From Branchiostoma floridae (taxonomy: Eukaryota; Chordata; Leptocardii; Amphioxiformes; Branchiostomatidae), in NCBI RefSeq assembly GCF_000003815.2, contig NC_049984.1:28022089-28086088 (forward strand): a stretch of DNA of 64,000 nt, in the 5' to 3' direction. The translations under genes and the position numbers were made by a program. The notes under the pieces are model-generated. The model had not been told where the DNA came from and made no database searches. It was given only the letters and a program-made list of their open reading frames with translations. Shown piece after piece: positions 1 through 64,000 of the stretch. Each line of letters starts with the position of its first letter. The stretch's first letter is position 1.

Positions 1-2
1 TG

Positions 3-668
3 TTGCAATGTGAACGTTGCAAGTTCATTAACCTCAAAACTCTGTTCCCTGCCCTAAAATCCTCCCCACAGTACTCTGTTTCCCTATCAGACTCTTTGAA
101 CCCGACTTTAACTTTGGCTAACCGCAACGATCCTAGCAAACAGACCCTTGGACCAGTGCCTTCCTGGCGTACCACTTCGTTCATATACATCCAACGTTAC
201 CCTACTCTTAGCCCGCAGCTCATCACATACCAACACCTGATACGTACACTAGCTGCTCGCACGGCCAACGGGCTCCGTTACGACGAGCAGTTCCGCCAAT
301 ACCGGGAGAAATCCCCCGCCACCCATTGGGATACCCCACACATGCAGTTGTATGTAGATGCTTTGTACAACGTCAGCCCCTCCCCATCCACCCCCTCCAC
401 ACGCAGCCCCCAGTTCCAACTCAACCACGTCGCAAAGCATCCCGACAGGGCACTACTTTTAGTACCACAAACCCAACGGGCAGTGCTTCAAACACGACTG
501 TCAATTCAAGCACTTCTGTTACAAATGCTCGGGGCCACACAAGGCAACTCTCTGCATGCACCAAAAGCCCCTCCCTCTCCGCCCCGCGTAAACATCATTA
601 CCAGCAGTCACACCTCTGCCTACTCCCGTCGAAGCCACAGCTTTAGCGAAATACCTTCTTTCATTTGA
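3..668 (+). pseudogene. DIRS/Ngaro-like retroelement gag-like ORF, frameshifted
   Basis: The open frame from 3 contains YDEQFR at about residue 94, followed by a W and an LYVDALY stretch. I know this arrangement from ORF1 of tyrosine-recombinase retrotransposons. In another frame (codons starting at 481) the DNA reads GQCFKHDC, then HFCYKCSGPHKATLC, a Cys/His cluster expected downstream in the same protein. That frame has a TAG just upstream (about 460). A frameshift plus a stop therefore separate the N-terminal region from the zinc-binding region, and the copy is dead. The zinc-binding domain would bind nucleic acid. No recombinase or reverse transcriptase is visible nearby, and the 5' end lies outside the window. 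Confidence 0.5.
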
Positions 669-1095
669 TTTTTCACTCATTTCCTACTAATAAAGACAGA
701 AACTACATATTCTACGGCTTCACATTCGGTTTTCCCCTTGAATATTTTGGCCCTAGAAACCGACAATTAATAGCTGTAACTTCAGTAAATATATGGTCAT
801 GTTTACAAAGGAAAGTATGGCATGCATGAGAAACTCTAAAAAAAAACAAAAAAAAAAAAACAATCTCTCAATCAAAATTATATTGTCTTTCCTATCAGCA
901 GCCAGTTTTCTGCAGACTGGGGGAATTCGTGGCAGCATGGTAAAGGCAATCATGTGCTATTGTTCTTTGCCCGTTGTTACATTTCGATCGTGCATAATTT
1001 AGAAGGTTACAGCTAAGATACCGATGGTCGGATCTACATGTATGTGAAATCTGTATTTCTATTTGTACTCACATACAATATGAGGAATCTGATCA
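669..1095. other. Non-coding stretch with A-rich run
   Basis: I see no credible gene. There is an A-rich run at about 838-861, possibly the tail of an old retroposon. The small ORFs on both strands have no recognisable motif. Confidence 0.5.
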
Positions 1096-1099
1096 GTCT

Positions 1100-1345
1100 T
1101 CGAAGGCAGGCAAAGGGCAGGTCATGTGCCCACCACAAACGTGGTTTCGGAGCATCATCCAGACTGTCAAGCCAAAGTACAGGAAGCGACGGCACGCCAT
1201 GCGACATGGAAGGGGAGCACCGATACCACCATCAGTGGACACACGCATGAGGGTAGATCCGGGAAAGCTCGACCACTTCATCACATTCGTCACCAGTGCC
1301 CATGTCGTCCAGGACCTTCCATTCAGGGAGAAAGTCAAGGGCAAT
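1100..1345 (+). pseudogene. Fragment of a transposon-linked gene family (LDHFITF...QDLPF block)
   Basis: The frame opening at 1124 reads KYRKRRHAMRHGRG, then RMRVDPGKLDHFITF and HVVQDLPF. I recognise this block from numerous uncharacterised, multi-copy proteins of cnidarians, molluscs and lancelets that behave like mobile-element genes; their biochemical role is not known to me. The match ends at about 1340, where a different conserved block begins in a shifted frame, so this is a truncated relic or part of a chimera. No start codon with context and no splice sites could be assigned. Confidence 0.4.
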
Positions 1346-1950
1346 TGCCTGCACCAAGATGGGACGTCGGAATTTAAAAAAAAACCTTCGACGTGACGCT
1401 ACCGTATGGAAGGACATTGACCATGAGCATGTCAGAAATCCCAAGTGGGGACGCCGCTGGGATAACAGGAAGCTTCGAAGAGTCCTGTAGGGAGCTGGCT
1501 GAAGTGGTGTGCAATCCTGGTGAGGATGTGGCAAAGAAAACAGCGGAGATTGGCCCATCCTTCAAGACAACAAACCCACTATTCAATCAGCAGCTACAGG
1601 ACATGGTAGCTTCTTCTCGTAGTAAAAGATTACAACTTTGCTTCAGAGGCTAATAGTACACTTAAGATATTTGAAGATGCAGTATCTCTGGGAATAAATC
1701 TCTTGGCATTAGCAAAGCAGGGTGAGTCCGGTGCTGCAAGATTGATCAGGACTACATTTAATGCATTCACCTATCATGGCAGAAGTCTGTCGTATTTCAA
1801 CACTCACAATTCACAAAACCACAGAGAAGATACCAACTACATGGTTACTTTAAGGGAAACTGGTTTAACATCCTGTTCTACAACGCAGCTACAGTCTTTC
1901 ATCACCACAAACATGTTATCAGTTTTGTTTCCTCCTGACCTGACCCCAAT
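1346..1950 (+). pseudogene. Broken copy of an uncharacterised 'LHxDGT' transposon-linked gene family
   Basis: Conserved blocks appear in order but in several frames. CLHQDGTSEF is near 1350. LPYGRTLTMSMSEIPSGDAA lies in the frame from 1393, followed by ELAEVVCNP. LKIFEDAVSLGINLLALA and RLIRTTFNAF are near 1665-1765. GNWFNILFYNAATVFHHHKH starts at 1852. This order is that of a large family of repetitive animal genes, often with an N-terminal coiled coil, known from invertebrate gene predictions and of unknown function. Frame changes near 1380, 1615 and 1843 and a TGA after VSFVSS near 1936 show it cannot make the full protein. A second relic of the same family lies at 13751-14240. Confidence 0.5.
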
Positions 1951-2434
1951 GGGCTTTTGAAAGCTGTGATGGGATGGGGTGGCGCAGGCAATTTTGATAG
2001 TCACATGCAGCCTGTGCTGAGTCTGAATCTCTCGTTTTTGGCTACACAGGTTGTCAAGAAGAGGGTATGGGCGTGTTTGCCAACCAGTTTGAGAAATATA
2101 TGAGCTGCACCTAACCAACAAAAGACAACCACAACCCGTCAATGGAGAGGGACTACGCTGATTATTACTTTCATTCGCCAGTGAAGATAACAGTGTTTCA
2201 GCAAGTTGGAAAACCAGATATGCTGATTCCGCTACAGCCTCATAAGGTAGGGAGGCCAAAGTCAAATGTTCCTGGGCAGCATTTTTGAAGGCACATAACA
2301 CAAGAATTAAGAACTGCTGGTCATTGAAACTATTAGAACTGTTAGAATGTACCACAAAGAACAGGTATGATAAGGATACCGCTAGTGTAACTCCGTTAAT
2401 ATAATGCTATTGTTAAGTTACATTCTTTCTACAG
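1951..2434 (+). other. Degenerate continuation, unassigned
   Basis: This may hold the decayed 3' part of the preceding gene: an LLKAVMGW-like reading at about 1957 and an open stretch MERDYADYYF from 2141. A 172-residue ORF on the opposite strand (1837-2355) covers it but shows no motif and overlaps the conserved + strand blocks, so I treat it as a shadow. Confidence 0.3.
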
Positions 2435-2648
2435 GTAACAGTTCGCACGTCTGACTGTACTGCTAAACACTGCCTGTGTGACATTATATGTCGCCACCTT
2501 GTTGAAGGAGCAGGAAAAGATACTGCAGACGAGAATAACGAGAAGGAAATAAAGGATGCAGGCAAGAAAAATGACGGCAAGGACAAGAACAAGTCACAGC
2601 GGAAACCGTCTACCAGGAAAGGGCGCCAGCCGCCTACATCTGACGCAG
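2435..2648 (+). CDS. Possible internal exon, Lys-rich, unknown product
   Basis: A pyrimidine-rich acceptor (ttctttctacag) precedes an open reading of 71 codons and a GTATTT donor follows. The peptide starts VTVRTSDCTAKHCLCD, with a Cys/His cluster, and becomes strongly charged (repeated K, D and E) towards its end, as in a disordered linker. I do not recognise the family. It follows a transposon-linked pseudogene and may be part of the same element or of another one. Confidence 0.35.
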
Positions 2649-3354
2649 GTATTTGTGATAGAACATTCTCTGCATTACTTCCAACATTTTCTTACACGTT
2701 ACCATGTTATGTGTGATGCGAGCAATTGTTGAGAATCATTCTCGGTACAGCGACTTGGAACAAAACTGCTAAAAATCACAGTCTGGCGCCCGATTCAAGC
2801 CTTCAGTTGTATACCGTTATACTAACCGGCGTGACTATGCCCTAACTTTCCTTTCCAACACCAGAAAATGACTTAGACATTAGAAAGATAATGTAGTATT
2901 TGTGACATTGGAGTGACACTGGGAAGAAGTGGGCAGGTTAACAACTGTGATAAGGATGACTTACTGTCACAGAAAGATGGACTTATGAAATGCAAATAAG
3001 AACATTAATTTTAGATTAAGGTATGAACAGCTCTATTGACTAGAATAACTTCTAGTCGAATTCTGACAATACCTATATCATTTTTCAGGACCAACACACG
3101 GCTGATTCTGATGGCTGCAAGCAGTGTCCTGGTGTTGAGAGGTGGAGTACATCATCAGGACAGATAAATGACAACAGTACAATACAGTACAACATTGGAC
3201 AGACTCTACAGGTAAAAGCAGCTACACATTGAAAGCAGCAGTAGTAAGGGTATGTAGTAAGTACCAACATCTCTGCTGCTGTTGTAGTCGACAGCAAGCT
3301 TGCTCTCAACGTGCCGTCCTTGAAGAGAGTGGCGGACGCGAAAAACAAACTTGA
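2649..3354 (+). other. No supported gene
   Basis: AT-rich sequence with stops in all + strand frames. The minus ORF at 3085-3411 (108 codons) has no recognisable feature. Confidence 0.4.
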
Positions 3355-3621
3355 GAAACGGAGTCTGTTCGAACAAAGACTGACAACAGTAACGGCAAGA
3401 GGTCTGAACAACGCGAGCTGCAGCTGGACCTTTCAGGCTTTCCAGGAGAAGGGAAGAGCCTTTTTGTTTCTCCCACCTTAAGTCGCTTCATCCCCCCAAA
3501 CAGGCTATTCGGGCTCTACCTAGCGACTAGTTCCATTTGCACGGCGTGTCAGAAAGACTGGGTAGGTGGGGACGTGGAACATGTCTTGGACCTAGACCTC
3601 CCAGACAGCGGCCTGAGATAG
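3355..3621 (+). CDS. Unrecognised open fragment with a CxxC motif
   Basis: A continuous + frame of 88 codons between stops. It reads sensibly: a hydrophilic start, then LQLDLSGFPGEGKSLFVSP, FIPPNRLFGLYLA and TACQKDWVGGDVEHVLDL. Acidic, aromatic and small residues are mixed as in a globular domain, unlike the alternative frames. There is no initiating ATG, so it would be an exon or a relic. Family unknown; role not inferred. Confidence 0.3.
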   Translation, partial: ETESVRTKTDNSNGKRSEQRELQLDLSGFPGEGKSLFVSPTLSRFIPPNRLFGLYLATSSICTACQKDWVGGDVEHVLDLDLPDSGLR

Positions 3622-4090
3622 CACTTCAACAATTGATTGATGACCTTTTCTCTCCCATCAGCTGTAACATCTTATGTCATGAATGGTAAGTTTGATTACG
3701 ATTCTTCCATTGGAATGGTCGAACTGACAACTCTATCAAGTTTTAGGACACATGTGCATAAAAGCAATGTTTAAGCTGCATTAGACTAGTGCAACTCGCT
3801 GTTGCATGAAGCTTTTTCTATGTTTTATCTTTTTAACAACAGTTCAAAACTTCAAAGCACAAAAGTGCCTACATTCTTGTCTCTCTTTCTCTCTCTGATA
3901 TCCTTTGGAACTTAACTAGTTTACGAAGAGGCATAACTTGTTTACATCAGCTGTAAAAGACATCCCTCCTAAAAATGTTCACTGAATTCACTGAAAAAAA
4001 GAAGTTCAATGCCAATCACCTCACAATCTGAGAACAAAAAAACACACAAGAGTTCAGATGGAAAAGCTGTGAACTCTTCAAAGTGTCTGA
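3622..4090 (+). other. No supported gene
   Basis: AT-rich sequence with a TCTCT-rich patch at about 3880-3898. No coding or repeat signal that I can support. Confidence 0.4.
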
Positions 4091-4498
4091 AGAAGAAAAT
4101 CATCAAACCCAACATGTCTTCAAACACTCAAGAGGGTCAAAGTCAAAATATCAAAGTCAATCCTGCAGAAACAGAAAACATCACTTTCAGTTCCCTCCAC
4201 TTCATCATCAGGCCATGACAGACACTGGACAGACACCTTCTCAGATTCTGATCATGATGAGGAGGTCGTAGTTGTACCTGAAATTGAACCTCACAAACTG
4301 CACCCTAAACTGGCTAAGTTAGAGCCACAAACCTGCCAAAGGTACAAATGTAAGCTGACATATGAATATCTTCCTAGGGGACTTTATGTGTTTTTATCTG
4401 AATACAAACGCAAAACTATTGTCAGATATATGCCACCCGCATTAGATGCATTCATAACTTCATGGCCATGTGGTCTGGAAGGAGTGAACCCTTACTAG
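4091..4498 (+). CDS. Unrecognised ORF fragment, acidic then hydrophobic
   Basis: An open + frame of about 135 codons between TGA (4088) and TAG (4496). It has a Ser-rich stretch, an acidic segment FSDSDHDEEVVVVPEIEP, and then KLHPKLAKLEPQTCQRYKCK and LPRGLYVFLSEYKRK. The style suits a transposon-encoded or nuclear protein, but I cannot place it. It is followed at once by a second open block in another frame (4508-4728) with similar character, so both may be one decayed exon. Confidence 0.3.
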   Translation, partial: RRKSSNPTCLQTLKRVKVKISKSILQKQKTSLSVPSTSSSGHDRHWTDTFSDSDHDEEVVVVPEIEPHKLHPKLAKLEPQTCQRYKCKLTYEYLPRGLYVFLSEYKRKTIVRYMPPALDAFITSWPCGLEGVNPY

Positions 4499-4507
4499 AA
4501 CACCTGA

Positions 4508-4728
4508 AGGAGCAATGCATTGGTTTGTCTTGTCTATCGTGAGTTAGCCGACACTGGGAAACCTGATTTCCCCTTCGAAAACTGGAAGTACAAAGGAAAG
4601 AACCAACAACAACGCCTTCAGGAAAAAAATGGCAGGCAAATTCCTAGAGGCCAGCTGGAGGCATTTGCAGATGCTCACTATCAGGAAATTATGAACATTC
4701 TTACTGAAAAGTCCTACAAGTGGGCATT
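4508..4728 (+). CDS. Unrecognised exon ending in a GTAAGT donor
   Basis: The open frame reads VYRELADTGKPDFPFENWKY and later EAFADAHYQEIMNILTEKSY, ending at a consensus donor (ATT|GTAAGT) at 4729. The helix-like, charged composition suggests a real protein segment. It shares orientation with the block just upstream. No family assigned. Confidence 0.35.
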
Positions 4729-4931
4729 GTAAGTCAACTTTAATGTACAGCTTGGGTAACATAGTAACGTTCGTTAGGTGGCGCTTTTAGGGGCAGCCAC
4801 AGTCTATTATCTCTCCCCTTTCAACTCGTGTTTCTCAAGTGTTAAAAAGTTATTTAGGGGACAGCAATGGATATAGGTTTGTCTAATATGTCACTGAACT
4901 CACAAGACATATTAGGAGCGAGGTTTTCCCT

Positions 4932-5165
4932 GTGTCCATCAAGCCATTGCGGAGTTTGTTCAACGGCGTCACTGTGAACAGATCTACCAACAATGGCGTC
5001 GATCCTGAAGTACACCTCCGGATTCCTGCCTATGTAGGCCACAACAACACTGAGGACATCGATCTTGACAAAACAGCCAAAGAAGTGGCGGCAATGCTGG
5101 CAACGATGGACTGGAGTGACGTTGCCATCACACCTGAACAGAAGTGTGACGCCTTCGAAGTCAAG
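4932..5165 (+). CDS. Unrecognised exon ending at AAG|GTAACG
   Basis: An open frame of about 78 codons contains HLRIPAYVGHNNTEDIDLDK and EVAAMLATMDWSDVAI, then a plausible donor at 5166. Stops close the upstream part in this frame, and no acceptor could be assigned. It may be a further exon of the gene suggested at 4091-4728, or another relic. Confidence 0.3.
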
Positions 5166-5204
5166 GTAACGACCAACCATCACCCTTACATATACTCTGG
5201 TTAA

Positions 5205-6580
5205 CTGTAAATGCCATACAAAAATATAGTAACAGCAATTAAGACGATAACTTTTAACTGCTTTCCAGGATGGAACATGATATTCCGGAGGGAAACTTGA
5301 TGACTGATGGTGAGTGCTGCATGCTACGAACAGATCCGTGTTTGTATAACAATAGCCTGATAAATATATTGAATCTGAAAGTGAACATATGTTACTCCAG
5401 GTTCCAGCCTAACACTGGTATTACATTTGTTGTATTCTCGTAGTAATGGCTGTGACAACGTATCCCGGTCAGGACCATGAAGAATGTACTTTTTTTCGGA
5501 CATGTCATAGTTTTGTTCCCTAGCAAGTGCCCGTGGTAAGATGCTTCAGTAACAATGTATTCTTGCTGCCCTTGCGTCAAAGCTGACTACAACGAACTTG
5601 TCAGCAGAATACAGGTTAGACGTTAGCACTTACATCACTGCCTACGGAATCTGTATCTATCGGATTTGACTTTGAAAATGACAACGTGGAAGATAACGCA
5701 ACGCAATAAAAATTGACTCACAGGTGTGTGTCAATCGTTGGTTATGTCCCGGTCCACCTGGACCACTGTAACTGTCAGGACTCAAATCCAGTATACAAGC
5801 ACATACACAAAGTACTAGTACATTCGTGTCAGGTACGAATGCATCAGTCTGGTATATCTACAGTGAAAACTAAAGACATTGACAATGATATCTCTATACA
5901 ACTACTAACATATGGACTCTGAAGCCTTAGAATGTGGGAAGTCAACAAAAGGTACTTGGCCGAGTTGGATACACATGCTGTCATTATTTCATTCGTGCAG
6001 GTGTGTGCACGGTGTTGGCGCAAATTCAATCCGGAAATACTACAAGGCCAAGCAGCAAAAACTTCAGACGTGTAGTCCGGCACGGCAGCACGGCAACAGA
6101 GGCCAAAAGAAGCCAACAGTGAAGACCCTAAAGGCAGAGGCTTTCATTTCCAACTTTGCGAAATGCCATGGCCAACTCCAACCGAACATTGCCCAACAGC
6201 ACATGCCCACATCCATCAGAGGGTAATATCTGAACAAGTCTTCCATCTATGCGTGGACGCCCAAGTTCCACATGGACACAAACATAACTGTTAATGTCCT
6301 GATAAGTGCTGTTCAAGAATTATCAAATGTTAGTAATCGGTCAAGAAACTTTTGCCTCACAAGATGGCCTTACAAGATGGCATCTTTGACAAACTAACAA
6401 GGTCTTAACTCAGGTCGAACTCAGGGTACATAACTCTTGCTATACAATCATAGTTTTTTGCAAATTTTACAATTATGTTAACTAATGATATTCCATCTAT
6501 TGGTTCAGTAATTTTCCTATGGAAACAACTTTTGAGTGTTAAGTTGAAACAACTAAATTCATCTACCAGGAAACTGACAC
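5205..6580 (+). other. No recognised gene
   Basis: Several short ORFs occur (5713-5922; 5912-6226 with a Lys/Gln-rich end), but none carries a motif I know. Non-coding or strongly decayed. Confidence 0.35.
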
Positions 6581-6587
6581 GGCACAA

Positions 6588-6838
6588 TGATGGCATTCCT
6601 GACAGAAGTGTGGATAACGATACTTGGTGACCATGGAGCTGGCAGCTTCAAGATGGCGTTTCAGCCGCTAAATACGATGTGTCCCAACTCCAAACTCAAC
6701 ACGATAGTATGCTGTGTGTTTAAGGCGAAGGATACTAGGTAAGTCATAACAGGGACCAAACAGTTCGCCGAAGAAATCAAGGCCCTTCAAGTCAATACGT
6801 GGAGGTCAGTCATACGTAGACTCAAAAATCAGCTAGTA
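6588..6838 (+). pseudogene. Fragment of a transposon-linked gene (GDHGAGSFKM block)
   Basis: The frame from the ATG at 6588 reads EVWITILGDHGAGSFKMAFQ, then CPNSKLNT and FKAKDTR. After a stop it continues as QFAEEIKALQVNTWRSVIRR. I know this order (a GDxGxGSFKM block, a PNS block, a W-R segment) from a widespread group of uncharacterised repetitive proteins of invertebrates. The function is unknown to me; the glycine loop with an Asp may belong to a nuclease-like core, which is inference. A GTAAGT lies at the break (6739), but the reading resumes almost at once, so decay is likelier than an intron. Confidence 0.4.
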
Positions 6839-7040
6839 TGAAGACAAAAGACATGCATCATTCGTGATCCATCCGATATTTTCCACTGTGGCTTTTCATA
6901 ATGCCTTTCAGATCAGCGCGAAGTCATTTCCTTCTGAATGTAAGAAGGGTGTCACCCAGGCGAAGAAAACACGCTTTGCCAAATCGTCAGCCACGCTACG
7001 CTTTGTCGCAACGATGCCAGACAAAGTTTGCAGTGTGAAG

Positions 7041-7215
7041 GGCGCATCATCCCATCAACAAGTTCGTCAATGCAGTCACCGAGGCGAAGATTAACACCTT
7101 CGACTGTTTCAGTGGCAACCATTCAAAGTGCAGATATGTGTCGTTCGCCTTGAACGACCCCGTGTACAAGCCATGCCACTTGGCCTGGAAGCAGAGTATC
7201 TGCATGGTATCGAAT
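7041..7215 (+). pseudogene. Cys/His fragment (DCFSGNHSKC), same gene group
   Basis: An open stretch reads FVNAVTEAKINTFDCFSGNH followed by SKCRYVSF. The C-F-x-G-N-H-S-x-C cluster resembles a block found downstream of the GDHGAGSFKM block in related repetitive genes. A second, more decayed copy (ILDCFSGNHSK) is at about 11975-12010. Probably one dead element spanning about 6.6-7.2 kb. Confidence 0.3.
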
Positions 7216-7294
7216 ATTAGCTAGTAAAAGACAGCCAAACGGACAAGGCCTTCCTTTGTTTGTATGGTGGACTCGCCGAACAACAATCGAGTCA

Positions 7295-7560
7295 ATGAAA
7301 ACAGAACAAATCTGATGCCAGGAAAATAGTCCAACATCATATTTGCCATATTATCTGCGGCAAAGACACGAGACATCGTAATATCCGGGAAATGGGCAGA
7401 CTGTCCCATCAAGGGAGAAGCTGATGCAAGGTACCAGAGTCCACTGGGTTCGGGGCGAGGGCACAAACCTGGACAGCCCTCATCCCACAGCTTCTGGACA
7501 TTTGCCGAGAACGAAACGAATATGAAGAAGATTCTTGGAGTCTACCTGAGGAATTAACTA
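7295..7560 (+). repeat. Dispersed repeat, copies at 46425-46480 and 58144-58262
   Basis: The part at 7300-7350 (cagaacaaatctgatgccag) is closely matched at 46426-46470, and 7465-7560 (acagccctcatcccacagct) is matched at 58165-58262. The two halves are adjacent here and separate elsewhere, so this copy is the fuller one. No clear coding frame. Possibly the 3' part of a retroelement. Confidence 0.5.
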
Positions 7561-7678
7561 TGCACAACGTTCAAAAGGTGTCACGAGTGCTCAGCCAATA
7601 TTGCAAAGCATGCTGTGATAGGGGAAGAGGCAGAGGTCGGACGTCAAAAAGGGAAGCAACTTCTCAAGAATCACATCA

Positions 7679-8217
7679 TTGTGTCTCACCTTGTGCACAA
7701 AAGAAGAAGAACCTTGTGCACAAAAGAAGAAGAACCTTGTGCACGATAGCAACGGACATTTTGTAACGGGAATGTCTGAGGTGATGGAGGAAGAGACAGG
7801 CATGCCCACAAAATCCCTTGCAGACAAAGTGCACCTGTCCAGAAAGACAGCAAGGTCAGCAACTCAAAGAACCTGGAGTCCCCAAATGTGGCCTGGAAGA
7901 ACCCAGCATGAGAACCAGATGGGGCAAGAGCAAGTTCCTGCTTTCCTCTCCAAGATGACAGAGCAGTTAATCCAGAACAGTGATGGGAACAGTACAAAGG
8001 GTGCCTTGATGAAAGACTGTACCTGTGCTGAGCTGTGTGAGTCTTCATGGATACAGTGTGACAATTGCCACCAGTGGGTGCACATGGGGTGTGCAGGACT
8101 ACAGAAAAAAGACCCGCGGGCAGTATATCTGTCCTTTGTGCACAAAGCGTGTCTCAACTGCCAAGTGTGTAAGCCACATGACAAAACATCTCTTGAGGAC
8201 ACTACTTGTTAGGACTA
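7679..8217 (+). pseudogene. PHD-finger gene fragment with one frameshift
   Basis: The frame from 7679 carries CTCAELCESSWIQCDNCHQW, then VHMGC. In the next frame, from 8118, GQYICPLC follows. Together they give the Cys4-His-Cys3 ligands of a PHD zinc finger, with the diagnostic W before C and the terminal CPLC, but a one-base shift near 8115 breaks the domain before its last pair. PHD fingers read histone tails in chromatin proteins; many invertebrate transposon-linked proteins also end in one, which fits this neighbourhood. A tandem repeat of about 26 bp at 7692-7744 disturbs the N-terminal part. Probably not functional. Confidence 0.6.
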
Positions 8218-8640
8218 CTTGTACTTACTGGCTTGTTTTCTTCATAAATCACAAAAAAGAGAAGATGGCTGGAGCTTGGCCGACGTACGTCTTTAAAACG
8301 ATTCTTTGGCAGATAAAGGCTTTATCTGCCGCGGCATTGTGGTCGCGTCACGGGCTGATTTCGCGCGACCGGCGGTCCTGCCCATCCTCCCACGTGTCGC
8401 GCTGGCCAATCCCATGACACTTCCGACCATAGCTGTTGTCTTCCAACATACAACTACAACCGTGTGACTCTACCCCACCGGGCACATCGCATCCTGAGAC
8501 TAGCTCGATACGCTGTCCCCGCTCTCTTGCGTTTTATTCATAGGTGAGCCGTTCCGTTTAAACGCTGCATTTCGCCTTTGTTTTGCGTTTTCTGGTTCTT
8601 TTGTTTTTGGCTTCTGTTTTGCTTTTCGGTTTTCATCGCA
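8218..8640 (+). promoter_or_regulatory. 5' untranslated region of Gypsy element (and possible 5' LTR remnant)
   Basis: A GC-richer stretch ahead of the gag frame at 8641. No clear match to the 3' LTR at 10632 is visible, so the 5' LTR is lost, diverged or truncated. The open frame runs upstream of the ATG at 8641 as a hydrophobic tract. Confidence 0.3.
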
Positions 8641-9565
8641 ATGACGTCGTCCGACTCGGAACACGATTCGTCCATGCCCTCTCTTTCTCCGCCTGATCCC
8701 CTACTTGATTTTTCGTTTTATCCATCTCTCTTCCCCTATGATCCGGCGTTGGTCTCTCCCGCCGCTACGCCTACATTCCCTTCTACATCTTCACCCCTTT
8801 CCCCTGTCTCCTCCCTCACATATTCCTCTGAATCTCCACCCCCCTCCCCCGTCTCCTCACTGACATATTCCCCTGCACCTCCGCCCACTTCATCTGCTGC
8901 CACACCGACGTATTTCTACGACTCTACGACGCCAAAGCCCCACTTCACCTGAATATTATGAAGCTGAAATGAACTCCTTAAGGCAGGGACAGACAGAGAG
9001 TTTCCAGAGTTTTGAAGTGAGAGTTAGAAACTTGGTAGAGAAGGCTTACCCGGCGACGGCTAACCACACGCGCGAGTCGTTCGGCAAACGGCTGTTCTTA
9101 GACGGCCTGCGCGACGCTAATCTGGCATTTGAGGTCAGAAAGTTCTCTCCGAAGGACCTCCACGATGCGCGGACTCAAGTGGAATTATTCGCCACCCTTT
9201 CTGTACGCCCGAACAGCTCCCAGCTTTCGGGACCCACTAGCGCCACGGCGGACGGGCAGGACACTAACCTTCCGCGCATTCTCTCGGATCATAAGACTGA
9301 CATGGCCAAGTTACAGAGACACCATGAAAAACAGGTCAATGAAATCTGTAACCGTGTTCAAGCTTATCTCAATACCGGCCCGCCTCCTGTCCCACCGAGA
9401 AATGGCGCATCTAACACTAACAGGGCTCCACCCACTACCTATTCATCCTCGGGCATTCCTCCCCCAGGGTACCGGTGCCACCGTTACAACAGTTCTGACC
9501 ACTTTATCATGAACTGCTCACAGCGAAACGCACCCAAAGGGGGAAACGGACAGAGGCTGACCTAA
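8641..9565 (+). pseudogene. Gypsy gag
   Basis: The leader frame (8578-8952, ATG at 8641) is Pro/Ser-rich with the repeated motif SPVSSLTYS. A second frame at 8969-9565 holds the capsid-like part: QGQTESFQSFEVRVRNLVEK, FLDGLRDANLAFEVRKFSP, then a coiled segment and the end CHRYNSSDHFIMNC. The last motif has the spacing C-x2-C-x4-H-x4-C, but the second Cys is Tyr (TAC instead of TGC). Gag packages element RNA in a particle. The frame break near 8950 and the lost zinc ligand mark it as dead. Confidence 0.6.
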
Positions 9566-9793
9566 AACAGGGGGGTCCGTCAGCTTCCACGAATGCAACC
9601 CCCCGTCCTAAATCACCCCCCAAAACATCATCGGGAAGCTTTCTTTTCAAGGGCAAAATTTTTGATCATTCCATTGACATTCTTATCAACTCCGGAGCCG
9701 ATGTTTCTATTATGTCTGACGCATGTTTTCATCAACTTCATCCCTCTTCGCACATTTTTTCGTATGAACCGCTGTTTTTTGTTTCATGTCTAA
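9566..9793 (+). pseudogene. Retropepsin-like segment, catalytic Asp replaced
   Basis: In the frame following gag the DNA reads DHSIDILINSGADVSIMSDA. The protease active-site triplet, normally Asp-Ser/Thr-Gly, is Asn-Ser-Gly (AAC) here, so this aspartic protease would be inactive. It sits just after the zinc knuckle, as expected for Gypsy gag-pol. The downstream frame decays after about 9790. Confidence 0.55.
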
Positions 9794-10631
9794 GCGAACA
9801 CTATATTTTCTTATTTTCCTTTTGGCTATGAAGAAAAAGTGGTTAACGACACTCCAAATTTTTCCTTCTTTTCCTTTATCTTACCGACTTTCTTATTCCG
9901 AACAACTATATATCGTTTTCGAACTCCCTTTGGACACAGTGAAATGCGTTAAAAAGCCACCAAAACTTCTCCTACTTTTATCAACCGACACGATGGTTTC
10001 GGTAAACGTTTTTGCAACATATTTGTGGTTTTTCAACACCTGCCAAACACATTGTAAATATGTAGGTCAAGGTCAATTGCCTCCTGGCTTTTACCTTGGT
10101 CTCCACTATGGAGACGTTCCGTAGTCTGTTTTCTGTTCCAACGTAGACAACTAGCTACCGGTGTACTTTTTGTTCACTGTTTACTTAATGAGATCCCAAA
10201 TGTTCTAGTTAAGTTGTTTTCCTTACTTTTCGTAACCTCATTAATTGCCTTTTGTAACACCTGTGGGTACCGCCCACTAATTTATTTTTTTCAACTACCT
10301 GCCTATGTTCTGTTTCCGCTGATGATCGCAAATGATGTACTTCTGTCGTTACCTGTACTGATTTCTGTTAATTGATGCCTGTCAATAGTACGTAAAGTGG
10401 GGACCGCCCATTATACTTCCTATTCTCTTTATCGCACTACCTCAATGCTTTGTACAACAGTTACGTTTTCATACTTGTATTTATATACTACACTTCTTAT
10501 CTTTTTCACTAATTGTACTTACAGATTTTATACTTAGCAACATTCCTTGTTCGTTGTCCTAAGGGTAGCGACATTGTTTTTATGATGTTACGTAGTATGA
10601 TGCAGGGACGCATCATTAGCCGTAAGGGGGG
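9794..10631 (+). other. Decayed pol remnant
   Basis: AT-rich. The ORF at 9786-10124 includes TDTMVSVNVFATYLW, which may correspond to the end of an integrase, but this is weak. No reverse transcriptase motif could be read. Ends in the purine tract aaggggggga before the LTR. Confidence 0.3.
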
Positions 10632-10937
10632 GATGATGTAGCAAGGATTACTTTTAGCCCCTTACCTGTTAGTTAGTGAATCGCCCCTGGGTGGAGCTCT
10701 CCGGTCTTTAACGGAACTCCCCCTTGATGTTACATAAAGTTTCCCCCTTGCATGACGTCACACATGTAAATGAGTCAGCGTGTCACCGCCTCCAATCCAA
10801 ACTATCGACCAATCTCAGACATTCTCTTTGGCGTCCTCCTAAATTAGATGCAAACAACTCAGACTAGAAGAAGCGTGTTCTCGGCTCAACGCTCTCTCGG
10901 CTCTCTGCTCTTCGTCTGACTGCTTCAAGACTACCAC
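10632..10937 (+). mobile_element. Probable 3' LTR of the Gypsy element
   Basis: Starts TGATGTAGCAAGGATTAC right after a polypurine tract and ends near CTACCACA. Its first part resembles the solo LTRs (tgtagcaaggat... and gaatcgcccc). It contains the cAMP-response-like site tgacgtca near 10756 and tgagtca near 10771. The right boundary is approximate. Confidence 0.45.
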
Positions 10938-12093
10938 ATGCCACATTCCTAAAGTGAATGGCTTAAACATCAAATATGGAATCTATGAAGACATCGACCA
11001 ATTCTTCAGCCGCATTTCAAACACCCTCAACAAATGTAACGCCGCCACACTTCCAGAACTTGAGTTCTTTAAAACTATTTTTGATGACCTTCATTTGAGA
11101 TTTGCTTTCTTCTTCATATATGATTATTCAAATTACAAATATATTAAGAGGTTATTGAAGCGCGTGCAATGTGCAAACTTATGATCATATGGACTGAGCT
11201 AACTTTCCTTCAAACTCACCGTCTACAGATCCCTTTTCTGGCCACTTCTACAAGTCTATGCGTCTCGTAAACACCCTGACATCTACGCCTCTGAGTACGA
11301 TATATACTATATCCCACTAGCCACTACTGACCACTGATCATATCTTCTACTTTGGCAAGCAATAATTCTCAAGTCGCAGACTGCTGTTTGTTGTAGCCAC
11401 TTTTGTGGGTACAAATATATCCCACACAGAACAAATGTCATTCCGCCATTGGAAAATGGACCCATAACCCCCACTACAGTCATGGCAGACAAAATCATGA
11501 CACTAATCGTTTCGCTACTTTCAGTCTTCTCTTCAGAAACACTGAAAATCTATTAATGATACTGGAGCTAAATAAACTGCGACTTGAGACAAAAACGCAG
11601 TGTGAGATTTTGCTGGTGATTACAATTAACAGGATTTCTCAAGAGGCATGGCAAAGAAGTGGTGTGAATGTTTCCGTGATACTACCCAAGTAGAAGACTG
11701 AGGGACGAGCCTGGAGCTGAATTCCACGCCAGTGATAGGGACCGCTGTCGTCAAGGCTACAGAGATAGATTGCAAAATGTGTATTGCACTGTTGGATTCA
11801 TTGATGCATTGATTGCGCTTCATGTATTGTGTGCTCCTTGAACTTGACCTATGTTGTACACCGTACGGAGTTGAAAAAAAAACGGAATGTGAACTTAAAA
11901 TCTTTACTTGTTCAGACCTTGATTTTTAAGAACCCCGGCGTCTCGGGTAAGAAAAGTCTGAGGTAAGAAAAGTAAAACAACATTCTGGACTGCTTCAGTG
12001 GAAATCACAGCAAGCAAATGTCTGCAACTGTCGGCGGTGTGCAGGGCACGGTCGAACGACCCGACTTAAGTTAACCCCTTATCCAACAAAGCG
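10938..12093 (+). other. Unassigned; includes a decayed copy of the DCFSGNHSK block
   Basis: The ORF at 10954-11184 (76 codons) is not recognised. A short stretch near 11975-12010 reads DCFSGNHSK and resembles 7090-7125. Otherwise no gene is supported. Confidence 0.35.
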
Positions 12094-12885
12094 AATTTCC
12101 ATGCATTGCTTCAGCTGAGAGTGGATGCTGGAGACCTGGCACTTAGAGAGCACCTGGACATACGTGCACGCAATGCAAGGTACATTTCCAAAACGTCGCA
12201 GAACCAGCTAGTAGAATACATCAAACAATACATTCTAGAGACAATTTTAAATGACATAACCAGCCAACCTTTCGGTCCACAATATGGGAATATGACAGGA
12301 AAAGTCACCAACGTGAGCAACAAGGAGCAGTTGGTTCTGCTAGTCCGGTACACAAAGAACCAGATACCTGTAAAAAGGTTGCTCCTCTTTTCCCAATGTG
12401 AGAAGATAACCGGAAGAGCCCTGTGTGATACCATTGCTGCTGATCTCACCAAGGTGAACCTGGACCCAGCTAACTGCAGAGCCCAGTGTTTTGATGGTGC
12501 ATGGAATATGTCGGGAATACGAAATGGCTGCGCTGCATATTTCAAGGAGATCGCTGCACCAAAGCACCGTAATTCCACTGTGCAAGTCACGATTTGAATC
12601 TGGCCCTTTACAAAGCCTGCAAGGTACAGGAAATCCACTGTATGACGGAGACTCTGAAAACAGTGGGCATCTTCTTCAAGTACTCCCCCACAAGACAACG
12701 TTAATGGAAGAGGCCATTGGGAATGTGAACGAAGCCGTAAACAACTTATGAAGACCAAAATCAAGCCAATGTGAGAGACACGCTGGGTAGAGAGGCACAT
12801 CTGCCTCGAGGACTTCCTCGAACTTTACGAGCTCATCTCGGATTGCCTGGAAGCAATCACATTAGAGGAGGGATGGGACGCAAAA
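12094..12885 (+). pseudogene. hAT-type transposase fragment (DUF4371/ZMYM-like)
   Basis: In order: LQLRVDAGDLALREHL, ARYISKTSQNQLVEYI, NVSNKEQLVLLVRYT, CRAQCFDGAWNMSGI. In a second frame from 12588: HDLNLALYKACKV. In a third from 12751: ETRWVERH. This is the block order of the RNase H-fold core of hAT transposases and their DUF4371 domesticated relatives. The Asp-containing block that normally precedes NVSNKEQL reads MTGKVTNVSN, so the expected acidic catalytic residues are missing. There are two frame changes and an in-frame TGA just before ETRWVERH. A GTAAGC donor follows at 12886. Clearly inactive. Confidence 0.7.
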
Positions 12886-13041
12886 GTAAGCAGTAAGCTT
12901 TCTAGTCATGTACAGAAATCTCCTTTCTTATATGGCCACTAAATGAAGTGTAATCTCTTGTATAAAAATTTAAATTTTGCTGAAAAGTCAGTTCGGCACC
13001 AAGGGTAGTCCGCAGCCATAAACTACCGGGAGACCTTCCCT

Positions 13042-13306
13042 ACATGTTCCATCACAGTTAAGATGCACATGCTTGAGGACACTGTTGAAGAGTGGATCAG
13101 GACATGGCGTTTTGACTTAAGTTTTCACGGCAAGGCAGGGCATCGAGGAAATCCATGCTGCATTGAATAACGTGGCAAGAACGGCATGGGGAATTACCAG
13201 CAAAACCAAGCAGCTACAATCACTACTCTACTATCATCCAATTGCAGTCAGTCCAGACCACAAGTTTGGTGCGCCAGCCCAGAGTATCAACGTTTCCGGC
13301 ATGTAA
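13042..13306 (+). pseudogene. Fragment of a transposon-linked gene (MHMLEDTVEEW block)
   Basis: The reading VKMHMLEDTVEEWIRTWRF is followed, after a one-base shift near 13138, by AGIEEIHAALNNVARTAWGI and SPDHKFG. I know this block (HMLEDH..W....FGFHGEQG..IH..) from repetitive uncharacterised genes in cnidarians and lancelets. It is not part of the hAT core upstream, so this is an adjacent, different relic. Confidence 0.4.
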
Positions 13307-13556
13307 CACCATACACACTTACCATGGTGTACCATGTGCTCTAGTCCCTTGCTAAATACAAGTTCGTCAATGATCTGTCTTGCGAAAGCGTTGAGCAGAA
13401 AAATCACATGCAAAACAAGAGATTCCATCAAGGAAGTCACAAATCGATGGGGCAGCACACACGCCGCTCACTCGGTGGTTTATTCGGTGGTTATCGCACC
13501 TGACCAGGGATTATCTCACCATATACACCTCGGGCCGGGGCATTAACCCTTTATTA

Positions 13557-13736
13557 AATACAACATTACTATTCGACCCCAATTATATCAAAGAAACACT
13601 TGACTGTATAAATGACTTTCTAAAACATAACAAAGGCTCTGCAGAACCCCACATTCTTTGGTATACACTTAAATGTTGTATTCGAGGGCATTCCATCCGA
13701 TATTTTTCTTGGAACTTTGGACATCATGGACTGTAA
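13557..13736 (+). pseudogene. L1-type LINE fragment (endonuclease-RT linker)
   Basis: The open reading NYIKETLDCINDFLKHNKGS is followed by LWYTLKCCIRGHSIRYFS. The LW-x-x-x-K-x-x-I-R-G-x-x-I pattern is typical of the linker between endonuclease and reverse transcriptase of L1/Tx1-type LINEs. The neighbouring domains are absent, so it is a short isolated fragment. A longer L1-type LINE lies at 50335-52091 on the other strand; whether they are one family cannot be told because they cover different parts. Confidence 0.5.
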
Positions 13737-13750
13737 CGGTAACAGCAATA

Positions 13751-14240
13751 AGTCTACGGAAATCCATCTGAAGAGAATGAAGAAACTGAACTACAAAGTA
13801 AAGAGAAAACTAAAGCGATGGGATGACGCCTAGCCCAAACTGAAGGAGTGACTGGAGCTGGCACAAGCTTAAGTGAAAGATGCAGAAGCATCCCTAGATG
13901 ATCAAAAACTTGCTACAGCGGCCATGGAAGGAATAGTGGCTGAGCTGGAGGCTCAGTTGTCAGAGAAGGAAGATAAGATACAAGAGTTAGAAAAGCCCTG
14001 CAGCAGCCTGAAAACCCTTGAGAGTAAGACGAATGGAGTGTACTCTGCAGAGGTTTAGGCTGATATAATACCACAGACCGACTGGGTGTATCGGCTAACA
14101 AAGTGGAGGAAGTTGTGAGATCAGTATTAGACAACCTTTCTCCCTAATATTTGACATGAAGAGTACGCCTCTCCCTAAGAGAAGTCTAGCTCAAAGGATG
14201 AAGATGAAGGCACAAGTTCGTGGCCGATTTAAGACGCATC
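13751..14240 (+). pseudogene. Coiled-coil part of the 'LHxDGT' family, broken
   Basis: From 13751 a Lys-rich coiled coil is interrupted by stops, then ATG 13873 opens IVAELEAQLSEKEDKIQELE followed by GVYSAEV. A frame change leads to LGVSANKVEEVVRSVLDNLS at 14082, and a further shift to LPKRSLAQRMKMKAQ. This order (coiled coil, VYS..V, V..VVRSVL.NL, LP..SL...M..EA) is the N-terminal half of the family whose C-terminal half is at 1346-1950. At least three disruptions. Function unknown. Confidence 0.5.
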
Positions 14241-14530
14241 AGTTACAAATTTCACTATAGAAGAAATACTGGCTTTGTGTAGGCAAGTTGACTTGAAAAT
14301 AAGTCAAGACTGCAAGGAGGAATTATCTAGGGAAGTATCGCCTTTTCATGTAGAGTATATAAATGGTCATGATAATACCTATCTCAATAGTTAGTTCTGT
14401 TTCTATGTCAAAACGTTAACATTGTGTATTTCTATTTCACTTTACTTTCGTGTAATTCTACCAGATTTCCATTTATACAAAGCGGCTCTAGACAAAGATG
14501 ATGATGAATTTAGCTGTACGTATGCAGTGA
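14241..14530 (+). other. Unassigned
   Basis: A short open stretch (NFTIEEILALCRQVDLKI near 14255) is not recognised; the rest is AT-rich. Confidence 0.3.
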
Positions 14531-15109
14531 CTCATAGCATACCAAGCTGGTGATTCACCTCCCACAGGGGAGCCTTGCAGAAGAATTCCTCCTGCTCTGT
14601 ACCAGGAAGTTAATCAGCACGTCAATGATATGCTAGAGCAGGGCGTGCTCAGGGAGAGCTGTAATCCCTGGGCTTCACCTGTCGCGCTAGTCCGTAAGAA
14701 AGACCGAGGGTTAAGATTTTGTGAAGACTATCGTAAACTGAATGCAAGAATACATAAGGATGCATTCTCGTTACCGCGTATTGAGGAATCTTTGGACGCA
14801 CTGCAGGAGGCAAGTCTGTTTTCGACCCTGGATTTAACTAGTGGATGTTGGCAGGTGAAAATGGATGAAAAAGACCGAGAGAAGACTGCATTTTGCCTAC
14901 CGTTTGGGTTATTTGAATTTCATCACATGTCTATGGGTTTAACCAGAGCAGGTTGCACTTCTAGCAGATTAATCCTGCGTTGCCTAGGCGAGCAGGACCT
15001 TGAAACACTACTTATTTACTTGGACGACATCACTGTTTTCTCCAAAGATTTGGACGAACATTTCTCCCACCAGACTCAAGTCATACGTCTGCTACTGACA
15101 ACTGATTGA
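14531..15109 (+). pseudogene. Ty3/Gypsy reverse transcriptase fragment
   Basis: One open frame of 192 codons has clear RT blocks: VLRESCNPWASPVALVRKKD, FCEDYRKLN, FSTLDLTSGCWQVKM with the first catalytic Asp, FEFHHMSMGL, and LLIYLDDITVFSKD with the YLDD catalytic pair. A stop comes 20 codons after YLDDIT, before the thumb and RNase H. The usual MPFGL..AP segment has become MSMGLTRAGC, so fit to the family is imperfect. Nothing Gypsy-like is readable on either side. It is a truncated copy, although its frame is intact through the palm. Confidence 0.75.
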
Positions 15110-15450
15110 AGGGGTTACTTTCCCCAAAATTATAACTTGAACATCCAACACACCCATCTAACTAAACTGAACCAGCCCCCACTGAGCCAGAGGCACAGTC
15201 CCCGAAGTCTGGGTTTCCAAGAGGCTGGACAGCTGTAACAATAGACCTGACAAACAAACCCTGAGTAAGTTGGATGTTTTGACACAATAACTAAACATCA
15301 TTGTCATTAGTGATGAGCCAGGATTTGATCCGCCACCATTGGTAACGTTTGATTGTGGTTAAATATTGTTTTGGGAACCTCATTTTGTGATCAGATGTTG
15401 CAAGCTGTGCTAACTTCGTTTCAGAAAGATATTGACTTTGTCGACCAGAG
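15110..15450. other. No supported gene
   Basis: No coding or repeat signal found. Confidence 0.4.
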
Positions 15451-16527
15451 TATGACACTTCTCTATCGGAGGTGTCCATCTGTTGATATGGTCTGCACCA
15501 GTATATTCCGTTGATTGATGTTCGCCTCATCTCACGACCTTCTGTACAGGAAATAAAAAAAAATAAAGATCCAAGATTAGTTGTGTAACAATTTTTCTTT
15601 TGCCAGTTGACGCGATAGATATATCTTTAAGTAGGTCTGGCAATAGCTGGTATTTTTTAGCCAACAGAGAAGTGGAGACAGTTGATACACATTGTCGATA
15701 AACATTTTAAAACATATACACGTCTTTATGGTTTGGAAACACATTAAAACAATGTAAAACACAAATGACACGTGTGATATTTTCAACGAGTTCTAGAAAA
15801 TTGCAAAGTAGACCGACCCAGTCCGCCAACACGTAAACAAGATAATCCATCACAGATGTCAGCCGCGGTCGGCCTCACACTTTCATTTGAGTCATTTTGT
15901 CACGAATTGCAGTCGAAAAACGGGTGAATATCATCGACACAGTACAAGACCCTGGCTAGCATCAGAAACTAGAAGTTTGGGACAAAACCTGAGGGTATAA
16001 CTGACGTGTTGGTTGCGAGACACATTCCAAACGCTGCCTTACGCAACTAGGCGTGGATAAAGGATACGGCAGAATTCACCAACATAGACATTCGGGCAAC
16101 CAAAATCTTAACAAGTATTCTTCCTACATAATGAAAAAAATATTAGGGCTATTTCCAAGGGAAAAAGTCCTCTCACTAACTTTTAGTACTGACAACGGAC
16201 CACCTACCTCTCGCCATCGCCCTTCTTCTACAACTGAAGCTGCTGAACTGTGCGACGGGAAATACCGTACATATCCATCCGCCGTCAAACTGGCCGTCAA
16301 ACTGGCCGTCAAAGTATAGCAGCAAATAATCAATGGTGAACAGCTATTTTTTTTCAATTGTTAGCCACATATTGTACCAAAGCAGGAAGTAAGCCCAGTG
16401 ATCTAAAATCGTGCTCTAATTCCATGGCTGCTTCCTCCTTGGGTGGAACTATTTTCTGGCGGCACTTGTGTACATCTTGTCTGAGGAGGGCATTCGGTGG
16501 CGAGGGGCAGGGAGGCTCACGTAGGGT
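15451..16527 (+). repeat. 1.1 kb dispersed repeat, copy A
   Basis: It matches 33941-35867 nearly end to end once the solo LTR in that copy is removed. Shared landmarks are cacttctctatcggaggtg at the start, tccgccaacacgtaaacaag, gaccctggctagcat, cctacctctcgcca and aggctcacgtagggt at the end. It includes a three-fold 13-14 bp repeat (cgtcaaactggc) at about 16280-16318. No conserved reading frame is shared by the copies. It could be a non-autonomous element or a segmental duplication; no terminal inverted repeats were found. Confidence 0.7.
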
Positions 16528-16832
16528 GGTTGTGGATTCAGAGAATACAAACTGGCGTTGTTTCGTGAGACTTTCACAGTTGCCTCATACACATTCACAG
16601 TGGACCTGTTCTCAGTGGACCTGGCCTTCGACTCCGGTTGTTTACAACTTATGTCAATTAATTATCGGACAAACTCAAACAAAGACACGGTTTGGCAGAA
16701 AAAGGAAAAAGTTTAATCAGGGAAAAAACTTTTTCGGGGAAAACACAGCACTAATAGTAATACTACTTTAACAACTATGATAACATTCTTAACCTTAAAT
16801 AACATTTGGCGGAGAAAAGGGGTGGTGGAGGG
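16528..16832. other. No supported gene
   Basis: Unique sequence between the 1.1 kb repeat and the next element. No motif. Confidence 0.4.
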
Positions 16833-18035
16833 TGAAAAAGGAGAGCAGAAAGAAACGTCCGACCCGCCTGCCCAGCAAACTTCGAGTGACGTCACTCTCA
16901 CGTGTTCCGTGTCAAAGGGCAAACGGGCCGCACCAAGACAAATATCGTTTGCGATCAATTAATAAAAATTACCCAAAAGAAATTTTTATTTTACAGCCTT
17001 ATGTTGTGGCCAATCAAGTTTGACATGACGGGTGCCCGAATCATCAATAGTACGAATTCGACCGCTCTTACCTGCCCGACGTCGGCGGCGCTTGGTAGAA
17101 CGTGAGCGGGAATCATCAGACATACCAGAAGTGCCCGAATCATAGCTATCACAGCGCCGGCGTGATATGAAAAGTTTCGAAGAGACACGTACCCCTTTCA
17201 TCTTGCAACTCTTCCCGCGCGACCCCCTGCGTCGCTGGCGCCTCCTGAGTTTTCTCATGAAATCTGACTCCGTGCTGTCTGACTGCGACAAACTTGAAAC
17301 GGAGCCGCGACCCTCGTAACGCTTGCTCCTGGGTTGTTTCCCACGGCTGGTATCTGGATCCAACAAGTCGTCCAGCGCTTTGTCGACTTCCCTGACTAAG
17401 GCCCTAGACTTTCTGAGATCGCGAATGTCAGGCTTTTCTGGTCTCGCCGGCCCAGCCTCTCTGCTGGGACTAACGTTACGTGCGCGATGGCGGGAAAACT
17501 GGACTGCTGGTGATTCGCTTCTAGCTGGCGTTCTCCCTGCTGTAACCCGACGATTTCTTCAAGTTGAGTGATCTCGACTGTCTCACCTGCGTCTCGTCCG
17601 TGTCCACAGAGATGCTGTCTGACCAGACCGCCCGCACCAGGTCGGAAACTTTGCTGTCGCGCCGGAGACTCCGCAACTTCTCCTCCACGTGAGCGCTGCC
17701 CCGCTGCTGCTTGAAGTATTCTTCATCCGATGAACCTCCTCGTCGCTCAAACTTGCACTTCCCGCGGCCATATGGACCCGGATGGCCTCTCACCGACAGT
17801 CGACACACTTTACATCGATGTCCCGTCTTCTCTTGCACAAAATCAGACTCCATATCAGCAAATCCGAGAAGAAACAATCTTGAAAAAGGAGAGCAGAAAG
17901 AAACGTCCGACCCGCCTGCCCAGCAAACTTCGAGTGACGTACTCTCACGTGTTCCGTGTCAAAGGGCAAACGGGCCGCACCAAGACAAATATCGTTTGCG
18001 ATCAATTAATAAAAATTACCCAAAAGACATTTTTC
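16833..18035 (-). mobile_element. Small retroelement with direct terminal repeats and only a gag-like gene
   Basis: Two direct repeats of about 155 bp (16833-16987 and 17881-18035) are almost identical; the second lacks 2 bp in gtgacgtca. They flank about 0.9 kb that on the minus strand encodes one gag-like protein and nothing else. In minus orientation the upstream repeat starts TGTCTTTTGGG and both end in ...CTTTTTCA, giving TG..CA ends (TT in the other copy). Each has an E-box CACGTG. No target duplication matches at the outer ends. It resembles the short terminal-repeat elements with only GAG known in plants, or a deletion product of a DIRS/Ngaro element. Confidence 0.55.
16986..17877 (-). 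pseudogene. gag-like protein with N-terminal zinc-binding motif
   Basis: On the minus strand an ATG at 17877 starts MFLLGFADMESDF, then CKVCRLSVRGHPGPYGRGKC (C-x2-C-x6-H-x8-C), a Ser/Glu-rich region, and VRAVWSDSISVDTDETQ. One frame change near 17540 leads on to REAGPARPEKPDIRDLRKS, Arg/Ser-rich runs such as SKRYEGRGSVSSLSQSDS and TKRRRRRAGKSGR, and HVKLDWPQHKAVK at the end. The Cys/His start and the basic RS-rich middle suggest nucleic-acid binding. I associate this CxxC...HPGP...C start with ORF1 of tyrosine-recombinase retrotransposons, with moderate certainty. Apart from one shift it is open over about 295 codons. Confidence 0.5.
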
Positions 18036-18203
18036 TCAAGTGAGACTGGCTGGGGAGCTGAAATCAACAATGCAACATTTAGCAGAAGGGAGGTGGACTA
18101 CAGCCTCATACGTTATAGGTGAAAGTTTCAGAGAGTAGCAAACGTGAGTGCCCTGAGTGGCCTATTGACATACGTAAGTTGGGAGTTTTCTACGGAAATG
18201 AAA

Positions 18204-19021
18204 TGTGGCATGTAGATTGATCTTGACCTAGCTACTGGGAACCACTACTCTAAAACTCAACCCCTGTACTGGGGCAGAACTCTACTACACTCAAGTCAAG
18301 GACCAGATCTAGCTAGTGGCAGGATTCGGGCTTATATATTTCTCTCACACACACCATAAACCAAGGCCAGACGGTACAATCACCAGTCACATTCCTTTAT
18401 TCTAACGCTCGCACGGTGGTTACATCAACATAGTCTCACACAAGAGAATGTACAGTACGCATCAATGTAAGAATCACATCAGAATACAGTGCACACCTCA
18501 ATAGTAAATAGTTCCTAATTATCCCGGGGACCCCCCAAAAACCACAATTTGGATTGACTGACCGGTCGACCGCACATCATAAAGACCCGCTAAGGGCTTA
18601 CAACAGAACACTGAGTGCTCACCACAATTTGTCGCTTGAGGTACAAGTCATGTCGTCGTGCCGCTCAGAGACCCGTCGGAAGCCGGAGACCCGACCGGCC
18701 GCCCCTCCAGGAGGTCGAGATCGATTGCCTGTGGTCGAATTCCAAAGATACTCTCAACTCCGAATGATACCCGGGTTTCTTGGGTATATAAGTTTCCATC
18801 CGAGGTTTTGCATAATGCCAAACGGAATAGATCTTTTGAACAGTGATTGGTTACAAGAGCGGCACCCACGTGTCTTGTTGACATCTTGACGTCACAGAGA
18901 CGCGCTGCCCTATCAGTGTGCCGCAGTTACAGGGAAGCTACAATAGTCAATGACAGGGAAGGGGCACTATTAAGGGGCGATTCAGTATTAAGGGCATAGG
19001 GCTCTAGTTATCCTTGCTACA
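18204..19021 (-). mobile_element. Solo LTR, Gypsy-like, minus orientation
   Basis: An 818 bp sequence with TG..CA ends: tgtggcatgtag at the left, ccttgctaca at the right. It is flanked by the 4 bp duplication GAAA (18200-18203 and 19022-19025). It is highly similar in reverse complement to 34538-35369. In its own orientation it shows a TATA-like tatatacc segment, a polyadenylation signal aataaa and a CRE-like gacgtca. No internal element sequence is attached, so it arose by LTR-LTR recombination. Confidence 0.8.
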
Positions 19022-20092
19022 GAAATTCATTTTCAACCAAATTTTAATCCCATTATAATCTTTTGGGAATTCTACTTTGTTTACAAAAGTAGACAGTTCT
19101 TGATTTGTTCTAAGGAAAATATATTGAATAGACGAGAAAAAGATATTAATTGTACACATGTATCATTGTATGTCACTTTAGGGACTTAGACGCGCTGCTC
19201 CTGGACACTGCTATATCTATAGTATATCTATATGTGCGAAGACCACTTGCGACGGAAAGGTGGATGGGTTTCGATGACGGGTTGGCTGTCAACTCGGAGC
19301 AGCTTCATGACGTTTAGGACGGCCCGTCCATCAACCCCATTACCTGAGGAACTATGTTCTGTACACTTGAACTTGCCACAGCATACTCTACTGTTACAAA
19401 ACTGTATTGTCATCCCACCGATGCATACAACCATACCTGTAGTTATTCACCTATTGCACCAGTACCACCTACAGTAAACCACCAGTAAAACTACAAGGAA
19501 ACGTACCAGGATGACTATCAAGTACTTCGCAACGAGACCAAACCTGAAGGAAACAGGACAAATTAATTCATGGCTAAATACATATACAACAGCTATTTAC
19601 AGGATTGTCTTATTGATAACAATTGGATTAATGATGAGACAATAGGCGATTTGAGAGAGAACCATTGTCAGATTATGTTAGATGGCTTCTGATGGGTGAC
19701 AAAGCACATTGTGTGCCCTACGAAAAAAGTTAACAGTATGGTGAGTGGGATGAAACTTCAGGTCTTTTCCTACCAAGTAGGGTCTAATGCCTGACATATA
19801 AAGCATCCCCAAATCTTGTTGGAGCTTCTGAGAATTTCGAAGCTAATAAGTTTGCCTTGTTGGCATTTGCTTCAGTAGAAGAATTAGAAAGATATTACGT
19901 CCTGCAAGAGAAGCAAAGGGATAAAGTCTATGAACAGGACAAAAAGAAGGTAGAGTGGTCAGTCATGGATTGTTCAAGAAATGTAATGTAAAATGTTTAG
20001 AGACAAAGATCCAATGCAAAGGAGACAATGGAGCAACACTTTCATTTGCATTCTGTCTAAGCCATTGATTGGTTTAATTCTTTTATTCCCAG
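19022..20092 (+). other. No recognised gene
   Basis: An open stretch near 19570-19690 reads DNNWINDETIGDLRENHCQI, which I cannot place. AT-rich, possibly intronic. Confidence 0.3.
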
Positions 20093-20315
20093 GAATTCTG
20101 CAGTTATCATTTTGTCTGGGTTCTGTGGCTATGCCATCACACTTTTCTGTGAGGAAACAACAATGGATGGGTACCACAACCGACCTATGGCACCATGTGG
20201 GTGCGATGAGCATGACATGAAAGGGGAGCTGAAGGTGGTGCTTGTGCGCACAACTACAACACTAAATCACTTGGTGGGTCTAGTGAAGTCCTGCAGTGAA
20301 TTATTCAGAAATTGA
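20093..20315 (+). CDS. Possible exon with Cys cluster, unknown
   Basis: A strong acceptor (ttcttttattcccag) is followed by an open frame reading NSAVIILSGFCGYAITLFCE and GYHNRPMAPCGCDEHDMKGE, ending at a stop near 20313. A possible internal donor (TTG|GTGGGT) lies near 20272. The hydrophobic start followed by Cys/Asp/His residues might be a transmembrane or metal-binding segment; not recognised. Confidence 0.3.
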
Positions 20316-20550
20316 ATCTTTGCATTATGCAGTAAACACCGTTAAATTGCACACCCCAATTGCCAGCGTTTTGGTAGCAAAATATATATGTTGTCTTTCA
20401 CAGTAAAAATATATATGTTGCCTTTGAAAGTATATTTTTATGTTGCCTTTCAAAGTATTGTTTAGCTGATATATGTATCTTAGGCATTTACTAATAATGT
20501 TTGTCCGTTTACTAATATAACTATAATATACTTGCTTTCCGTTTGTGCAG

Positions 20551-20718
20551 GAATCAAGGGAGATTGTCCTTGGTCTAAGGCTAGTGTCTCGAAGAAGAAA
20601 TGATCCAGCAAGTAACATGCCAGTATGTACCGATACTCAAAGAGCAATTACAACAGCTGCTTACACTACACGAAAACTTGAATATCCGGTCGTTTTTGGG
20701 GTTGCATATGTCCCGTGA
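20551..20718 (+). CDS. Possible exon, unknown
   Basis: Acceptor ctttccgtttgtgcag, then 55 open codons starting ESREIVLGLRLVSRRRND and ending at TGA. Same strand as the preceding exon-like block, so the two could belong to one gene or relic. Not recognised. Confidence 0.3.
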   Translation, partial: ESREIVLGLRLVSRRRNDPASNMPVCTDTQRAITTAAYTTRKLEYPVVFGVAYVP

Positions 20719-22539
20719 AACCTGGTGTATCCGGAGCATGTGCAGTGATATCCTGTAATGACAAGCGCGGGCCCTGCATATTACCGCTTATGCCTGCACA
20801 TCCGGTAATTAGACATGTATGGGGATATGCGGCCCCTGCTCACGTCTCGTGTCTTGAGTAATGCCAAACAAGAGACCATCTTGTGTGTGAATTGATAGAC
20901 GTAATGATACTTTGTCATAAGAATAGGTTTGAGTAAGATTGGTACAGGACATCCGCTTTACATAAAAGTACTCTCCAAGCGGATGTGTATTGACTTGTCT
21001 GGCATTTTCAGTCAACAAAACTCACAAACGCCTGATATAAATGAATGCATTGTTTTACAAGAACAAAGAAAGGTCTACGCACGAATGGCGCGTATCATCG
21101 TTTCCAATGAGTTGTTACCTAGAACGAACACTAAAAATAACTTTGAGCGCGTCATATACCAGCATTTGGTATTATTACATTCTTAAGCTTCGGTTTTACG
21201 TTTTTAGCTAATCAGCTAATTTGACTTTTTTAAACTTTTGGCACAAAAGAAAACATGGCTTACCCACGCTCAATTTTAATATTCGTTTTTTTTTTTTTTT
21301 TGCGGCAGTTTGTTGCCTAGATTGAACTACACGAAATTTGACATTCTAAGTAAGTCTAAATCTAACACGTTTGATGATAACATTCTCCACCATTCTATGG
21401 TGGGGTAGTCTGTAATTTTACGCCCTAAGCTTATCAATTAAACGCCCGCTTCAGTCTAAAGACCAATGTTCTGCTTTTGAAACAAAAGAAAACATGGCGT
21501 AATATGATATACCCACGCTCGCATTGGAAGCCTTCATTCGTTTTTATCCTTGTGGATAATGCTTGTTGCAAAAACAATATGTTTGTTACCAGACTGATGT
21601 ATGAAATCATTAACAATTACAGTAACACATTTTCACCTAGTTCCTTGTGGGTATTGTTTGACTGTGAACTGGCAGGTGACAAAAGCTGAATTTAGCTACA
21701 GTGGACCTCCCGACCTATTGTGTCTGTCTGTATGCAAATACTCATCAGAACTAGCCAATTGTATTTCACACAGCATGTAGGTGTTTGAAAATATGGACCA
21801 ATCAACACACATGTCAACATTTTCAAATCTTACAGTTGGCATTTCAGAGCTAGACTTCTTTCTGTGAGGTTGCGCTTTTAAGCAGCGGATCCCGATAGCT
21901 GGATATCTGCATGCACGGCAGACAACGTCAGTGAACACTGAGGGATTTAGAATGATGCGACCTCGAGACTAAACAACATCTTGCCGCGTGGAATTTGAAC
22001 TGCCTACGCTGAAGGATTGGATTCTGCTTGGAGTGTTAAACAACTGTAATTTTATAGCTTAGTATCCAGCCTCGCGCGCGGGCAGGCTCTGTATAGTACG
22101 GTGGGGTACGACCGACATGCCCGGTTGTGAAGTTTGCGGACGGTTTGAGACTACGTCACACGCCGCCATGTAGGGCTGGCTTAAAAGGTGCTGCCGGAGG
22201 CGGTGGTTGGCTCGGGTGATTTCTGCTTCGGTCCCGTGGACAGTGGAGGCTGCCCTCCCGTGTCGCGATGGATCAATGGTTACCACAAATCTTCACGTCC
22301 ACGTTTAGAAATTTTGCCGCAGCGGTGCTACTGACTAACAAAAGTCTGTGCAGAAGACGGGTGGACAACAGAATTTATGATAGCGGGAATGCAGAACTTC
22401 ACAAGACGTAAAAGGAGCATCATTCCTAGCACATATGGAGGGAATCGTCAGGACAGTCTACTGTCCAGAAATACTTTGAAGAAATAAAGAAAATTCATTC
22501 ACCATTCAGAAAGAATAAAAGCAAAATAAACACACTACA
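20719..22539. other. No recognised gene; small local duplication
   Basis: A short duplicated stretch (aaaagaaaacatggc ... tacccacgctc) appears at about 21247-21270 and 21483-21520, and there is a T run near 21288-21301. The minus ORF at 22059-22286 sits in GC-rich DNA and has no motif. Confidence 0.35.
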
Positions 22540-22670
22540 GGGAGGGGGGATCCTAGGTAGGACAGGGTAGTAAAACGAAGCTGCTTCCAATGACAAAGGG
22601 TATAATGAAGCCGCTCTAGCCGAGGCCTGTATGAGATAATTAGGTGATAATTAGGTGCTAACAAGGGTGC
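22540..22670 (+). repeat. Dispersed repeat, second copy at 45905-46060
   Basis: Shared words in the same order: gggtagtaaaac / ggttggtaaaac, caaagggtataatgaa / caaagggtgtaatgaa, agccgag / agtcgag and gataatta. Divergence is moderate. Class unknown. Confidence 0.45.
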
Positions 22671-22832
22671 CTCCATATGTCCCGCACACTAATAGTTGTG
22701 AATCTCCGGGTAATATGCAGGTCCGTCTATACCAAGTGAACGGACGGCATATTCCCGTTATCGGCCACATATTTTGAATATCTGGGTTTATATATAATAT
22801 ATACAGGAGTATTCGACCCATATATTCGCTTT

Positions 22833-23240
22833 TTGTGCAGTGTTAATGGTAAAGTATTATACAAAATTGTGTCTAATGGACCAATATTGTCACAGGATGG
22901 ATATTACAGAGATCTTTGCGATGGCAGGTTATGTGAAACTCATCCAATATTTTCTGCAGACAACAATGCTTTGCAAATCATCATTTGTTATGACGATGTA
23001 GAGATACTAGTAGATAGTCCCATTGGATCATATGCAGGCAAACATAAGATGGGAATGTTTTATTATTCCCTTGGCAACATAGACTACAGGTATCGGTCAA
23101 ATAGTTTGATAACGATGACAAGAAAGCATTTAGTTCTATTCTAAAAGGCCTTGTCGAGGATTTACGAACATTGTCTGTAGGATATCCTTTTAATGTAAAT
23201 AGTGAGGAAGTTGCCATCACCGTTAATACAGTTTGCCAAC
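22833..23240 (+). pseudogene. DNA-transposon-linked protein fragment (LCDGRLCETHPIFS block)
   Basis: The frame from 22833 reads DGYYRDLCDGRLCETHPIFS, then ALQIIICYDDVEILVDSPIG and HKMGMFYYSLGNIDYRYRS. After a small shift it continues as LKGLVEDLRTLSVGYPFNV. I recognise this as a common block (DG..F..HPLFS...ALQII.YYDD.E..NP+G...HK.G.FY..LGN....RS) in hundreds of uncharacterised repetitive animal proteins. The rest of that long protein is missing; at 23250 the sequence changes abruptly to a pogo-type transposase. Confidence 0.55.
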
Positions 23241-23249
23241 TAAACACCC

Positions 23250-23780
23250 ATGACTTTCAACCTTCCATCGAACATAACCATCGACTACACCGGGAAGACA
23301 GACTGCAGGATGAAGACGACCGGAGCCGGTAAGAAGCGATGCACCGTTGTGTGCACCGTCACCGCTGACGGCGGGAAGTACCCACTGTCAGTGATCTTCC
23401 GTGGGAAGAGGAAGCATGGGGCCGGCGTCCTTCCTCCTGGCTGCAAGTTCCCGGTGTTGGTCCAGCCTAGCGCGTGGAATGATGAGGATGGTTGCATGAA
23501 GTGGGCTCGGGACATCTTCCCCGTCCGCCAAGACGACACACCGGCTGCTCGTGTGGGATTCAGCCAAGTTCCACTTATGTGGTGATAAAACAGCTGCTGG
23601 CAGAACGCAACGTCAACACACGGGCTCACCAACGTCCTCCAGCCCGATTGTAGGCAAAGAGGAAAGACTGCAGAATCTGGCACTGGCAAACTTCCTTTTG
23701 TCGATGCTATTCCTGGATGGAAATGTCGTTAGCGTGGCTACCACATTCCATGCGATATTACAGTAACTAGAGGGCATGAC
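23250..23780 (+). pseudogene. pogo/Tigger-type (Tc1-mariner superfamily) transposase fragment
   Basis: The frame from 23250 reads RMKTTGAGKKRCTVVCTVTA, PLSVIFRGKR, PPGCKFPVLVQPSAWNDEDG and CMKWARDIFP. After a frame change it continues LLVWDSAKFHL, and then GLTNVLQPDC. These match the order of the DDE domain of pogo-like transposases (TTG..K.R.T.....A.G, P...F+GK, W.....M..W, LL..D...H, T..LQP.D). The VWDS Asp would be a catalytic residue. The N-terminal DNA-binding region and the third acidic residue are not seen, and frames shift at least twice. Dead copy. Confidence 0.65.
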
Positions 23781-23828
23781 AGGGGTACTGACTAACTTCG
23801 TTTTTATTGTTCAACACATGAATCGCAG

Positions 23829-23872
23829 ACCATAAGGAAGATCAATGATGCAGCGGAGGTTCAAAGCTGGAG
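23829..23872 (+). CDS. Possible micro-exon (TIRKINDAAEVQSW)
   Basis: Acceptor ending in aatcgcag, 44 bp open, donor GAG|GTAACA. Could precede the exon-like blocks at 24188 and 24629; support is only splice-site style and a sensible peptide. Confidence 0.25.
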
Positions 23873-24187
23873 GTAACATTTTCCTGGTTCATGAGTAGTG
23901 GCAAGAAGGTCCTTGGTAGTGGATATATCTTTGGGCAGGGAGTAAGTCGGGTGAGTTTGGGCCCCCTGACGGCTTGTTTTGCCTTGCTGTGCATCAGACT
24001 TGTATAGTTGATGACAGGTATGTGATAGGATTAGCAAACATAGTTGTTATTTTTGCTGACACACTGTTTACTGGTTTACGGCTGCCATGTTCTTGTTTGT
24101 TTGTGGACTACCTTAGGCAGATGTGTATGATAGGACGGGGTTTCACCATTTTGATGTAAAGTGTTTGTTCTTGCTTCATATTATTAG

Positions 24188-24331
24188 AATGAACGGATAA
24201 ATGGGCATTACAAAATTGCATGCAAAAAACAGGATTGCAGCCTGCCAGGTTTCCTGAAGGAAACCTTCAAGGGACACCCTGTTGGCAGTGAAGAGAATGA
24301 TGATATACTTTCAAATAGCACTATAATATAA
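24188..24331 (+). CDS. Possible exon, unknown
   Basis: An acceptor (catattattag) is followed by NERINGHYKIACKKQDCSLP, GFLKETFKGHPVGSEENDD and a stop. Hydrophilic with two Cys; not recognised. Confidence 0.3.
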   Translation, partial: NERINGHYKIACKKQDCSLPGFLKETFKGHPVGSEENDDILSNSTII

Positions 24332-24346
24332 ATATATTTCCTTCAT

Positions 24347-25318
24347 GAAGTAAAATAGGTTATGTATTTGGTAGCGTTTGTATGCTTGTTTTGAAATCTG
24401 GTATTTATTTTAGGGGCCTAGCAAATACTCATAATGTCTTAGTCCTGCAGCCACTCGATGAATGATATAGTTTATGTAATACAGGTGAGAAGTTGGATGG
24501 GGGTATCTGTAGTATTCGCAGTAGGCTTCCTTTTCCCCACCTTTGAGCTCCTTAGTACTAGTATGTCAGTCTAACCTGTCAGATTTGAGCAGTATATCTG
24601 TTCAAAGGTTTTATAATTTATTTTCAGAATACATGGCGTCAATCTCTGATGACACACACTTTAGGATCAAGGTCTTCAGTGCAATCAAGGCGAAGAAGGT
24701 GCGGTGGAACGTGCTCAACCCGAGGACCAGCACCACGAAAGAGACGGATTAGCCAGTTATGCACAGCGCAAAGGGGTTTCAAAGTGACCCCAGACCTTAA
24801 ACAAACATCGACATTAGATTCCATGTCGCGACCGTTTCACAACTAAAACCAACAATAATCCCAGGGGCACTTTATGAATCACACGTGCTTGTTTATCATA
24901 CGCGTGGGTGCAAATAAGACATTCTCATTCTGGAGAAGACATCCGGCAGAGAGCAGCCAGCCATGCCTGCTGTGCGACTTCTAGCGGTATTGCTGCTAAT
25001 CCTAATGCTGATCATCTATGCCGGACATTGTTATGTGTTCATTTATTTCCTTTATGAAGTAAAATAGGTTTGTATGCTTGTTTTTTAATCTCTGGTATTT
25101 ATTATAAGGCCTAGCAAATACTCTTAATGTCTTAGTCCTGCAGCCACTCGATGAATGATATAGTTTATGTAATACAGGTGAGAAGTTGGCTGCGGTATCT
25201 GTAGTATTCGCAGTAGGCTTCCTTTTCCCCACCTTTGAGCACCTTAGTACTAGTATGTCAGTCTAACCTGTCAGATGTGAGCAATATATCTGTTCAAAGG
25301 TTTTATCATTTATTTTCG
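24347..25318 (+). repeat. Direct duplication of about 275 bp (24347-24628 and 25047-25318), intron plus acceptor
   Basis: The two blocks align over tccttcatgaagtaaaatag / tcctttatgaagtaaaatag, cctgcagccactcgatgaat, gtagtattcgcagtaggctt and caaaggttttat.atttattt. The first ends in ttttcag and is followed by an exon-like block (24629-24753). The second ends in ttttcgg, its AG lost, and is followed by the zinc-finger exon at 25319. Duplication of an intron with its splice site is the simplest reading. Confidence 0.75.
24629..24753 (+). CDS. Possible exon after duplicated acceptor
   Basis: Begins after tatttattttcag and reads EYMASISDDTHFRIKVFSAI, KAKKVRWNVLNP, then a stop. Positively charged; not recognised. 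Another frame is also open through 24846. Confidence 0.3.
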
Positions 25319-25578
25319 GCAAACTAGACAACCTGGTTGGGTACCAGGAGAATTGGGAGAAGATGTTTGACTGGCTCTATCCCGTCAATGGCAACACTGG
25401 GTTGATGTGCAGTGTTTGCAAGCAGCACAACATGCGCCAGCAAAACGGCGAGTACATCTGGAGCCGTGTCCCAAGCACCAGCTGAGGACTGACAAGATCT
25501 GGGATCACCACAATTCAAAACAGGAAAAGGCACAGGCCTTGGAAAATGCCTGTATTGCCGCTGAGGTGAATGGGGGCA
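25319..25578 (+). pseudogene. TTF/BED-like zinc-finger exon (hAT/ZMYM type), one frameshift
   Basis: It reads VGYQENWEKMFDWLYPVNG, then MCSVCKQHNMRQQNGEYIW. After a frame change near 25480 it reads LRTDKIWDHHNSKQEKAQAL. The W.......W..., CxxC and H-x-x-S arrangement is that of the N-terminal zinc finger of hAT-like transposases and their domesticated relatives. It ends at a good donor (GCA|GTAAGT). The upstream acceptor AG is mutated to GG and the frame is broken, so it is probably not used. Confidence 0.5.
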
Positions 25579-25881
25579 GTAAGTACTGTCCATTTCAATG
25601 TTCAAAAATCTCAAAATGTGATTTATCTTCTTGCACATGTCTCATTGCTTTTACTCATTTGAGTTGTTTTCCTCTGCTGATCTTCCACTCCGGGTTTCCC
25701 TCAACCGAGAAGCTGTCAAGGCAAGCCTTATTATAAGGCCAAGAAATACCCCACCGCACCAACTTCAAACATGTACGGATATTGTCATAATTTGGCTTCA
25801 GGAGTCAGAGAAGCGGAAACTGACAACCCATGTGACGGGCGCCTTAGTCCATGGTCTGAGCCAAGCATTTGTCTTCATTGA

Positions 25882-26118
<237 letters not shown>

Positions 26119-26950
26119 ATAAGTTGTATGAGAGAAGGAAAAGTATATCATTGAAATAAAAGAAGGAAATGTTACCCACATCCCTTTGATTATTTGTTAC
26201 CCACATCCATTTCATTATTTATCTACTCCACCAATTCACCAGCAAAGTACTGTACGCTGCATCACCTCACCGCATTTGCGGGAAGTAGGCGGTATCTGGA
26301 GCCAGATAACCAACTGCGTTTGGAGAGGTCAAAGTTTCCAGGCAAGAGAGAAGAGCTTCGAGGGAAACCGCCCCCGAAGACGGACCAAGCTGTATATGGG
26401 GCGGAAGTGGCAGATCTCACATACAATCCCGCCAAAGAGGACACGGAATTACACGAATATTACCGTACATGCATCGAAAATGACACATTTTCAGTAACAT
26501 TTATGTGTTTCATCAACTGACTAGTTATCTGAATTTTTTTCATAAGTAAATTCTAACATGTACATGTCTGTAGATCTCTGTCTAATTCCATTGTCTGACA
26601 TTCTTTTAAGACTTTTGCAAGCAGGAAGAACTTCCACCACAAAGGGTACAGGAAAGACTGGGAACTAAGTATTCAACAAAATCTCCACATACAGCATTGA
26701 CAGGGTGCAGATTGACTGGATGCATACCTGCAAGGTTAGTGTTAACTTTGTTATTTCTAGAAAGCCTGCTTGTAGACTGAAAAATCCACCATGTCTGTTT
26801 TGGGTCAAGTCTTAGGAAAGGGAAATGTTCCCACCAAATCTCCAGATTTTTCGATTTTCAACGACGCGTGAGGATCCCTGCTGGGGGTTAATTATGATCC
26901 GTAAAGTATCCGGTGCATTGGTGGTTGGAATACAAAAGATTTAGGCTAAA
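26119..26950 (+). other. No recognised gene
   Basis: The ORF at 26194-26520 (RYLEPDNQLRLERSKFPGKR in its middle) is hydrophilic and unrecognised. The rest is AT-rich. Confidence 0.35.
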
Positions 26951-27298
26951 ATGACTGAATGCAGGGTGTTGGCAAACAAGTCATATGATGAGCGTCTGCA
27001 ATACATCAAAGACCAAGGTCTGTGCTTTGGATGTCTGAAGAAGACACACCTGGCGAGGGACTGCAAGCAAAGGGCTATTTGTGGGAAGTGCCAGAAGTCT
27101 CATCCTACAGTACTGCACCGCGAAGTAGAGGCACAGCCCAAGAAGACGGCAGCAGTAGGGCGTATAGCACGCTCCGACTGGGAGGGAGTACCCTCTATAA
27201 TCCCAGTGAAAGTACGTAGCAAGACAACAAACGTGACGATTCATGGTCAGTCTCGACACACGAGAGGGATTGTGATTGCTGATAAACACATTGAATAA
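26951..27298 (+). pseudogene. BEL/Pao retrotransposon gag fragment with two zinc knuckles
   Basis: It reads YDERLQYIKDQGLCFGCLKK, THLARDC and CGKCQKSHPTVLH. The first knuckle is C-x2-C-x4-H-x4-C and the second is the HPT-LH type. This pair, with the basic linker, is characteristic of BEL/Pao gag just before the protease. The frame is open for 115 codons, but neither protease nor reverse transcriptase follows, and the tail diverges at about 27260. Truncated copy. Confidence 0.65.
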
Positions 27299-27771
27299 TA
27301 CCTGGAAAGTTAAATCACAGAAGGAACATACAGACCTATGGTACACAGTGACGGTCAGGGCACAGCAATGTAACAAAGACCTTTGCTACGAAAAGTGTCA
27401 ACATTTATCGTGCATTTATTCCCTGGCGGGATTCCTTAAGCAGGTGAAAGATAACCAGGGAAACCCGAGTGGAAAATAAGTACTCTCAATGGGATGGTAC
27501 AGCGTTAAAGCCATCTATACAATTCGACCCGCTCTCAAAAACCAATATGGTCTCATATTTCCAGTTGACGTGCAATATGTCAACGACGCGGAAGAAGCAA
27601 ACATAGAGGAACTTGCTAACAAAGTTGTGTCAAAAGCCCATGTAATTCTGCTTTACACCTTGGATGGGAACTTGTCGGTCGATGCATGTTGCTGTCGATC
27701 ACATGTCAATAAAGGAAAGATAGGACAAAGCATGTCCTGAAAAGGAATAAATACAACACAATGCTGCTCGT
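27299..27771 (+). other. Unassigned ORF up to the assembly gap
   Basis: The ORF at 27489-27740 reads LKNQYGLIFPVDVQYVNDAE and is not recognised. It could be more of the retroelement or unrelated. Confidence 0.25.
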
Positions 27772-27958
27772 NNNNNNNNNNNNNNNNNNNNNNNNNNNNN
27801 NNNNNNNNNNNNNNNNNNNNNNNNNNNNNNNNNNNNNNNNNNNNNNNNNNNNNNNNNNNNNNNNNNNNNNNNNNNNNNNNNNNNNNNNNNNNNNNNNNNN
27901 NNNNNNNNNNNNNNNNNNNNNNNNNNNNNNNNNNNNNNNNNNNNNNNNNNNNNNNNNN
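27772..27958. other. Assembly gap (N)
   Basis: 187 Ns. Confidence 0.95.
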
Positions 27959-28840
27959 CATGGTAATAATGTTGATTTTTAGTTATTAAATTTTAATCTC
28001 ATTAAATTCTGTTTGGTATTCTTTATAAAATCGAAAAGTCTAATGTTCCCATACACAGCCCTCTAGGAAAACAACTAGAAAAAAACAACAAGAAGGGCCA
28101 AGTTGAGGGAGGCCTTATTGTGTCCAGCGAGAATGCTAGTACAAACAAAACTCGCGTCACAGGTGGTGAAAGTGACCTACATTATCTGTCAGTCATGAAC
28201 CAAGTTTTCAGGATACACAGCATCAACCTATTCCGCCTCCGTCAGGGCAAACATAGACAGAAAACTAGCTTTAGGTGTGCAACCAGATCAGATTTGTGAT
28301 GACTTGAGAGACGGCATGAGTGACAGATAACCGTGATGAAGATGAACAGTTGCACAGATTAGTACAGATGAGTCTTGGTCGTACAATACCCTGTATACTA
28401 TAGCAGGGTGCTAGGAGTCTCTCGAGGTTCAGTTAGGTACGGTGTTAATGCCGTGACCTAGTTCCCAGGTAGACTGGTGCAGAGTCTAGCAAATGAACTG
28501 TTCACAGGGTGTATTTCATGGCAGTCACGGGAGGCTGGACCTCACAAATCTGGATGTTTCTCACACAGGTAGGTGGATTACAAGAAAGCAAATCAGATGT
28601 AAGGGCCAATTAGCATTGTAATCTCCCAACGCGTTATGTATATAGTAATACAAAAGAAGCACATGGAAGACGCCGAAATCACACAGCTGATTAATAAATA
28701 CGATGATGGTACAATTAAGTTAACCATGCATTACAGAAGCTTTGCTGTGTCCTCACAGGCCGCTGTGAAGAACGTTGAGGCACCGAAAGGTTCTAACTTC
28801 ACTTCATCTATAATTATATATTGGGCCCCGGGACGGCAGC
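27959..28840. other. No recognised gene
   Basis: The open stretch at 28636-28830 (KKHMEDAEITQLINKYDDGT) is not recognised. Confidence 0.3.
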
Positions 28841-29008
28841 AGTGGCGGGACATGAGCAGCACCCACCCACACCCCTCGGGCCAGCTCCAGTGGCGGGACA
28901 CGAGCAGCACCCGCCCCACCCCTCGGGCCAGGACCAGTGGCGGGACACGAGCAGCACCCGCCCCACCCCTCGGGCCAGGACCAGTGGCGGGACACGAGCA
29001 GCACCTGA
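28841..29008. repeat. Minisatellite, 47-48 bp unit, about 3.5 copies
   Basis: Units start at 28841, 28889, 28936 and 28983 with agtggcgggacacgagcagc; the last is partial. GC-rich. Because stops are rare, all minus frames and some plus frames look open across it; these ORFs are not genes. Confidence 0.85.
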
Positions 29009-29019
29009 CCCCGAGCCGG

Positions 29020-29078
29020 GCGTGATGATGGCCGGCGCAGGACAAGAAATCCGTCCGAAACGTACTCCCGTCGGCTTG
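29020..29078 (+). ncRNA. Hammerhead-ribozyme-like motif (Penelope-type), tentative
   Basis: The order is gtgatgatgg, a GGAC...GTCC pair able to form stem II, then CGAAACGT and CGTCGGC. Hammerhead ribozymes in Penelope-like elements have CTGATGA, a short stem, then CGAAACGTCGG. The first C of CTGATGA is G here, so the copy would be weak or inactive. A related sequence lies at 44101-44172. Confidence 0.3.
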
Positions 29079-29249
29079 TCATGTTTTTCAACTGCGAAGA
29101 CGAGGAAGAAACCAAACGTCCTCCACGTGGCCGGAGCAGGGCGGACATTATCGTGACAGTGACAGCTAGAAAAAGTCGCAAGCGTCATACAAAAGAAGAT
29201 GACGAAACAATGTTGCTATATGACTGCCTTTGTCAATGGAGTGTTTTGA

Positions 29250-29900
29250 GTGTCATCGTTTCTACTTGATGATGCACTAGAACTATACGCCTATGCTCTA
29301 TTTGGTAAGGACATGATGACTAACTTGGAGGACAAACTGAATTGCAGAAAAGTCCGAGAAAATCAACCCATAATGGAAATTCTTTCAAAAACATCCACTG
29401 AGATGGAATTTTATCAACAGCTTGACTGGAAAAACGCGATATTTTTTTGTATTGATAAACAATCGAGAGAAGTTCAAAACCAGCTCTAATGCTAACTTCA
29501 ATAACGACAAATCTGACGAACGAGGAGCAAGAGGTTTAAACGTCCACTTCAGATTCTGATCAGGAGCGACAGCGGCAACGAGACTGTCGACAAGAACAAC
29601 TTGGCAGCCTTTATGAGCAACAAGACAGCCTACAAGAGCAATGAGAAAGCCGATGGCAGCGAGGCAGCTGAAAGAAGCAACGAGAAAGCCGACAAGAGCA
29701 AGACAGCCAACAGACAGACAGCTGACAGCACAACCAAGATAAGCCAGATGGTTATTATGACCTACGAGCAAGGTTGGTATGTTGGCAAGGACAAGGTAAT
29801 TGCAATCGCTGAAGACAGCTGTAGAATTAAGTTCAAGAAGGAATGAGGTCGACATGTCTTCAAGTAGGACCTGTCTCGTCCGCTGTCCACCAACGAAAGA
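29250..29900 (+). pseudogene. Unrecognised coding relic with internal short repeats
   Basis: The frame at 29250-29489 reads KLNCRKVRENQPIMEILSKT and EFYQQLDWKNAIFFCID. A second frame (29601-29846) has the twice-repeated SNEKAD motif, then TYEQGWYVGKDKVIAIAED. The T-Y-x-x-x-W-Y-x-G segment resembles a short beta-barrel block at the C-terminus of some repetitive animal proteins, with low certainty. Broken between frames at about 29500. Confidence 0.3.
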
Positions 29901-30037
29901 TTTCTTTTTGCCTGTGCCGATGTGGTCTCAACATCAGTTCGCGGTAGACTATACAGGCTACAAAATTAAGGTAGAATTTACTTATTATACTAGACTCCAT
30001 TGCAGTCTCCTGTGATATAAATGTGCTGCAATCAAAT

Positions 30038-30137
30038 NNNNNNNNNNNNNNNNNNNNNNNNNNNNNNNNNNNNNNNNNNNNNNNNNNNNNNNNNNNNNNN
30101 NNNNNNNNNNNNNNNNNNNNNNNNNNNNNNNNNNNNN
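30038..30137. other. Assembly gap (N), 100 bases
   Basis: Exactly 100 Ns, a typical placeholder for a gap of unknown size. Confidence 0.95.
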
Positions 30138-31029
30138 TAGTCCTATGTTTCTCAATTTCTTTTGACGTGTTGCGTTTCTTGTATCTGTTTACATGTATTT
30201 TAAATGAAGGATTAAACATGCCTAATGGTTTTATTATTACTAATTGTACCTAACAGATCCCAGTAGAATAAGATCAGTAGCAAACTCATAACATTTATAA
30301 CGTATGACATTTGCCATTGCTCTCTTGTTAACCACTATCCACACAGTTGAGTCCACATGCCAGATCACAAAAAAGGAAGCCACACCATGTAGGCACTGTA
30401 GAAGAATTTGGACTTCAGTCACAAGACGCCATCAGAACAAATGACAAATCTATGAATGATGATGACGCACAGAATCAGGAAAATATTGACAGCAGGTTAG
30501 GAGAATGGAAGTTGCTGAAGAACAGTTTCTATTGATCCAAACTTGGCAAGTGATGGAAGTCATCCTGATGATCACTTGACATCCCTTGGACTTATACGTG
30601 TGCCTCAAACACAGATGGCAGCTGTTAGTTCATGTCAGCTAATTCAGATGGTCACTGATGACGACATTGGTACAAAGATTTCCGAACCCCTGTCACTGTT
30701 ATTCCCAGACCTATTCTGTGTTGGGAAGCCATTCTGTAATTTGATCACAAACATTGGCAATACGGCTGAAAGCTGCAATGATGGATGTATGGCTCAACAA
30801 TGAGAATATCTACGAGAGTTTGCGCCCGAAGTGAACTTTCAGACTAATGCATTGCAGTACCTACGACGAGATGTAATCGTGCTGTCGTGGCATCAATGCC
30901 GTCCAAGGCCAAACCATTAAATCATTTACTACTTCACATAACTTTATAGCACGTCCAGCTTGATTGCAGAAAAAAAAGTCATTTTCATCTCCACCTGTTA
31001 ATTAAGATCCCTTTTAATCTGTTTTTAGC
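30138..31029 (+). other. Unassigned; open stretch 30543-30803
   Basis: It reads DDHLTSLGLIRVPQTQMAAV and later LLFPDLFCVGKPFCNLI; no family recognised. Confidence 0.25.
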
Positions 31030-31480
31030 ATTGGAGTACAGGGCCAGGTAGAAAACTACAGCTGGGACATGGCAGACATCCTCCGCACCATTCAGACCAA
31101 CTACGTCCCCTCTGAAGTGGACGAGGATGGCAACATCACCCACCTGGTGCAGCCAATTCCTGCTGGGAGGAGAGTGGCTGGCAGAGGAGAGAGTGGAGGG
31201 CGTCAGAGCCGGCTTTAGGGGCGGTGATACACCCGTAGAGCGGCTGTAGGGGATGAACCCAAAGCATGAGCTTTGGCACCAGACGTGGAACCTCGATGTG
31301 TGCCAATATAAATGTCATCGGTGCCTTTAATGCCAAGAAGGGCCCACATGCAGCCAACAATGCATACCTGGAGTTTTTCATGAAGGACTTTCATGCATTT
31401 ATCATCCGCATGATCTTCCACCTACAGAGCGTAGATCTTGCCTTAAACTCTCACTTGTTTTTCAATCTTTAAAATGTCTT
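31030..31480 (+). pseudogene. DUF6589-like fragment
   Basis: After an acceptor (ctgtttttag) the reading is YSWDMADILRTIQTNYVPSE, then THLVQPIPAGRRVAGRGESG. After stops, ERL*GMNPKHELWHQTWN follows, and in another frame NINVIGAFNAKKGPHAANNA and FHAFIIRMIFHLQS. The order (YVP, a GGxR.TGER-like block, RL.G..P...WH, then a helical block) fits the DUF6589 family, common in repetitive genes of animals and fungi. At least three breaks. Confidence 0.35.
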
Positions 31481-31939
31481 CTTAAAATTACGGCAGTGAA
31501 AAGCATGTAATAGAATCTATAGAATAGAAGCATATAATAAAATCTATTTTATCTATTACAAATCGGAAAAAGCTTGTCTTTGAACTGTGGGTAGTCCGAG
31601 GGGTGCACATCGCCTGACACCCTACTGGCCAACAACTGCCACAAACAGAAGGAGCTGACTACCTTAGTTGGACATTTGCTGCGGGGACACAGCCAGCAGA
31701 CCAAGAGTCAACACAAGAAACGTGGGCCACCGATTGACTAAGTCAGGCCTGGGAACGAAGGCAGTGAGTTGGAAGTAACCACACAGAATGCGATACGCAT
31801 CTAAAGCCGAAATGCTGCGCACTTCACAGTAAACTGTGCGAAACGACTGTTCAACGGCCCAGAGCTAGTCAGTCGAAATATCAGGAGCAAACAAACAAAC
31901 TGGCATTTACCAAGACCAGATCCGAAAAATCAGCAGTGT
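31481..31939. other. No recognised gene
   Basis: A basic reading near 31625-31735 (LVGHLLRGHSQQTKSQHKKR) may be a decayed exon. Confidence 0.25.
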
Positions 31940-32912
31940 NNNNNNNNNNNNNNNNNNNNNNNNNNNNNNNNNNNNNNNNNNNNNNNNNNNNNNNNNNNNN
32001 NNNNNNNNNNNNNNNNNNNNNNNNNNNNNNNNNNNNNNNNNNNNNNNNNNNNNNNNNNNNNNNNNNNNNNNNNNNNNNNNNNNNNNNNNNNNNNNNNNNN
32101 NNNNNNNNNNNNNNNNNNNNNNNNNNNNNNNNNNNNNNNNNNNNNNNNNNNNNNNNNNNNNNNNNNNNNNNNNNNNNNNNNNNNNNNNNNNNNNNNNNNN
32201 NNNNNNNNNNNNNNNNNNNNNNNNNNNNNNNNNNNNNNNNNNNNNNNNNNNNNNNNNNNNNNNNNNNNNNNNNNNNNNNNNNNNNNNNNNNNNNNNNNNN
32301 NNNNNNNNNNNNNNNNNNNNNNNNNNNNNNNNNNNNNNNNNNNNNNNNNNNNNNNNNNNNNNNNNNNNNNNNNNNNNNNNNNNNNNNNNNNNNNNNNNNN
32401 NNNNNNNNNNNNNNNNNNNNNNNNNNNNNNNNNNNNNNNNNNNNNNNNNNNNNNNNNNNNNNNNNNNNNNNNNNNNNNNNNNNNNNNNNNNNNNNNNNNN
32501 NNNNNNNNNNNNNNNNNNNNNNNNNNNNNNNNNNNNNNNNNNNNNNNNNNNNNNNNNNNNNNNNNNNNNNNNNNNNNNNNNNNNNNNNNNNNNNNNNNNN
32601 NNNNNNNNNNNNNNNNNNNNNNNNNNNNNNNNNNNNNNNNNNNNNNNNNNNNNNNNNNNNNNNNNNNNNNNNNNNNNNNNNNNNNNNNNNNNNNNNNNNN
32701 NNNNNNNNNNNNNNNNNNNNNNNNNNNNNNNNNNNNNNNNNNNNNNNNNNNNNNNNNNNNNNNNNNNNNNNNNNNNNNNNNNNNNNNNNNNNNNNNNNNN
32801 NNNNNNNNNNNNNNNNNNNNNNNNNNNNNNNNNNNNNNNNNNNNNNNNNNNNNNNNNNNNNNNNNNNNNNNNNNNNNNNNNNNNNNNNNNNNNNNNNNNN
32901 NNNNNNNNNNNN
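31940..32912. other. Assembly gap (N)
   Basis: 973 Ns, bordered on the right by a C-rich run and a minisatellite, so the gap probably reflects unassembled tandem repeats. Confidence 0.95.
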
Positions 32913-32954
32913 GACCCCCCCCCCCCCCCTACCTACAGGGGGGTCTACTAGGAA

Positions 32955-32975
<21 letters not shown>

Positions 32976-32985
<10 letters not shown>

Positions 32986-33400
32986 AAGGGGGTCTGCAAC
33001 GACTCCCTCCGAACCTACAAGGGGGTATGCGAGGATTCCCCCCAACCTTCAAGGGGGTATGAGAGGACTTCACCCCAATCTACAAGGGGGTATGAGAGGA
33101 CTTCACCCCAATCTACAAGGGGGTATGAGAGGACATCACCCCAATCTACAAGGGGGTATGAGAGGACAGCACCCCAACCTACAAGGGGGTATTAGAGGAC
33201 AGCACCCCAACCTACAAGGGTATGAGAGGACAGTACCCTAACCTACAAGGGGGTATTAGAGGACAGCACCCCAACCTACAAGGGGGTATGAGAGGACAGC
33301 ACCCCAACCTACACGGGTTTCTCAGGGGACTCCCTCCCAACTTCCAGGGTGGACGGCATCTCAACAACCCTAACCGCCAGTTCCCCCAACCTCCGCCACC
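32976..33400 (+). repeat. 33 bp minisatellite, about 12 copies, open as an 11-residue repeat
   Basis: The unit has landmarks ggggg-tatgagaggac and accccaa-ctacaa. Because the period is 33, the reading frame repeats every 11 residues: GGMRGLHPNLQ and variants GGMRGQHPNLQ and GGIRGQHPNLQ. One unit near 33212 has lost 2 bp, which splits the frame into 33059-33241 and 33222-33413. The last stretch departs from the repeat (FPQPPPPPSN) and ends at a stop. Preceded by a C run and (CA)n. Other frames, including the minus strand, are also open. Confidence 0.85.
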
Positions 33401-33413
33401 TCCTTCAAACTGA

Positions 33414-33940
33414 ATCATCCTGGTACATCATTCGCCAAAAGACAGCACTCCAGCCCAGTCTCATTACACTGATTTGTTATGGAAAACTGTTAAACCCTAA
33501 TTGCAAGTTGGATACAACTTCTGTGTACAGTAACTTTGTTCTAGTATACATGTATGTATACTGATGTATATTAACTGACCTATAATCACCTAATGTTCGA
33601 AGTGCTTGTAGGAGCTACTGGTACTGCCATTTAAAGTGATAGACTGGCCTTATGAGGAGGTTACTGATGACGCACGGGAATGAGAAGATTTAAAGACTTT
33701 TTTCCCTTTTCTTAAGTTCACATAATAGTATTAAACAAACGCTGATCACTGTTATATATCAATTATTTTCCTATACGGGTGCGACCGTATTCAGCAACAT
33801 AAAATGCATTGATATAGAAACGCGATAAGGCAATTATGTCGTCATGTATTCATGTTTTGTAATGGCAAATGACTTTGCACTATATAACAAAGAAATAGTC
33901 AATGTTTGGTAGGAAGTCTTAACTTCATGGCTACTTGAAT
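33414..33940. other. No supported gene
   Basis: AT-rich, no motif. Confidence 0.4.
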
Positions 33941-35867
33941 ATATGGCACTTCTCTATCGGAGGTGCACAGCTGTCGATGTTCTATGTGGTCTGCATTTGA
34001 TGTTGCCTATCTCCGGAGCTTCTGTACAGGAAATACAATTTAAGACCGAAGATTAGTTGTGTACTTGTGTAACAATCAATTTTTCTTTTGCCAGTTGAAA
34101 GATATGTATTGAAGTAGGTCTACCAATAGCTGATATTTTCTAGCCAGCGGAGAGAAGTACAATCAGTTGATAAACAGTAGATATATGTAAGCAAAGATAG
34201 ATAAACAAAATACATGAACATTTCTTCATGGTTTGGATATGCATTATTACAATATAAAACACGAAAACAATGTGTGATATGTTCAACAAGTTCTAGAAAT
34301 TTTGATGAGTACACCGATCCGGTCCGCCAACACGTAAACAAGATAATTCATCACAGATGTCAGCCGCAGTCGGCCTCTCACTTTCAATTCTTGAGTAATT
34401 TTGTCACAAATTGCGGTCGAAAAACATATCAATATCGTCGACATAGTACCAGACCCTGGCTAGCATTAAAAAAACTCACTCGAAGTTCGGGACAAAACCT
34501 GAGTGTATGAGTGAACCTATTTGTTGGTTGAGAGACATGTAGTGAGGATAACTAGAGCCCTATACCCTTAATGCTGAATCACCCCTTATTAGAGCCCTTC
34601 CCCGTCATTGACTATTGTATCTTCCCTGTGACTGCCGCACACTGTTAGGGTGGTAGCGCGTCTCTGTGACGTCAAGATGTCAACAAGCACGTGGGCGCCG
34701 CTCTTCTAACCAATCGCTGTTTCCGTTTGGCATTATGTAAAATCTCTCTCTGCATCTGATGGAAAGTTTCTCTTGATATACCCAAGAAACCCGGGTATCT
34801 TCAGTAGTAGGCAGTTGGTAGTAGGGAAAAGAGTATCTTTGGGAATCGATCTCCGCTTCCTTGAGGGGCGGCCGGTCGGCGGTCGGGTTCTCGGGCTTCC
34901 GACGGGTCTATGAACGGCGCGACGACATGACTTGTACCTCAAGCGACAAATTGTGGTGAGCACTTAGTGTTTTGCTGTGAGCCCTTGGCGGTTCTTAATG
35001 ATGTGCGGTTCGAGACAATCCAAATTGAGGTTTTGGGGGGTCCCTGGGATACTTAGAAACTATTTACTATTGACATGCTTTGCATTGTATTGTGATGTGA
35101 TTCTTGCATTGATGTGTACTGTGCATTCTCTTATGTGAGACTATTTGTAACCATCGTACAAGCGTCAGAATAAAAGGAATGTAAACTTGAACCCTCATGT
35201 TTGGGCCTTGGTTTATGGTGTGCGTGAGAGAAATATACAAGCCTGAATCCTACCACTAGATAGATTTGGTCCTTGATCTGAGTGTAGTATAGTTCTGCCC
35301 CAGTACAGGGGTTGGTTCTTAGAGTAGTGGTTCCCAGTAGCTAGGTCAAGACCAATCTATTATGCCACAGACACATTTCAAACGCTGCCTTACACAACAT
35401 GGCGTGGATAAAGGATTTAAAATCAACGATGTTCCTAACCAAGATTTCGAAACATAGATATACGGGCAACCACAATCTTTAAAAATGTTCTTCCTACGTA
35501 AGAACAAAAATAACAGGACAAGTTGGAAGGACAAATTATCTCAATACGGAGAACCTACCTCTCGCCACCGCCCTTCTCCTTCAACTGAAGCCGACTGACT
35601 GTGCGACGGGAAATATTGTACATATCCATCCGCTATCAAAGTGCCCAGCTGTATAGCAGCATATAATTCATCGTGAACAGCAATTTTTTTTTTCTATTTC
35701 TTAGGCAAATATTAAACCAGAGCAGGAAATAATTCCAGTGATCTAAAATCGGGCTCTTATTCGATGGATGCTTCCTTCTTGTTATGAACTATTTTCTGGC
35801 GGCACTTGTGTACATCTTGTCAGAGGAGGGTATTCGGTGTCTGGAGGTTGTGAGGCTCACGTAGGGT
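33941..35867 (+). repeat. 1.1 kb dispersed repeat, copy B, split by a solo LTR
   Basis: It aligns with 15451-16527 on both sides of the LTR: gttggttg-agagaca before it and gacacatttcaaacgctgcc after it match gttggttgcgagacacattc in copy A. Copy A is the empty site. After removal of the LTR and one target copy the lengths agree (about 1.09 and 1.08 kb). Confidence 0.8.
34538..35369 (+). mobile_element. Solo LTR, Gypsy-like, plus orientation
   Basis: 832 bp with TG..CA ends (tgtagtgaggataac ... tatgccaca). It is flanked by perfect 4 bp duplications GACA (34534-34537 and 35370-35373). It is similar to the reverse complement of 18204-19021. It contains a CRE-like gacgtca (about 34670), a polyadenylation signal aataaa near 35171 and tgggatac-type U5 sequence. 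No internal region. Confidence 0.85.
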
Positions 35868-35906
35868 TTGTCAAACAAGAGTGGCTTGGGATAATGCAGA
35901 AAAAGC

Positions 35907-36087
35907 NNNNNNNNNNNNNNNNNNNNNNNNNNNNNNNNNNNNNNNNNNNNNNNNNNNNNNNNNNNNNNNNNNNNNNNNNNNNNNNNNNNNNNNNNNNNNN
36001 NNNNNNNNNNNNNNNNNNNNNNNNNNNNNNNNNNNNNNNNNNNNNNNNNNNNNNNNNNNNNNNNNNNNNNNNNNNNNNNNNNNNNNN
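35907..36087. other. Ass­embly gap (N)
   Basis: 181 Ns. Confidence 0.95.
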
Positions 36088-36294
36088 AGTTGAAACTAGA
36101 ACTCTAACACGTGAACCTGAAGTGTTGTTGCATATAGCTGCATGTATGTAAACATAAATGGAACAAAAGTTAACTTACGGTTACGCTTATTTTCATTTAT
36201 GTGTTTTTCATTAACGTGTTATAAATATTCATATTTTATGCAAATTTGCAATATAATAACGAAGAAGCCACGGTGAGTCCAGCGAGTCCAGCGA

Positions 36295-36769
36295 GTGGAG
36301 AATCACTTCTTCAAGAGGATGGACGACCAGCAACTGGATCGTCTGCCGGAGCACGTCAGACCACGTATGCCGGTAACGGAGATGGTCTTAAAGACATTTG
36401 TTAGCAACAGTGTCCGGTGCTGCATTCGTAAGCTGGTCTACGCCTACGAAGCATCGCGACGAGTGGTACTTTCCTGGGCTGATTCTGAATCAATTCGGCT
36501 CCGGAGAGGAAAAGAAAGTGGGCAAGGATATCGACTCGTTCGTAAACTTGCAGAACAAGGTCCGCGGCGGTGGTGGTCGCGGCTACATACCCACGTCATC
36601 AGCAAGGGGCCGCAGCTTCAGTGGGCGTCGCCAAACCCCGTACTACAACCCAGCCCCGAGGCGAGGGAGGGGAAGAGGCCGGCCGGGGCCTCAGCCCGAT
36701 GACGCCTGCTTCAACTGCGGAAAACAAGGACACTGGGTTCGGGGTTGCCCCGAAACCCCAAGGAAGTAG
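36295..36769 (+). pseudogene. Retrotransposon gag fragment with CCHC zinc knuckle
   Basis: The frame ending at 36769 reads DEWYFPGLILNQFGSGEEKK, an Arg/Gly-rich segment (RGRSFSGRR, RGRGRGRPGP) and CFNCGKQGHWVRGC, a perfect C-x2-C-x4-H-x4-C, followed by a stop. An overlapping frame from 36295 (DDQQLDRLPEHVRPRMPV) may hold the upstream part, giving one frame break near 36400. The basic RGG region plus a single knuckle suggests RNA packaging. The class is uncertain: DIRS/Ngaro or Gypsy. Confidence 0.5.
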
Positions 36770-36837
36770 GGAAGATAAAAAAAATCTTCTCGTGAAGTTG
36801 GGAAGCCAGTAACCGAGGGAAATACAGATGTGCGTAT

Positions 36838-37440
36838 ATAACGATTGAAGTGTCAGGGCTCTTGTCCCGGTGTTGGACAGCTGTAGCGCACTATAATTCG
36901 TTTTTGTTGTTTTCGTTTCTAGTTTGATTCTCAGCCGATAATTGAGTATAGTTGAGCCATAAGCGTGTGTAGTGCGCATGGGCCTGCGTGCCCGTTCCGT
37001 TTGTTATTTTGACGAGACAATTATCTAGTGAGCGATATCAGACGATAGCTATATACATAGGATCAGAAGAAGGCAAATGTAACCTAGAAGGATAGAAGTT
37101 TGTGCATAAGGACTGAAGTGTCAGGGTGATGTGATGCCATATTCAGATCCTGCCCCAGTGTTTGACACCCGTAGCGCGCTATGATTCTTTTGTTGTTTTC
37201 TGTGATCGTAGCTTCTCAGCCGATAATTGAGTAAATTGAGTCGTAAACGTTTGTAGTGCGCATGGACCTGCGTGTCCAAGAGTCACGTTTTCTCAACCTG
37301 ATGTGTCAATTCTACAATGATCAATATAAGAGCTTATGGCTATTGAATGGGCAAGATCAGTTTTTGTTTTTCAAAGAGTGAAGAATAAAACTTCTAACTG
37401 GCATCGTTTCTCTTGAGTCGTGCCTGGCATTAGGGGTGAG
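36838..37440 (+). repeat. LTR-like 3' end with an internal direct duplication
   Basis: Two related blocks of about 170-200 bp (from 36846 and from 37104) share actgaagtgtcaggg / gattgaagtgtcagggc, agcgc-ctat-attc, ctcagccgataattgagta and tagtgcgcatgg-cctgcgtg. A polyadenylation signal aataaa lies at 37384. This is the expected place for the 3' terminal repeat of the gag element just upstream. A 5' counterpart is not in view. Confidence 0.5.
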
Positions 37441-37522
37441 GTTTGTTAGGGGCAGTAACTGGGCAATCTAGCCTGACCGTAACAGTTACATTTCTTTACA
37501 TGTTTTACATATTTCGCTGGGG

Positions 37523-37773
37523 AGATAGATATGCAATTGAGACGACAATGAGGATGGTCGCGAGAATTTTTGTAATCATTATTTTGCTCTGCACTCAAAG
37601 CNNNNNNNNNNNNNNNNNNNNNNNNNNNNNNNNNNNNNNNNNNNNNNNNNNNNNNNNNNNNNNNNNNNNNNNNNNNNNNNNNNNNNNNNNNNNNNNNNNN
37701 NATGACAGATGACAGATAGATATGCAATTGAGACGACAATGAGGATGGTCGCGAGAATTTTTGTAATCATTAT
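37523..37773. other. Assembly gap (37602-37701) flanked by identical 60 bp copies
   Basis: The 60 bp at 37523-37582 recur exactly at 37714-37773, one on each side of a 100 N placeholder. This suggests contig ends that overlap but were not merged, or two alleles placed in tandem. Confidence 0.8.
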
Positions 37774-38919
37774 CTACGGTTTCAGTGCTTGGGGGGTAAA
37801 CACTGGAACAGGTCGTGGGAGTAGCGTTTGTTTATGAAAATAAGAAGGGGAAAATTTAATTTTTGCCTCCGTGTTTACAAACAACTTACGACTAATGGTC
37901 ACGGCACATTGATCAAGCGAGGGTAAACATACTGCTTAGTCGTCAGCATTAAGCGTAGGGTATATCAGTTTTCATGACAGATGACAGTTTAGGTAGCCGC
38001 AACATATTTGTTTACAGGAGAGGTCGGGTATGAGCTTAGACAGTGCCAAGGAAAAGGTTTCATCAACCTTTTCTTTCGCCTTCAGTGAGAGGACGTCAGT
38101 CATAAAATGTAACGGATAATGCAAATACTTACATAGGAAGCAGCTATTTGCATGACAAGGGGGTCAGGTGAATCTGCTAAGATGGGTTACTTCGTTACTA
38201 CATTCATGTGGAAGAAGTGTTTTTTTTGCGTTTCTCTGGCGACGAAACGCCATGTGTTGAGTTTTACCTTCAGTGCTTCAATGTTGCTTCAATGCATCGA
38301 TGCATGCATGAATGCCTCAATGGTACTTGGTTCAACACTTGGTTCAACACTGTGTCGCACAGCATGAAGACCTTCCATGTTTGTTGTTCAACCATTGCCT
38401 TATATGGCAAGACCTTCACGTTTGTTGTTCAGCCTGATTTGTACGAGACATATGCAACCGCATGTAGCCGCTACGGAAATGTGAATTTTCTGATGGAAAA
38501 AGCTGAAGACACATTAGACTTTCATAGGTAGATTTCTAATGTATTTCATAATGTAATCTAATCTTAGGCTATTATTTCTATTCAATGATATTAAGGGATT
38601 TTAAGCTTATCTATTTCATTTAGCGCTATTTTAATTGGTTATTCGCGTTTGGTGACCACTACAGAAGGCGACAGAATGCCATTCACTCCAGTTTAGTCCA
38701 CCATTTTGGAACTAACGCTGTGAGGTAGGACATAAATATTTAATCTTACGTGCCTTATAGTTGCGTATAGGTAACACTAGTCCATCTGTATGTGTCTTCA
38801 GGTAAATGTAGATCGAGAATTATGTACCCTGGACATCGGTGGTTATTTGTACGAACCTCCTTCGTTCGAGTTACCGTACAAATCATAGTCAGTGCATATA
38901 AACCCTAGCATCCAGAGCA
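37774..38919 (+). other. Unassigned; ORF 38208-38531
   Basis: The 107-codon ORF starts MEEVFFLRFSGDETPCVEFY and ends ACSRYGNVNFLMEKAEDTLD. It contains short internal repeats (atgcatgaatg; ggttcaacact twice). No family recognised. Confidence 0.25.
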
Positions 38920-39095
38920 GTTGTACCGACCCGCGCTCCGAGCTTTCCCCGGGCCTACCCTCCCGCTGGCCCGAAAATCTACCCTGCCTCTCTCTCCGCT
39001 AGCCCACAAGGTCCGCTCGCCGGACTAGCGAAGTGGGGCCAACGGGAGGGTAAGACCGGGGAAAGCTCGGGGCGCGCGCGGGCCGGTACAAATGC
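38920..39095. repeat. GC-rich inverted repeat (hairpin of about 55 bp arms)
   Basis: The left arm from gtaccgacccgcgctccgag through ccctcccgctggccc pairs with the right arm gggccaacgggagggt through gggccggtac near 39095. The loop of about 60-70 bp contains a second imperfect pair (gctag..ggtccgctcgccgg / ccggactagcg). The GC-rich island stands out in AT-rich surroundings. Fits a foldback-type MITE or a structured RNA; no target duplication was identified. Confidence 0.65.
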
Positions 39096-40080
39096 TCTCA
39101 GTCTGGGTATATAATTGGCGAAACTTGCGTCATAAATTATTTTAGCCTGTTGTTTACACAGTCTCTCGCTGACCAGGGGAATGACCTCTGTGTTTTGTAA
39201 ACAAATTACTGGGGGAGGGGGGGCGTATTGTTGTTTCTTCATGCACTTAAGTTCTCCCAGATCCCTTCTGGATCATTCCTTTCTTCCTTTAGTTTAGTAA
39301 AGTAGATCCATTCAGACAGGTTGCAACTTCTTTTCCCCATGTGTACAGTAATTTATCAAACCACTACTGAACTGCTGAAAGCATCTATTTATATTTAAGG
39401 AATTGTAAGTTATACTGCTATGCTGGTTATATATAATATAGATGTGTATATGTAGTAGTAGTTGTAGTAGTATCCAGTCTGCGGGGTTCCCTGACGCAGG
39501 GGTTGGCAGCAGTCGGCCAGTCCTCACACAGCGCCTCCAAGCGGCTCTGTCCAGCGGGTCCAGTCAGTGAGGCCGCACTCTTTAATGTCCTTTTATTCCA
39601 ATATAGTAGAGGAATTTATACAAATTGTGTTGACATATAGTTCTCATTTTTTATTTATTTTTAGCCTCAGGGCTGTAGATCAAGAACATGAGCGCTGGAT
39701 GTAGCTAGTATTACTTTTTAGAAAAATATTAATCATAACATAGGGTGGATTTTTAAAAAAAAATGACACTGCCTGCCAAGAAGTACCGGGGGTAGGTATG
39801 CTTTGAGATAGATTGCAAAACATTTGTGTTACAGTTGGGATCAGGGTTTGTGACGCAAGTTTGACTCCGTTTCATTTCACCAGATTAGCCTGTTTGGAAG
39901 TCAGCAACACACATTAATCAGCATGATAGTGTATCATTGTGGAAATTTGCACCTCTAATCAAGTAGCTTCCCCCTCTGTATTTTTAACCTCCTTGCTCCA
40001 ATCAATTCAGGCCAATTTTGAAATATTGAATATATTCAGTTGGCATCAGATGTCTAACATGTTCTTTCTTTTTCTTTCAG
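39096..40080. other. No recognised gene; short simple repeats
   Basis: A tagtagtagttgtagtagta run at about 39452-39472, then a moderately GC-rich block (39478-39570) of repeat-like character. No gene. Confidence 0.35.
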
Positions 40081-40367
40081 TAGTGACTGCTGCAGTCCTC
40101 AGCTGTAAGATAACACGCTACTCGCAAGGTAGTTTTTTCACAAACAAAGTCATCAATAAGGCAACCATCATTGACAAAGAACAACTTCCCTTTCCATCAA
40201 AAAGAGTTGAAGTGCCCTTCACACCCTGAAAGACATTGATCATCTCACACCTGGTCAGGTCATTAATATCAAGGTGAAAGTCATCTCTACAAAACCTGCA
40301 AAAACGGTACCAGTAAAAGACACACAGGGAACAACCAAAGAGTTACAGAAAACAGTGCGTAGATTGT
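40081..40367 (+). pseudogene. OB-fold (RPA-like) fragment
   Basis: After an excellent acceptor (ttctttctttttctttcag) the reading is VTAAVLSCKITRYSQGSFFT, NKVINKATIIDKEQLPFPSK. After a one-base shift near 40228 it continues KDIDHLTPGQVINIKVKVIS and AKTVPVKDTQGTTKELQ, then a stop. The L-x-P-G-Q-x-x-x-I-K-V-K-V block is typical of an OB-fold beta strand in RPA1-like single-strand DNA-binding proteins, which are repeated in many invertebrate transposon-linked genes. The remainder of the barrel is missing. Confidence 0.4.
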
Positions 40368-41132
40368 AAAATTGCAGAACTTACAGAACACAATCAGTCT
40401 AGAGCTTGTTCGCCTCTCGTGTAGAGTGGACCACTGAAGTTCCTGTAGCATTCTGCATACTGTAGACTTACTCTGTTTACATCATCAACTAAAGCACGCT
40501 GATCAGAAAACAACATTTAGGCTCCAGTGAGCAGAGCACACCTTAAGAATAAAGTGTGTTTATTTGGGACATTAGAGTACAGCACAATATCAGCGTTTTA
40601 CTACTGTGGGTAGGTCATTAACGTTAGTATATACACAGAACAACACATTTGTCATTAAAGTATGTTTATGTTCTAAAAAAACACACAGTCTGCTCTGTCA
40701 TCAAAGAGGAGGAGATCCTTGTTTCCTGGGATATACTGGTATAAAATTGGCATATTGCTAGACATAACATATTCAATACAGTATACACTTTCAGTATCCA
40801 TGTATATGTACATGCAGCTACTTGTTACATGACTAATTCAGAACATAATCACAATAGTATATATCTATACGGAGGTAAATACATATCATATTTGTCATAA
40901 CAATAGTCAACATGAGTCGCAGTCTATTATCTATCCATCTTCATCTTAGGTCAACTGGGACAAAGAGTCGGGGGAAAGCCGACAGAACCTCTTAAAGTCT
41001 AGTTTGGTTCAAATTCGTAGGTGACGTTCCAAGCGAAATGGCCTGGTAGCACCTGATGGCCGAGATGGGGGACAGTCTCATCGATATTAACATCCCTCTC
41101 CCCCAGGCTGCGGGTAGCTCGTCGCCACCGAT
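40368..41132. other. No supported gene
   Basis: AT-rich, no motif. Confidence 0.4.
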
Positions 41133-41315
41133 ATGGAAGTGGAAGAGTCGGTGGAGGCGTTGTTGAGGTCCGAAGCTGAGCACGTCGAGGCGGGTGAGCA
41201 GATGGAGGATGTGCCCTCGGGTAGGGAGGAGAAAGAAGAAGACACCCCGTTTGCTGCGACCAACAACGAGTTGAAGCGCCAGCGTTCCCGTGAACGCTAC
41301 AATTTCAGCCATTGA
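41133..41315 (+). CDS. Small acidic ORF, unknown
   Basis: The ATG at 41133 opens 60 codons starting MEVEESVEALLRSEAEHVEA, continuing through a Glu-rich region to LKRQRSRERYNFSH and a stop. It could be a first exon or the start of a decayed gene. Downstream (41409-41480) another open frame reads LIRQEANLVATIQATKHLMK. Unknown family. Confidence 0.3.
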   Translation: MEVEESVEALLRSEAEHVEAGEQMEDVPSGREEKEEDTPFAATNNELKRQRSRERYNFSH

Positions 41316-44100
41316 CAACTGGGAATTAGTACGTGATAAAATAGAATCCGTTGCAATGATTCAAAATTGTTCTGGCTGATGGTGATTTCCTGGGGAGACA
41401 TTTCCCCAGCTCATACGACAAGAAGCGAACCTTGTGGCTACCATACAAGCCACCAAACACCTGATGAAGCTAGTATAGCAACACTGCGATGGCACAAGTA
41501 GAGATGGTAAGAAGGTTGTTGGGTTCCAAGCTTGTACGGCTAAATGACGAACTGAGACACTTGGGGTACCAGAGACACTTGGGGTACCAGAGGTACCAAT
41601 TGGAGAATCAGGTGATCAACTCAACGCATTCAAATTTATCCTTGACAAGATGGCCAGCAGCATCCCTGCTGTTTAACAGTCATGACAGGAAGGGTGGGCC
41701 CCTTCCCTTGTTCCCACGCGAGGTAAGTTTTAGTTTGAAAATACCGATAGTTCTGTACACCAGGAAATGTACAATATTCTTGATTTTGTTTCTTGAATTG
41801 TATTGAAAATGCACCAAACCTGGTCATTGCAAAGTTTTCCAAAAGCAAACCTTGTGTATTATGGAAATTTTTAATTACTTCCACAAAATAGTAATCATAG
41901 CATAAGTTTTAAAAGGGTTGTTTCATTTTATTCTTCAAGACGAGGATTTTAATCAATCGTATTATCAATTTCTAAGGCTAATCTCAAACATTAACTGCAT
42001 ACACTCAGTATTGTTAAGACAGGTTTTGCCCACCTTGGCTAATTAACTGACCTGGAAACTTTCTGGTGTAATAAATGTTTACCTGGTGGTAATATGTAAA
42101 AATCTCAAATTACTGGTCATGTATCATGTCCATAAGATTTAGTCTGACTTCATGGTTTCACATAAATATCATGATATTTAAATTATATGAATAATAAGCA
42201 CTGCTGCATTTTATCGCTTTTAGGCTCTTGGTGCATCGCTCAGGTATATCTAATTGAAGTAAATTTGGTATGTATGTATTCATCAATAAGTACTCTATAA
42301 CAATCAGGGGGGTACATGCTTGCTGATCCAATAATAACAAGGATATTCTTTAATATGTTAAAAATATTGACAAAAATGGCATATTGGCAATATTCATGAA
42401 GGTCTTGTTAAGTCCTAGTGACTTTACAATGTACATTCCTACTTGGATGTTGTAGCACCACATGTCTACTTTCTAAAAATGTCTTTTATGACCGCAAAAT
42501 ATATTGCATATGGTTGCACCTTCTGAAATAGAAAAAAATTACTAATATTCAAGTTTTGGCTCCTCCATGGGTGAAATTTGATATCTTTGTTTGGACAAGT
42601 GGACAATAAGGGCAATTAACTTGTCAACTTAGGGCACTGACAGTAGGGTAGCTGAGCACCTGAGGAAAACAATAGCCAGGTGTTCACACCTTTGCTTGAA
42701 AGTGGCATAGGTGACAGACAGCTTGGCTTGGGTTATATCAACAAAACACAAACATGGCTGTAATTTAGTGTAAACAAGGAATATGTTTATAATACAAGAA
42801 TTGTTATGAAGCATGGATTTCAAAATACAATATGTACACAGAAGACATAACTGTCTATCAAAGATATGTTTGCAATCAGAAACAAAATTCTCCTTGAAAC
42901 AAATGGAAGATGCTCATGTACACTGAAGTTACTTGAATCAAACTGTTAAAAGCTCCTTGCTTGAATGTGTGTTTACAATTACATGTGTATTTTTGTCACT
43001 TCAATACTGTACACAAGACTTATTGGCAGACAACCACTCAACATGTCTCCCAGATTCCTTTGAGTTTGATTGCAAGTCGCAATCATATTTAAATTCAAAA
43101 TATGCCAACAAGTGACATAAAAGACAGTGTTGCTAGAGAAGAGACCTATTTTCTCCGGATATGCGTGTCGTGCACTTGTGCTCAGAGTCTCAAAAAGTGT
43201 GTGTGTGGTAGGTGACGTAACCGTAGTATATCAAAACAGACTATTGGTACAACAGTTTTCATCTGAGCGTTGTTTTCTATCAAATACCTTGTTTTGAAAT
43301 AAAAATCGATTATCAAAACAAACAAAGCCGGCATCAGATCCAGGAAAGAACATGGGGAATTATCAAACTATTGGTCAGCTTAATTGGTCAGATTACACCC
43401 TGGTTGAATTTGGTTTTCTTTATAAGATTCTGTCGGGCTATTTGTAAATAGAGTGGTCAAATTTGATGAAACCGTGAATCAATCAGTGTGTAAGTTATTA
43501 GAAATACTCCTAAACCCAGGAAATCCTTTGTCAATCATAATACACATCCAGCACCAATCCCAGACAGTCTGATATTTCACACTCCACAGGAGGACAGGTA
43601 TCACCTCACCTGGTCCACTGGCACCCTCCCTGCATTGTTATCACACTGGGCGGGGAGGGGGTAATTATCGAACAATAGGGGAAATGAGGAAAATTCAGGG
43701 TCAAAGGTTGTATCTATGTGTTGCTAGGGCAGCCAACGCCCGCTTTGCTGGGGGTCTTGAGATATGTCTTAGTCGCACTGAGCAATTTATGTCCAGGCGG
43801 AGGTCACGTGTCAGGAGCAGAAGCGCCCCTTATTGGTGACGACTGAAGACGCGAGGCAGGATTCTAGGTGTGTTGAAGTGCCCGTACTACATACACATCT
43901 CACGTCATCTATGGAAGTGGATCTAGTGCTTGGCCTATGTAGCAAATGTAAACATCTATGAAACCATTGATTAAAGCAATTGATACCTTAAAACAAGTGC
44001 TTTCCTGTACATACATTTTGATGGATGTTTTAAGCATCGTCCAACATAACTGTTAACTAAGTCAAAACCTACAAAATTACAAAGTGAATACGTTTGTTCA
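41316..44100. other. Long AT-rich region without a supported gene
   Basis: Contains an 18 bp tandem copy (gacacttggggtaccaga, 41550-41590). Otherwise no coding block, repeat or structured element that I can support. Confidence 0.4.
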
Positions 44101-44172
44101 GGTCGACGAGGCAGAGGAATGGTTGCAGGAGGACGAAACGCGTTCGAAACGTACTTCCGTCGGCTTGTTATG
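44101..44172 (+). ncRNA. Second hammerhead-like motif, degenerate
   Basis: gtcgacgaggcag, a hairpin, then CGAAACGTACTTCCGTCGGC and TTGTTATG. It shares the 3' half with 29050-29085 (gaaacgtactcccgtcggct). The CTGATGA core is altered (CGACGAG). Probably a relic of a Penelope-like element. Confidence 0.25.
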
Positions 44173-44221
44173 TGGTAGTGGTATAACCTAGTGGTAGTAT
44201 AACAATCTCTGTGGTACTCAT

Positions 44222-44534
44222 TTGATGCCCTTCCTTATTACCTTAAAGGAACTGCAGTTTACAGTCAAACGAGGGAAAACAACTCACCAAAAGCTGGGGC
44301 AAACCTTGGGTGTAGACAGCTTACTGGTGACAAATGAGGCCCTTGCTGTTGCCGTGCCTGATGTCTCTGATGCCACTATCCGGGAGCACCTGAAAGCCAG
44401 CGACCAAGGCCTGTCAACATCCACATCACGCAAAGTGAAACCGAGGTCTGGAATTAGAAAGAAGATCAAAAAGCGCTTCACCTCTTTCAATTGGGACAGT
44501 TTCACAACAGAACAACAGGATGACATAATGAGAT
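44222..44534 (+). CDS. Exon of an unknown gene (spliced)
   Basis: The open frame extends upstream as far as 44222; a more likely exon start is after ttaccttaaag at about 44251. It reads VKRGKTTHQKLGQTLGVDSL, VPDVSDATIREHLKAS and IRKKIKKRFTSFNWDSFTTE, ending at a consensus donor (AGAT|GTAAGT). The phase (1) matches the next short exon. Helix-rich and basic. Family unknown; the good splice sites and unbroken frame favour a live or recent gene. Confidence 0.45.
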
Positions 44535-44651
44535 GTAAGTAATATTACGTACTAGAGTTGGGTACATTTGTTAGCAAGTACAGGATATTTCCCACAAAGA
44601 TTATAATAGAATGACTTCATTCACAATATTTTTTAATTCTATCATTATCAG

Positions 44652-44690
44652 GTCTACCAACCAATCAAGCTGATGCAACATCTGATGGCT
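44652..44690 (+). CDS. 39 bp micro-exon following the exon above
   Basis: Acceptor ctatcattatcag, donor GGCT|GTAAGT. Joined in phase it gives RCLPTNQADATSDG without a stop. The length (multiple of 3) and phase agreement support it. Confidence 0.4.
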
Positions 44691-45904
44691 GTAAGTATAC
44701 ATAAGCCACATATCAAATATCATCTGATTTTTCTCCATTATGGTTAAATTAGCAGTCTTGTTGTCATGCCATCGATTAAAGGGATGGTAAACTCGAGAAG
44801 AAGCTGTTACTTTCCAATATTATTTAGATTGTGTATCAATAAATTCATAATCAGCCTACTTTTTTCAGAATTCCACTTGTGGTGAATTACGCAATGTGTG
44901 CTTGTAAAATGCACTAAATCCATCTGCATTTAATGACAATAATCTTTATTGCACAATGATATCTATGCCCAACAAGGGCTAAATGCATTCATAATCAGAT
45001 ATCTATCAGGAAATACTTAACACTCTCCACTCGTTCTCATTGAAATGTAAAAAATGACAATTTTTTTTCGAAAAATAAATCTGCTTATTTTTCAGTGAAA
45101 CCAACCTGTTTGTTTAGGAAAATCCCTTTTTTAACCATAGCCAAAAAATGGTAAGTTATTATTTTCTTACCCATTGGTTATGTATTACAGGGCAGATAAC
45201 CGGTAACGTTTGTTACAACAGTAAACTTAACCTATTTTTCTTCAAATGATTAACATTTTTGGCTACATCATTGAGATATAAGTAGACATCCTTAGGGACA
45301 TGTAAAAAGCAGGCAGCATTTTTACACCAGGAAATGCCCCGAAACTGTATGGCCTGTAATGGTCTTGTTTCATGTAAACGTTGTTGATTGTAACCAGTGT
45401 ATTGAGACCAGTGTATTTCCCCAGTGTATTTAGAGCTCCTGACATTTTTAACTTGTGTAATGTTATATGAATTGGAAAGTTTCCCACGCAATTCAGCCAT
45501 TGGCTGCAATGTGGCAACTGTGACTTCTGAATAAACCATTATTAAAAGCTTAGAAAGCATTCAACAATCGTAAAGTTTGTTACAGTCATTTCTGTACAAC
45601 ATTTTGTGAAGGAAGATGGAATACAATGATGTATATAAAATACTGTAATGGCAGTCAATGACCTTTTCTTGTTACTTTAGGAAGCCAGAAAAACTGTTAA
45701 GTGTCACAAAAACGGCCATTTCTAGCCTTAACGTTGATAATATAACCGTGGTAACCAGCGTAATCGTGGTGGTAATGTTTCTTACCGAATTTGGCGACAT
45801 GCATAAACCACATTACACAGCTTCCAAGATCAATGACAGTAGCAAACTGACGTGATCGGCCAAAGGTTTGGTTTCACTCGCTGAACAATCATTATACAAG
45901 CTAC
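44691..45904. other. Intron-like AT-rich DNA
   Basis: No supported exon. Candidate acceptors near 44870 and 45680 lead into short frames only. The minus ORFs at 45213-45560 have no motif. Confidence 0.35.
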
Positions 45905-46060
45905 ATGGGAAGGGGATGGGAGGATAAATCCTGGGTCAGCAGGGTTGGTAAAACAACAGTTTTTAATAACAAAGGGTGTAATGAACGCGCTTTAGTCGAG
46001 GTAGATAATTAGTAACACAAGCTCTCTAGCCGGCTGGGCTTAATGACCCATATTAGTGTT
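45905..46060 (+). repeat. Dispersed repeat, second copy of 22540-22670
   Basis: See shared words (caaagggt.taatgaa, agtcgag). An ATTC tetranucleotide run follows at 46083-46100. Confidence 0.45.
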
Positions 46061-46341
46061 TATTGATGACCATTAAAGGTCTTCATTCATTCATTCATTA
46101 ACGCTTTTACAATCTTACATAATCATGTGGCCCATGTCACTGACATAATTAACAATACATTATATTGGTGACTCACAGCTGTATAAGATATGAAATTAGC
46201 ATACTGAAGGCTGGTTTAAATGTTGACAAAATTTCTATTGCTTTATACATGTGTAGCACCTTATTAAATATATGAAAGTATTTAAATACTTTCTTTTTCC
46301 CTTAGTGGGTCTGTTATAAGCCTTCTTACCCATGGAAAATT

Positions 46342-46608
46342 ATGTCATCAATGTGGATCAGCAATCAGGCTGCTGAGTGGGTGGAAGACGATTGGCTCTG
46401 TCTTGACTACTGGAAACAGAACAAAGCTGACGCCAGGAAAAGAGTCCACCACCATATTTGCCATACTATCTATACCACGGCTACTCGAGGGAGGCTGATC
46501 GTAAGATCCGATAGTGCTGTACTTTCTGTGGATACAATGTCTGCCAAGACCACTCCACTCCAAGTATTTGATGTAATAAATGTTTGTTCTATTGTTGACA
46601 AATTCTGA
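46342..46608 (+). other. ORF in a dispersed repeat
   Basis: The ORF reads AAEWVEDDWLCLDYWKQNKA. DNA at 46426-46480 matches 7300-7350. Not recognised; likely part of an element. Confidence 0.3.
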
Positions 46609-46817
46609 GTCATAAATTTTCACTGCACATGAAAAAAATTGGCATTCATTTTTGCTATGAATCAAGTTTGAGATTGACAAGGTTATAAATTGAACCTTTC
46701 GTTTCATACCTCTATATTTAGAAAATTTCAAATGCATGCTTCATTTAAGGCTATTTTAATGCACTCCTATGGCTTATCTAAGATTATAATTATACATTTT
46801 GAATTGAGGATCAATCC

Positions 46818-46961
46818 ATGGAAGGGCAACGCATAACAAATCATAGTGGCAAAGAAACGTGCGCCACTCACATGTGGGCTGTGGGGTATGATGAGCAGAC
46901 GATCATGGCCAGGACGGGCCACCGCAGAACAGTAATGACTTTGCTCACTCCGATGCGGTAA
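46818..46961 (+). pseudogene. Crypton-like tyrosine recombinase C-terminal fragment
   Basis: ATG at 46818, 47 codons, too short for most gene finders. It reads ITNHSGKETCATHMWAVGYD, EQTIMARTGHRR. The order N-H-S-x-(R/K)-x-T ... G-x-x-E/D-x-x-I ... T-G-H-R is the end of the catalytic domain of tyrosine recombinases of Crypton type and their domesticated relatives (DUF3504-like), just before the nucleophile Tyr. The segment after TGHRR lacks the expected Tyr, and the catalytic Arg of the HSGR box is Lys-Glu here. Fragment, inactive. Confidence 0.55.
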
Positions 46962-47125
46962 AGGATGCAGTTACCACTGGTAATCATCCCCATAAATTAG
47001 AATAAAAGTACCTAGTCAACCTAAGGTTGGTAAAACGATACCTTGTGTATAACGTCTTGTTAATTTCTGTTATATCATAAACATGAGAACGCCAACGATT
47101 TCTTCGTTGGAAGAAAACTTTACAG

Positions 47126-47410
47126 GCTAAGGACGGAAACGGGGCATGGCGCGGTGTGAAGGTCATCACACACCATCTACAGCTGCTAGAAAAGCAGCAC
47201 CTGTTGGAGGCTGATGAGCCTGTGGTGAGCTTCAGATATGGTGTGGATGGTCGGCCACAAGCCAATAATACTGTCATAGGAGCCGTTATGGCTTGTATTG
47301 CACCAGTGAGGGACCTTGAGGAGGCGAGGAGACGCCCTCACTTGGTCCGAGATGAATACTGCGTGTTTGTGTCCAAGTCGCAGCCAAGTAAAACAAATAT
47401 GGTCCGATAA
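47126..47410 (+). CDS. Exon-like block, transposon-linked, unknown
   Basis: The acceptor gaaaactttacag opens AKDGNGAWRGVKVITHHLQ, LEADEPVVSFRYGVDGRPQA and APVRDLEEARRRP, ending with a stop. The F-R-x-G-x-D-G-R segment recalls a block preceding the GDHGAGSFKM block in the repetitive gene family at 6588, but the match is not strong. Confidence 0.35.
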   Translation, partial: AKDGNGAWRGVKVITHHLQLLEKQHLLEADEPVVSFRYGVDGRPQANNTVIGAVMACIAPVRDLEEARRRPHLVRDEYCVFVSKSQPSKTNMVR

Positions 47411-47579
47411 CGAAACAAATCTGGTAGGAGCTCAGGCTGAGATGGAGGAGATATAAAAATTGAATGAGCACCAGATAGGTGAGACCAAGCTGACGAAGAA
47501 CGTGGATTGGAGATTCAACCCACCATTGAACAGGCTCACACATATGAGGAGTCTGGGAGCGCCAAATACGCTCCATAAG

Positions 47580-48948
47580 GCTAGGGTCACAATTGGCCCG
47601 GTGCCCGTCAGGGATGTAGCCCCGGCCGGGCTCTGAAGTCGGGCGGACACCGGCTGTTTACCGGCTGTCGTGGTCACAATCAAACGTTTCCTTCACGCTG
47701 CCCCATGGGGGTCCCGGAGTGTTCCGGCGGGCACCCCGTCATTTTTCTTTAAAAAATTTCCACCTTCCTAGGTTCGTCTCCGGCAGACACCCGTCAGATG
47801 TTCTGACGGTGTCCTGTAGTCACCCCTGCGGGGTCCGACAGGGTAACGTTTGTCTCTCACAGCCCGGTGGGGCAGTTGTAGGGTCCCTGCCGCATGCCCT
47901 GCGAACAACGGCAGGGAACCAGGCAGGCTCCTGGTGGGCACTCTTTAAGGGGTATAAAAACAAGCATTGCCTGCATTCACTTAAGGTAGTACATCATTGA
48001 ACTTGGAGTACTGGTGCGGTACGTCGGGGTCCGTTCACTGCGGCACGGTTTTTTTCGCCAACTTTTCCTCGCACTCGCACTGACGTGCGGCACTGTTACG
48101 TTTCTAAACTAAACTAAATAAACATGTTATTGGAATTTTTAATGTCGGCGGATGACTTGCCAAACTGTTGAGGCCTATATTATTATATTTGTAAAACGAA
48201 AAAAAATGGCTTATGGGTCCGAATGACTGCAAGTTTGGCGTTCCGTCGGCCAATTGCAGAGGAAACGTCCTTCTTCAGCCAAACATCTTTCTTCAGCTTG
48301 TTTCTATAGTCTGGGGTTGTAATATCGTAAAAAACATAGAAGCTTTCTATGAAGGAGGCTATCTGTTCGTCCTGCTTCTCAGTGATGCAGCCTATTATGT
48401 GGTCTGTTGCGTGGTGTGTTGTCCTATCCCCCTCAGTTCAGCCCTTGTCTGCAGAAGTTTCTGTTGCTGAATTCTTCCGCCTGCCTAGTGGGCTAAGGGC
48501 TGTTTCCCCTGGTCTTCTCCTTTCCCTTGGTATAGCGCTATGCACTTAACTCCACTGTAATACGAGAACTGTGTGATACGTGTAAGTTCACGGCTTTTGT
48601 CCTTTCACGTGATCTGTGACGTCACATATTTGACCCGGTGTTACGAATTACACACTTTTATTCCGTAAACCTGGTCTTTGACGTAACGAATTTATTCCGA
48701 CAGACTGCCGGCAACCGGAGGGGTCCCTCTCGGTGTTGTCACGATTAGGTCGCGGGGTGGTTGTACGAGCGGGTCCCTGGTTCATTTTAACTCAGACTTA
48801 AATTGAACCAGGGTCCCGGCCGGGCCTCAAAATACCCCGGCAGCCGCGAGGTGTCCCACAGGGCAACGCAGGGGTCACGCCCGAAAGTGCCAAAAAACAG
48901 CCCGTGAATTGCCCGGCAGGGCCCCTTTTTCGAATTGTGACCTAAGCC
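47580..48948 (-). mobile_element. PIF/Harbinger-type element, no DDE transposase
   Basis: The terminal inverted repeats GGCTAGGGTCACAATT (47580) and AATTGTGACCTAAGCC (48948) match at 14 of 16 positions and are flanked on both sides by the trinucleotide TAA (47577-47579, 48949-48951). This is the target-site signature of PIF/Harbinger. GC-rich subterminal repeats (cccggc-type) lie inside both ends. The one recognisable gene is an MADF protein on the minus strand, which fits because these elements carry a Myb/MADF accessory gene beside the transposase. At 1369 bp, with the transposase missing, it is an internally deleted copy. Confidence 0.7.
48183..48437 (-). pseudogene. MADF-domain accessory protein of the Harbinger element
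   Basis: The minus frame of 85 codons reads ITEKQDEQIASFIESFYVFY, then DITTPDYRNKLKKD and VWLKKDVSSAIGR. The F-x-x-Y-D-x-x-x-P-D-Y-R-N-K-x-x-K core, with W and the following helix, is the start of an MADF domain (a Myb-type DNA-binding fold). The last third of the domain is replaced by unrelated codons after IGRR, so a frameshift truncates it. In Harbinger elements this protein helps the transposase enter the nucleus and bind the ends. Confidence 0.6.
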
Positions 48949-49169
48949 TAAGACAGGTTCTCAATGTGATAAGCAAGCAGAAACCACAACCCTGGTTGCT
49001 TTCTATCCAAAAGAGACATTGAATCAGCCTTCCGTTTAATACCTATCCACCCTAGCGATCACCATCTGTTAGGATCCTACTGGAACGGAAACTTTTATTA
49101 TGACAAATGTCTCCCCACGGGTTGCTCCACGTCTTGTGCCATCTTCGAATCATTTAGTTCCGCGCTGTT
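48949..49169. other. No supported gene
   Basis: Short spacer. Confidence 0.4.
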
Positions 49170-49583
49170 TTGTCAGTTCAAGCTTCATCTGGAGACGCCT
49201 TGGTGGTGGTCCCCTTGGCGGCAGGAGAGAACCTGCGACAGATGCATCTAGGTGATTCTGACTTTGGGTCCATTCTGTGGGTGTTAGAAGCAGGAGACAC
49301 GGAAGAAGCAGCAAGGCCGACACCGCCGAGTAGACATGGCATCCGTTATTGGGATGATCGTGAGCGGCTGGAGATTAAGGACGGCATGCTGTACAGAAGA
49401 GACTGTGTTAAGAAGTCAGGCGGGAAGAGGAGGAGAGCCCCTCTTGTGCACGCAGACCCCTGTTTCTGGTGGGAATTAGGGCACAGACGGACTTCCTTGG
49501 CACAACGGCCAGGCCGTACTGTCCTGGAGAAGTTGGTCAACAGACTCGGGAGTTCAAAGGAGAACACTTGGCACCTTTCTTGA
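49170..49583 (+). pseudogene. Ty3/Gypsy integrase N-terminal fragment
   Basis: The open frame reads MHLGDSDFGSILWVLEAGDT, then SRHGIRYWDDRERLEIKDGM and LYRRDC. The W-x-x-x-x-x-L-x-x-x-x-G-x-L-Y-R-R pattern is the segment just ahead of the His2Cys2 zinc domain of Gypsy integrase, after RNase H. The zinc domain itself cannot be read; the frame runs on into GHRRTSLAQRPGR, probably shifted. Isolated fragment. Confidence 0.55.
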
Positions 49584-49935
49584 AAGTTAATTCCATTACG
49601 AGTGTCACACCACATGACAGTTTTTTTATAGTCTTTGTCAGTTTGACAATTATATATTGTCTGCACATACAGGTTTGCGCATCTGTCTCCAAGGCCATGA
49701 CAGAAACCACCCTGAAAACAAGTTCCTGGAATATAACCGGCAATACACAGAAAATGGAAATACCACCTGGCGCGGTGCGTCCCACCAAAGTATTTTTCAA
49801 TGTGGCATAATGCTTGTTAGGGTTGTAAGCAATGAAGGTCTTCCATGGATTTACAAGCCTTGTCAACTTCTTTAGGCCAAGGGAATCTGTTGTACTTTTA
49901 CAGAATGTATATTAAGTATAAGGTAGTTTTAAACC

Positions 49936-50163
49936 ATGGATCCAACACAGAGGAAAATTGCGACAGAACGCGAGAAGGAGCGAGCGTTGAAGATAAGGCA
50001 GCAATTCCAGGTTTTACAGACAATCCTCTTCCCGTTCACGACAACGAGAATGTCTCGTGCGTGCATCCTGCAGACGGCGATCAACAGGTTGTCAGGAATG
50101 CCAACTCAGACGACTTGGTTCACCACAGCCGCTACACCGACGATCAAACAAGAACATCACCAG
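49936..50163 (+). CDS. bHLH transcription factor first exon (AP-4-like)
   Basis: The ATG at 49936 is in strong context (aaaccatgg). It reads MDPTQRKIATEREKERALKI, RQQFQVLQTIL, a short loop, RMSRACILQTAINRLSGM, and ends at a donor CACCAG|GTCAGT. The basic region has Glu and Arg at the E-x-x-R DNA-contact positions (EKERALKI), helix 1 has F-x-x-L, and helix 2 has S-R-x-x-I-L-x-x-A-I. The best resemblance is to the AP-4 (TFAP4) class. The loop is short (PFTTTRMS). The frame is unbroken over 76 codons. Later exons are not visible downstream, where an antisense LINE begins at about 50335 within the presumed first intron. Confidence 0.5.
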
Positions 50164-50334
50164 GTCAGTAATATCTACATGGTAAGAACTATTGACCAGA
50201 CAACAGAATTTTATGTCTTCAACCTCACACATAAAACTAAGGGCATACCCCGCCGCGCGTGCTAGTACGTACACTCCATGACCCACAAGGTAGGCAATCC
50301 ATTGAGATCTGGGTGCTGACAAAACTTATTGTCC

Positions 50335-52091
50335 ATTTTTTTTTTTTAACAAAACTTTTCCGTGTCCGCCACGGCACTTTATTCTATTTACTCAGCTCTG
50401 TACAGGGAGCATAGGGACATAAACGTGTTGTGTACATCGTCGAGTAGCAATTGTCTCGGGTTGTCTTTCCATCGTATCCAAGAAATATAAATTGAGTACT
50501 TGGCAATGGTCAGCAATGTAATGTTACATTTGTTATGTTCCAACAGTACATTTTTAACAGATTGATTGTCTTAAGTATTATTTATCCTATCCCAAAATTT
50601 CCTTAGTCTAGTGCATTCTAAAAACATGTGTTGATAGACAAATATCACAAAAAGGACTGTATACATTTCCAGACGTATCTCTTATTTTCCACTTGTTTAG
50701 GAGGTACCTGCAAGGAAGTATTTTATGGAGCAATTTGAAATCAAATTCACGGAGCTTATTGTATCTGATATAATATATAGCTTTCCATTCAAGATTAGGG
50801 GTTACAGAATCCCAATATGCTTGGGCAGTAGGTCTAACAACATTTTCCATGAGACTAACAGAATACAAGTATCTACTGTTAAGTGTATCAAGTGAAATCT
50901 TGCTGGAATTGAACCATACACAATTGCCATATAATGTTTCGCGACCAGTACAATCGTTTTCATCAGTCCAGCTATAGCCTATAGCTCTTTTGACCTGCAT
51001 ATATTCACTCATCCAGTTTCTTTTGTCACTTAGCTTTCTTAACAATATATCAGATGCTACATATTCAGAGTTTTCACAAAAGTCATTTACATAAATCAAT
51101 CCGCTCCTAATCCAGTGTTCAAAGAACTATGTGCTGTTATTAAACTTGTAGTTTTTGTTACACCAAATTATTTCTTGTCTTTGTCTTACAAAGTCTGTTT
51201 TCCCCCCTCCAAGTTCGTGCCAGGTCAATACTACCTGTCTATAGAAAGGAGGGAGCACTCTAAGAGAAGGAGCATCTCCTCCTTTACAAAAATTGAAGCG
51301 GAAGAGAAAGAGAAATCATTTCCAAAATGATTAATAAAGTGTAATGGTATAAGATGCCAGTGGCGCTCTTTAGTGTCATCGAGTGCCGACTGCATTAGTC
51401 TTTTAACCCACACAGCCTGTAGGCTACTGCGTTTTGAATATATATCAACCATTTTTAACCCTCCTTCTTGGTAATTTGAGTACAGCACTCTTCTTTTTAT
51501 TTTGTCCGGTTTGCGGTTCCATAGAAAAGAGAAACATGCCTTTTCAATACGTCAAGGCCCAGTCAGGTGTTGAGATCATGGACATATTATAAATTGATTG
51601 AGAGATAGCTAATGTTTTTATAATCAGTACTTTACCGTAAAGGGTTAATTTGCGACTAAGTCATTTTAAAAGCATATTTTCCAAGTTATCTATTCTTTTT
51701 TCCCAATTCAAAGTCTCACACTCTTCCTCTGACAAACCATAGTAAATTCCAAGGGATTTAATGGGTCTATTTGGCCAGTCGATTCCGAAGAGAGTGTCTC
51801 TTCGTCCTCGATTGGCCCCAATCCACATAGCTTCACACTTTCTACGATTTAGTGTAGGTCCAGCCACATTGCTAAAGTCATCTACAATCTGTAAGGCATT
51901 TCTTATAGAATCATCACCACAAAGAGTAAGAGTTGTATCATCTGCAACTTGACTTATCTTTAGTTCAAACATAACATCATTAAATCTCAACATTAATACC
52001 CTTGACTGTGCGCGTTTGTCGAATTTTAGTAGCAAGAATTTTCACTACCAGGTTGAAATATAGGGCTGACAGAGACATCCCTGTCTGATTC
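50335..52091 (-). mobile_element. L1/Tx1-type LINE, 3' two-thirds, antisense
   Basis: Minus-strand reading in order: LYFNLVVKILATKIRQTRTV (52091-51980), KISQVADDTTLTL with the ADD catalytic pair, LNRRKCEAMWIGANRG, WPNRPIKSLGIYYG, then GGLKMVDIYSKRSSLQAVWV (51488-51231), then WKAIYYIRYNKLREFDFKLL, HKILPCRYLLNKWKI and FCDIC (51099-50608). These are RT palm, thumb and C-terminal zinc-like blocks of an L1-type ORF2. At its 3' end is a T run on the + strand (50336-50348), the copy of its poly(A) tail. Frame breaks occur; the 5' part lies in the gap at 52092-53055. Confidence 0.8.
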
Positions 52092-53055
52092 NNNNNNNNN
52101 NNNNNNNNNNNNNNNNNNNNNNNNNNNNNNNNNNNNNNNNNNNNNNNNNNNNNNNNNNNNNNNNNNNNNNNNNNNNNNNNNNNNNNNNNNNNNNNNNNNN
52201 NNNNNNNNNNNNNNNNNNNNNNNNNNNNNNNNNNNNNNNNNNNNNNNNNNNNNNNNNNNNNNNNNNNNNNNNNNNNNNNNNNNNNNNNNNNNNNNNNNNN
52301 NNNNNNNNNNNNNNNNNNNNNNNNNNNNNNNNNNNNNNNNNNNNNNNNNNNNNNNNNNNNNNNNNNNNNNNNNNNNNNNNNNNNNNNNNNNNNNNNNNNN
52401 NNNNNNNNNNNNNNNNNNNNNNNNNNNNNNNNNNNNNNNNNNNNNNNNNNNNNNNNNNNNNNNNNNNNNNNNNNNNNNNNNNNNNNNNNNNNNNNNNNNN
52501 NNNNNNNNNNNNNNNNNNNNNNNNNNNNNNNNNNNNNNNNNNNNNNNNNNNNNNNNNNNNNNNNNNNNNNNNNNNNNNNNNNNNNNNNNNNNNNNNNNNN
52601 NNNNNNNNNNNNNNNNNNNNNNNNNNNNNNNNNNNNNNNNNNNNNNNNNNNNNNNNNNNNNNNNNNNNNNNNNNNNNNNNNNNNNNNNNNNNNNNNNNNN
52701 NNNNNNNNNNNNNNNNNNNNNNNNNNNNNNNNNNNNNNNNNNNNNNNNNNNNNNNNNNNNNNNNNNNNNNNNNNNNNNNNNNNNNNNNNNNNNNNNNNNN
52801 NNNNNNNNNNNNNNNNNNNNNNNNNNNNNNNNNNNNNNNNNNNNNNNNNNNNNNNNNNNNNNNNNNNNNNNNNNNNNNNNNNNNNNNNNNNNNNNNNNNN
52901 NNNNNNNNNNNNNNNNNNNNNNNNNNNNNNNNNNNNNNNNNNNNNNNNNNNNNNNNNNNNNNNNNNNNNNNNNNNNNNNNNNNNNNNNNNNNNNNNNNNN
53001 NNNNNNNNNNNNNNNNNNNNNNNNNNNNNNNNNNNNNNNNNNNNNNNNNNNNNNN
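52092..53055. other. Assembly gap (N)
   Basis: 964 Ns between a LINE and a minisatellite. Confidence 0.95.
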
Positions 53056-53082
53056 TTTTCAACCAGCAATACTTAAACCATT

Positions 53083-53248
53083 GTGGTTGCCTTTGTGCTC
53101 ACGCCTGTGTATTGTTTGTGGTTGCCTTTGTGCTCACGCCTGTGTATTGTTTGTGGTTGCCTTTGTGCTCACGCCTGTGTATTGTTTGTGGTTGCCTTTG
53201 TGCTCACGCCTGTGTATTGTTTGTGGTTGCCTTTGTGCTCACGCCTGT
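53083..53248. repeat. 35 bp minisatellite, about 4.7 copies
   Basis: Units start at 53083, 53118, 53153, 53188 and 53223 with gtggttgcctttgtgctcac and are nearly identical. A period of 35 carries the reading through all three frames, so the three overlapping ORFs (53081-53512 and others) are by-products. The array borders a gap and is probably longer in reality. Confidence 0.9.
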
Positions 53249-53309
53249 TGGGGAGGTCTTTCTATATTACAAAATGTGGTCATCAGACAAAACCTGCCAT
53301 TGCTAACTC

Positions 53310-53597
53310 CAAAGTCCGGAGTGAGTCATCTGCATTTTGGCTGGATGCGACTACCTGACGTCATTTGCTGGCATAACGCATCTCAAACGCCTGTTTCAGA
53401 ATTTGGAAACAGAAGGCATTCTAGACACATTGTCAGTTTTAGATATCTTTGCCCTTTATTTGTGTACCTACCACTCATCAACTTTGCATTGTTCGATTGT
53501 AGGGGTTGGTGAAAGCACCGCCTATCAGAACCTCTTGTTCATCCCTTTTCGTTATCTTGCATTTCCCCTTTTCGTTTATGCCAATGTAATATCATAG
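53310..53597 (+). pseudogene. Fragment with GCDYL...GIT motif (XPG-like nuclease relic, transposon-linked)
   Basis: The reading ICILAGCDYLTSFAGITHLK followed by LDTLSVLDIFALYLCTYHS is open. A G-C-D-Y-L block ahead of a helical turn occurs in FEN1/EXO1-type nucleases and, with different flanks, in numerous repetitive animal proteins. The flanks here resemble the latter more. No other domain is seen. Confidence 0.3.
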
Positions 53598-54349
53598 GCT
53601 GTAGAGCGTTTTTCAGTGACTTCTTGCCGTCTTGAACATTTTTACAAAGTTGAGGAAGGAAGGCCTATAAAAAATATTAACATGGAGGTAGGTCTTAGCT
53701 AAAAAAACACCTATCTGTCGAAAATTATATCAACGGGTGCGGAAACCTACTGATCCAATTACCATCAAAGTGATCTTACAGTACATGTTTTATTTCAGCT
53801 AAATGATACCAACAACGGCCAAGAGAACCCACAGATACACCTACACAAAGCCCGAGGAAACAGACTCATGGTACATGTAACCGATTATCATTTTATAAAA
53901 ACCACAAATAGAGCCATGTTTAAGCATGTCTAACAAAATATAAATCGAATGATAGCCATATTGTTACATGATATTTGTTACATCGATGTCAATAAAATTA
54001 AATATGTCCATTAACAATTATCGTACAGACCGACCTCCGCCAACAATCCGAAGTTATACACAACAAAGAACGAACACATGAATGGTAATGTGAGTACAAC
54101 GATGCCTTATGCTATCAAAAGAACAAATGTCAAGTATAACAAGAACATTTAAACCTATTTTAATTTTAAGTTTCCTGTTCTGTAACATAACTAGATACAT
54201 GTATTCCTTCCAAAGGATTATAAAATCTACAGGGAACAAAGTTGGCGTATGCTATATCAAGTTCAACTATCAACAATAACTATCCATCCATCCAAATATA
54301 TCTTTTGTATAAATTGAGAGTCATAGTCATGTAAGTTGTCAAAACCATG
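53598..54349. other. No supported gene
   Basis: AT-rich, no motif. Confidence 0.4.
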
Positions 54350-54369
54350 ACATGATGTCTATTACTCGG

Positions 54370-54860
54370 CCACGTAAACGACGGAAGAACCCAGAGCAAC
54401 GTTGCACCGTGCAACTACAACAACGAGGCCAAAGCGACCATCGGCTTTGGCGATCTCGCAAACGGATTCATGGAAACTACGGGTGGGTACAAAGTTGCGG
54501 TATGCTATCTCAAGGTCAACTGTCAACCATAACAGTCCACCCAACCAGATATAACTACAGCGCTGACCATGACATGATCTCAATCCCTCCAGGCCACGTT
54601 AACGACGGAACTGCCCAGAGCAACGTTGCACCGTCCAACTACAACAACGCATACGGCGACGCGGCCACAGCGACCTTCGAATTCGGAGCCGTCGCAAACA
54701 GTTTCATGCAAACTACAGGTGGGTACAAAGTTGTGGTATGCTATCTCAAGGTCAACTGTCAACAATAACAGTCCATCCAACCAGATATAATCCCTCCAGG
54801 CCACGTTAACGACGGAAGAACCCAAAGAAACGTTGCAACGTGCAACTGTAAATATATCAT
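54370..54860 (+). repeat. Tandemly repeated exon-like unit (three copies)
   Basis: Copies begin at about 54368, 54593 and 54799 with cacgt(a/t)aacgacgga. Copy 2 is open as SADHDMISIPPGHVNDGTAQ, SNVAPSNYNNAYGDAATATF, EFGAVANSFMQTTGGYKVVV and CYLKVNCQQ, then a stop. Copy 1, in its own frame, reads almost the same (GHVNDGRTQSNVAPCNYNNE, FMETTGGYKVAVCYLKVNC). Copy 3 is truncated after about 55 bp. The two full copies keep the protein sequence better than random decay would. The unit looks like the last beta strands of a small extracellular domain; family unknown. No signal peptide or upstream exon is found. Confidence 0.55.
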
Positions 54861-54879
54861 TTGTATAACTTACTAGTGA

Positions 54880-55289
54880 GGGCTTTCCCCATATGGGAAC
54901 CTCCGTATTGCTGACCAGTACCCCAGAGACTTCAGGTTTCTGGGAAAGAAGTGTTTGTGCTCTCTCGAAACCGTTGACAGGGGCGGCTCCTTTAGGAACT
55001 GACATGACGAATGAGCATATGTTTCTAATAGTCTGCCCTGGTCGAGGTGATAAAGAGCGGAGATGTGAAGAAGGGTCAGAACCGATTGACCGGAGAACAG
55101 AGAGGGTGCCAGACGATCCAGTGTAAATAAAGACCAACTTTTGCCACGACAACAACGTTTCTGTTCTCACTCTCTTGCTGTGGATTACCCTATCCTTCTT
55201 AATTATTTACCGACTACGCTAGAGGGTACACAGCTACGTACAAAATCGCTAACGTGGCCAGGTTGTCACAATCTCAGTACCGAGCAGAG
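54880..55289 (+). mobile_element. Probable 5' LTR end and leader of Gypsy element
   Basis: Located just upstream of a Gypsy gag, with the polyadenylation signal aataaa at about 55126 and a GC-poor leader. The boundaries cannot be fixed because a second LTR copy is not in the window. Confidence 0.35.
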
Positions 55290-55418
55290 ATGACGGACTT
55301 ACCGCTGTCTGAGATGTTCAGGATGTGGTCTCCGGTGTCCTCTGCTCTCTCGTCTAAGGTTGCCAATCCCGTGCAGGAAGGCTTTACCGGATCCGTGCCG
55401 TCAACGCCATGTAAATAA
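55290..55418 (+). CDS. Small upstream ORF, 42 codons
   Basis: It reads MTDLPLSEMFRMWSPVSSAL and ends at TAA, 33 bp before the gag ATG at 55451. It could be an uORF of the element or a decayed N-terminus of gag. Confidence 0.3.
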   Translation: MTDLPLSEMFRMWSPVSSALSSKVANPVQEGFTGSVPSTPCK

Positions 55419-56111
55419 TTTGCTTAGTCGAGTCAATACGGTGTACCAAAATGCCCGTGGACGATAATGACAAACAGTACGTCGTTCTGGCGACCGACAG
55501 GAAGCTACCACAGTTCGCCGGCCTCCCCTCCAAACCGGGAGACTTGTCGGTGGATCAATTCGAGTTAGAATGTAAACGCTCTTTCAAGGTATGGGGGACC
55601 CCTATCGAACAACAGGGCTTCCTAGTAGGCCGTGCGTGCGTCGTTGAGGCTAAGACCCACATCCAACTCCTTAGCGACACAGATAAGGATGATGCGACCA
55701 TTGTATTTACGCATCTGACATTCTATCAGAATGTCCTTGATCTGAAGGAGGCGCATGCCGACAAGGCCCCGTTTTCGGCACTAATCCAGGCCTTCTATGG
55801 CAGGCAGCAATTGCCCGGTGAGTCAATCAGGCAGTACGCCTTGGCATTGAACACAATCCTGCGTCGCGCTAGCGACAAGGACGAGAAGGATAACAAGCAG
55901 CTGCCTCACCCCGACCGCACGTTGCGCGATAAGTTCGTAGCGGGGCTCAGTGACGCGGGGCTCAGACGGGACCTACTAAAGCTCATCAGGGGGAAGGGGG
56001 ACGCCAAGTTCAAAGATGTCCGCGAGGAGGCGCTCCACCTCAGCGGGGAGTACGACAGAGAGGCCATGTCGGAACCCACCCTGCGAGTGGCCATGCAGTC
56101 GGCAGACATAT

Positions 56112-56572
56112 GCAGAGCAGTGACCACCAATCATGTCTTCCCTATCCTTATAATGCATTTAATGGCAAATAGAAGCTGTCAAAAGTCACCTACCTGACGT
56201 TTCGTTCTCGAAAAACTAACATTGAGAGGGTAGCCCGGCTTCTAAAATGTCCATTCTCAACTTTTCGGAACTTTCTGACCACTGGAACACATGTGATTTG
56301 CATCCAAACGCAACTCGGTGACCTTTGACCCCATCTGGCACTACAATGACAGCTACATAACAAACTTCTTTCTAGTGTCCAGGCACCCAAAACAGGCTTG
56401 AAAGTCTGGTTTTTTCGACATAATAAAAAACCTACAACCCTTACCTGTAGAATACAGCTCCAAGATGCCAACATTTCCAAAGAAAAACACATCTTCTGAT
56501 ACTTTTAAAAATCAATCCTGAGGGGACTCACCGGGGACCTTCTGCGCAGCCGTCAATTAGGGTCATTGCCCT
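56112..56572 (+). repeat. 0.46 kb unit, copy 1 (MITE-like)
   Basis: Starts GCAGAGCAGTGACCACC and ends GGGTCATTGCCCT. Its two ends are imperfect inverted repeats of each other, so a single unit already looks like a miniature inverted-repeat element. Nearly identical to 57445-57905. Confidence 0.75.
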
Positions 56573-57904
56573 TGTAGGGGCCCGAACTTGAGAATTGACA
56601 AGTTTCATTCATTTCGCATGATGCGGGTAAGAGTTTTCAAACATTATCCCAAGTTTCAAAGCTTTCTGACCAAGAATGCTCCCAGGGGAATAGATCTCAT
56701 GGCATGTGTCAGAGGACTTTCCTCAGGGCTTTGGCAGTGGTTTGAGGCATTTGATAGGCTCCATAGCATTGACCAAAAAGTGACACAAACTGAAGAGAAA
56801 GTTAAAAGCTGATCCTTCTAGAATAAGGAAAGTATTCTCCCACCATTTACACACCTAAAGTTGTATTGAAAAGCTGCCAGGTTAGACTTTGAAGCATTTT
56901 ATGAGAGTGCATATTACATTATCAATAAAAGGTACAGAAAGTAAGAAATCAGGCCCAAAACCAGTAAAATGGCAGAATTTCTCAATAAATTTCAGTCAGT
57001 TGAGTCAGGTAAAGCCTTTCTTTTGCCCATATAACCAATTTTTGGGAACATATTGGCCCCCAAGGATATATAAGCCCCAAAGGACACACCTACCCCCCCC
57101 TCATTCTATGCACTCTCATCATCTGCTCCAAAGTGTGGTCTAACAGCATTAAGATACAAATTTTGGTGTCTAAACTGATGGAGAGTAGTCCCCTTATGAC
57201 AGGGTGAGCAGATTTTACCATTTTCCCCTGTTTGTGCCACTTTTTGCTAAACAGTATGAAGTCTAACCAAAGCCACAAACCTTACCACATCCCTCCTGAC
57301 ACCTGTGCTCCCTGGGGACCAATCCTTGGAGTAGGGTCTCCGTGAAGTCTTTGAAACTTGTGACAATGCTTGACAACCCTTCCCGCATCACTTGAAGTGT
57401 CTTAACACCTGCTAATTTTGAACTTGAATACCCTGCCGAACATGGCAGAGCAGTGACCACCAATCATGTCTTCCCTATCCTTATAATGCATTTAATGGCA
57501 AATAGAAGCTGTCAAAAGTCACCTACCTGACGTTTCGTTCTCGAAAAACTAACATTGAGAGGGTAGCCCGGCTTCTAAAATGTCCATTCTCAACTTTTCG
57601 GAACTTTCTGACCACTGGAACACATGTGATTTGCATCCAAACGCAACTCGGTGACCTTTGACCCCATCTGGCACTACAATTACAGCTACATAACAAACTT
57701 CTTTCTAGTGTCCAGGCACCCAAAACAGGCTTGAAAGTCTGGTTTTTTCGACATAATAAAAAACCTACAACCCTTACCTGTAGAATACAGCTCCAAGATG
57801 CCAACATTTCCAAAGAAAAACACATCTTCTGATACTTTTAAAAATCAATCCTGAGGGGACTCACCGGGGACCTTCTGCGCAGCCGTCAATTAGGGTCATT
57901 GCCC
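56115..57904. mobile_element. Composite insertion: two 0.46 kb units around a palindrome
   Basis: Bounded by TGCA on both sides (56111-56114 and 57905-57908). The outer ends are short inverted repeats (GAGCAGTGACC at the left; GGTCATTGCCC, i.e. GGGCAATGACC, at the right). Inside lie two direct copies of one unit (56112-56572 and 57445-57905, same length; I saw one substitution) separated by about 0.87 kb that is an imperfect palindrome. No protein is encoded; the repeated minus ORFs at 56190-56492 and 57523-57825 are the same shadow twice. Confidence 0.75.
56590..57430. repeat. Imperfect palindrome (arms of about 0.35 kb)
   Basis: The left arm reads gatgcgggtaagagttttca, caagtttcaaag, caaaaagtgacacaaactg and ttatgagagtgcata. 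The reverse complement of the right arm reads gatgcgggaagggttgtcaa, caagtttcaaag, caaaaagtggcacaaacag and gatgagagtgcata, in the same order. The centre is at about 57010. It can form a long hairpin; it looks like a foldback element. Confidence 0.7.
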
Positions 57905-57905
57905 T
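57445..57905 (+). repeat. 0.46 kb unit, copy 2 (MITE-like)
   Basis: Same length and orientation as copy 1; the one difference I noticed is caattacagc in place of caatgacagc. It carries the outer right terminus of the composite insertion. Confidence 0.75.
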
Positions 57906-58143
57906 GCATGGCCAGGCCCCTAAAGAGGATCCCGGACCTGAGCGCCCACGTCGCTCGATTGACGGCAGAGCTTGCTACTTTGAAGGGGCAATTCAACCAG
58001 CAGCGCCCCCACCCCCCACCCCTTTCAGCCACGCGGCCTCCCGACGGACAGATATTCTCCTAACGGTAGGCCGTACTGCCGTCGGTGCGGCGTACTCGGC
58101 CACATTGCCCGCAGGTGCTTTGTACAGCCGGCACAGGCTAACG

Positions 58144-58262
58144 GGTCTGGGCGAAGGTACTAGCCTGTGCAGCCCTCATCCCACAGCTTTGGAACATTTT
58201 GCCGAGAACACAACGATTATGAAGAAGAGTCTACCTGAGGAATAAACTATGCGCAACGTGCA
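58144..58262 (+). repeat. Dispersed repeat, copy of 7447-7570
   Basis: Matches over gcagccctcatcccacagct, gccgagaacacaacg and tctacctgaggaat. It follows directly after the gag end. Confidence 0.55.
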
Positions 58263-59292
58263 ACCTTGGAGTAGACAAAGTTACTGCCATGGAAAAATGA
58301 AACCACTCACGAAGAAACGCAAGATCAATCCTAATCCAAAGCGCCACAGCAGTGCCTTTGATTTGTTCAAAAGTGATTTCTTCACAGGTATTCAGTGGAA
58401 TTTGATGAAGTTTTAAAGATTTCATCACTGTTACCTCTTCTATTTGCATTTAATGTACCGCACCATATGAAGAAAAAAGTCCACTATCTTGCACTATATA
58501 TTGTAAGCATCATGAGAGATGTACAAAATCTGCACCTTCAAAACCAATGTTCACTGCTATCTCCTAGCATAATTTTTCCAACATCCATTCTTAGTTCATT
58601 GCGTGTGGTCAAATGGCCTTGCAAGGAACAAACCCATAGAAAAGAAACATGTTGGTTGAGATGTAGACGAAGCGTAATGGATCGTGGGATTACATGTTAT
58701 ATCACAAATTAATTTTGCCTTGTAAGGGAAACCAGGGAGCATCAAGACGAAAGAGACATCTGCTGTATTTACTAGTAAGAAGCTACAGGAGACAGAGCCT
58801 GAAGCATACAGGCAGTCACCCAGATCAAGCCCGAGGACTGCACACCTGAGGAAAGGGCCCAGGCAGTCCAGATGAGCTCACCCCAAGACAATGTTAATTC
58901 TACTCTATTCAGCATTATTCTCTTTAAACCATTAAACATAGGTACCTCACAGCAGGCCGGAAATTTCTGGCAATTCTGCTTGGTTTGAACTAAGCCAACA
59001 GTAGCTCCTTCTGCCTATGAAGATGCAAATTAGAAACATGACGTCTTAACCTCTCAAGACATGAAAGAAGCGATGGAGTCCATGGAGGCATAAAGCCAAG
59101 GGCTGTTGAACAGCTGTGGTACAAACAGGTGAATCAAACAAAGAGCAGGCAAGGCAAAAATTACGGTAGGGGAATCAGGATATCCCTAAGCTGTCGTGGA
59201 CAAGGGCAATTTTGTACCAGTGGCGCACGATGCAGAGTTTGTTGTTGCAGATCATGACTTTGCACATGTATAACTAGTCTCCTTTTACAGAC
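58263..59292 (+). other. Unassigned; possible relic near 58730-58880
   Basis: A reading FTSKKLQETEPEAYRQ, then after a shift QIKPEDCTPEERAQAVQ, may be a transposon-linked gene relic. The rest is non-coding. Confidence 0.25.
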
Positions 59293-59465
59293 TCTTCAGT
59301 GTCCTCCTTGCCACACAGTTCAAGTGTGTTTGCCAGGCAACTTGGGAAGGAGGGGTGGTCAGACAACCCTGTACCTGTCATCGGATAGGGATGGAACAAC
59401 CACCCTCCAAGACATACTGAACGGATACTACAAAGAATACAAGTGTCAAGTTGCCTGTACTAATG
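59293..59465 (+). pseudogene. Exon-like relic, unknown
   Basis: The acceptor ctagtctccttttacag is followed by DSSVSSLPHSSSVFARQLGK. A second frame reads TTLYLSSDRDGTTTLQDILN, GYYKEYKCQVACTNG, up to GTATGT. Sensible peptides in two frames suggest a shifted exon; not recognised. Confidence 0.3.
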
Positions 59466-59869
59466 GTATGTCATCTTTTTGATGAAGGAGCTTTCAAACT
59501 TAAAAGTGGACAACGATGGGACCACCCGTCCTCCCCCTCAGCAAAAGTGAGGACCAGAGGCTGAAAGCGAAGCTGAAAGTGTTCTTCAATGACACACAAA
59601 AGCCAGTAAGGTAACTTCAGGATTCAACATGTTTTCTTAATAGAAAATAGTCCACATGTCTGCATGCACTTCTTTGTCACTTTGACATTGGCCAAAATAA
59701 TAAGTCACGGTTAACAAAACATCATATTCTTAGAAAGGTAAATTGATAAGCTGCACTGGTTTGCGATGCAAAACGTTTTTGTGAAGACCAAGGGTGACCT
59801 AACCTATTAAAAGTTTACTTCTTTGATATATTTCTACCTCTTGTACTTCCGTAAGGGACCGTACGATAT
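59466..59869. other. No supported gene
   Basis: AT-rich, no motif. Confidence 0.4.
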
Positions 59870-60015
59870 TTATCGGGGGGGGGGGGGGGGAGGGCTGGTG
59901 CGTTGGAAGTCCGATCAAAAAATTTTTTCATGGCCCTCCCCCCCATCTAAAAAAAAATTAACGTGACCCTCCCCCCCACCTCAAAAAAATTTAACATGGC
60001 CCTCCCCCCGACAGG
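59870..60015. repeat. G run and short C-rich/A-rich tandem repeat
   Basis: A G run at about 59875-59890 is followed by three imperfect units of about 35 bp with landmarks atggccctcccccc and aaaaaaattaac. Confidence 0.7.
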
Positions 60016-61185
60016 CATCATTCAAGGGGTAGAAAAACAACGCCCGGCGTACAACCGGTATAGCTCATGCATGTCAAATGCATACCGGGTGACGAATGTC
60101 GCATTCACATGTGTATTTGAAAACAACAACAACAAAAAAACACATTAAAAGTTGTAAAATCGTGTTAAGATCTGAAGCGATCTACTATTAGTGTAACTAC
60201 GGTAAAGCATTGAAATTGGTTTAATTAACGTTACATATTCAACGTTACTAGAGGTTTTTATAAAAACCAAATCAATCACATTACGATACGGCCGATTTGC
60301 ACTCTCGTCTGACGTGAAACAGATGGTGAAAACCGGAAGTGAAGAGATCGTTGGAAGCTACTATTTATTAAAAAATAGAAGATTGAAAACATATATAAAA
60401 ACATTTGAAATGTAAAAAGCAAAGAAATGTTTTTTTTTATCAATCAAAGCTTTCAGAAACATCCGGCGCCATGTGCCGCAGCTGGTACGAAAATGATAAA
60501 CTCACCCAAAAAAAAGCAGGGCAAGCTCAGCACTTGAAATCGTGACCTGAGTTTTTAGATTTGTAGCTGACCGTGTGCTATTCGCTAAACAGAATCAGAC
60601 AGGAAAATTTTCGTTTCCGTGCAGCTGGGAGAGAATAGACGATGGTGTGCAAAAAGAACACTGACCGTTGCAACTTTCCGCCCTGCATCCACTATGCGTC
60701 CACATTCGCGCGCGTTGTCACATCTACTTTTCGGCGTCTCCAGGAATCGTCCAAAAATCTTACGAAAACTAGATATCCAGGATTCGTACTTCCGGTGCAG
60801 TCAATCATGGTGATTGACAGTACAGAAAACATTATTATGCACGCCCATTTTTCCATATATGGGTCGACCTCGTGGACCTCGACAGACTCAAGTTGCGAGA
60901 GATTAAAACCCGGAAGTGACCGCTGCCCTCCCCATGATAGGACGTCATCTGAATGCTACTAACACGTAAATAGAATGTGACGCTACACGAAAAACAACTT
61001 CAAACACACAACACATAATATAGACTGTTATTGTCTATCGTTGTGGACAACGGTTGTCTTTAGACATGCGTTCAGAGTATTACGGGGCACCCGCGGTGCA
61101 GGATACCATTGCGGTGCGTGCGTGACCCACAGTGACCGCTTGCTCGCAAATAAAAAATGGCGGGAGAATTCCTTATTTTCGTCAG
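60016..61185. other. No supported gene; first degenerate palindromic sites
   Basis: The ORFs at 60619-60962 have no motif. Near 60769 the sequence ctagatatccag followed by gattcgt is a diverged member of the site array below; gtctccaggaatcgtcc near 60736 is another partial one. Confidence 0.35.
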
Positions 61186-61189
61186 GCGT

Positions 61190-61836
61190 TCAGGACGTTT
61201 TCTGGATATCCAGGAATCGTCCTCCTGTTCAGGCCGTTTTCTGGATATCCAGGATTCGTCCTGAGTCTGTTCAAGCCGTTTTCTGGATATCCAGGATTCG
61301 TCCTGAGCCTGTTCAAGCCGTTTTCTGGATATCCAGCAAGCGTCCTCTTGTTCAAGCCGTTTCCTGGATATCCAGGATGTGGACCAGGCTTTGTGTGACA
61401 AAGGGACGCCATCTGGATGCTATTAACACGTTACCGTGAATGTGTCGCTATACGGAAAACAACAGTAACTTTATCCCATCTTGACTGCCATTTGTTAATT
61501 CATTACGCAAAACGCATTTGGGGCCTGATACGTAAGTAACATGTAAACATCAAAGTATCATTATCAACATTCGTTTAAGTTCTGTAACACCAGGATCAAC
61601 AGAATAAACTACACGATCTTCTTGCGGGGAGATACAAAGATGGCGGCTTTCTGACGAAAACAACATGCCCCCGCCCTCCGCATAGTCTCCTCCCTCGAAA
61701 ACAGGAAGCTCCACCCCCACGTACACGTTCTGCATAAACACCGTCGTCTATCCAGGAAACGTCCTGTTTGCGACGATTTCTGGATATCCAGGAATCGTCC
61801 TTCTGCTCAGGACGATTCCTGGATATCCAGGATTCG
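61190..61836. repeat. Array of a 12 bp palindrome in 39-42 bp units
   Basis: The perfect palindrome CTGGATATCCAG occurs at 61202, 61241, 61283, 61325, 61364, 61780 and 61819, usually followed by gaATCGTCC or gattcgtcc. The first five are spaced 39, 42, 42 and 39 bp, all multiples of 3, joined by gttcaagccgttt. At 61812-61836 the palindrome widens: the flanking gacgatt and aatcgtc words are complementary between neighbouring sites. Because spacing is a multiple of 3, both strands are open (FSGYPGFVLSLFKP on +, SWISRKRLEQ on -), but neither has a start or known domain. Confidence 0.85.
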
Positions 61837-62114
61837 GCATATTACGAAAGTTAGATACTGACGAAAGTTGGATACAACACGCGTCGTCTCACTGACTTCA
61901 AATTTAATCGTCCCCATATGTTTTGCACCACAATAGTACACGTGACTTGATCGAAGGCTCTGATTCGCTGAATGTCTGAGAGCATGACCCCTGACCTCCA
62001 GTTAGCGCGAAGTTGTGATTTCTGTGTCGCTTGCCCGCTGCTATTCTTCAATACGCAATCAGTTTTCATAGTGTCAAATCGTCAGTTTTTTGAGTGGAGA
62101 TCAACAGTAATAGA
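61837..62114. other. Presumed promoter/5' region of the next gene
   Basis: No TATA box is obvious. The site array ends about 280 bp upstream of the ATG at 62115. Confidence 0.25.
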
Positions 62115-62324
62115 ATGAGAGACAAACGCGGAGTGTGGAGAGGTGCGTGCACGCGAAGAACATGCCCTGCAGACTGCACCGAGTATGATAGGGAGGACGG
62201 GAAAACTTCGTGTGGGTACTGTGGCTGTCCCCCTGGGGAACACCGAGAAGTCACCGCACCTCAGGAGACAAGTGATGCGCCGTCAGCTGCTTCTACTAGT
62301 TCTACCAGCAGCGCGTTCCACAAG
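62115..62324 (+). CDS. Exon 1 of a zinc-binding/coiled-coil gene
   Basis: ATG at 62115, 70 codons, ending exactly at AAG|GTACGG in phase 0. It holds CTRRTCPADCTEYDREDGK and CGYCGCPPGEHREV, a Cys-rich motif C-x4-C-x3-C ... C-x2-C-x-C-x4-H. Similar small motifs (C..C...Y ... C.YC...P..H) occur in various invertebrate proteins of unknown role. A Ser/Thr-rich linker follows. Exon 2 opens in the same phase 377 bp downstream, which supports a real gene. Confidence 0.55.
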
Positions 62325-62701
62325 GTACGGACTATCTAAACATATTCTGTTTCGGAATTTAAAATATAGTATAATAAAAGAACATGGTTCATTGCATTGC
62401 TTTTCCAATGAGTACCGCTTTCTACAAATTTAATAGTACAAACTGGGAATATGTCTATATTTATGCTGACCACTTTACTTAGCACCTTCAGGGATCATAT
62501 TGTTATTCAAAACGGTCACGTAATTCTTCCATTGACTTTTATAAAAGAGAATGTTTACAATTCACTTCCTGCTTTTGATATACATACTCACCACAAAGAA
62601 ATGCAAACTTGCACAGAGTTATTTGTCATAATGTAAAATACCTATCTACCTATTAAATGGTAAGAGGACATTCAATTAAAATATTATTTATCTCAATCTA
62701 G

Positions 62702-63599
62702 ATTTCAGACAAGAGGAAGGAAAGCTTTGGCTGGGTAAAGCTGGCCAAGGCTGGAAAAACCAAGTTCGGCAACTCCATCCTGCCGGCATTCCATGAGGCG
62801 TACTACCCTGTGAGCCAGAACCCCGTCACCTTTCGCAGGGACTTCCTGGTGGAACGCGACAGAGAGTTTTCTGTGAAGGAAGAAGCGTCAAAGATTTCCC
62901 GGTTGATCGACTTCATCCGGGGTGACAATTCAGCGGCTGCTGGAAGATTTTTGTCCACATCATTCCGTATCAAGGGAGAAAAGGACAGTACCACCATACA
63001 GAACAACACCGACAAGCTGAAAGCCCTGCAGGAAAGGCTGTTGCAGATAGAAAAGGAGCTGCAGACCCACGACGCAACACTTTTCAAGTCAGGGGGGCGC
63101 CATGTCAAGCAAGGACGCACCACCATGCATGCTTTCAACACAGAGCAGCTGGACTGCATCAGTAACCTGAAGGCAACTGTCAAAGCTACACTAGAAAAGT
63201 TGGAGGACGCTCTAAAGAGAGTAAAAAGAATCTACAAAGTTGAGCGGACGACAAGACAGTCCAGAAAAAAAAGCAGCAGCGGAACAAGAAGAAGAAGAAA
63301 AAGCAGGCGAGGAAAGAGAAGGGAGTGATGGAAGTGCTAGATGTGATTGCCCCAAACAAGGGTGATCCTATCATGGAGGAGGATATCAACACAGAAGACG
63401 TGAAAAAACTGGACTTCCACAAAGCACCATATGTTCTCCATATTCTCCATGAAGATAGTCTGACAATAGGTGCACGGGTGAAGATTAAGGACAGTCTTAA
63501 TGACAGCTGTGGGAAGGTAGTCGACAGACTGATAAAGGAGCGGCACACATCCTGCCGTGGAGACTGTGAGGCAGATTTCCTCTGCCCAGTAAACTTAAG
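62702..63599 (+). CDS. Exon 2: coiled-coil/basic region, then a globular part in the -1 frame
   Basis: After the acceptor tctcaatctag it continues exon 1 in phase: ISDKRKESFGWVKLAKAGKT, FLVERDREFSVKEEASKISR, then a coiled coil (LKALQERLLQIEKELQTHDA; LEKLEDALKRVKRIYK). The frame reaches a Lys/Arg-rich end at TGA 63326. From a run of eight A at 63265 the -1 frame is open instead: a basic tract, then MEVLDVIAPNKGDPIMEED, TIGARVKIKDSLNDSCGKVV and SCRGDCEADFLCPVNL. The second part looks like folded protein, so either one base is missing or extra in the A run, or the message is read with a -1 shift. No known family. Donor at 63600. Confidence 0.5.
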
Positions 63600-63787
63600 G
63601 TGATTTGGGGTAAAGTGAGAGTCCTCAACTAGTGGTCTGCCATATAGCATATTCATTGCTATTGAGCATTTAAAGTGGAATTACAAGTCATTTACATTCT
63701 ACGTAAATTACCTTTTTTTGAAATATATAACTTCTTGCAAACTCCCCGCATAGTATTAATCTAGATCTGGTTCTCCAGTTTTTAGAG

Positions 63788-63886
63788 TATCGCCTGGCAG
63801 GGCATCGGAGAAGAAATGCTAGTGTCGTACGGGAGTATTGTGGAGCTCGAGAGGTTTCCACATTTTCCCTGGGACATCAAGGCCAG
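63788..63886 (+). CDS. Exon 3 (predicted from phase)
   Basis: If exon 2 ends at 63599 in the -1 frame, the leftover AG plus T at 63788 gives Ser and the reading SIAWQGIGEEMLVSYGSIVE, LERFPHFPWDIKA, ending at a donor CCAG|GTGCAG. Fit of phase and sensible residues support it; the acceptor (tttttagag) is only fair. Confidence 0.4.
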
Positions 63887-64000
63887 GTGCAGAACTACTA
63901 CAATAATTTGATCATGATTTTGTTGTAGAATACTGTATGAAAGATGAACAAAGTGCCTAATCCAAGCTCTGAGGTTTCATCAAAACATCAAAAGTTAAAA
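63887..64000. other. Start of next intron; window ends
   Basis: No further exon is seen. Confidence 0.4.

Follow-up and report, generated by a model that had tools for sequence, protein, structure and literature searches.

The window analyzed here, a stretch of 64,000 nucleotides from Branchiostoma floridae, represents the final 64 kb of contig C6 in the 513-Mb assembly. Its position 64000 is the contig end; the window displays no runs of three TTAGGG and contains 2,505 N. A block of 1,790 bp lies between two copies of TGCA within a decayed Gypsy-like gag, and consists of two direct 457-bp units around an 876-bp internal region. We refer to the unit as U or LTDR, and to the internal region as INT. 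The features of the locus are as follows:

55415–56110, plus strand: left part of the decayed Gypsy-like gag (stop-to-stop frame), host site
56111–56114: left copy of the target site duplication, TGCA, present once at the same site in two gag paralogues
56115–56571, plus strand: left LTDR (unit U), 457 bp, running 5'-GAG...CCC-3'; solo copies share these ends
56115–56125, plus strand: left inverted end of the left LTDR, GAGCAGTGACC
56561–56571, minus strand: right inverted end of the left LTDR, GGGCAATGACC on this strand
56572–57447, plus strand: internal region (INT, also labelled C), 876 bp, imperfect palindrome without a Pfam match
56619–56913, plus strand: left arm of the palindrome, 68% over 297 columns
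57107–57390, minus strand: right arm of the palindrome, 68% over 297 columns
57448–57904, plus strand: right LTDR, 457 bp, differing from the left at a single base (T57681 vs G56348)
57905–57908: right copy of the target site duplication, TGCA, again single in the gag paralogues
57905–58163, plus strand: continuation of the gag on the right, host site, where a zinc knuckle occupies 58062–58163 in another frame

The initial annotation had described two direct copies of 461 bp with imperfect inverted ends and a single difference, flanking a palindrome of 0.87 kb, and this description holds. The direct match extends beyond the 457-bp units by three bases on the left and one on the right, giving 461 bp, and the sole mismatch between the units is G56348/T57681. 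The inverted ends of U, GAGCAGTGACC and GGGCAATGACC, match at 9 of 11 positions, a result equalled in 3 of 20,000 random draws. The arms of the INT palindrome, approximately 295 nt each, are 68% complementary; as single-stranded DNA the region has a predicted fold of −130 kcal/mol, compared with −92 ± 6.5 for 20 shuffles (z −5.9). The longest stop-to-stop frames of INT encode 83 and 85 amino acids and neither matches a Pfam family; by this measure the region lacks transposase and nuclease coding, a condition permitted in nonautonomous families. The longest frame of at least 80 amino acids inside U (104 amino acids, minus strand) likewise has no Pfam match.

The flanks of the block retain a gag zinc knuckle scoring 25.2 bits, which exceeds the Pfam cut-off, and a Retrotrans_gag match of 14.4 bits, which falls under its cut-off of 24.1. 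The left flank has only two matches elsewhere in the genome, on contigs C8 and C16, each 82% identical. Both of these gag paralogues run uninterrupted across the site with a single TGCA, and the window block is therefore one 1,790-bp insertion with a 4-bp target duplication, in agreement with the earlier placement of a 1.79-kb block in a gag between TGCA copies. Both paralogues match the window flank at 64 of 74 positions on the left, and at 65 and 66 of 84 positions on the right, and they differ from the window by indels at and just after the insertion site. The accompanying claim that excision of the block restores a continuous gag frame is weak evidence, given these indels and the position of the zinc knuckle in another frame.

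The block is not unique in the genome: the best 13 matches span nearly its whole length at 96–100% identity and are distributed over 10 contigs, one of them inside an array. Candidates were scored from the best 40 of 312 matches for the U query, of 105 for INT and of 353 for the LTDR of a second family (B, below), so that the sampled copies are the best-scoring rather than random ones, and older copies are under-represented. Among these best-scoring copies, 14 insertions of the window's family (A) have both outer LTDRs: eleven are plain U-INT-U (L001–L004, L006–L008, L010–L013), two are U-INT-INT-U (L016, L019), and one is a longer array, U-INT-U-INT...U, with a 733-N gap inside (L009). Thirteen of the 14 are bounded by perfect 4-bp target duplications (TGCA, TTGT, TGCA, TGTT, TGTA, TGTG, TACA, TCTA, TTAA, TGTA, TTCT and TGTA, and TGCA for L009); the exception, L004, is flanked by TGCA but shows an additional T on the right. 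By eye, the duplicated sequences lean to TNNA. Misassembly is an unlikely source of the direct repeats, with 13 other copies carrying two outer units in their own flanks.

Single units elsewhere begin and end at the same bases as those in the composites, and all 15 full-length solo LTDRs of family A among the best-scoring copies have perfect 4-bp duplications. U occurs in two length types, 457 bp and 448 bp, each found both as solos and in composites, and the borders of the inner region are constant in the complete copies. Loci in which one outer LTDR is missing, truncated or unbounded were left out as pairs (L005, L014, L015, L017, L018, L020–L022, L026–L028, L068, L069); beyond the 14 insertions, the family-A loci are truncated, cut by assembly gaps, or lie within long mixed arrays on C18 and C8. 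Two such arrays of U and INT, partly truncated and containing 100 N each, are L017 (C18:11114400-11124399), where both U length types stand side by side, and L018 (C8:21117000-21124400); here an 871-bp satellite-like repeat is spread together with a transposon. At L068 and L020 (C2:34303300-34308900), a repeat of approximately 2 kb with the ends AAGCCTATT...AATAGGCTT apparently interrupts the left LTDR of a single U-INT-U copy. We rejected a model in which composites are cut from homogenised long arrays: the outer U copies are of the same type within each of the 14 family-A composites, whereas neighbours in the C18 array differ.

Family B has an LTDR of 469 bp with other inverted ends, approximately 69% identical to U over aligned columns, around an INT that is 90–92% identical to that of family A. 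The inverted ends are changed on both sides between the families, the end bases being GA/CC and GG/CC. Of six B composites whose outer ends both lie in flanking DNA, five display 4-bp duplications (L024 AACA, L059 ACAA, L062 TTAA, L063 TGAT, L072 TTGA), while L073, with 971 N inside, has no matching duplication. The empty site of L024 is visible in the flank of another copy, L038; L025, L060, L061, L070 and L071 are open or truncated on at least one side. Among 12 presumed solo LTDRs of this family, seven carry perfect 4-bp duplications (seven of the ten that are readable), one has a duplication matching at 3 of 4 positions, two are ambiguous, and the last two abut INT and enter N, respectively. 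The loci L023, L025, L060, L061, L070, L071 and L074 (truncated or unbounded) and L073 (for its lack of a matching duplication) were left out as pairs. We also observe that the identity between the families, about 91% in INT and 69% in the LTDRs, shifts sharply at the LTDR/INT borders (L023, L024, L025 and L059–L063 against the window). This contrast could result from exchange of INT between the families or from constraint on the palindrome.

Multimers occur in both families. Arrays L024 and L009 are each bounded by one pair of duplications, showing that the outermost LTDR ends are the ones used. At INT-INT junctions, compared with INT plus INT, 5 bp are missing in family A and 4–5 bp in family B. 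We also rejected a model in which U was inserted into an INT satellite that already existed: the 4-mers on the two sides of the inner U differ (GGCA vs TTGT/TGTA in A; TGCA vs TGTC in B), and because these flanking 4-mers are unequal, a plain U insertion with duplication is not seen. Loss of U fits the INT-INT junctions better than its insertion into a satellite.

An element with this architecture was described in 2022. The text of Kojima & Bao (Mob DNA 13:24, PMC9587614) presents KolobokP as an animal DNA transposon of the structure LTDR-INT-LTDR, reported from three Branchiostoma species. According to the same text, its LTDRs of about 450 or 660 bp carry their own TIRs of up to 18 bp and 5'-RR...YY-3' ends; it occurs as solo LTDRs, (LTDR-INT)n-LTDR and LTDR-(INT)n-LTDR, all with duplications of approximately 4 bp (3–5 bp); INT-INT junctions contain micro-deletions, and nonautonomous families exist (PMC9587614). 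Its Table 3 gives, for two large clam families, 90 and 118 monomers and 24 and 30 multimers. The elements described here agree in their terminal direct repeats of approximately 450 bp (457/448 bp in A, 469 bp in B), in the short TIRs of each LTDR with RR...YY ends in both families, in duplications of about 4 bp round monomers, solos and multimers of A and B, and in occurring as solo LTDRs and multimers, with a few bases missing at the INT-INT junctions. They differ in their INT of 876 bp, which is non-coding and palindromic. INT also holds no coding remnant tying it to KolobokP. The lean of the duplications to TNNA counts against a KolobokP assignment, since that paper's text states no strong target preference (PMC9587614). 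Among the papers listed on composite transposition by MITEs, amphioxus MITEs, other superfamilies with 4-bp target duplications and satellite-bearing MITEs, none describes the element, and passages of PMC10294476 throw no light on it.

The initial annotation had interpreted the locus as composite transposition, in which two short elements mobilise the foreign palindromic DNA between them. This interpretation survives in part: the block moves as one, its layout is composite-like, and single units have the same ends, but two MITEs that happen to flank passenger DNA do not account for it. The palindrome is not a foreign cargo; INT is the non-coding internal region of the family itself, with the same borders in complete family-A copies. 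That U alone has TIRs and duplications would suit two independent MITEs that inserted on the two sides of unrelated palindromic DNA and came to mobilise it. The dispersed near-full copies with target duplications refute this as a single local event. We consider the independent-MITE reading very improbable in general, as the inner region and both junctions are constant in complete copies, the same inner region recurs in family B between LTDRs only about 69% alike, and the layout is the default of KolobokP in its published description (PMC9587614). KolobokP itself may nevertheless have had an ancient origin through two MITEs flanking unrelated DNA. The locus also departs from bacterial-type composites: U occurs solo but is non-coding and encodes no transposase.

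Coding relatives of KolobokP are present in the genome. The His-Me nuclease PF05551 has 33 matches at E≤0.01, of which 32 exceed the cut-off; 14 control genomes of unspecified kind have none. A tandem element on C10 with a period of 3,952 bp includes a 724-aa ORF for a Mutator-like (DDE-type) transposase (PF20700, E 3.6e-60) and, on the opposite strand, a 137-aa nuclease (PF05551, E 2.5e-13). Pfam places this transposase under Mutator rather than Kolobok, in a comparison set without a Kolobok model; we use the name KolobokP because of the nuclease neighbour and the published architecture. At this locus (L087, C10:11451300-11457300) the tandem element carries the open transposase ORF and a nuclease, and two of its units are 99.9% alike over the 2,051 bp compared; it is recently active or recently duplicated.

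We compared U and the B LTDR with ten 1-kb stretches beside 10 of the 33 nuclease matches. One of them, on C13, contains an LTDR that is 68% identical to positions 39–394 of U over 365 bp (E 8e-41) and 63–64% identical to the LTDR of B; its local score is 145, against 30 at most for 200 shuffles. Scores of the remaining nine stretches with U and B lie between 19 and 30. Adjoining the C13 LTDR are a nuclease 45% identical to that of the C10 element and a stretch 48.6% identical to the C-terminal part of the C10 transposase over 218 aa, the latter without a Pfam match of its own. The left half of the C13 element is hidden by 2,937 N. An autonomous copy with LTDRs closely resembling U was not found among these flanks: one of ten matched, at 68%, and the C10 element did not.

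The insertion of the whole block is established by the duplications and empty sites. From the LTDR architecture and the kinship of U with the C13 LTDR beside the nuclease and transposase, we conclude that the window block is very probably a nonautonomous KolobokP DNA transposon, LTDR-INT-LTDR, moved whole by a KolobokP transposase made elsewhere, its outer LTDRs becoming copies of one sequence. The assignment of the transposase, acting in trans, is based on sequence comparison. The enzyme would recognise the short inverted ends of the LTDRs, take the outermost left and outermost right ends, and insert everything between them through a staggered cut of 4 bp. Since both ends are present in every LTDR, mobility would extend from the solo LTDR to the single unit, the two-INT unit and longer arrays. 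Loss of the inner LTDR from INT-LTDR-INT together with 4–5 flanking bases would produce the INT-INT junctions. At or after transposition, the outer LTDRs would become copies of one sequence; the sharing itself is observed, and the route is a matter of interpretation.

The evidence for this sharing comes from private substitutions, defined as those absent from other aligned copies (58 LTDRs in family A). The family-A comparison leaves out alignment columns 1–20, and the last LTDR of L009 was compared without its first 18 bases. In 8 of the 14 loci, private substitutions are common to both outer LTDRs, amounting to nine sites; unshared differences number three, in three loci. Despite the polymorphic pool, 11 of the 14 outer pairs show no difference and three show one. 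We re-paired the copies at random by shuffling the right-hand copies within a length type. The five long-type pairs contain two differences, compared with a mean of 9.2 after re-pairing (328 of 20,000 shuffles were as low), and the nine short-type pairs contain one, compared with 22.8 (none of 20,000 as low). In family B, private sharing is observed in three of four insertions compared, with shared and unshared sites, respectively, of 2 and 0 in L059, 1 and 0 in L062, 1 and 7 in L063, and 0 and 4 in L072; the true pairing is the lowest of 24. L024 was left out of this count, as its 11 shared sites mark its sub-family. A Fisher test with loci grouped post hoc carries no weight here.

The multimers show the same pattern across a middle copy. 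In L009 the outer LTDRs are identical over the part read, including two private and two rare sites, while the middle LTDR differs by six changes; in L024 the outer LTDRs are identical and the middle one has one more change. Since private substitutions are shared even across a differing middle LTDR, the ends are either copied anew from a single template or undergo conversion once in place. The single difference between the units had earlier been taken to mean a recent event or gene-conversion step; outer units that are copied or converted together provide no such simple date. The element kind has been known since 2022, and the sharing of LTDR substitutions within insertions is the new part of the finding. 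Neither this sharing nor the far stronger conservation of INT relative to the LTDRs was found in PMC9587614, whose main text does not contain 'homogeni' and uses 'gene conversion' once, for homing endonucleases.

Identical ends are also produced by reverse transcription, and a small LTR retrotransposon (TRIM), with U as the LTR and solo U as a solo LTR, would present the same layout, solo forms, shared end mutations and 4-bp duplications. TRIM elements (PMC6934838) resemble our elements in their short terminal direct repeats and their solo and tandem forms, and differ in features that the window copy lacks—TG...CA ends, a primer site and a purine tract—and in that the LTDRs have inverted ends. 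The window copy ends in GAG...CCC, INT carries no TGG within its first 10 bases, whichever strand is read (the primer check being for TGG only), and a purine tract is missing upstream of the second U, where 7 and 6 of 12 bases are purines. Moreover, the inverted ends of U are changed on both sides between A and B, and the U homologue adjoins a KolobokP-type nuclease. We therefore rejected the LTR reading, on its ends, primer site, purine tract and KolobokP kinship, as highly unlikely.

Within the KolobokP interpretation, two leading routes for the likeness of the outer LTDRs are about equally likely. The first is replicative: a cointegrate-like insertion from a circle of LTDR and INT, in which both outer LTDRs copy one, as in the IS26 pseudo-compound transposons. 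We regard this route as quite possible, somewhat short of an even chance. The private sharing in both families and the closeness of outer pairs relative to shuffled ones, in long and short types alike, are consistent with it. Copying from a single template would explain the match of the outermost LTDRs across a different middle copy, as in L009 and L024, as well as insertions with only unshared differences; the seven unshared differences of L063 and four of L072 indicate that the pair is not constantly converted. Against it, no circle is seen, and the assembly of L009 (733 N) and L072 (100 N) may be wrong. A further observation concerns L019 (C17:16561200-16565900), where both INTs carry the private substitution 239C>G yet differ at four INT-type sites. 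Such a mosaic, with a shared private site amid differences, points to local conversion or exchange and disfavours single-template copying.

The second route has a chance close to even. Here the whole unit would be cut and pasted, and its LTDRs would be homogenised in place through gene conversion or unequal exchange in multimers, a process perhaps started by the nuclease. This extends to sequence identity the induced-unequal-crossover model put forward in the text of PMC9587614. It requires no new chemistry, and agrees with the presence of multimers in both families and with the mosaic-like INTs of L019. It is less compatible with L009 and L024, where the outermost pair is identical and the nearer middle copy is not, and with L063 and L072, which together retain 11 unshared private differences and one shared.

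A more specific form of the replicative route is copy-in by KolobokP from an LTDR-INT circle: each insertion would receive two fresh copies of one LTDR round the contents of the circle, and recombination between them would regenerate a solo LTDR and the circle. We offer this proposal tentatively and consider it rather unlikely as it stands. If true, KolobokP would be a eukaryotic DDE transposon with an IS26- or Tn3-like life cycle, and the persistence of paired ends would be explained even though each LTDR can leave alone. The likeness to IS26-type pseudo-compound transposons and translocatable units (PMC9587614 and, in part, general background) lies in two direct copies round a cargo, and in that a circle holding one copy could restore the form with two copies, whose ends would be identical. 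The systems differ in that the bacterial transposase sits in the flanking elements, while here the element is eukaryotic and no circle is shown.

These observations demonstrate that young nonautonomous KolobokP families are present in this genome. According to the text of PMC9587614, the discoverers left open how the paired architecture of KolobokP is kept up. Shared LTDR substitutions provide a sequence test for how the LTDRs stay paired and whether a circle is involved, so that this mechanistic question becomes testable on existing genomes. Should a single template supply both outer LTDRs, animal DNA transposons would include a class that behaves like a bacterial cointegrate system; if conversion is the cause, a homing-type nuclease may maintain the architecture of a transposon. 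The mobile arrays also disperse an 871-bp tandem repeat, which represents one route of satellite spread.
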